Below the pieces are notes generated by a model that was not told the DNA's origin, did no database searches, and saw only the letters and a program-made list of their open reading frames with translations. The position numbers were made by a program, and so were the translations under genes. This document shows positions 1 through 26,753 of a stretch of DNA of 26,753 nt, piece by piece (the first letter of the stretch is position 1; every line of letters begins with the position of its first letter). Source of the stretch: a virus; the IMG/VR virus record IMGVR_UViG_3300024243_000075, positions 1-26,753 of that record; one strand, 5' to 3'.

Positions 1-2
1 AC

Positions 3-299
3 GTATGTGTAGCACTGGTTGCGGGTAAGAAATTACACTATCACACATGGAAACCTGAAGAGTACTGTTACCTTGATGATGATGGTACGCTAATGACTGA
101 AGAGGATGAGGTAATAGCAATGGAAGATCCGGCAGGCTATGAGATATATGTTGAGCCTGCCTACTACTGGAATTACCTGAGAGATACAGAGTATGGTGGT
201 GGTAAGCTGTGTGTAACTGACAGACGGTACACAAAAGAACAGGCAGAGGCTGAGTTTACAGCAGGCTTTACAATCATTGGTATAGTTGAAGGGGTATAA
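3..299 (+). CDS. Small early phage protein, 5' end outside window
   Basis: The frame is open from the first bases of the window to a TAA at 297-299, giving at least 98 residues. An internal ATG at 93 could be used, but the codons before it encode a plausible phage motif (ALVAGKKLHYHTW, then EEYCYLDDDG), so I read this as the 3' part of a longer gene. The GKK...W...Y pattern resembles the N-terminus of the protein at 1164-1523, so the two may be paralogues. The protein is acidic and rich in Tyr, with no catalytic motif or membrane segment. It is followed 3 bases later by the next gene, which has its own AAGGGG ribosome site inside this gene's end. Function is unknown; position suggests an early accessory or host-interaction protein. 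Confidence 0.7.
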   Translation, partial: VCVALVAGKKLHYHTWKPEEYCYLDDDGTLMTEEDEVIAMEDPAGYEIYVEPAYYWNYLRDTEYGGGKLCVTDRRYTKEQAEAEFTAGFTIIGIVEGV

Positions 300-302
300 G
301 AC

Positions 303-599
303 ATGAGCGTAACAACCACAATAACAATCGAGACCTGCGGTATTGAACATGAATATGAGCTGGAGTTTGAGGCATGCTACGAGTACAGCCCAGCAACATG
401 GCACGAACCTGAGCATGAGTACTCCGAGATAGAGAACATCAGAGTTGATGGTGTGCTCGGCTTGGATCATCTTGTACCACTGGATGATGATGAACTAATG
501 CAATTGTTCATGGATGACTGCGAGTTAAACAATGAACCTGAACCTGAGTACGGTGATGGTGACCCATACTACAGAGATGACTGGATAGGGGGAGATTGA
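303..599 (+). CDS. Acidic hypothetical protein, 98 aa
   Basis: An ATG at 303 follows an AAGGGG ribosome site and starts 3 bases after the preceding stop. The product is very acidic, with Glu, Asp and Tyr spread throughout. Its start (MSVTTTITIETCGIEHEYEL) looks like a beta strand, and short proteins of this strand-then-acidic type are common in phage early regions. A Cys pair (C12, C25) is not arranged as a zinc site. I recognise no domain. The charge could suit DNA mimicry or sequestering of a basic host protein, but that is only an inference from composition. It belongs to the closely packed + strand early operon. Confidence 0.7.
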   Translation: MSVTTTITIETCGIEHEYELEFEACYEYSPATWHEPEHEYSEIENIRVDGVLGLDHLVPLDDDELMQLFMDDCELNNEPEPEYGDGDPYYRDDWIGGD

Positions 600-600
600 T

Positions 601-840
601 ATGAGTATTAAACAAGAGCAATACAGGTTCATTGACGTAGACAATACTGGTGACTCTGTCTTAGCAGTACTGCATCACATCAAGACAGGAACCAACATGG
701 AGGTGGTATATCAATCATACTTGCCAAGTGCATGGGATTGGTTTGGAGGAGAGGCACCACAGATAGAGGGTGTGTGTCCCTACAGATTAGCTGAAGACGT
801 TACTGCATACCTAAAAGAGAATGGAGGTAAGTACCTATGA
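601..840 (+). CDS. Hypothetical protein, 79 aa
   Basis: An ATG at 601 follows a strong GGGGGAG site and starts one base after the upstream stop. The protein has 79 residues, mixed charge, an aromatic stretch (SAWDWFGG) near the middle and no membrane segment or recognisable motif. Its TGA (838-840) overlaps the ATG of the next tiny gene in an ATGA arrangement, which implies translational coupling. Function is unknown. Its reality rests on the ribosome site and the packing between neighbours. Confidence 0.7.
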   Translation: MSIKQEQYRFIDVDNTGDSVLAVLHHIKTGTNMEVVYQSYLPSAWDWFGGEAPQIEGVCPYRLAEDVTAYLKENGGKYL

Positions 841-923
841 GAATTCTTATACCATTCATCATGCTGTCACTGTTCGCTATGGTTGCACATGCAACAACCC
901 TTATAATTCAGGGAGTATACTAA
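837..923 (+). CDS. 28-aa signal-peptide-like or membrane micropeptide
   Basis: An ATG at 837 overlaps the upstream TGA (ATGA), and the frame runs to TAA at 921-923. The next gene's ATG is one base further on. The product begins MRILIPFIMLSLFAMVAHA and continues for nine more residues. One early Arg, a hydrophobic core and an AHA-like end give it the look of a Sec signal peptide, cleavable after the AHA. It fills exactly the gap left between the flanking genes, which supports it being real. It may be a membrane micropeptide or a secreted short peptide acting on the envelope. It is too short to identify from sequence alone. Confidence 0.55.
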   Translation: MRILIPFIMLSLFAMVAHATTLIIQGVY

Positions 924-924
924 A

Positions 925-1152
925 ATGTGGACAAGTGAGACCGTACGAGAAGTACCGACAGTCACTGACAGACGAGAAGTCAATGACATACTACAGTTCC
1001 ATACAGATATAAGCCTGCATTATCAGGCAGATAAGATTGAGGATTGTAACCGAGTCATCAATGCTATCATAGATGAGTATGGTCTTTATGATGGGGTGAT
1101 ACTAGTCAATAGCATACCCCGACGGGGCAAAGCGTATCAATTATGGTGGTAA
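925..1152 (+). CDS. Hypothetical protein, 75 aa
   Basis: An ATG at 925 lies two bases after the micropeptide stop, with GGGAG upstream. The 75-residue product has no signal peptide and no recognisable domain. Its middle (residues about 20-55) looks helical, and it ends with an aromatic tail (QLWW). The stop at 1150-1152 is 11 bases before the next start. It is probably another accessory early protein of the same operon. Function is unknown. Confidence 0.65.
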   Translation: MWTSETVREVPTVTDRREVNDILQFHTDISLHYQADKIEDCNRVINAIIDEYGLYDGVILVNSIPRRGKAYQLWW

Positions 1153-1163
1153 AGGGAGAGACA

Positions 1164-1523
1164 ATGAATAAACGAGAAGCAATACGGGCAGTACTTAATG
1201 GGCTGAAGGTGACGCTTGATGGGTGGACAGGTGACCAGTACATTGTGATGTCAGACTCACTAGAGTTCGTGGATGAGTACGGGGATTGGATAGACTTCAA
1301 TGATTACCCAGAGAAGGGGGGTTGGAAGCTATACAAACCTGCACCTGAGTATGAATGGCAGTGGACTTACAAGTACAAGTCCGTTGATAGGGATGGTAAC
1401 GAATGTGAGGAGTATTTACTAACTGCCGGTCACTACAGTTCACTAGAACAGATGGGTGTTTGTAAGAACTCAGAAGACAGGCAGAAATTTGAACCAAGCA
1501 AGAGGGAGGTACAGGGTGACTGA
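1164..1523 (+). CDS. Early phage protein with GLKV..W N-terminal motif, 119 aa
   Basis: I start this at ATG 1164, which has GGGAGAG at 1154-1160. The longer frame from 1143 would overlap the upstream gene and has no such site. The product opens with MNKREAIRAVLNGLKVTLDGW, a pattern common in small phage proteins (A..A...G.KV...W), then has an acidic middle and a C-terminal WQWTYKY and FEPSKREV. The AL..G.KV...W start also recalls DUF2829, the family of the anti-Thoeris protein Tad2, but the resemblance covers only this short stretch and is weak. It seems related to the truncated protein at 3-299. It overlaps the primase start by 8 bases. Function is unknown. Confidence 0.7.
   Translation: MNKREAIRAVLNGLKVTLDGWTGDQYIVMSDSLEFVDEYGDWIDFNDYPEKGGWKLYKPAPEYEWQWTYKYKSVDRDGNECEEYLLTAGHYSSLEQMGVCKNSEDRQKFEPSKREVQGD
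1504..1509 (+). promoter_or_regulatory. Ribosome binding site deciding the primase start
   Basis: GGGAGG lies 6 bases before a GTG at 1516-1518. This pairing favours GTG 1516 over the upstream in-frame start at 1456, which would overlap the preceding gene by 68 bases. The site is inside the coding sequence of the preceding gene, whose stop (1521-1523) overlaps the primase start by 8 bases. Confidence 0.6.
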
Positions 1524-2454
1524 GTACCTGAAGAAGGATGACTACGTGCAGGTAGGTAAGGGCTTACTGATAGGTGAGAGGGTGAACATTAACCATTGCA
1601 AGGAAGGGAGAAGTAACGCTGCACTATATGTAACACGCACAGATGACGCTATACTGGCCTACTGTCATCACTGTGGACTGTCAGGTTCAGAGAAGATTAA
1701 TAAGGGCAGTACAGGGGCATACAAGAAGCCTGAGCAGGTGTCTAAGGTAACACACCCAACATCATACAACATGAACATAGATACCTGGGCTGGATGGGCA
1801 AGACTTATCATCATGAAGGCTGGTCTATCTGACACTGACTTGTTGTTGTCTGGTATAGGTTATAGCTCTGAGCAGGATGTCATAGTTCTACCCATAAGGT
1901 ATGACTCTACCCTGTTAGGGTATCAGTACAGAACTAACCCAATGAACAGACAAAAGTACATTACTAATTTCTGTGTACGGTCTGTTGATCTTTACCCTAA
2001 AGTATGCTATACTCATATAACTTCATGGGGCTTAAGGGCGGAGCCAATCAATAGCCCCCTCACTTTAAAGGAACATCAGGTAAAGGCTTCGCCCAACGAA
2101 GACTTATTACCTAGTAATGTATTAGTAATAGTAGAAGATATATTATCTTATACAAAGTTATGTAAGTTATCACTCCGTGATATTAATCTTTCTATTGTAT
2201 GTTTATTAGGTACATCACTTAAAGCAAAGGATCTTAGTAAGTTATCTTCATTGATAACTAGACAGGATAAGATCATTATCTTTCTTGATGATGATAATCT
2301 TCAGGTTAAAAAGAAACAGACAGCATTAAAGGAACAGCTTGCTATATATACAACACATAGCAAGATAGTTATACATCATGCCTCCGGCATAGATCCAAAG
2401 GAACATTCACTACTACAACTAGATAAGATAATCAGTACTTGTATTGGTAAGTAG
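1516..2454 (+). CDS. TOPRIM DNA primase with N-terminal zinc finger, 312 aa
   Basis: This is the primase half of a T7 gp4-like primase-helicase, encoded as its own gene. From the GTG start, residues 27-28 (HC) and C50-x2-C53 form a zinc-finger-like N-terminus that would read template. A TOPRIM core follows: VIVED with E207, then S211 and K214, and the acidic IIFLDDD stretch at D258-D260 that would bind metal. It makes RNA primers for the polymerase at 4767 and would work with the helicase that follows 50 bases downstream. From about 1980 the coding sequence becomes much more AT-rich than its surroundings. A weakly structured linker (residues about 170-200) joins the two halves, and its DNA carries hairpins. 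Family assignment is confident. The exact set of zinc ligands is not certain. Confidence 0.87.
   Translation: MTEYLKKDDYVQVGKGLLIGERVNINHCKEGRSNAALYVTRTDDAILAYCHHCGLSGSEKINKGSTGAYKKPEQVSKVTHPTSYNMNIDTWAGWARLIIMKAGLSDTDLLLSGIGYSSEQDVIVLPIRYDSTLLGYQYRTNPMNRQKYITNFCVRSVDLYPKVCYTHITSWGLRAEPINSPLTLKEHQVKASPNEDLLPSNVLVIVEDILSYTKLCKLSLRDINLSIVCLLGTSLKAKDLSKLSSLITRQDKIIIFLDDDNLQVKKKQTALKEQLAIYTTHSKIVIHHASGIDPKEHSLLQLDKIISTCIGK
1985..2013 (+). promoter_or_regulatory. Candidate sigma-70-type promoter inside the primase gene
   Basis: TTGATC (1985-1990) and TATACT (2008-2013) are separated by exactly 17 bases, a good match to host sigma-70 consensus boxes (4 of 6 and 5 of 6). It lies at the upstream edge of the AT-rich half of the primase gene and points towards the helicase. 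AT-rich coding DNA produces such matches by chance, so this is tentative. Confidence 0.3.
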
Positions 2455-2504
2455 ATACAGGTATAAGTACTACTCCCCCTAATAATAAGTAGGTTATAAT
2501 AATA

Positions 2505-3728
2505 ATGTCAGCAGAAATACTTCACGTATTATCAGATCAAGATCACTATAATAAATACTCAAGGTTAGTAAGCTCAGGTATATCAGGTAATGAAACACTA
2601 TCAACGATCATCAAGGACATGGGTGTATACTTCCAGTCTCATGATGTCCTTAGTTGGGAAGAGTTCAGTGACTGGTTCACCTTTGTCAGACACCCAGCAC
2701 TGAAGGAGGAGAGGAGAGAAACATATACTAATGTCTTTGATCACATGAACACTGTGACTGAAGAAGACTTACCCTTGCTTGATGACATACTAGAGTCATT
2801 CATCACAAGAGACTATGGCAGGGCACTGCTTGAGCTTGCACATACTATGTCTGATGAGGGGCAGGACAAATCAGCGCAGGTACTGTCATTAACTGATGAG
2901 TTTCAGGATAAGGTAGGGTCAGCCAACAAGCTGAGCAATAACCTAGTGTCTACCCCACTCAGTGACATAGTACAGGGTAAGCTGGAGGGTACAGGCCTGA
3001 GGTGGAGGATGTCATGCCTTAACCGTAGCGTGGGTAGCCTCAGAAGGGGTAACCTAGTGTTGCTTGGTGCTTACGTAGAGACAGGGAAGACCACTGCGTT
3101 ATGTAGTGAAGCTACCTACATGGCTGAGCAATTACCCGCAGACAGACCAGTACTATGGTTTAATAATGAGGAGGCAGGTGATCAAGTCAAGTACAGGATC
3201 ATTCAGTCAAGCCTTGGTTGGATAGACATTAACATGCAGTCCAAGCCAGCGGAGGCAGAAGAGCAGTCATGCTGGGATAAGTTCAGGCTGTACGACAAGG
3301 GTGAGATACACAAGTCTGAGGTGATAGCTATGTGTAAGCAGCTTAACCCAGGGTTAGTTATCTTTGATCAGCTACATAAGATAAGAGGCTTTGAGAATGA
3401 GGGGCGTGACGACATCAGATTGCAGAAGCTTGCAGCCATGGCCCGTGACGTGTGCAAGGAGTACTGCCCTGTTATAGTGATACATCAGGCTGATGCCACC
3501 AGTGTGGGTGTTAAGTATCTTAATAAGAATCAATTCGCAGGTAATAAGGTGACGTTACCAGGTGAGGCTGATGCCATCATCATGATAGGTAAGGAAGAGG
3601 TTCCGGGTAACCAACGGTTCATCTCTGTTTCTAAAAATAAACTTGGCGGGTCAGTGCCTGATGAAAGATATGGCAGGTACGAGGTAACTATCAGACCAGA
3701 GATAGCACGATACGAGGACGTATACTAA
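2505..3728 (+). CDS. Replicative DNA helicase, DnaB/T7 gp4 type, 407 aa
   Basis: This is a hexameric 5'-3' helicase of the RecA-fold, T7 gp4/DnaB type. The ATP site is visible: a Walker A loop AYVETGKT with K195 and T196, catalytic-Glu candidates E222/E223 in WFNNEEAG, Walker B LVIFDQ with D288, and a conserved strand ending in HQ (H327, Q328) that couples ATP hydrolysis to DNA movement. The N-terminal 150 residues are mainly helical and lack primase motifs, in line with primase being the gene before it. The start at ATG 2505 has only a weak ribosome site. The stop overlaps the next ATG by one base (TAATG). It would unwind the fork ahead of the polymerase and recruit the primase. Confidence 0.9.
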   Translation: MSAEILHVLSDQDHYNKYSRLVSSGISGNETLSTIIKDMGVYFQSHDVLSWEEFSDWFTFVRHPALKEERRETYTNVFDHMNTVTEEDLPLLDDILESFITRDYGRALLELAHTMSDEGQDKSAQVLSLTDEFQDKVGSANKLSNNLVSTPLSDIVQGKLEGTGLRWRMSCLNRSVGSLRRGNLVLLGAYVETGKTTALCSEATYMAEQLPADRPVLWFNNEEAGDQVKYRIIQSSLGWIDINMQSKPAEAEEQSCWDKFRLYDKGEIHKSEVIAMCKQLNPGLVIFDQLHKIRGFENEGRDDIRLQKLAAMARDVCKEYCPVIVIHQADATSVGVKYLNKNQFAGNKVTLPGEADAIIMIGKEEVPGNQRFISVSKNKLGGSVPDERYGRYEVTIRPEIARYEDVY

Positions 3729-4465
3729 TGAAAGAAAAGAAATATTATATTAATGAAGATAGCAGGTGCGTAGCACTAAGAGCCTTTGGTAATGTTACTG
3801 AAGGTGACATTGGAGGGTACTTAGAAACAGAAGATAACCTGTCACATGAAGATACATGTTGGGTGTATGGCAGAGCCCAGGTGTATGGCAGAGCCAAGGT
3901 GTATGGCGAAGCCATCGTGTATGGCGAAGCCAAGGTGTCTGGCGAAGCCCAGGTGTATGGCAGAGCCAAGGTGTATGGCGAAGCCCAGGTGTATGGCAGA
4001 GCCATCATGTATGGTGAAGCCAAGGTGTATGGCGAAGCCCAGGTGTATGGCAGAGCCAAGGTGTATGGCGAAGCCAAGGTGTATGGCGAAGCCCAGGTGT
4101 ATGGCTGTGCCATCGTGTATGGCGAAGCCAAGGTGTATGGCGAAGCCATCGTGTATGGCGAAGCCAAGGTGTATGGCTGTGCCATCGTGTATGGCGAAGC
4201 CAAGGTGTATGGCAGAGCCATCGTGTATGGCGAAGCCATCGTGTATGGCGAAGCCCTCAGTACTAAACAAGTTATCAACTTAATAGGTATGAAATACCCA
4301 GTAACTATTACTGATAACCATGTACAGATAGGATGTATTCTTAAGACTAAAGCTGAATGGTTATCCTTAACATACACAGACATCCTTACTCTTGACGGAG
4401 CACAGACAGAGTCCACTTGGAAAGTACTTATGCTATTAATACAGGAGACCACTACTAATGAATAG
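3728..4465 (+). CDS. YdcK-like beta-solenoid hexapeptide-repeat protein, 245 aa
   Basis: The N-terminus (ALRAFGNVTEGDIGGYLETE, then NLSHEDTCW) is the typical cap of YdcK-type beta-solenoid proteins found in many phages. It is followed by 22 consecutive six-residue repeats of the form VYG(E/R/C)A(K/Q/I), residues 46-177, and a non-repetitive C-terminal domain of about 68 residues. Such repeats fold as a left-handed beta helix with three hexads per turn, so this would make about seven turns. The family has no settled function, and no catalytic transferase residues can be read here. The gene overlaps the helicase by one base and the following gene by 8 bases, so it is in the replication operon. 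Its position does not show what it binds. Confidence 0.8.
   Translation: MKEKKYYINEDSRCVALRAFGNVTEGDIGGYLETEDNLSHEDTCWVYGRAQVYGRAKVYGEAIVYGEAKVSGEAQVYGRAKVYGEAQVYGRAIMYGEAKVYGEAQVYGRAKVYGEAKVYGEAQVYGCAIVYGEAKVYGEAIVYGEAKVYGCAIVYGEAKVYGRAIVYGEAIVYGEALSTKQVINLIGMKYPVTITDNHVQIGCILKTKAEWLSLTYTDILTLDGAQTESTWKVLMLLIQETTTNE
3863..4258 (+). repeat. 18-bp tandem repeat, 22 copies, in frame
   Basis: Twenty-two direct 18-base units (consensus GTGTATGGCGAAGCCAAG) run without spacer. Differences fall almost only in codon 4 (GAA, AGA or TGT) and codon 6 (AAG, CAG or ATC). Exceptions are unit 5 (Ser for Tyr), unit 9 (ATG first codon, GGT third) and the last codon (CTC). Near absence of synonymous change suggests recent expansion or gene conversion. 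Because the unit contains no stop in several frames, long false open frames appear over it on both strands. Confidence 0.95.
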
Positions 4466-4637
4466 AACTGACCTGAAACAATTTCCGTCACGCTGGTCAA
4501 ACGGTTTCGACGGCATGAAAGACCCAGTACCTGTACGTAAAGCCATTAACATAGCAGAGGGTGAGCGTAAGCACAGAATAGAAGTGTTGGATGAGGAAAG
4601 GCAACTAAGACAGGCAGTGAAGGAGGTATGGGAATGA
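4458..4637 (+). CDS. Small charged helical protein, 59 aa
   Basis: An ATG at 4458 follows AGGAG and overlaps the repeat-protein stop by 8 bases. Its TGA overlaps the next ATG (ATGA at 4634-4637). The product starts MNRTDLKQFPSRWSNGFDGM, and its second half (residues about 28-58) is a charged, probably coiled helix. No known domain is seen. Precise coupling on both sides and ribosome sites support it as a real gene. The gene lies directly upstream of a Cys-rich mini-protein and the polymerase, so it may be a replication accessory, but that is a guess from position only. Confidence 0.65.
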   Translation: MNRTDLKQFPSRWSNGFDGMKDPVPVRKAINIAEGERKHRIEVLDEERQLRQAVKEVWE

Positions 4638-4774
4638 GTGAACAAGTGCCTAAGATCCATAGGACATGTGCAAACTGTGTCCATGTGCGTATCCCAGTGT
4701 GTGCTGCGCCCTGCTGGGATTGTGCAGACAGTAAGGATCTCCCAGACTTTAAGAAGAGGGAAGTAGATGAATAA
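4634..4774 (+). CDS. Cys-rich zinc-binding mini-protein, 46 aa
   Basis: An ATG at 4634 is preceded by AGGAGG and overlaps the previous stop. Its own TAA at 4772-4774 overlaps the polymerase start at 4767. The product has C12-x2-C15, then C27-x2-C30, with Pro before C27 and His two residues after C15, plus an extra C23. This C-x2-C-x11-C-x2-C spacing suggests one zinc knuckle filling most of the protein. The same spacing occurs twice in the N-terminus of the DUF3310 protein at 12077-12676. Coupling to the polymerase suggests a role at the fork or in regulation. This cannot be settled from sequence. Confidence 0.7.
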   Translation: MSEQVPKIHRTCANCVHVRIPVCAAPCWDCADSKDLPDFKKREVDE

Positions 4775-7766
4775 TAATACTTACGTAGTATGTGACCTTG
4801 AAACATCAATAGATAATGATGTGATAGGTGACTTTGGTGGTTCTCCCTGGTACTCAGGTAACAGGGTAGTGCAGTCAGGTTGGTTGTGGGATGATGGGAA
4901 GATACAGGTCATAGACTATAGGGATGACCCATACACAGTAGTGATACCATACGAGACGCTGTTGATAGGCCATAACTTTAAGTTTGATCTTCAGTATTTA
5001 TGGAGAGATAAGGGCTTCAGTGATTGGTTCTGGTCTAACGGGGTGAAGGTATGGGACACCATGGTTGCTCAGTATGTACTGACAGGCCAGCAAGATAAGT
5101 TTGCTTCCCTTAACTATTGCTCTGGTATCTACGGTGGTACTCAGAAGATTGATAAGGTCAAGGAGATGTGGGAGGCAGGTGTAAGGACTGAGGACATAGA
5201 CCCTGACCTCTTACGTGAGTACCTAATAGGTGACTTGAAGAATACTGAGATAGTATACAAGGCACAAGTAAAGGAAGCCGAGAGACTGGGGCTTATGCCC
5301 TTGATCCTCTCCATGCAGGAAGCTACGCTTTGCGCTGGGCACATGGAGTATAACGGCCTGTGCTTTGACAAAGGTGTTGCGCGTGACGCAATGACTCCAC
5401 TCAGGGATAGTATAGTAAGTCTTGAGGAGGACATCATCATGGCCCTGCATGCAGATGACCCTACCCTACCATACATACACATGAACGTAGGCTCTGATGC
5501 TCAGCTCAGTGCAGCATTGTTCGGTGGTGTACTTAAGACAAGGCAGAGAGACTGCATGTATGATGATGACGGGCAGGTCATACTATATAAGGGAGGTAAG
5601 AATGCTGGTAAGCCTAAGACTAAATGGTTCGACATCAAGACTGAGTGTGCTGGTATGGCATCAGTACCTGACAATGCAGAGAAGACTAAGGCAGGTCACT
5701 ACCAGGTAGGTGAGGACATCATCAAGAAGGTTAAGCATCCTGTCATACCATTGGTACTGGCATACAGGGCAGCCAAGAAGGACTTGTCCACATACTATGT
5801 AGGGTACAGCAACATGGCATGGCCTGATGAGCTCAACTCCATGCTTGGTACGATACACCACAAGCTGAACACAGTTGGTACTGAGACAGGCAGACTGTCA
5901 TCATCAACCCCCAACCTACAGAACGTATCAGGTAAGGGAGCTATCAAGGAATGCTTCGTATCTAGATGGGGGAAGGATGGTTCGATACTGCAGGGTGATT
6001 ACTCTCAGCTAGAAATTGTCTACCAGGCATGGGTCAGTGGTGATGAGGCAATGATGCAGGACATACGCGAGGGTATAGACTTTCACTGTGTTGAGGAGAA
6101 CACAGAGATATATACTACTGTTGGCTGGGTTAAAGCGAAGGACATAGACAGGAATATTCATAGAGTATATCACCCAGGTACAGTTGCTGGCTCACTGTCA
6201 CACAGTAGCCCTCAGGATGTTTGGTCTGCTGCAGGTGCTGAATTAGTGTCTGTTCATGGTGACCTTCATGACGAGCTGGTATCTAAGCAACACAGTATCT
6301 ATCTTGATGGACGCAGACAACCAGTGTCTGAATTTGTAGGCACTAAGCTAAACCAGACAAGGTTTATGAACTCATGGGGAGGGGCTTGTAACAGTGTATT
6401 ATCTGACGATCATATACGACTACTGATCTGGGCTATATGTGATGCGCACATGTTCAAGAGATGTGGCACACAGAAGATTAACGGTGTTCGATGGAAGCTA
6501 TCAAAACCAAGGAAGATAGCAGCGCTAACGGAACTATTGGAACGTATGAAAATACCATACAAGGTCAACGCATGCCCGAAGACGGGGCTTAATAAGCTGC
6601 AGCCACAGTTCATCATTGTCTATGGTGAGTGGCAGGACTGGTTGTTTAATAAGATAGGGTTTGCTAAGTCATGGCCTACTCTACTCATGGACTGTGATAA
6701 GAGGCAGGCCAGTATTATCTATGACACCCTGGCTATAACGGATGGGTGCATAAAAGATAAACACCTTGTATGGACAACAACAGATCTTGCAGGTGCTAAC
6801 ATTGTATGTGATATGTTTAGAAGGTGTGGTATAGCATGCAAGACTACCAGTTACAAACGTATCAGTAACTTTAACAGCACTAAGGCTACTATAACTATGA
6901 CTGCATACCCACAGGTATATGATAGGAGGCATGTGAAAGTCACTGACACTGGAGAAACAGGCACTGTTGTTGGTATAACAACACTGACAGGTACATTAAT
7001 AACAAGGAGGAACGGCAAGGCACAGGTTACAGGTAACTGTAAGAGACTGGCATACAAGACAGGTGAGGAGTATGACTACATAGTAGACATGGTTAAGGTT
7101 AAGGAAGACCCAGCCTACGTTAAGGCAAGGAAGGGGATCAAGATGGTATCATTCCAGAAGTCTTACGGTGCTGGTATCAAGAAGGTTAGTGAGACAACAG
7201 GCATACCACGCAAGGAAGTGAAGGCTATCTTTGAGGCAGAGGATAGGATGTACAGTGGTGTTGTTACATACAATGAGCTGGTACATGCTGAGGTTATGGC
7301 ATCGTCCAGGCCTACGGATAAGCATTCGTTCCTCGGGTATCCTATCCGTAGGGGGCAACAGCTTAGTGTTACTGGACGGAGGTATACATTCTGGGAGGAT
7401 GATGCACCACAATTCATGAGAGATAAGGGGGAGATGGTAAGCTTCAGCCCTACCAAGCTGAAGAATTTTAGTATACAGGGTGGGGCCACTGGTGATATAG
7501 TTCCGCTGGCCTTAGGTATGTTGGTACGTAGGTTTAATACTGACCCAATTCTTATTGACAAAGCTTTACTTATCAATACCATACATGACTCAGTTATGGT
7601 AGACTGTCATGACTCGGTGAAGGAGTATGCAGGACAGGTGTTGAAGGAAGTGATGGAGGATGTACGGGCAGAGATGAAGAAGCAGTGGGGTTTAGACTTT
7701 GATCTCCCACTTAATGTAGATGTAGAGGGAGGAAAATCATGGGGAAGTATGAAGACCATAGCGTGA
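4767..7766 (+). CDS. Family A DNA polymerase (T7 gp5-like) with in-frame intein, 999 aa
   Basis: This replicates the phage genome. The N-terminal 3'-5' proofreading exonuclease has its three motifs: D10/E12 (CDLET), D74 (GHNFKFD), and Y152 with D156 (YLIGD). The polymerase domain has motif A with D411 (GDYSQLE), the O helix with R788, K792, F796 and Y800 (RKGIKMVSFQKSYG), and motif C H940-D941 (IHDS). F796 aligns with T7 Tyr526, so unlike T7 it carries the Phe typical of polymerases that discriminate against dideoxynucleotides. Residues 441-757 are an intein inserted between motif A and the O helix. Without it the enzyme is 682 residues, close to T7 gp5 (704). Splicing is probably required for activity, because the insert splits the active-site domain. 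The start at ATG 4767 has GAGGGA upstream. Confidence 0.95.
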   Translation: MNNNTYVVCDLETSIDNDVIGDFGGSPWYSGNRVVQSGWLWDDGKIQVIDYRDDPYTVVIPYETLLIGHNFKFDLQYLWRDKGFSDWFWSNGVKVWDTMVAQYVLTGQQDKFASLNYCSGIYGGTQKIDKVKEMWEAGVRTEDIDPDLLREYLIGDLKNTEIVYKAQVKEAERLGLMPLILSMQEATLCAGHMEYNGLCFDKGVARDAMTPLRDSIVSLEEDIIMALHADDPTLPYIHMNVGSDAQLSAALFGGVLKTRQRDCMYDDDGQVILYKGGKNAGKPKTKWFDIKTECAGMASVPDNAEKTKAGHYQVGEDIIKKVKHPVIPLVLAYRAAKKDLSTYYVGYSNMAWPDELNSMLGTIHHKLNTVGTETGRLSSSTPNLQNVSGKGAIKECFVSRWGKDGSILQGDYSQLEIVYQAWVSGDEAMMQDIREGIDFHCVEENTEIYTTVGWVKAKDIDRNIHRVYHPGTVAGSLSHSSPQDVWSAAGAELVSVHGDLHDELVSKQHSIYLDGRRQPVSEFVGTKLNQTRFMNSWGGACNSVLSDDHIRLLIWAICDAHMFKRCGTQKINGVRWKLSKPRKIAALTELLERMKIPYKVNACPKTGLNKLQPQFIIVYGEWQDWLFNKIGFAKSWPTLLMDCDKRQASIIYDTLAITDGCIKDKHLVWTTTDLAGANIVCDMFRRCGIACKTTSYKRISNFNSTKATITMTAYPQVYDRRHVKVTDTGETGTVVGITTLTGTLITRRNGKAQVTGNCKRLAYKTGEEYDYIVDMVKVKEDPAYVKARKGIKMVSFQKSYGAGIKKVSETTGIPRKEVKAIFEAEDRMYSGVVTYNELVHAEVMASSRPTDKHSFLGYPIRRGQQLSVTGRRYTFWEDDAPQFMRDKGEMVSFSPTKLKNFSIQGGATGDIVPLALGMLVRRFNTDPILIDKALLINTIHDSVMVDCHDSVKEYAGQVLKEVMEDVRAEMKKQWGLDFDLPLNVDVEGGKSWGSMKTIA
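6087..7037 (+). mobile_element. Intein with LAGLIDADG-like endonuclease domain in DNA polymerase
   Basis: A 317-residue insert (polymerase residues 441-757) has intein boundaries. It starts with Cys441 in CVEENTEIYTTVGWVKAKDI, a classic N-terminal splicing block. A block-B-like SKQH with H509 follows, and it ends in TLITRRNGKAQVTGN immediately before Cys758, the +1 nucleophile. The penultimate residue is Gly rather than the usual His, a known variation in some inteins. Two endonuclease-like helices (LLIWAICDAH with D559 and YDTLAITDG with D659) lie 100 residues apart, as expected for a single-chain LAGLIDADG homing enzyme, although both motifs are divergent. The exteins rejoin as DFH-CKRLAYKTG. 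Base composition is like its surroundings, so the insertion does not look recent. Confidence 0.9.
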
Positions 7767-7966
7767 TACACAGAGAGCTAGTAGAGTTAGCAAATGACAT
7801 GTACGAGACAGTATATCCACGAGCGCAGTCGATAGGCACTAGTTCAAAAGCAATCCTTGCTTATAACTTGGGGTGCATGGAGACAGTAATGAACATGCAC
7901 CTGTACATAATTAATAGCGCAGCACAGCAGAAGAATAAGCAGGACACACAAGACTTACCATTCTAA
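7739..7966 (+). CDS. Small helical protein with SSB-like C-terminal tip, 75 aa
   Basis: An ATG at 7739 follows a strong GGGAGGA site inside the polymerase gene, giving a 28-base overlap. The product is predicted to be mostly helical (residues about 8-60). It ends in a polar linker and a DLPF tip, which resembles the acidic DDIPF tail by which bacterial SSB recruits repair and replication enzymes. No other domain is recognised. Coupling to the polymerase and the nearby SSB candidate suggest a replication accessory. The tail resemblance is only four or five residues, so function remains a hypothesis. Confidence 0.7.
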   Translation: MGKYEDHSVIHRELVELANDMYETVYPRAQSIGTSSKAILAYNLGCMETVMNMHLYIINSAAQQKNKQDTQDLPF

Positions 7967-7985
7967 CAGATAAGATGACAGATAT

Positions 7986-8114
7986 ATGAACGGGAGAAGA
8001 TCAAGGCAAGCACGTAAGGTATGTAAACTCCTAAGGTTGAAGAACCCAGAAGGGGCACATAGTTACAAGAAGTGGAAGAAGATAATTAAACAAGCATACA
8101 AAAACATAACATAA
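7986..8114 (+). CDS. Small very basic protein, 42 aa
   Basis: An ATG at 7986 opens a 42-residue frame ending TAA 8112-8114, between the polymerase accessory gene and the SSB candidate. About a third of residues are Lys or Arg (MNGRRSRQARKVCKLLRLKN, then YKKWKKIIKQAYKN), and it can form an amphipathic helix. It is probably nucleic-acid binding. No ribosome site is convincing, but the gap between neighbours is otherwise unexplained and codon use is like that of other genes here. It could be a small regulator or merely an open frame. No family is recognised. Confidence 0.45.
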   Translation: MNGRRSRQARKVCKLLRLKNPEGAHSYKKWKKIIKQAYKNIT

Positions 8115-8136
8115 CAACTAATGAGGAATAAATAAC

Positions 8137-8688
8137 ATGGCTATTGAATCAGTTGACGGACAAGAACGAGTACAATGGGGCACATTGGTAATGCAGGACA
8201 CTGCCACTGCCTGTGAGAAGAAGGATGGTGGTACATACCCAGGTGCAGAAATCCTGTGGAAGTTTCATGGGCAGGGTAAGGCACAGACAACATGTGTGCA
8301 TGAGAAAGTCTTTGGTAATATCATTGGTGCTAAGGCAGTCATTGAAGGACTTGAGAAGGGTGATGAGTTCTGTATGCTGCAAGTAAAGTCAGGTGACTAC
8401 TGGAACATCAAGGAGTTTGCTGCAGGCAGAGATACACTTCAGGCTGCTGGTGTTGCTGCCCCTGCTGCTACTGGTAACACTAGTAACTCAGGCTATCGTA
8501 GAGGAGAATTTCCAGTGCCACCTACTGACATGGGACATTCTATATGCAGACAGAATGCTTTAGGGCATGCTATCAGTGTGATTAAGATGACTGAATCACA
8601 TGCTGATAAGTCTGCAAGTGAGGTGGTACAGCTAACCATTAACATTGCAAGAGAGTTCGCTGCCTTCACTACTGGTAACGAGGGGTAA
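8137..8688 (+). CDS. Probable single-stranded DNA-binding protein, 183 aa
   Basis: An ATG at 8137 has GAGGA upstream. The first 95 residues look like an OB-fold: alternating strands (ILWKFHGQGKAQTTCVHEKV and EFCMLQVKSGDYWNIKEF) with aromatic and basic residues suited to stacking on ssDNA. An Ala-rich linker (about 100-118) leads to a helical C-terminal domain beginning SICRQNALGHAISVIK. The gene lies between the polymerase and the exonuclease, where podoviruses commonly carry gp2.5-like SSB. It does not end in the acidic aromatic tip of classical SSB. It would coat the displaced strand and protect it from nucleases. Assignment is by fold pattern and place and is not certain. Confidence 0.6.
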   Translation: MAIESVDGQERVQWGTLVMQDTATACEKKDGGTYPGAEILWKFHGQGKAQTTCVHEKVFGNIIGAKAVIEGLEKGDEFCMLQVKSGDYWNIKEFAAGRDTLQAAGVAAPAATGNTSNSGYRRGEFPVPPTDMGHSICRQNALGHAISVIKMTESHADKSASEVVQLTINIAREFAAFTTGNEG

Positions 8689-8695
8689 CTGCAGC

Positions 8696-9145
8696 ATGGT
8701 AAGATTGAAGGGGTATCCTAACTATTCTATAGACTGCTCAGGTAAAGTGTACTCACATACAAGGGACATATACCTGAAGCAATGTCTTAGTAATAAGGGA
8801 TACCCTGTAGTCTACCTACGTGCTAACGGAGAGTCACATACTCTCCCTGTACACAGACTAGTGGCTCTTACATTCCTGCCAGGAGACAGCACATTGACTG
8901 TTAATCATATCAACTGTGATAAGACTGACAACAGGGTGGAGAATCTTGAATGGTTAAGTAGAGGAGATAACAATGCACTTGATAAGCAGAAGGACTACCT
9001 ATTGTATGACCCTGATGGAGACACAGTACTAGTCAGGAATCTTAGGCAGTTCTGCGCTTCAGTGTCACTCAACTATAAAAGTATGCACAATGCAATGACA
9101 AAAGACAGTGAGTACTTAGGGTGGCAATGCTTTAAATACTCCTAA
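8696..9145 (+). CDS. NUMOD4-HNH homing endonuclease with NUMOD1-like tail, 149 aa
   Basis: I start this at ATG 8696 (GAGGGG upstream), just after the SSB stop. The frame could run back to 8645 but would then overlap SSB without reason. Residues 4-20 (GYPNYSIDCSGKVYS) form a NUMOD4 DNA-binding motif. The HNH nuclease has the catalytic set VHRLVALTFLPG, then VNHINCDKTDNRVENLEW, with His, Asn-His and Asn all present. The last 40 residues (NLRQFCASVSLNY to LGWQCFK) look like a NUMOD1 helix-turn-helix that helps read the target. This is a free-standing homing endonuclease, probably a selfish insert beside replication genes, and it appears intact. A terminator follows immediately. Confidence 0.88.
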   Translation: MVRLKGYPNYSIDCSGKVYSHTRDIYLKQCLSNKGYPVVYLRANGESHTLPVHRLVALTFLPGDSTLTVNHINCDKTDNRVENLEWLSRGDNNALDKQKDYLLYDPDGDTVLVRNLRQFCASVSLNYKSMHNAMTKDSEYLGWQCFKYS

Positions 9146-9155
9146 GGTATTAAAC

Positions 9156-9180
9156 AAGGGCTTCTTCGGAAGCCTTTTCT
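9156..9180 (+). terminator. Rho-independent terminator with UUCG tetraloop
   Basis: The stem GGCTTC (9159-9164) and GAAGCC (9169-9174) encloses a TTCG loop, which makes unusually stable hairpins, and is followed by TTTTCT. Three more pairs (A/T and G-T) can extend the stem outward at 9156-9158 with 9175-9177. It lies 10 bases after the HNH endonuclease stop and before the next small gene, splitting the + strand transcript. Confidence 0.85.
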
Positions 9181-9202
9181 AATTTAGTAAAGGAAATATA
9201 TT

Positions 9203-9346
9203 ATGGCTACTATTGATGGTGAATTTTCTTGTGGTGAATGCGATAACTTACTGGGTGAGGAGTGTGAGATCACTGGCTTAGAGGTATACGATGATACTTT
9301 AGCCTGTGGTGACTTTGAGTTAATTCTAGATGACGTTGATAAGTAA
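9203..9346 (+). CDS. Acidic Cys-rich mini-protein, 47 aa
   Basis: An ATG at 9203 has AAAGGA upstream and is the first gene after the terminator. The product has C10-x2-C13, C21 and C35-x-D-F, in an otherwise acidic sequence. The order C-x2-C, C, then aC..F resembles small zinc-binding proteins found widely in phages and bacteria. The four Cys residues could hold one metal ion. The spacing differs from the C-x2-C-x11-C-x2-C type at 4634 and 12077. The gene sits 12 bases before the exonuclease start. Function is unknown. Confidence 0.65.
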   Translation: MATIDGEFSCGECDNLLGEECEITGLEVYDDTLACGDFELILDDVDK

Positions 9347-9358
9347 AGGAGAAAGATA

Positions 9359-10234
9359 ATGCTAGCACTAATAGATGGCGATGTTTGTTTATACCAAGTT
9401 GGCTTTGCTGTTCAGAAGAAACACTGGATGGTTGGTGATCTGCAGGCAGACACTAAGTCAGAGATGAAAAGACTTGCAGAGCAGCTTGCCACACCGTTAG
9501 AGGATGTTAAGGAAGTCATTGAGGTAGACCCTATCTCACATGCACTGCACTCTGTTAAGTCTATGGCTGAGCGTATCATGAATGAGGCAGGATGCTCAGA
9601 CAAGAGGATCTTCCTGACTGGTTCAGCTAACTTCAGAGTTGATCTATTCCCTGAGTATAAGGCAAATAGAAAGGATACACCCAAGCCTGTACTGTACGAA
9701 GAGATACGTCAGTACATGATTGAACACATGGGTGCTGAGGAAATACATGGGCAGGAGGCAGACGATGAACTGGGTATACAACAGTGCGAAGACACAGTTA
9801 TATGTACTATAGACAAAGACTTACTGATGATTGAGGGACAGCATTACAACTGGCGTAAGCCTGACCAAGGTGTGGTTACAGTGACGAGGGAGGAAGGGTT
9901 ACATTGGTTCTACCAACAGCTATTGATGGGTGATTCTGTTGATAATATCCCAGGACTTAAGGGTATTGGGCCAAAGAAAGCTGAGAAGATACTGTCTCAT
10001 CTTATCGGTGCTACCAAGGCAGAGTATGATGAGGAAATACTTGCTCAATACAAGGCCCACCCACACTATAAAGACTTGACTGATCAGTCAACTATTGATA
10101 CAATTAACTTACATGCAAACCTCCTATTGATACGCACTGAAGAGGATCAAGATCTATGGAAGTTGACAGAGGACACTGGGCACTTGGCCTTACCCCAGAC
10201 CCAGACAAGTACTTCGGTTTCGTCTACCTTATAG
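9359..10234 (+). CDS. 5'-3' exonuclease, FEN/T7 gp6 type, 291 aa
   Basis: This is a metal-dependent flap or 5'-3' exonuclease that removes RNA primers and can degrade host DNA. An ATG at 9359 has AAAGGAG upstream. The metal-binding acids are visible in order: D6 and D8 (LIDGD), EYKANRK (the helical arch Arg/Lys), GQEADDE, ICTIDKDLL, and GDSVDNIPGLKGIGPKKA, the last being the helix-hairpin-helix that grips duplex DNA. Length is normal for the family. The last 26 codons overlap the next gene in another frame, and the C-terminal residues (about 270 on, Thr/Ser-rich) look like an unconserved extension, as if the overlapping gene was inserted at its end. Confidence 0.9.
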   Translation: MLALIDGDVCLYQVGFAVQKKHWMVGDLQADTKSEMKRLAEQLATPLEDVKEVIEVDPISHALHSVKSMAERIMNEAGCSDKRIFLTGSANFRVDLFPEYKANRKDTPKPVLYEEIRQYMIEHMGAEEIHGQEADDELGIQQCEDTVICTIDKDLLMIEGQHYNWRKPDQGVVTVTREEGLHWFYQQLLMGDSVDNIPGLKGIGPKKAEKILSHLIGATKAEYDEEILAQYKAHPHYKDLTDQSTIDTINLHANLLLIRTEEDQDLWKLTEDTGHLALPQTQTSTSVSSTL

Positions 10235-10602
10235 AGAACATCACGACAGGGGAAAGGTACATAGGTAAGAAACAGTACTGCTTCAAGCGTATGGTGAGGC
10301 AGGCAGGTAAGAAGAGAAGAAGATCTACCTCATCCCCGTCAGGATGGGAGAGATACACAGGCAGTAGCGCACATGTTAATGCAGCCATTGCTGAACAAGG
10401 CATTAAGGCATTCACATTCACTGTACTGTCTCAGCACACAGGCAAGGGAGACCTGAGGTACGCAGAGTTCATGGAGCAAGTGCTTAGAAGAACACTCACG
10501 GATAATACTTATTATAACAGACAGTACGAGGCTATCAGGTATATACCTAAGTGTGATCCTGATAACGAGTACCACTACCTCGCTGTCTACAAGGGTGACT
10601 AA
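10156..10602 (+). CDS. GIY-YIG nuclease-like protein, 148 aa
   Basis: The N-terminal core reads FGFVYLIENITTGERYIGKK, a GIY-YIG variant (VYL...YIG) that carries the nuclease's Tyr residues. A Lys/Arg-rich stretch, W-x2-YTGSS, and a Glu in AEFMEQ followed by YYNRQY match the layout of phage Seg-like GIY-YIG endonucleases. The start at ATG 10156 makes a 79-base overlap with the exonuclease. No later in-frame Met lies before the core, so this start is the only reasonable one. It probably cuts DNA as a mobile element or in host DNA breakdown. The Arg of the catalytic helix is not clear to me, so activity is unproven. Confidence 0.75.
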   Translation: MEVDRGHWALGLTPDPDKYFGFVYLIENITTGERYIGKKQYCFKRMVRQAGKKRRRSTSSPSGWERYTGSSAHVNAAIAEQGIKAFTFTVLSQHTGKGDLRYAEFMEQVLRRTLTDNTYYNRQYEAIRYIPKCDPDNEYHYLAVYKGD

Positions 10603-11391
10603 ATGAACAATGAATTAGTATTAGTAGTAGGCGATTGCCATGTCAGTAACAACCAGTCCTTGGATAGATTCAGGTGGTTGGGTAAGCTGATTGCAGAGAC
10701 AAGACCTGATCATATAGTATTGATTGGTGACTTCCTCACTCTCAATTCCTTGTCAGCATGGGACAGGAACAAGAGAATGAACATGGAGAACAAGAGATAC
10801 TTCCTTGAGATAGATGCAGGCAGGGAAGCACTGTCCTTACTACAGCATGACATGACCATGCTACGTGCAAGACAGAAGCTTAATAAGAAGAGGTTATACA
10901 ACCCATCATTAGTATACGTAGAGGGCAACCATGAAGATAGACTCACACGATACCTGGAGACAGACCCTACATTCGATGGCCACGTTTCTGTGCAGAAAGA
11001 CTTACACTTGGCTGAAGATAACTGGGTGTGGGTGCCTTACAGGTCTTCTCATAGCATACGTGGTATTGACTTTACACACGTTCCTCACAACAAAGCCAAG
11101 CCAATCACAGGTATGGACATCAACAAGAAGTGTAGTGACGTCACTATCAACTCCACAGTATATGGACATACACATGAAGCACACTTTTCCAACCATAGAA
11201 GGCACGGACAGAACACTAATCAGCACGTTCTGAACTGTGGTTGTTTCTTCCCTGAAGATCAGGACGAGGACTACTGTGACGGGAGGATAAAGAACTACTG
11301 GAGAGGTGTCATGTTAATGGACATCTATGATCAGGGTATGTTCGACATCAGCACTGTAAGCATGACCTCATTGGAGAATAACTATGGATGA
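10603..11391 (+). CDS. Calcineurin-like metallophosphoesterase, 262 aa
   Basis: All family motifs are present: D11 and H13 in VVGDCH, D43 in IVLIGDF, GNHED with its catalytic Asn-His (residues about 107-111), and a C-terminal YGHTHEAHF. These bind two metal ions and hydrolyse phosphoester bonds. Substrates in the superfamily range from nucleic acids and cyclic nucleotides to phosphoproteins, so the substrate cannot be named. The gene starts right after the GIY-YIG gene and overlaps the NUMOD4 gene by 8 bases. Its neighbours suggest a role in nucleic-acid processing, possibly a nuclease or 2',3'-cyclic phosphodiesterase. It is full length, with no signal peptide, so it is cytoplasmic. Confidence 0.88.
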   Translation: MNNELVLVVGDCHVSNNQSLDRFRWLGKLIAETRPDHIVLIGDFLTLNSLSAWDRNKRMNMENKRYFLEIDAGREALSLLQHDMTMLRARQKLNKKRLYNPSLVYVEGNHEDRLTRYLETDPTFDGHVSVQKDLHLAEDNWVWVPYRSSHSIRGIDFTHVPHNKAKPITGMDINKKCSDVTINSTVYGHTHEAHFSNHRRHGQNTNQHVLNCGCFFPEDQDEDYCDGRIKNYWRGVMLMDIYDQGMFDISTVSMTSLENNYG

Positions 11392-11740
11392 TTCATTGTG
11401 GGTACAAGTACCAGACTTCCCTAACTACCTGATACACCCTGACGGACACATCAGACATGTCCTGACAGAGAAGTATATGAAACATAACTCAGCAGATCAC
11501 AGGGTTCAGTTGATAGCAGGTAACAGGAGAAGAACTGTTAAGCTTCATAGGTTGATGGCGCAGACCTTCAAGGTTGAGGGTGAGGGACGTACAGTAGGGT
11601 ACAGGGACAGAGACACAAGGAACATAGCTGCCTCCAATCTGTACTGGATGCACAGGCCATACGGAGAGAGACGGGAAGAGGAAGAGACAGATGAGACACG
11701 TCTGTTCAATAAGTTTAAAGGTCTTGGGGGAATAATCTAG
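11384..11740 (+). CDS. NUMOD4 protein with degenerate HNH core, 118 aa
   Basis: An ATG at 11384 overlaps the phosphoesterase stop by 8 bases. The product starts with a NUMOD4 motif (VPDFPNYLIHPDGHI), and KLHRLMAQTFKV aligns with the first HNH strand and its His. The next block, VGYRDRDTRNIAASNLYW, replaces the usual VNHIDGDKTNN-x-ENLEW: the central Asn-His has become Gly-Tyr, while the final Asn remains. The nuclease is therefore probably inactive or altered. It may be a decayed homing endonuclease or one kept as a DNA-binding protein. There is no frameshift, so the gene is maintained as an open frame. Compare the intact relative at 8696-9145. Confidence 0.75.
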   Translation: MDDSLWVQVPDFPNYLIHPDGHIRHVLTEKYMKHNSADHRVQLIAGNRRRTVKLHRLMAQTFKVEGEGRTVGYRDRDTRNIAASNLYWMHRPYGERREEEETDETRLFNKFKGLGGII

Positions 11741-11741
11741 C

Positions 11742-12077
11742 ATGACAGATAATAATAATAATACAGACAGTAGCACTAACAATGTAGTAGGGATTGATTC
11801 ACGGTGGGTAACGCCTGACGGTAAGCTAACACCCAATGAATCTATTGTTGATTACCTTAAGGCAATGACATTACTTGCTGAACAGGGTGAGGTACAGTCA
11901 ATCATTGTGTGTACTGGTGGTATGGATCATATCTATACATCATTCATGGGAGGTATGGCCTTACAGTATCCTCAGCCATGTATAGGTGAGCTTAATCTGG
12001 TACTGTCTGACCTGGTAGTAGCTGCTAAGTTTGGGTATGAACACATGTTTGATGATGATGATGAGGGTGACGTGTAA
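11742..12077 (+). CDS. Hypothetical protein, 111 aa
   Basis: An ATG at 11742 follows GGGGGA, two bases after the upstream stop. The product has an Asn-rich polar head (residues 1-15), a globular middle with hydrophobic strands (QSIIVCTGG, LNLVLSDLVVAAKFGYEHMF) and an acidic tail (DDDDEGD). There is no known family or transmembrane segment. Its stop shares a base with the next ATG (TAATG), implying coupling to the nucleotide-metabolism genes that follow. Function is unknown. Confidence 0.7.
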   Translation: MTDNNNNTDSSTNNVVGIDSRWVTPDGKLTPNESIVDYLKAMTLLAEQGEVQSIIVCTGGMDHIYTSFMGGMALQYPQPCIGELNLVLSDLVVAAKFGYEHMFDDDDEGDV

Positions 12078-12676
12078 TGGGTATTCGATTAACAATGGAC
12101 TGTCGTACATGCAGACATGTAGACACCAGTAATCTGGTTATGCCATGTTCAGTGTGCACCCCTGAGTCTGTACTGTGGCAGAAGAGAGAGGAAGTAGAAG
12201 AGTCAAGGAACTGTGTTACCTGTATGTACCATGACAACGCACTGTTCAAGAATCCGTGTGATGTGTGTGGCCTGGGTTATCCAAGATGGGAGAGTAAGGA
12301 TAAGGCTGATAAGGTACAGGCCGCTATTGCCAAGGGACTAAGCATGCCTGACCTAGATCATAGTACACAGGTAACGGAACAGAAATTCAAATGGTTCAGT
12401 GACGTGTTCAGGGATACACCCAGTACGGAGATGGAGTACTCAGATATTCCCGAGCAGGAAGATTCCTTACCAGAACAGGTAGGAGGGGATCATTATTCCC
12501 GTATGGGAATACAGCCAAAGGATTACATACTGAAGAATAAGTTAGGTTATGCTGAAGGTAACGTAGTTAAGTACGTGTCAAGGCATGACAAGAAGAATGG
12601 TAAGGAAGATATACTTAAGGCAATACAATACTTAAACTTCATACTTGAGGATCAATACCAGGAGGATGAATCCTAA
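12077..12676 (+). CDS. DUF3310 (T7 gp1.7-like) protein with two Cys modules, 199 aa
   Basis: Residues 134-192 (QVGGDHYSRMGIQPKDYILK to YLNFILE) are a DUF3310 domain with its GGDHY, NVVKYVSRH and DILKAIQYL landmarks. T7 gp1.7, of this family, has been described as a nucleotide kinase, so a role in dNTP supply is likely, though residue-level catalysis is not assigned here. The N-terminus has two zinc-type modules, C9-x2-C12 with C24-x2-C27 and C46-x2-C49 with C61-x2-C64, each with the same 11-residue interval and a Pro before the third Cys. A hydrophilic linker joins the parts. It overlaps its neighbours by one base on each side and lies directly before a dCTP deaminase-like gene. Confidence 0.82.
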   Translation: MGIRLTMDCRTCRHVDTSNLVMPCSVCTPESVLWQKREEVEESRNCVTCMYHDNALFKNPCDVCGLGYPRWESKDKADKVQAAIAKGLSMPDLDHSTQVTEQKFKWFSDVFRDTPSTEMEYSDIPEQEDSLPEQVGGDHYSRMGIQPKDYILKNKLGYAEGNVVKYVSRHDKKNGKEDILKAIQYLNFILEDQYQEDES

Positions 12677-13212
12677 TGCTAGTATCAGGCAGAGGACTTG
12701 AAGACTTAATTAAAGAAGGTGTAGTAAGTGCTGACTTAACCAATGTCAATGCTTCATCAATAGACCTGAGGTTAGGTAAGGTCATCGAAGTAGAGAGTAA
12801 TGAGTGTCAGAATGCAGTACCTGTAGACCTTCAGGGTAAGCAGGGTATAGGCATGACACCTTTCAAGTTACCCTACAACCTATTGCCAGGTCAGTTCTGT
12901 CTGGCACATACGGAGGAATGGTTCAACTTACCTGACAGTATCTCATGTCATGTATTCCTGAAGTCATCCCATGCACGGGCAGGTCTTAATCATAGTCTTG
13001 CAGGATGGGCTGACCCTGGTTGGTCTGGTCAGTTGACACTTGAGTATAAGAACATCACTCAGTATAACCTACTAAGACTTGAGCCAGGTATGAAGTGTGT
13101 TCAGGCAGTGTTCTTTGAGCATACACCAGTACCTAAGTACCTGTCATACTCCACTAAGGGTAGCTACAATGGATCTGAGGGTGTTACTCACCCCAGTGGT
13201 ACTCAGATATGA
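12676..13212 (+). CDS. dcd: dCTP deaminase/dUTPase-family protein, 178 aa
   Basis: The protein matches the trimeric dCTP deaminase and dUTPase superfamily: NASSIDLRLG near residue 25, FLKSSHARAGLNHSLAGWAD (about 95-114), and DPGWSGQLTLEYKN, whose Glu corresponds to the catalytic Glu of dCTP deaminase. It would convert dCTP to dUTP, feeding dTTP synthesis, or alternatively act as a dUTPase. The SSxARxGL and PGWxGxxTLExxN pattern favours deaminase. At 178 aa it is slightly shorter than E. coli Dcd (193). AGGAGG precedes the start, which shares a base with the DUF3310 stop. Its stop overlaps the following 24-aa gene (ATGA). Confidence 0.85.
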   Translation: MLVSGRGLEDLIKEGVVSADLTNVNASSIDLRLGKVIEVESNECQNAVPVDLQGKQGIGMTPFKLPYNLLPGQFCLAHTEEWFNLPDSISCHVFLKSSHARAGLNHSLAGWADPGWSGQLTLEYKNITQYNLLRLEPGMKCVQAVFFEHTPVPKYLSYSTKGSYNGSEGVTHPSGTQI

Positions 13213-13283
13213 ATGATGAAGATAAGTACATGCTGACTATGCTGTTGATCTGGGGATTAGTACTGTACATCATGCTGCACTAA
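13209..13283 (+). CDS. 24-aa single-membrane-span micropeptide
   Basis: An ATG overlaps the upstream TGA (ATGA), and the frame ends at TAA 13281-13283. The product is an acidic head (MNDEDKY) followed by one hydrophobic stretch (LTMLLIWGLVLYIML) and His. It looks like an inner-membrane peptide with the N-terminus in the cytoplasm. It is the last + strand gene before the convergent structural block. It could be a lysis-related or envelope-modifying micropeptide. It is short enough that chance cannot be ruled out, but the overlap and composition argue for a real gene. Confidence 0.5.
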   Translation: MNDEDKYMLTMLLIWGLVLYIMLH

Positions 13284-13292
13284 TGGTCTCTA

Positions 13293-13601
13293 CTAGAGCC
13301 ATCTAAGTTTCTTACCACCAAACAGGAAGGTTGTCCATCTCCAGGTCACAGACCTAATGCGATGACCTTCCTCTAATAATATATCACTCAGTATTGCTGA
13401 GGCCTGCCAATTGGTACACTCCGTACCGTCATCAAACCTACCAACATCACATAACCAGTCGTGTACCCACCAAGAGGTACTATCTTTTATATCTATGGCC
13501 CCTGTAGCTCCATCACTCATGTACCCCTTAGGTACAGTGACTCTCTTGTTGTATCTACTACTATAGTACGTAATCTGGGATAGACTAGTGTACTCATTCA
13601 C
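13293..13601 (-). CDS. DUF1353-like phage protein, 102 aa
   Basis: The start is a GTG that overlaps the holin candidate's TGA (GTGA). The product has VPKGYMSDGATGAIDI, WWVHDWLCDVGRFDDGT and QASAILSDIL, a pattern typical of DUF1353 phage proteins. The family's role is unclear; members are often near tail or lysis genes. His and Asp in VHDWL could be functional, but I cannot name a reaction. This is the last gene of the - strand transcript, ending about 10 bases from the oppositely oriented + block. Assignment rests on motif pattern only. Confidence 0.6.
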   Translation of the reverse strand: MNEYTSLSQITYYSSRYNKRVTVPKGYMSDGATGAIDIKDSTSWWVHDWLCDVGRFDDGTECTNWQASAILSDILLEEGHRIRSVTWRWTTFLFGGKKLRWL

Positions 13602-13876
13602 TTGAATAACCCCTTTATCTCTCCGAACTTCATAGTCATTACTAGGATAACAACACCCACAATAGTCTTGACTACCTTAATGACTGTCTTCCAGAAGAAC
13701 AACTCAACCTCAGTCTTCTCCATACGGCTTGCCATATCCTGCCGCCACTCCTTAGTCTCAGCCCTATCCCTATCACCATCAGCAATAGCCTGATCGAATC
13801 TCTGGAAATGTCTGCTCATCAAGGAGTTAAGTGCATCAACCTTAGCCTCTATTCTGTCCTGATCTTTACTTGTCAT
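13598..13876 (-). CDS. Holin candidate: coiled coil plus one membrane span, 92 aa
   Basis: An ATG start overlaps the previous stop by one base. Residues 5-55 are a charged helix suited to a coiled coil (DRIEAKVDALNSLMSRHF, DRDRAETKEWRQ). One hydrophobic span (VIKVVKTIVGVVILVMTM, about 65-82) follows, and then a short basic end. The layout resembles XhlA-type and other small phage membrane proteins used in lysis. It lies after the virion genes, where holins are often found, but no separate endolysin is in the window. It would oligomerise in the inner membrane. Holin is an inference, and a structural membrane protein is also possible. Confidence 0.5.
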   Translation of the reverse strand: MTSKDQDRIEAKVDALNSLMSRHFQRFDQAIADGDRDRAETKEWRQDMASRMEKTEVELFFWKTVIKVVKTIVGVVILVMTMKFGEIKGLFK

Positions 13877-14061
13877 TACACTTCACTCAGTATGGAGCTG
13901 AACCACCCACGAGGTGATCTGTACAGTGATGCACCTGACCCATCACCAGGCAGTACGTATGCCTCAGCCCTGTCAATAGTAATACCTTCAAAGGCAACAG
14001 TCCCACCAGATACAGTAACACCACCACTGACATTCTTAAGTTTTACATTACGTAGTGCCAT
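13876..14061 (-). CDS. Small hypothetical protein, 61 aa
   Basis: The ATG start overlaps the preceding gene's stop by one base, and its own stop overlaps the holin candidate's start by one base. The N-terminus is strand-rich with Gly and Val (VKLKNVSGGVTVSGGTVAFE) and could be a small beta structure; the C-terminus has aromatics (GWFSSIL). No family is recognised. It may be a small virion or tail decoration protein, given its neighbours. That is inference from place. Confidence 0.6.
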   Translation of the reverse strand: MALRNVKLKNVSGGVTVSGGTVAFEGITIDRAEAYVLPGDGSGASLYRSPRGWFSSILSEV

Positions 14062-17000
14062 TACCCTATCCTTCCGCCCTCAAAGGGTGTCATTGAGCCA
14101 TCAGTACCAAGGATGAATCTATTACCATCACTATCTTCAACTAACCCTGGCTTAAGTGGAGCTACTGTAGGTGCAGGTGCTTCCTCTACTGGCCCCTGCT
14201 GCTTGATTGTGATAGTGCCTGCCTGTGATGAAGCATGCTTACCTTTACTTGGAGTGAATGCAAATACAGTCTCTCCCTGCTTATCTATATAAGTGATAGT
14301 ACCATCACCATCCTGCCGTATTGTTTCAATATCATTAGTTGCTACTTTATTGTACCTCTCCGCCCTGCGTTTCGCTAGACCCTTAGAAGACTGTCTTCCT
14401 ATAGTTGCTGTATCCAGTAGGTTGATGGCTATATCCGCCTCACTTGTGGTATCAGGGTCAGCAGCCAGTGCTGTGGCTAAAGCAGTCCCTGTCATAATAC
14501 CTGAACCTAAGTTATAAGAAGCGTCCAGCAGTACTTCCTGAAGACTCTCTGAGATATTATCAAACCCAGGCTTCTCCTTCCATTTCCCCATCAGGTCGTC
14601 AAGGTGTATCTTAACTGCCTTCTGTTCTGTCAGGTCTTCCCCATGTTTCTTTTTCAACTTTGTGTATAGTGCTGTTGTAAGCCCAAGCTTGCCTGTTTCC
14701 GCAGCACCAGTGGTATCACCCTCAGCCCCTTCACTACCCCGCAGACTATTGAATACATTCTGTGTGGGGGTCTTCTTATTCTTCCTTACTACCGGTGTGA
14801 TAGCCTTGTCTCTTGCCACTGCCTTATTCAAATCACTTCTCTCCTGTGCTTGCTGCTCTGTCACTGTCTTTCCTGCAGCCATGTCAGCCTTAAGGGAATT
14901 AATCTTTTGCAGTTCTTCAAGTGATTCTGGCTCAGCTTCAGTCACTGGCTGTAGGGAATCAATGCCTACTTCAGGCAGCACCTCTGTCTTAGGCTCTGCT
15001 TCAGGCAGCAACGGTTCAAAGAAATCAGCAAGTGCCTGAACACCGCCAGCAGTTATCTCTGCAGGTGTACCAGTAATCACAGACATAAGACTCTTCCTAC
15101 GCCCAGTCAATTGTGCCAGTTCTTTATCTATATTCTCTTGCCCTAGGGCCTTTACAGTCAGCTTACTTGGGTTAGAGAAGTAATCTATCTGCCTAGTAAG
15201 CTCCTTAACTTCTGACTGCTGCTGCTTATTAGTCACTGACTTGATCAGGTTCTTGGCTAACTCTGCATTAGGCTGACCCAGTACCTGATACCTCTTATTA
15301 TACTTAAGCATACTGTTAAGGTGTGCTACTGCGTTGAATGCTCCTAACGAAGCCTTGCGCTGCCTACCACCACCCTGCCCAACCAACTGTGCAGCACTCT
15401 CTGCAGCTCTGCCTGGTGCTCCAAGTACTTTCTGCCCCCATTCCTTAAGGTTGGTTGCTATACCTGCACCAGTCTGCCCATCAATCTCAAATAATTGTGT
15501 CTCTTCATTGAATACAGGAACCTTCCCACTATTAATCATCTCTACCACAGAGCTTTGCCATACCCCATTTGCATATTCAACAGTAGTATTAACTTCGTCT
15601 CTGGTTAGGCCAGGCATATCAGGGTCACTGAGTATCTGGAACCCTTCAAACCCTTTCTCACCAAGGTATGATAACGCATGCTGTCTCTGCAACATCTCCT
15701 GCTTATCTACTAAGTCAGTCCTGAATCTATTCTCCTCAGTTGCTCCCCGTGGCCCCCACTGCTCCTGTGTTGGACGTAATACCAATGGTGCCCCTGCAGG
15801 TATATAGGTCAGGGCACTGATAGCGTGGCTATCCCAGAAGACTGCCTCCGGCCCCTCTACCTTAATAGTAGATTTACCATTGTTCTGGTAAGCATCGGCC
15901 AATGACCCCCACATAGCGTCTACCTGCCTCTTAGCACCAGTAGCCTTATCCCCCATGTTGTTCTTAACCCATTGCTGAGCAACAACTGATTGAACTCCCT
16001 TAGCTCCCATACCAGCACCAAGTCTTAGTGCTTTCTCACTCATGACACCACCACCCATGACCATCTTAGTTAGGTAAACCTTCTCCATAGCCTCTGCCAG
16101 AACCTTACCACCCCGCTTATTAGCAAGCTCAATGGCGAGGACATGCTCTGCACGGGAAGAATCACCCATATACCAGTACTCGTGAGTCAACTTCTGTATT
16201 TTAAGGTCGTTGGCCATAACTGCCTCAACAGACCCATCCGTGACAATACTATCCCAGTACTCCTTACTGTCCGTATTCCTCTTGTGCATGGCAGCTACTG
16301 CTGTGTCTGGTATGATGCTGCCTTGTTTGGCCTGCTCTGCCACCGCAGCATCTATCTCTGCTGCATGTCTCCTATGTATACCAGAAACAGCCAGCTTACC
16401 ATTAATGGTAGTAAGGCCTCCTTCACTCAGACGTAGTGCATTCAGCTCTTCGTAGGAATCCTGGTTAAATGAATTGCCTCTAATTTTATTGATCTTGGCA
16501 ATGAACGTATGCTCATCCATCTTACCCTGGCGTAGCGCAGCATCGAAGTCTGCCTTAGCCATCTCCTGTTTTTGTACCCCCTGCAGTACATTCATGGCGT
16601 CAGTGAATGAGTTAGATCCTGCCGGTAACAATAACTGCTTGTCCTGCACATCATCAATAAAGTTCTGTTGTGGTGTCTTCTTAGTAGAACGTCCAGTACC
16701 AAGGCCAAGACCAAGACCAAGGCCACTGCCTATACCAAATAATGACGCCTGCTGCCGTAGCTTTGGTGCAAGATCAGGTCTATCAGCAATCCTACGCTTA
16801 GTATCTGACCTCAGCCGTGTCTCAATAGCTCTCTGTGTAGTCTTACTGGCAGTAAGCTTGGCATTAGCCGCACCAACAAGCTCCTTTCTTATATCTTCTG
16901 TCTCATGCTTATCAGTAGCAGCCTTGATTAAATCTCTTTCTGCCTGTGCCTGATCAATAACAGCCTGTTCTGATGCCTTAGTGTTCTCCTGCACGAAGTT

Positions 17001-17162
17001 ACGTTGGTTCATCAGGTTTATAGTTGATGATGCAGATACAGCACTGTCAATACCTGTTGCCACATCCTGTATGGCAAGTGTTTTACTGAAGTCCTGTACA
17101 GCCACTTGTTGTGGAACACTGGCTGCAGGCTGTTGTATGTCATTAGTAGTTAAGTTACCCAA
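14061..17162 (-). CDS. Large internal virion protein with C-terminal lysozyme-like domain, 1033 aa
   Basis: This is a probable T7 gp15/gp16-type ejection protein that enters the host envelope with the DNA. The start is TTG at 17162, with AGGGGAG 9 bases upstream; the next in-frame ATG is 50 codons downstream. Residues 1-140 are helical and polar, a Gly-Leu repeat (143-157) follows, and the bulk (about 180-790) is helical. Residues about 805-945 resemble a T4-type lysozyme: LRGSEG with candidate catalytic E811, then a helical lobe, ALATAL, and GLAKRRAERYN, close to the typical GL..RR..E of phage lysozymes. T7 gp16 carries its transglycosylase at the N-terminus, so a C-terminal lysozyme here is a different design. 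It would open the peptidoglycan during infection. Confidence 0.75.
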   Translation of the reverse strand: MGNLTTNDIQQPAASVPQQVAVQDFSKTLAIQDVATGIDSAVSASSTINLMNQRNFVQENTKASEQAVIDQAQAERDLIKAATDKHETEDIRKELVGAANAKLTASKTTQRAIETRLRSDTKRRIADRPDLAPKLRQQASLFGIGSGLGLGLGLGTGRSTKKTPQQNFIDDVQDKQLLLPAGSNSFTDAMNVLQGVQKQEMAKADFDAALRQGKMDEHTFIAKINKIRGNSFNQDSYEELNALRLSEGGLTTINGKLAVSGIHRRHAAEIDAAVAEQAKQGSIIPDTAVAAMHKRNTDSKEYWDSIVTDGSVEAVMANDLKIQKLTHEYWYMGDSSRAEHVLAIELANKRGGKVLAEAMEKVYLTKMVMGGGVMSEKALRLGAGMGAKGVQSVVAQQWVKNNMGDKATGAKRQVDAMWGSLADAYQNNGKSTIKVEGPEAVFWDSHAISALTYIPAGAPLVLRPTQEQWGPRGATEENRFRTDLVDKQEMLQRQHALSYLGEKGFEGFQILSDPDMPGLTRDEVNTTVEYANGVWQSSVVEMINSGKVPVFNEETQLFEIDGQTGAGIATNLKEWGQKVLGAPGRAAESAAQLVGQGGGRQRKASLGAFNAVAHLNSMLKYNKRYQVLGQPNAELAKNLIKSVTNKQQQSEVKELTRQIDYFSNPSKLTVKALGQENIDKELAQLTGRRKSLMSVITGTPAEITAGGVQALADFFEPLLPEAEPKTEVLPEVGIDSLQPVTEAEPESLEELQKINSLKADMAAGKTVTEQQAQERSDLNKAVARDKAITPVVRKNKKTPTQNVFNSLRGSEGAEGDTTGAAETGKLGLTTALYTKLKKKHGEDLTEQKAVKIHLDDLMGKWKEKPGFDNISESLQEVLLDASYNLGSGIMTGTALATALAADPDTTSEADIAINLLDTATIGRQSSKGLAKRRAERYNKVATNDIETIRQDGDGTITYIDKQGETVFAFTPSKGKHASSQAGTITIKQQGPVEEAPAPTVAPLKPGLVEDSDGNRFILGTDGSMTPFEGGRIG

Positions 17163-17164
17163 TG

Positions 17165-20100
17165 TTATGGTCTCCCCTGATTTGTATTTAGATTATTGAA
17201 CATAGTACGCTCTTGTGCCTGCGGAGCCTGCAACTTAGACAACCGATTGAGTATATCCTTCAATGTTTTTTCACTTGTTGTCATATCCTGTGCACCAGGG
17301 AATACTTGGTCTACAACTGTAGCCATAATCTTCTCTCTCACAGAGACCTTGTACTTGTTAAGTATGGTTGTTGTTATTGCGGCCAGGTTTCTCTGCTCCT
17401 GCTCTTCGTCAATCTTACCTGAACGTATGTGGGATATAACTACCATGCGTAATCTGTCAGTATCCCCCCTCTCATCCGCAGTGAGCTGATGTAGTTGCTC
17501 TTGCTGATCATACATCTGAGAGGCTCTCATTGGCTGCATGCCCCATGCCTTACCAAGTACCTCCCATGCTTCAGGATCGTTAGCCACTAACCTACCACTG
17601 GCTGTACGTATCTCCTTAAACCTCACATAATCTATTGCTTCCATGAAGGCCCTTGGCCCACTAGCAACATCAGAGAAAGCTCTGGCTGTTAATAGTGCGT
17701 CCTTATAAGTCAGGTCATATCCTGTGGTTACTGCATTGTTAAGTGTCAGCCCAAGGGTTGTGACTGCGTCAAGTGCTCTAGATCCTGAAGTAGCTACTGG
17801 GAATGATAGTAACTCCCCTAAGTTTCCTTGAACTAAGTCCTTACCAGTCTGCATAAGGCCATCAATTAAGGAGAATCTTGTAGCCACATCAGACTTACCA
17901 CCAAATATTTGTCCTGACAGACCCTGATCAAATAACTGTATTGCAATGTTATTAGAGAACTCTGGGTTAGGGTTACCATTCTCATCAGTAGCATTAATAC
18001 CCATGAACGAGCCTTCACCTTTCATCAGTCCACTGATATACCCACCAAGAGGGACACCAGCACTGCCATATAGTAGTGCCTGGCCTGCAAAGATACGTCT
18101 CTTGTCCTGACCACTCATTCTATTACCTAACACAGTCTCCAAGAACTTAGCCTGAGCAGACATGAACTGTGTTGGTAACGATAAGGCGCCCTTGTTCCAG
18201 TATGCTCTGTTCTCACGAAGCATATTCAATGTCAGATCGCCATACCTGTCAGTAATATCTTCTATATCCTCAGCAGATAACTGACCATCAGCTCTCTTGT
18301 TCTTCTTAAGGAACTCCCGCCTTGCTGCACTGTAGGCATACAGCCTACTGAATAACTCACCCTCCTGAAACGGGATAATACCTTTGTCAAGGAAGCTCTT
18401 AAAGTACTTACCGTCAAGTATAGTTCCATTCATAGCAGCAGCGTAGTCAGGATTTGCTCTGATAGAGGACTTTATACCTATACTGTCCACTTCCTTAACC
18501 ATTGCCTTAAAGTCTTTTGGCGACATACCTGCCACATCAGCCAGCCTAGCCAGTGTCTTAGCGTCATTCATGGCAGCAGGTGCCATAAGAGCTGTCCTCA
18601 TGGCAGTGAACTGTCTGAATGAAGAGGCCACCCCCTGTGGATCTAGGGAGGCTGCAATAGAGAAGTTCTGTGCCTGGATTAATAGTTGTGCTGGGTTGAA
18701 CATACCAAGCATAGGGTGAAATGCCCCTGCCCTGAGTGCTGCATAAGGATCTTTAGTTGATAGGTTAAGTAGACTGTTACGTACAACAGCACCAGCCTTA
18801 CCTATATACTCCTTACCCCCAAACCCTGACGGTACTCTCTTCATACCTACACGACCAATACCCTCAGCCCACTCAGTTGTCTGCCTTACAACAGCACTGA
18901 AAACTTCCTCATCAGGTGTTGGTACACCAATAACATCCTTAACCCAATTCCTGTAAGCCTCACCTCCAATAACAGCCCTTGACTTAAACCCCTGCTTGAA
19001 TGGACTATCAAACTTATTAGGATCTTCTAATAAATCTTTGTATGTATTTAAGAACTTAGCCTTAAGCTGTTCTCTGAACAATGCCATAGGGTAGGCTCTG
19101 CCAGCAGCACCAAGGTTTCTTGACAGTGCCTCAAGTGCGTCAATACGTGGTGCAAGATCACCCTCAAGTACATGGTGTATCTTATTAGAACTCCGTGACC
19201 CGAAGAATAACCCACCCCTACGCATAGTATCCTTATCTATAGACTGTCGTTCTGTCAGTTGGTCACGTACTATGTCCTCATACTTATCACCACCCTTAGC
19301 ATTCTCTATCTTAGCGTAGGCCTTTGCATCATGCACTGATTCAAATGACCTTACGGCACTGGTGTACGCTACTGGAGCATTATCAACTGTACGTGAGCTA
19401 TGTCTAACAACATAGTAATTATCATTCTTCCTGACTACAGGGACATACCCCTTACGGTACTTAAGAACATGTGCAGGTAACTCACCTATACCTTGCCCCT
19501 GCTTAGCTATAATCCATGCAGTGTTTAGACCATCCTCTAATTCCATGTCACTTTCTAGCTTAACCAGTCGGTAACCCTTATCATACAGGTCATCAAGCTC
19601 TCCATCCTTAAGGGTCTTGAAGCCACCATTACCCTCGGTTGTGTAGACACTCTCAGGCATCTGCTTCCTGGCACTCTCAAGATCATCTATTGGAGCACCC
19701 ATGCTGTTAGCCTCACCGCCCTTACCCAGACCGTGCTGAACATCACTGGCTGTGTTGATCCCCTTCATTCTTCTGGCCTGTAGCTGCCGTCTCTGGGTTA
19801 TGTTCTCCATATCCCACACAAGATCAAACATAGCCCTTGCCTGCAAGTATCTGTTGTAACCTTCCTGATTTAACTTAACCCTACCTTTACTAGTGTCTAT
19901 ACCAACACCCATCAACTGTGCCCTTGTAAATACCTGAGGGTTCTTATCACCAAGGATAAGGATCTCATCAAGTATTTTTATATCTTTCTTGGACATACCC
20001 TGAAGCATAGTGTTAGTGGCTTTAACTAGCCTGTCACTCACCATAGACCCCTGCATACCTAAGCGTAGTGCTGTGCGAACATTCTCCTTACCACCAGTAA

Positions 20101-21502
20101 TAATCTTACCTATGAAGTCTAGTGGAGATGCTGCCTTAGACTCCAGTACACCTACTTGTGTGGGGACACGCTGCCCAGTAACCATGTCGTCAGTGTAAGT
20201 AACAACCTTAGTTAATGACTGTCCATCAGACAGGTCAACACCCATAGTGAATGATAACCCATCACTGTCTATGATCTCTGCTCTGTCAACAACCTTACCA
20301 CTGCCCTTAAGGTCTGCCTCCCACTCACGGATACCGTCAGCCTTAATGTCCTCAATCTGTTGCCTGGTCAGAGCACCACGTATATGTATGTCCTGATCAA
20401 TATTCTGTAGGTCTTGTACGTCATCAGCAAACTTCTTTGATTGCTCGGTCTCGTCCATGTCTGCCAAGAACCCACTAACATTCGGTTTGTTGTGGTTGTC
20501 TACTTCATCCACTGCTTCTATTGGATGGTGCAGTATCTTAGCATCAACAGCATCTAACCCTATCTTATCCTGTGCAGAAGGGTTATCAATAACTTCCTTA
20601 ACAGATGCAGCAGACACAGCAGGATCATCCTCTGCTACTATTGACACAGAGTTTGCTTCCTTATCTACCATCTTCCTCATACGTAATAGACCCAGGCCTG
20701 CCGTAGCAAGGGACGCTTGGTCAAAGATAGCATCGAAGTGTATGTTATCTCTTGCGACAGGACTGAATACTTTAGTGAGTATGTTCACACTAGTACTATC
20801 CCCATCACTGGCTTTCCATATCTTATCAGCAAGATGAGGGAGTAATCTTAGACGTAGTTCAGCAGGCAGTGTCTGTACGAAGGATGCCACCTTATCTAAC
20901 TGACTACCAAAGTTAAAGATGTTCCCATCAACAAAGTCTGCTATATCCTTACTCTCAGTAGGAGCTACGAATGCCTGTATAGCATCCAGTACCTTACCAT
21001 CAGTGGAGATACCCTCAAGCATTTGTTGTGTGGTTGCATTCAAATAGTCACTAACTGCCCTGTTCTTCTGTTGTGCTATGGTTGCAGGAGACAGGTCTCC
21101 ACTTTGATCTGCCTGGCGTATTCTTGCTAGGTACGGTGCTACTGCATCATTAGGATCAAGTAAAGAGTCCTGTACCGCAGACATAAGTGCAGGAGGTACA
21201 TCACCCCTTGCACCAAATACTTCCAGTAGTCTGGTATTGTATCCAGAAACTATGTTCCTGCCTGCAGTCTCTCTTGTCTCTGCCTGCTTAACTCTCAACC
21301 TTGCCTGATCCATCTGTTCTGCAACAGGAAGCTCAGTACTGAATGTAGACTGTGCCTCTGCAACGACAAGAGATTCCAGTCCGACAGTAAGCATATCACC
21401 CTGCTTCTGTTTAATGTCAGCAGGGCTTGACAATGGCATAACACCAGGGATCTGTAATGGTTCTGTAGATCCGTTTACCGGAACACTTGTCTCAATAGGC
21501 AT
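17165..21502 (-). CDS. Very large internal virion protein, T7 gp15/gp16-like by position, 1445 aa
   Basis: I start at ATG 21502, two bases after the upstream stop. The frame extends 14 codons further up but would then overlap the preceding gene. The protein is long, soluble and mainly helical. It has no single catalytic motif that I recognise, and no transglycosylase signature is seen near its start. Size, place after the gp14-like gene and before the lysozyme-bearing 1033-aa protein, and lack of signal peptide fit an internal core protein ejected into the cell. Helix-rich regions could line a channel across the periplasm. It ends two bases before the next gene's start. Naming as gp15-like or gp16-like is inference from size and order. 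Confidence 0.7.
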   Translation of the reverse strand: MPIETSVPVNGSTEPLQIPGVMPLSSPADIKQKQGDMLTVGLESLVVAEAQSTFSTELPVAEQMDQARLRVKQAETRETAGRNIVSGYNTRLLEVFGARGDVPPALMSAVQDSLLDPNDAVAPYLARIRQADQSGDLSPATIAQQKNRAVSDYLNATTQQMLEGISTDGKVLDAIQAFVAPTESKDIADFVDGNIFNFGSQLDKVASFVQTLPAELRLRLLPHLADKIWKASDGDSTSVNILTKVFSPVARDNIHFDAIFDQASLATAGLGLLRMRKMVDKEANSVSIVAEDDPAVSAASVKEVIDNPSAQDKIGLDAVDAKILHHPIEAVDEVDNHNKPNVSGFLADMDETEQSKKFADDVQDLQNIDQDIHIRGALTRQQIEDIKADGIREWEADLKGSGKVVDRAEIIDSDGLSFTMGVDLSDGQSLTKVVTYTDDMVTGQRVPTQVGVLESKAASPLDFIGKIITGGKENVRTALRLGMQGSMVSDRLVKATNTMLQGMSKKDIKILDEILILGDKNPQVFTRAQLMGVGIDTSKGRVKLNQEGYNRYLQARAMFDLVWDMENITQRRQLQARRMKGINTASDVQHGLGKGGEANSMGAPIDDLESARKQMPESVYTTEGNGGFKTLKDGELDDLYDKGYRLVKLESDMELEDGLNTAWIIAKQGQGIGELPAHVLKYRKGYVPVVRKNDNYYVVRHSSRTVDNAPVAYTSAVRSFESVHDAKAYAKIENAKGGDKYEDIVRDQLTERQSIDKDTMRRGGLFFGSRSSNKIHHVLEGDLAPRIDALEALSRNLGAAGRAYPMALFREQLKAKFLNTYKDLLEDPNKFDSPFKQGFKSRAVIGGEAYRNWVKDVIGVPTPDEEVFSAVVRQTTEWAEGIGRVGMKRVPSGFGGKEYIGKAGAVVRNSLLNLSTKDPYAALRAGAFHPMLGMFNPAQLLIQAQNFSIAASLDPQGVASSFRQFTAMRTALMAPAAMNDAKTLARLADVAGMSPKDFKAMVKEVDSIGIKSSIRANPDYAAAMNGTILDGKYFKSFLDKGIIPFQEGELFSRLYAYSAARREFLKKNKRADGQLSAEDIEDITDRYGDLTLNMLRENRAYWNKGALSLPTQFMSAQAKFLETVLGNRMSGQDKRRIFAGQALLYGSAGVPLGGYISGLMKGEGSFMGINATDENGNPNPEFSNNIAIQLFDQGLSGQIFGGKSDVATRFSLIDGLMQTGKDLVQGNLGELLSFPVATSGSRALDAVTTLGLTLNNAVTTGYDLTYKDALLTARAFSDVASGPRAFMEAIDYVRFKEIRTASGRLVANDPEAWEVLGKAWGMQPMRASQMYDQQEQLHQLTADERGDTDRLRMVVISHIRSGKIDEEQEQRNLAAITTTILNKYKVSVREKIMATVVDQVFPGAQDMTTSEKTLKDILNRLSKLQAPQAQERTMFNNLNTNQGRP

Positions 21503-21503
21503 A

Positions 21504-22001
21504 CTATGTTTCCATTCCGAAGAAGCCACCAGGACTCTTAGCAAATGAGCTTACGTTCTGAGCATTACTGAAGATAGTACCACCCAAGTCAGTCAGGGCT
21601 TTTGCTTCTGATGATGCTACTTGCTGATCAGCAATAGACTGTGCGAAGATATTAGCCTGCCCTCCAAAGGTCTCCAGTGTCTGCTGGAATCCAATGTTAC
21701 TGCCAAGCTGAGTACCTACTCCACCAGCAGCAGTGATACTTGATGATGATTGCAGGGTGCCATCCCCACCACTCTGAGCTATTAACCGCCCCCGCTCTCT
21801 TCTTGCCTGTCTGAATGCAGAACGCCTAGCTCTTGCGCTCTTGACTTCAGCTATCTGCTCCTGCTTTGCATTGAATGCTCGCTGTGCCTTGGCTGTTTTC
21901 TTTGCAGCCTCCTTCTGATCCTGCTGCCCCTTAACCTGCAGAGCAAGACCACCTGCTGCTGTGATACCACCTATCCACGCTGCCGCTGTTGCTGTTACCA
22001 T
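21504..22001 (-). CDS. Internal virion protein, T7 gp14-like by position, 165 aa
   Basis: An ATG at 22001 has AAGGAAAA upstream. A hydrophobic segment (AAAWIGGITAAGGLALQV, residues 6-23) is followed by a long basic and Gln-rich helix (about 25-75) and an Ala/Ser/Gly-rich tail. This fits gp14-type proteins, which are ejected first and form a pore in the outer membrane. Order is also right, just before the two giant virion proteins. Sequence identity to T7 gp14 cannot be judged by eye, so the name rests on layout and features. Confidence 0.65.
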   Translation of the reverse strand: MVTATAAAWIGGITAAGGLALQVKGQQDQKEAAKKTAKAQRAFNAKQEQIAEVKSARARRSAFRQARRERGRLIAQSGGDGTLQSSSSITAAGGVGTQLGSNIGFQQTLETFGGQANIFAQSIADQQVASSEAKALTDLGGTIFSNAQNVSSFAKSPGGFFGMET

Positions 22002-22012
22002 AACTATTTTCC

Positions 22013-22330
22013 TTAGACTGGATTAAGATTGCTGAAGACTGTACCTTCAGTGTCTGGCTGCAGGTCACCCAGTAAAGAAGAAGGGTCTACTTCTGTGAAG
22101 CCGCCAACACCTCCCAACTCTCCTGTTCCTGTTGCCAATGTTCCTGATGAACTTCCTAACGAAGACACCTGGGCAGAGCCTCTCCTATCCCTAAGACCTG
22201 CTCTTGCTTCCCTTGCGTTAGCCTGATCAGCACGTAATGCGTCTCGCTGTGCAGTGAATGCTGCTTGCTGTGCAGCCTTCTTCTCTGCCTTCTTCTGATC
22301 ACCACCAAAGAATTTCTTAACACTACTCAT
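22013..22330 (-). CDS. Small virion-associated protein, 105 aa
   Basis: An ATG at 22330 has an AGGAAG site and overlaps the upstream gene by 8 bases. Residues 1-50 form a Lys, Ala and Gln-rich helix (KKAEKKAAQQAAFTAQRDAL); the rest is Gly/Ser-rich and probably disordered. Its composition resembles that of the gp14-like neighbour (helical, Gln/Ala-rich, RR motif), so it may be an additional core or scaffold-type virion protein. No catalytic motif or membrane span is seen. Function is inferred from place and composition. Confidence 0.6.
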   Translation of the reverse strand: MSSVKKFFGGDQKKAEKKAAQQAAFTAQRDALRADQANAREARAGLRDRRGSAQVSSLGSSSGTLATGTGELGGVGGFTEVDPSSLLGDLQPDTEGTVFSNLNPV

Positions 22331-22781
22331 GATCTATCTTCCTAATGTATGTTGTTTCAAGAGGGGTGTAGCCTACTGCCTTAATCAACCCAGGAAACTC
22401 ATGACCTACTTTATCTGCCAGAGTCATATAGTCACAACCAAAGTTATACTCAGCGAAGGTTATCATGTCTATTGCAACACCTGTCTTCCTATGAAATGGA
22501 GACACATAGATCATGTCACATGTACCAAACTTGACTCCCTTATAGTGATTATGGTCAGCAATTATGTACAGTACGTACCCTGCTATCTTCTGCTTATTAT
22601 CCCTTGCAACAACACATTGGATCACACCAGCAGCGTCAAGTTCCAAGTACTCATCGTACTCAGGATTAAGCATTGTCCCATTACCACGAAGGTAATCATC
22701 TACCTCAGCAGTATGTCTTGCCAGAATAGGCTTAAGCTCTTCAAGGAAGCCAGCTAATGGCTCTACAGATACAGAGATCAT
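22323..22781 (-). CDS. T7 gp13-like GNAT-fold protein, 152 aa
   Basis: The product has the order of a GNAT acetyltransferase: an N-terminal helical region, strands around QCVVARDNKQKIAGYVLYII, then DMIYVSPFHRKTGVAIDMIT, where GNAT proteins bind acetyl-CoA pyrophosphate (usually RxxGxG/A). Here it reads RKTGVA, so the loop is nearly intact. It lies between nozzle and core genes, as gp13 does in T7, and gp13 homologues are known to look like acetyltransferases while being needed for virion assembly. It may therefore be structural and not enzymatic. Its start overlaps the nozzle stop by 4 bases (ATGA). Confidence 0.75.
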   Translation of the reverse strand: MISVSVEPLAGFLEELKPILARHTAEVDDYLRGNGTMLNPEYDEYLELDAAGVIQCVVARDNKQKIAGYVLYIIADHNHYKGVKFGTCDMIYVSPFHRKTGVAIDMITFAEYNFGCDYMTLADKVGHEFPGLIKAVGYTPLETTYIRKIDHE

Positions 22782-25003
22782 GACACCACCGTTAGGTCAA
22801 GGTGCCAACCAAGCAGATGAAGATCTTTACCTGCTGCTGTGTCCATGCGTAAGGATAATGCCCTTCCCTTACCCCTTAACTTATTCCTTGTAACTACCAC
22901 GTCCTGTCCTGTGTCATGGCTATCACCCACTGATGTTGGTATAACGTCTCTCCTGTGTCTGTAGGCTTCAAATACTCTGCTGTGTCTGTTCCCTGTGCTT
23001 GTGTTGTTATAGTCCCACTGTGCCTTACACAGGCACGATGAGGGGTTGTCAGGTACTAATGATACCCCATCAGTGTCTAATTCAAACACTGTCTCTGTCT
23101 TCTGCAGGAACATGTACAGGAATGTTGTTAGCTTCTGCTTAGGTAAGTCACCACCATGAAAGTGCCCTGTGACAAGGAAAGCAGGAGCATCTACACCCAC
23201 ACTGTCCGCACTAAACCAATCAAGGTAGTTTCTGTCCTGCACTATACTGAATGTTATGTCTGCTGTGGTTCCGCTGGGTACTACAGTAAGATACTTAACC
23301 TCAGTAACTTCCCGTCTCTCTACCCTGTTAACCTTAACAACTACTTCCTCACCAGACACAGTTACAGGCACACCGCCCACAGTTATTGGGACATCAGTCT
23401 GGGAGATTACTTCAAATGGGGTTATGACGTAACCTGCAGGATAAGGACTGTCACTTGCCAGTGAACCAAACTTAATGACTGTCCATGCCTTAAGCTCTAG
23501 ATCAAATACCAACTCAGTATCAAACCTAAACCTCCAGTTAAGACCATCATTAGTACCACCACTACTGTACATAAACCGTACTTTACGTGCTACCTTGTCA
23601 TAGATACCCTGTGCAAATCTCTTACCAATGTTATCAATACCCAGATACAATGTCTGGATAGTCTTAGCAACTATGTTACTGCCTGCAAGTAGTCCTGTCT
23701 GACTATCACCCTGGATAGCAAAGATACCTTCCTCTGACCAATAGATAACTTTATCTTCTAACTTAACAATAGAGTCTCTGCCTATAGCACCTGATGTAGT
23801 GATCTGAGATACATTGAATACAAGTGCTGAGAAGATAGCACCAGAGTCACCTGAGATCTGCCATACACCGTTGTCAGCAAAGATTATAAGGATGTCTCTG
23901 ATAGTCACTAGCTTAATGATAGTACCTATCTCAGGTATGGCTATGGTTCCACCATCACTTGCGATAAGGTCACTGATATTCTCTGATGCTGGGTCTGCTT
24001 CCTGCAGGAATTCACCTGCCTTAGAATTAGTTGTCAATGTCTGTGAGAAGAAGATAGTATCATTCCAGATGTACTCATCTACTCCATCCACATCAATGTC
24101 AGACTTAACACCAGCCATGACTACACGTCCAGCAAAGAACTCTACTGTCTCAGGTCTACCATTATCAGATACCACACTCAGTGCGGCAACCTTACTAGTT
24201 CTGTCCCTGATGAATGGGTTTAATACCTGAGAACCTTTAGATGCTGGAGTAGTACCAACTATTGTAGGGTCACTGTTAAGGGTGAAGTCAAATGTAGCAT
24301 CATCCTTACGTGCCAAGGACTGTACGTCAGCATTGGATGGGAATCCTCCGAAGGCAGAGTTGGCTGCAGTTATAGAGGAAGCCTGCCAACCTTGGTTAAG
24401 AAGGTTATAGTTGTGTGCATCACTCAGAGTTGCAGGTCTGTTATCAATAGCAAGACCGTCATCAACACCAAGTATGTCCCGTACTCTGATAGGCACTACT
24501 GAAGTAGTTATAGTATCAAGGGTAGGATTATATTCTATAAGGAATGGCTCAAGCTCAGAGGAGACAACAAAGAATAAGCCACGCCCACTAACACCTTCTA
24601 TAGGAACTACACCTACCTCAACAGTTGCAGGCTTAGCAAAGTCAAGGAGGTTAACAGTAAATGATTTCTTATTACCTGAGATAGAGGCCTGTTCAAGATC
24701 AAAGAACTGTAACTCAGTCCCTATCTGAACAACAGCAAAGTTATTCGATCCATCATTACCTGCATTGTACCAGGCAGTAGTGCCTACAGCACTTGTCTGT
24801 ACTGTGCTCTCAGGGAAACCGCCACTGGTAACAAATGAATCTTCAAAGTCTATACCAAGCCGTCTCTGTCTACTCCCATCCCTGTTCAGTACAAAGTTCT
24901 GTTCATCAATAGAAGCATTCTCAGGGAAGTTGAGTGCTGATGACTCAGTCACTATCCCTTGAACGAATGTATTAAATCCTTTCTCGGAGGCTTGTCTAGG
25001 CAT
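22778..25003 (-). CDS. Tail nozzle protein, T7 gp12-like (tail tubular protein B), 741 aa
   Basis: The start (FNTFVQGIVTESSALNFPENASIDEQNFVL, broken by normal spacing, then RRLGIDFED) is the signature N-terminus of podovirus tail nozzle proteins. The rest is beta-rich, with long strand-turn stretches as expected for the propeller and platform domains. Length (741 aa) is near T7 gp12 (794). Six copies would form the tip of the short tail, below the adaptor encoded at 25804-26553, through which DNA and ejection proteins pass. The ATG at 25003 sits 3 bases after the preceding stop. Confidence 0.88.
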   Translation of the reverse strand: MPRQASEKGFNTFVQGIVTESSALNFPENASIDEQNFVLNRDGSRQRRLGIDFEDSFVTSGGFPESTVQTSAVGTTAWYNAGNDGSNNFAVVQIGTELQFFDLEQASISGNKKSFTVNLLDFAKPATVEVGVVPIEGVSGRGLFFVVSSELEPFLIEYNPTLDTITTSVVPIRVRDILGVDDGLAIDNRPATLSDAHNYNLLNQGWQASSITAANSAFGGFPSNADVQSLARKDDATFDFTLNSDPTIVGTTPASKGSQVLNPFIRDRTSKVAALSVVSDNGRPETVEFFAGRVVMAGVKSDIDVDGVDEYIWNDTIFFSQTLTTNSKAGEFLQEADPASENISDLIASDGGTIAIPEIGTIIKLVTIRDILIIFADNGVWQISGDSGAIFSALVFNVSQITTSGAIGRDSIVKLEDKVIYWSEEGIFAIQGDSQTGLLAGSNIVAKTIQTLYLGIDNIGKRFAQGIYDKVARKVRFMYSSGGTNDGLNWRFRFDTELVFDLELKAWTVIKFGSLASDSPYPAGYVITPFEVISQTDVPITVGGVPVTVSGEEVVVKVNRVERREVTEVKYLTVVPSGTTADITFSIVQDRNYLDWFSADSVGVDAPAFLVTGHFHGGDLPKQKLTTFLYMFLQKTETVFELDTDGVSLVPDNPSSCLCKAQWDYNNTSTGNRHSRVFEAYRHRRDVIPTSVGDSHDTGQDVVVTRNKLRGKGRALSLRMDTAAGKDLHLLGWHLDLTVVS

Positions 25004-25006
25004 GCC

Positions 25007-25231
25007 CTACTTCTTTACAGTCTTAGACTTCTGACTTGCTTGCCATACATCAATAGCTAGTCTGGCCTTATCTTGTGAAGTCCACTTCTGCCCTTTCAAT
25101 GCTGCAGGTAATTCACCACCACCTGCCCACTTGACTGCATGCATAGAACTGTTAGGGACTCTGGTGATAATCATACCCTTGTTATTTGCTGAACCCATAT
25201 CGATCATTACTTTCTCTTCTGAACTAGCCAT
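25007..25231 (-). CDS. Small hypothetical protein of the tail module, 74 aa
   Basis: The ATG at 25231 overlaps the preceding gene's end by 8 bases, and the stop is 3 bases before the nozzle start. The protein has an acidic head, a middle with VKWAGGGELPAALKGQKWT and a Lys-rich tail (QASQKSKTVKK). It has no membrane span and no recognised domain. Its place between the sulfotransferase-like gene and the nozzle suggests a small virion or chaperone role, but this is an inference from place. Confidence 0.65.
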   Translation of the reverse strand: MASSEEKVMIDMGSANNKGMIITRVPNSSMHAVKWAGGGELPAALKGQKWTSQDKARLAIDVWQASQKSKTVKK

Positions 25232-25793
25232 GCTGAGTTATCCTATCTATTAATTGGTTGTAAGTGAGACCCTGTGCCTGTGCTGTTAAGTGCAATGCTC
25301 CGGTAACACTTCTGTTATCTGTCTTTATGACTGTGTCCATGTACCTGTCTGTGTCTACACTGACCCCAGTCAGCTTACCTATATACTTTATTATATCTGG
25401 GTTATGAAGATCACTGAACTTGAATACTGTGTCACAATGTATCTTAGACCAAGCATCCATGTAAATAGTTGCAAAGCCTCTGTAGAACTTTCTTGGATCA
25501 GCTACATTATCAGGAGTATCAAAGCATTTAAGACAGCTATTAACTATGTCCTCCTTACTTCTCCATAACTTGATCAACGGTGCAGTAGGTACAGTAAGAG
25601 GATTAGTATCAACACTGCTTACTGTGAACTGTCTTTTGTACTGTGAATAGTATTCATGTCTGCATCCAAGTACAGTTGACAACCATACCGTCTTAGTCCT
25701 TGGTAGTCCGAGTATGTAGTAGTTGGGCAGATGCTCACATGATCCTCTGTGTGAACTATTATTGCGGTACATGCTGAGAGGCATGTGAGGCAT
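25224..25793 (-). CDS. Sulfotransferase-like P-loop protein, 189 aa
   Basis: An ATG at 25793 has TAGGAGT upstream. Residues 25-40 (YYILGLPRTKTVWLST) match the 5'-phosphosulfate-binding loop of sulfotransferases (GLPRSGTTWL type). Residues 73-90 (LIKLWRSKEDIVNSCLKC) match the 3'-phosphate-binding strand-helix, with R78 and S86. FSDLHNPDIIKYIGKLTGV (127-145) resembles the later conserved EDL...LG region. The order of elements is right, but the protein is shorter than usual (about 250-300) and the loop has Lys where Gly is usual. If active, it would move sulfate from PAPS to an acceptor, perhaps a virion or cell-surface group. It lies between the tail adaptor and nozzle genes. A binding-only role is possible. 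Confidence 0.6.
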   Translation of the reverse strand: MPHMPLSMYRNNSSHRGSCEHLPNYYILGLPRTKTVWLSTVLGCRHEYYSQYKRQFTVSSVDTNPLTVPTAPLIKLWRSKEDIVNSCLKCFDTPDNVADPRKFYRGFATIYMDAWSKIHCDTVFKFSDLHNPDIIKYIGKLTGVSVDTDRYMDTVIKTDNRSVTGALHLTAQAQGLTYNQLIDRITQHG

Positions 25794-25803
25794 AGTAGTA
25801 CTC

Positions 25804-26553
25804 CTACTTCCTTCCGAAATCTGGAGTCTTTAGACCACCACCTGCGATATGTTTCTGTCTTGATAACCATGCCCTCTGCTTACGTGCTGTTAGTTCAGCC
25901 TTCTCATTAACCTGTCCTCTCAACATAACGAAGCATGTAGACTTAGCTGCTGCAAGGTAGTAGGGGAAAGCTTTGGCTGGTAGGTCAGGTACGAATGTAT
26001 CAGTGATAGTGAAGGCAGGTTCAATAACACCATAACCAAGGATCTTACTCTCAAGGATAGTACTATCAAGTGTGTTATCAAAGCTATCAAGTACAAGGTA
26101 CTGGTCATCAAATGAAGTGTAGTATGTTGGTGCCTTGTCATTGTAGATAAGGAGTACTTCATCATCAAAGCCATTGACTGTCTGTACTGTACTGTCTGTA
26201 CTATCTCTGCCCAGGCTCATTCTAAGGAAGTCTTCTGGTTCCATCCATACAAGTTCTTTGTACAGTAATGGATCAGCCACAGCCTCACGGCTATCATAAC
26301 GTAATGTCTCTATCTTAATGACTGACTCATCCATAAGTACATGAGTAGGCTTAAGGGTATCACCAAGACCTGATAAGTCTGTTACCTGGTAGGTAGTAGG
26401 CCATAGTCTGTAGTTGATACATTCAAAGTATGTGTCTCGTAGTATAGATGCTACCTGTGCAGACTCAACAGTATCATCAATGCTATTAACTTCGTCACTG
26501 TCCATGTCTGATAGGATGGACTGAGTCATGGATAAAAGAGTTAGCTTAGGCAT
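25804..26553 (-). CDS. Tail adaptor protein, T7 gp11-like (tail tubular protein A), 249 aa
   Basis: The helical N-terminus (LTLLSMTQSILSDMDSDEVN, then ESAQVASILRDTYFECINY) and the ending (KAFPYYLAAAKSTCFVMLRG, with the helical EKAELTARKQRAWLSRQK) are characteristic of podovirus adaptors. Twelve copies join the portal to the nozzle. Length (249 aa) is larger than T7 gp11 (196), through an acidic beta insertion in the middle (residues about 100-170). It starts five bases after the upstream gene's stop. It would be an early step in tail assembly after DNA packaging. Confidence 0.85.
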   Translation of the reverse strand: MPKLTLLSMTQSILSDMDSDEVNSIDDTVESAQVASILRDTYFECINYRLWPTTYQVTDLSGLGDTLKPTHVLMDESVIKIETLRYDSREAVADPLLYKELVWMEPEDFLRMSLGRDSTDSTVQTVNGFDDEVLLIYNDKAPTYYTSFDDQYLVLDSFDNTLDSTILESKILGYGVIEPAFTITDTFVPDLPAKAFPYYLAAAKSTCFVMLRGQVNEKAELTARKQRAWLSRQKHIAGGGLKTPDFGRK

Positions 26554-26557
26554 ACTG

Positions 26558-26753
26558 CTACACCCCCAGTCTGTGTAGGTTTAGTCCTGCATTAGAAACT
26601 GTCAGTGTTGTGGCTGCGCTGGAAGCTAGGTGTATAGATACCTTCTGTCCTGCAGTCACTGTGATTAGGCCAGACGCAGACATAGTGAGTACGTCAGAAC
26701 CAGTACCATTCTTCTGTACCTGCAATAAGCGTGGGTCTAGGGCTGCATCCAGT
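26558..26753 (-). CDS. C-terminal part of an unidentified virion-type protein
   Basis: A frame open to the window's right edge ends at TAG 26558-26560 on the minus strand, so at least the last 64 residues are visible. They end in GLNLHRLGV and include LQVQKNGTGSDVLTMSASG, LITVTAGQKVSIHLASS, and TTLTVSNAG, which alternate beta strands and turns. This strand-turn pattern suggests a virion surface or tail-associated protein. In T7 the gene before gp11 is the capsid, but these residues are not enough to say whether this is a head or tail protein. Five bases follow before the adaptor start. Confidence 0.6.
   Translation of the reverse strand, partial: LDAALDPRLLQVQKNGTGSDVLTMSASGLITVTAGQKVSIHLASSAATTLTVSNAGLNLHRLGV

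Follow-up and report, generated by a model that had tools for sequence, protein, structure and literature searches.

An intein was identified by sequence alignment in the family A DNA polymerase gene of a tailed phage, where positions 6087-7037 of the window encode a 317-residue intein of class 1 type between His440 and Cys758. The window, i.e., the whole stretch of DNA analyzed here, is a 26,753-nt genome fragment (an IMG/VR virus record) of a phage with bacteria as host, and carries primase-like, DnaB-like helicase, family A DNA polymerase, exonuclease and virion genes. The explanation that we favor as a whole, at a probability of about 94%, is a class-1-type intein with a LAGLIDADG homing-nuclease domain, placed in the polymerase past motif A and ahead of the O helix, which would splice; its lineage probably moved there from a metallophosphoesterase gene. 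The explanation has direct support in the exact insertion, all four splicing blocks, the family membership, the predicted fold, the catalytic residues and the nesting among phosphoesterase inteins. The features concerned are listed below.

4767-7766, + strand: polymerase ORF, 999 aa (Pfam DNA_pol_A E 1.2e-41; phrog_17 E 1.2e-97)
4767..6086, + strand: N-extein, 3'-5' exonuclease-like region and polymerase through motif A and DFH440 (Pfam, phrog, alignment)
6087..7037, + strand: intein with LAGLIDADG endonuclease domain, 317 aa, Cys1-Asn317 (insertion, relatives, AF2 model)
6087..6380, end approximate, + strand: splicing region at the N terminus, with C1 in block A and S66xxH69 in block B (alignment, residue census, model strands)
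6381..6920, limits approximate, + strand: LAGLIDADG homing-endonuclease domain (Pfam, helices, census, I-DmoI structural matches)
6441-6443, + strand: candidate catalytic Asp D119, at the end of LAGLIDADG helix 107-119
6741-6743, + strand: candidate catalytic Asp D219, LAGLIDADG helix 205-217
6921..7037, + strand: splicing region at the C terminus, with blocks F and G; it ends in ITRRNGKAQVTGN (alignment, residue census)
7038..7763, + strand: C-extein, which begins with Cys+1 and holds the O helix (RxxxKxxxFxxxYG) plus the remaining polymerase fingers and palm (alignment with intein-free homologues)
10603..11391, + strand: metallophosphoesterase gene of this phage, with EGNHEDRLTRY and no intein (phrog_221 E 2.6e-32)

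Exact insertion into the polymerase

When the polymerase was aligned with three intein-free phage polymerases (L008, L009, L010), the insert comprised exactly residues 441-757, directly after an invariant DFH, and where the window continues with CKR these polymerases had CKR, IKR or CMR. The polymerase of phage MedPE-SWcel-C56 was uninterrupted and reads DFHCKRVALK. The site was also uninterrupted in all 52 collected IMG/VR polymerase homologues that were unambiguously readable through it, the His and the YG motif being 34 to 50 residues apart. Since a Cys follows the His in all 52, the +1 Cys is the host protein's own residue. The alignment and these homologues rule out that the insert is a normal part of the polymerase. 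The O helix was unbroken 3' of the insert (R788, K792, F796, Y800-G801), so that the insert follows motif A (DYSQLE) and precedes this helix. The computed length of the polymerase after splicing is 682 aa (999-317). Besides the window, just two contigs were seen to carry an interrupted copy, and the intein sequence is identical and the frame intact in all three. The G+C content of the intein was 0.437, as against 0.46-0.47 for the exteins, and its codon score lay near the range seen for the remaining genes; together these are a weak sign of foreign origin.

The sequence-only reading had placed an intein at 6087-7037, right after DFH, past motif A and ahead of the O helix, and had named Cys1, a block B His, a terminal Gly-Asn and a Cys+1 as its splicing residues. 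Residue checks located D438-F439-H440, C441, H509, D559, D659, G756-N757 and C758-K759 in the precursor, corresponding within the intein to C1, S66-x-x-H69 (block B), D119, D219, G316 and N317. The call and its boundaries agree with the exact insertion, the full-length relatives and the fold match described below, the position with the alignment and the intact O helix, and the residues with the alignment and the family census. The proposed comparison with intein-free homologues confirmed the boundary, and the segment was absent from 52/52 readable polymerases.

Genome setting

A second contig (L004) differed from the window in four bases, all at 920-946 among small overlapping ORFs (919-947), and was identical over the rest of the compared stretch. 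Two HNH endonuclease-like genes (8645-9145 and 11384-11740) and one homing-endonuclease-like gene (10156-10602) give the replication region several mobile nucleases besides the intein. The homing-endonuclease-like gene and the end of the exonuclease ORF overlap; judged by eye, this gene is of GIY-YIG type. At 3728-4465, a gene of 245 aa contains a repeat array (3862-4255) in which an 18-base unit, GGTGTATGGCGAAGCCAA, coding for the six residues VYGEAK, recurs in tandem about 22 times. Both strands carry long ORFs open through the repeats, and the gene resembles the phage repeat families phrog_5070 and phrog_7964 (function unknown).

The best annotated relatives of the polymerase, at 38-39% identity, were those of ICP2-like Vibrio phages. 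In ICP2-type phages, the polymerase is broken at a different conserved place (after SAPNLQNISN in L007). The RefSeq record of ICP2 annotates it as two joined pieces flanking an ORF named HNH endonuclease, and that of Rostov-5342 is annotated as two separate ORFs. The interrupted regions examined (L151:1459-4027 and L007:1459-3552) gave no Rfam family match.

Family membership and splicing residues

Two phage protein segments matched the intein end to end in tblastn searches: one of 315 residues from Rheinheimera Barba phages (28% identity, E 1e-22) and one of 318 residues from Klebsiella phage fENko-Kae01 (30% identity, E 8e-19). Both sit in metallophosphoesterases directly after GNH, and end in TGN followed by Cys. 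With the end-to-end structural matches given below, the full-length E value of 1e-22 puts the relation to phage inteins far beyond chance. The conserved splicing blocks were A (C1..T6..T10..GW), B (S66xxH69) and G (G316-N317). In a census of 61 full-length family members, Asn317 and the block B His were present in 61/61 and Cys1 in 60/61, while the LAGLIDADG aspartates D219 and D119 were present in 59/61 and 49/61, respectively. At position 4 of block F, the window intein has Gly and 52/61 relatives have Cys; in its close relatives this residue is Gly, Ala or Ser. No relatives were found among plasmids or, with one peptide pattern, in bacterial genome contigs.

A penultimate His is usual in class 1 inteins, but is not essential and hence not defining. 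The window intein has the other marks of this class, namely Cys1, the block B S66xxH69, the C-terminal N317 and Cys+1, with Gly316 in place of the His. The hallmark of class 3 inteins is a triplet of W(B12), C(F4) and T(G5). A class 3 mechanism was ruled out for the window intein, which has I71, G296 and T315, and thus not the full triplet, and which has Cys1. The two signatures are united in a polymerase intein of the gut phage DP SC_2_H4_2017 (L011:3001-4023), which has Cys1 together with Trp B12, Cys F4 and Thr G5; a further intein seems to lie upstream in that polymerase.

The absence of the penultimate His had been linked to slowed or altered Asn cyclization in other inteins; the suggestion that it slows or alters splicing here found no support. 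Gly occupied this position in 56/61 members collected, a figure biased upward because that Gly was part of one of the two patterns used for the census; it was also present in members from the scan whose patterns left the Gly out. In the mycobacteriophage RDF intein, which resides in a phosphoesterase-like protein, splicing was complete with the native Gly316, whereas the G316H variant needed more than 5 h to reach ~50% splicing (PMC5050341). Lack of this His thus characterizes the family and does not point to impairment.

Comparison with known inteins showed the window intein to be well-formed and an ordinary representative of a large family of phage inteins. The nearest relatives, with 27-33% identity over the full length, were those of Rheinheimera Barba phages (L006), fENko-Kae01 (L005) and three IMG/VR records (L015, L157, L158). 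They share its C-terminal ITRxxGKxxxTGN block and Gly-Asn end, but differ in their phosphoesterase host and in insertion after GNH or GNHE, several with Ser+1 one codon further. The RDF type (Bethlehem gp51; PMC5050341) shares Cys1, Gly316 and Asn317 and adjoins GNH[DE], but has a phosphoesterase-like host and Ser+1; splicing has been shown for the Bethlehem intein. For sequence comparison, Bethlehem was represented by the homologous phosphoesterase of phage MaryBeth (L150), whose intein has the same length of 317 residues but sits on a long branch and is not part of the 14-row clade to which the window intein belongs (see below). Among polymerase inteins, that of a vequintavirus (L012) has the same family A polymerase position (D-x-H followed by C) and a Gly-Asn end, but is a separate lineage at 23% identity. 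The intein of Lactococcus phage KSY1 (L013) also resides in a phage family A polymerase and ends in Gly-Asn, but sits at another site (KA followed by C) and has lost the nuclease aspartates.

Predicted fold and nuclease domain

The AlphaFold2 model of the intein had a mean pLDDT of 92.6. VIA-align comparison over residues 1-317 gave Z scores of 21.8 for the TliVMA intein-endonuclease and ~19.5 for PI-SceI and PI-PfuI, and ~15 for mini-inteins such as gp41-1 and NrdJ-1; the predicted structure thus has the Hint fold. Two LAGLIDADG helices (107-119 and 205-217) were found with D119 and D219, and the structural matches included PI-SceI and I-DmoI. The Pfam LAGLIDADG_3 profile scored below threshold in the window intein (E 0.013) and reached E 5.9e-8 in a close relative. 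Alignment and census agree with the earlier observation that both aspartates (D559 and D659 of the precursor) are kept. Their surroundings, described as divergent, are so relative to the textbook motif, motif 1 being CDAH and not DG; they are not relative to the family, since Asp-Ala is common to several close phosphoesterase inteins. Within the same clade, the phosphoesterase intein L157:4001-4954 offers a decayed contrast, with Ser1 in place of Cys1 and both LAGLIDADG aspartates gone.

Phylogeny and probable change of host gene

Relatives of the intein were gathered by two scans, their flanks were read, and a tree of 57 intein sequences was built. The nearest relatives in the scans were phosphoesterase inteins, inserted at GNH or one codon after. 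The window intein fell into a 14-row clade (support 100/100) whose other 13 rows were all phosphoesterase inteins, and was nested within it (97/82 and 99/95). With the nearest relatives in an unrelated gene, the lineage has probably moved between genes, and the simplest reading of the tree is a move from phosphoesterase to polymerase, the direction being given by the nesting of a window row on a long branch (1.55). Forcing the phosphoesterase rows into a clade without the window was weakly rejected (p-AU 0.04), this group having been chosen once the first tree was known. Such a change of host gene is interesting, yet not unprecedented.

The intein-free metallophosphoesterase gene at 10603..11391 is of the kind that hosts the nearest relatives. 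At odds only slightly better than even, a lineage specialized on GNH in metallophosphoesterases moved, possibly within one phage carrying both genes, to the polymerase site D-F-H before C, and so converged on a position that another lineage had reached independently. In 30-base windows anchored at the His codon, the DNA of the polymerase site showed no convincing excess of similarity to that of phosphoesterase sites, and the site in the phage's own phosphoesterase gene was likewise no more similar to it than expected from background His codons. The best site matches (L006 and L158) had 13-14 of 30 identities, which 6/82 background His codons also reached; site likeness therefore does not explain the move.

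Proposed mechanism and alternative explanations

Family and residues make class-1-type splicing followed by nuclease homing the most likely mechanism. After translation, Cys1 would take over the peptide bond following His440 in an N-S acyl shift, Cys758 would attack the bond held by Cys1, and cyclization of Asn757 would release the 317-residue intein, leaving the exteins joined as DFH-CKR in a 682-aa polymerase. The unspliced precursor would presumably be inactive as a polymerase. In co-infecting phages, the putatively active endonuclease domain, which retains both metal-binding Asp residues, would cut the intein-free target copy, and repair would copy the intein in.

Because other inteins of family A polymerases are likewise inserted after D-x-H, the window intein might have been inherited along polymerases, as kin of the inteins of vequintavirus L012 and of L031 and L044, and is no newcomer from a phosphoesterase. 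This is extremely unlikely: constraining these four inteins to a clade cost 76 log-likelihood units (p-AU 5e-5), by which common vertical descent was rejected under the model used, the 13 closest relatives are all phosphoesterase inteins, and 52 related polymerases are without intein. It is also unlikely, if less starkly so, that the intein can splice but its endonuclease is dead, so that homing is over and the element is inherited with the polymerase. The CDAH motif and the LAGLIDADG_3 score below the Pfam cut-off would fit such decay, which is known from the KSY1 and L157 inteins, where both aspartates are lost. D119 and D219 are, however, kept in the window intein, Asp-Ala in motif 1 recurs in other close relatives, the domain was modeled with high confidence and the frame is intact in three contigs.

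Splicing might further act as a regulated switch that controls phage replication, given that an essential enzyme is split beside its active site; a mycobacterial DnaB intein is reported to splice in a manner that depends on the environment (PMC6195587). We consider this very improbable, since nothing in the present evidence points to conditional splicing and a phage intein ending in Gly can splice to completion (PMC5050341). Conserved active-site regions are the usual insertion place of inteins (PMC2814812; PMC5050341), where imprecise loss would harm the host protein (PMC2814812), and this preference explains the polymerase position without regulation.

For the Gly-Asn phage family, a class-1-type intein with a LAGLIDADG nuclease at this site adds a clean polymerase member, in which phylogeny separates the intein lineage from its host gene. 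The case argues against reading Gly-Asn ends as those of crippled inteins. Should the lineage really have moved from a phosphoesterase to the polymerase, ectopic intein spread would become open to test, for instance by asking whether the nuclease still cuts both kinds of site.
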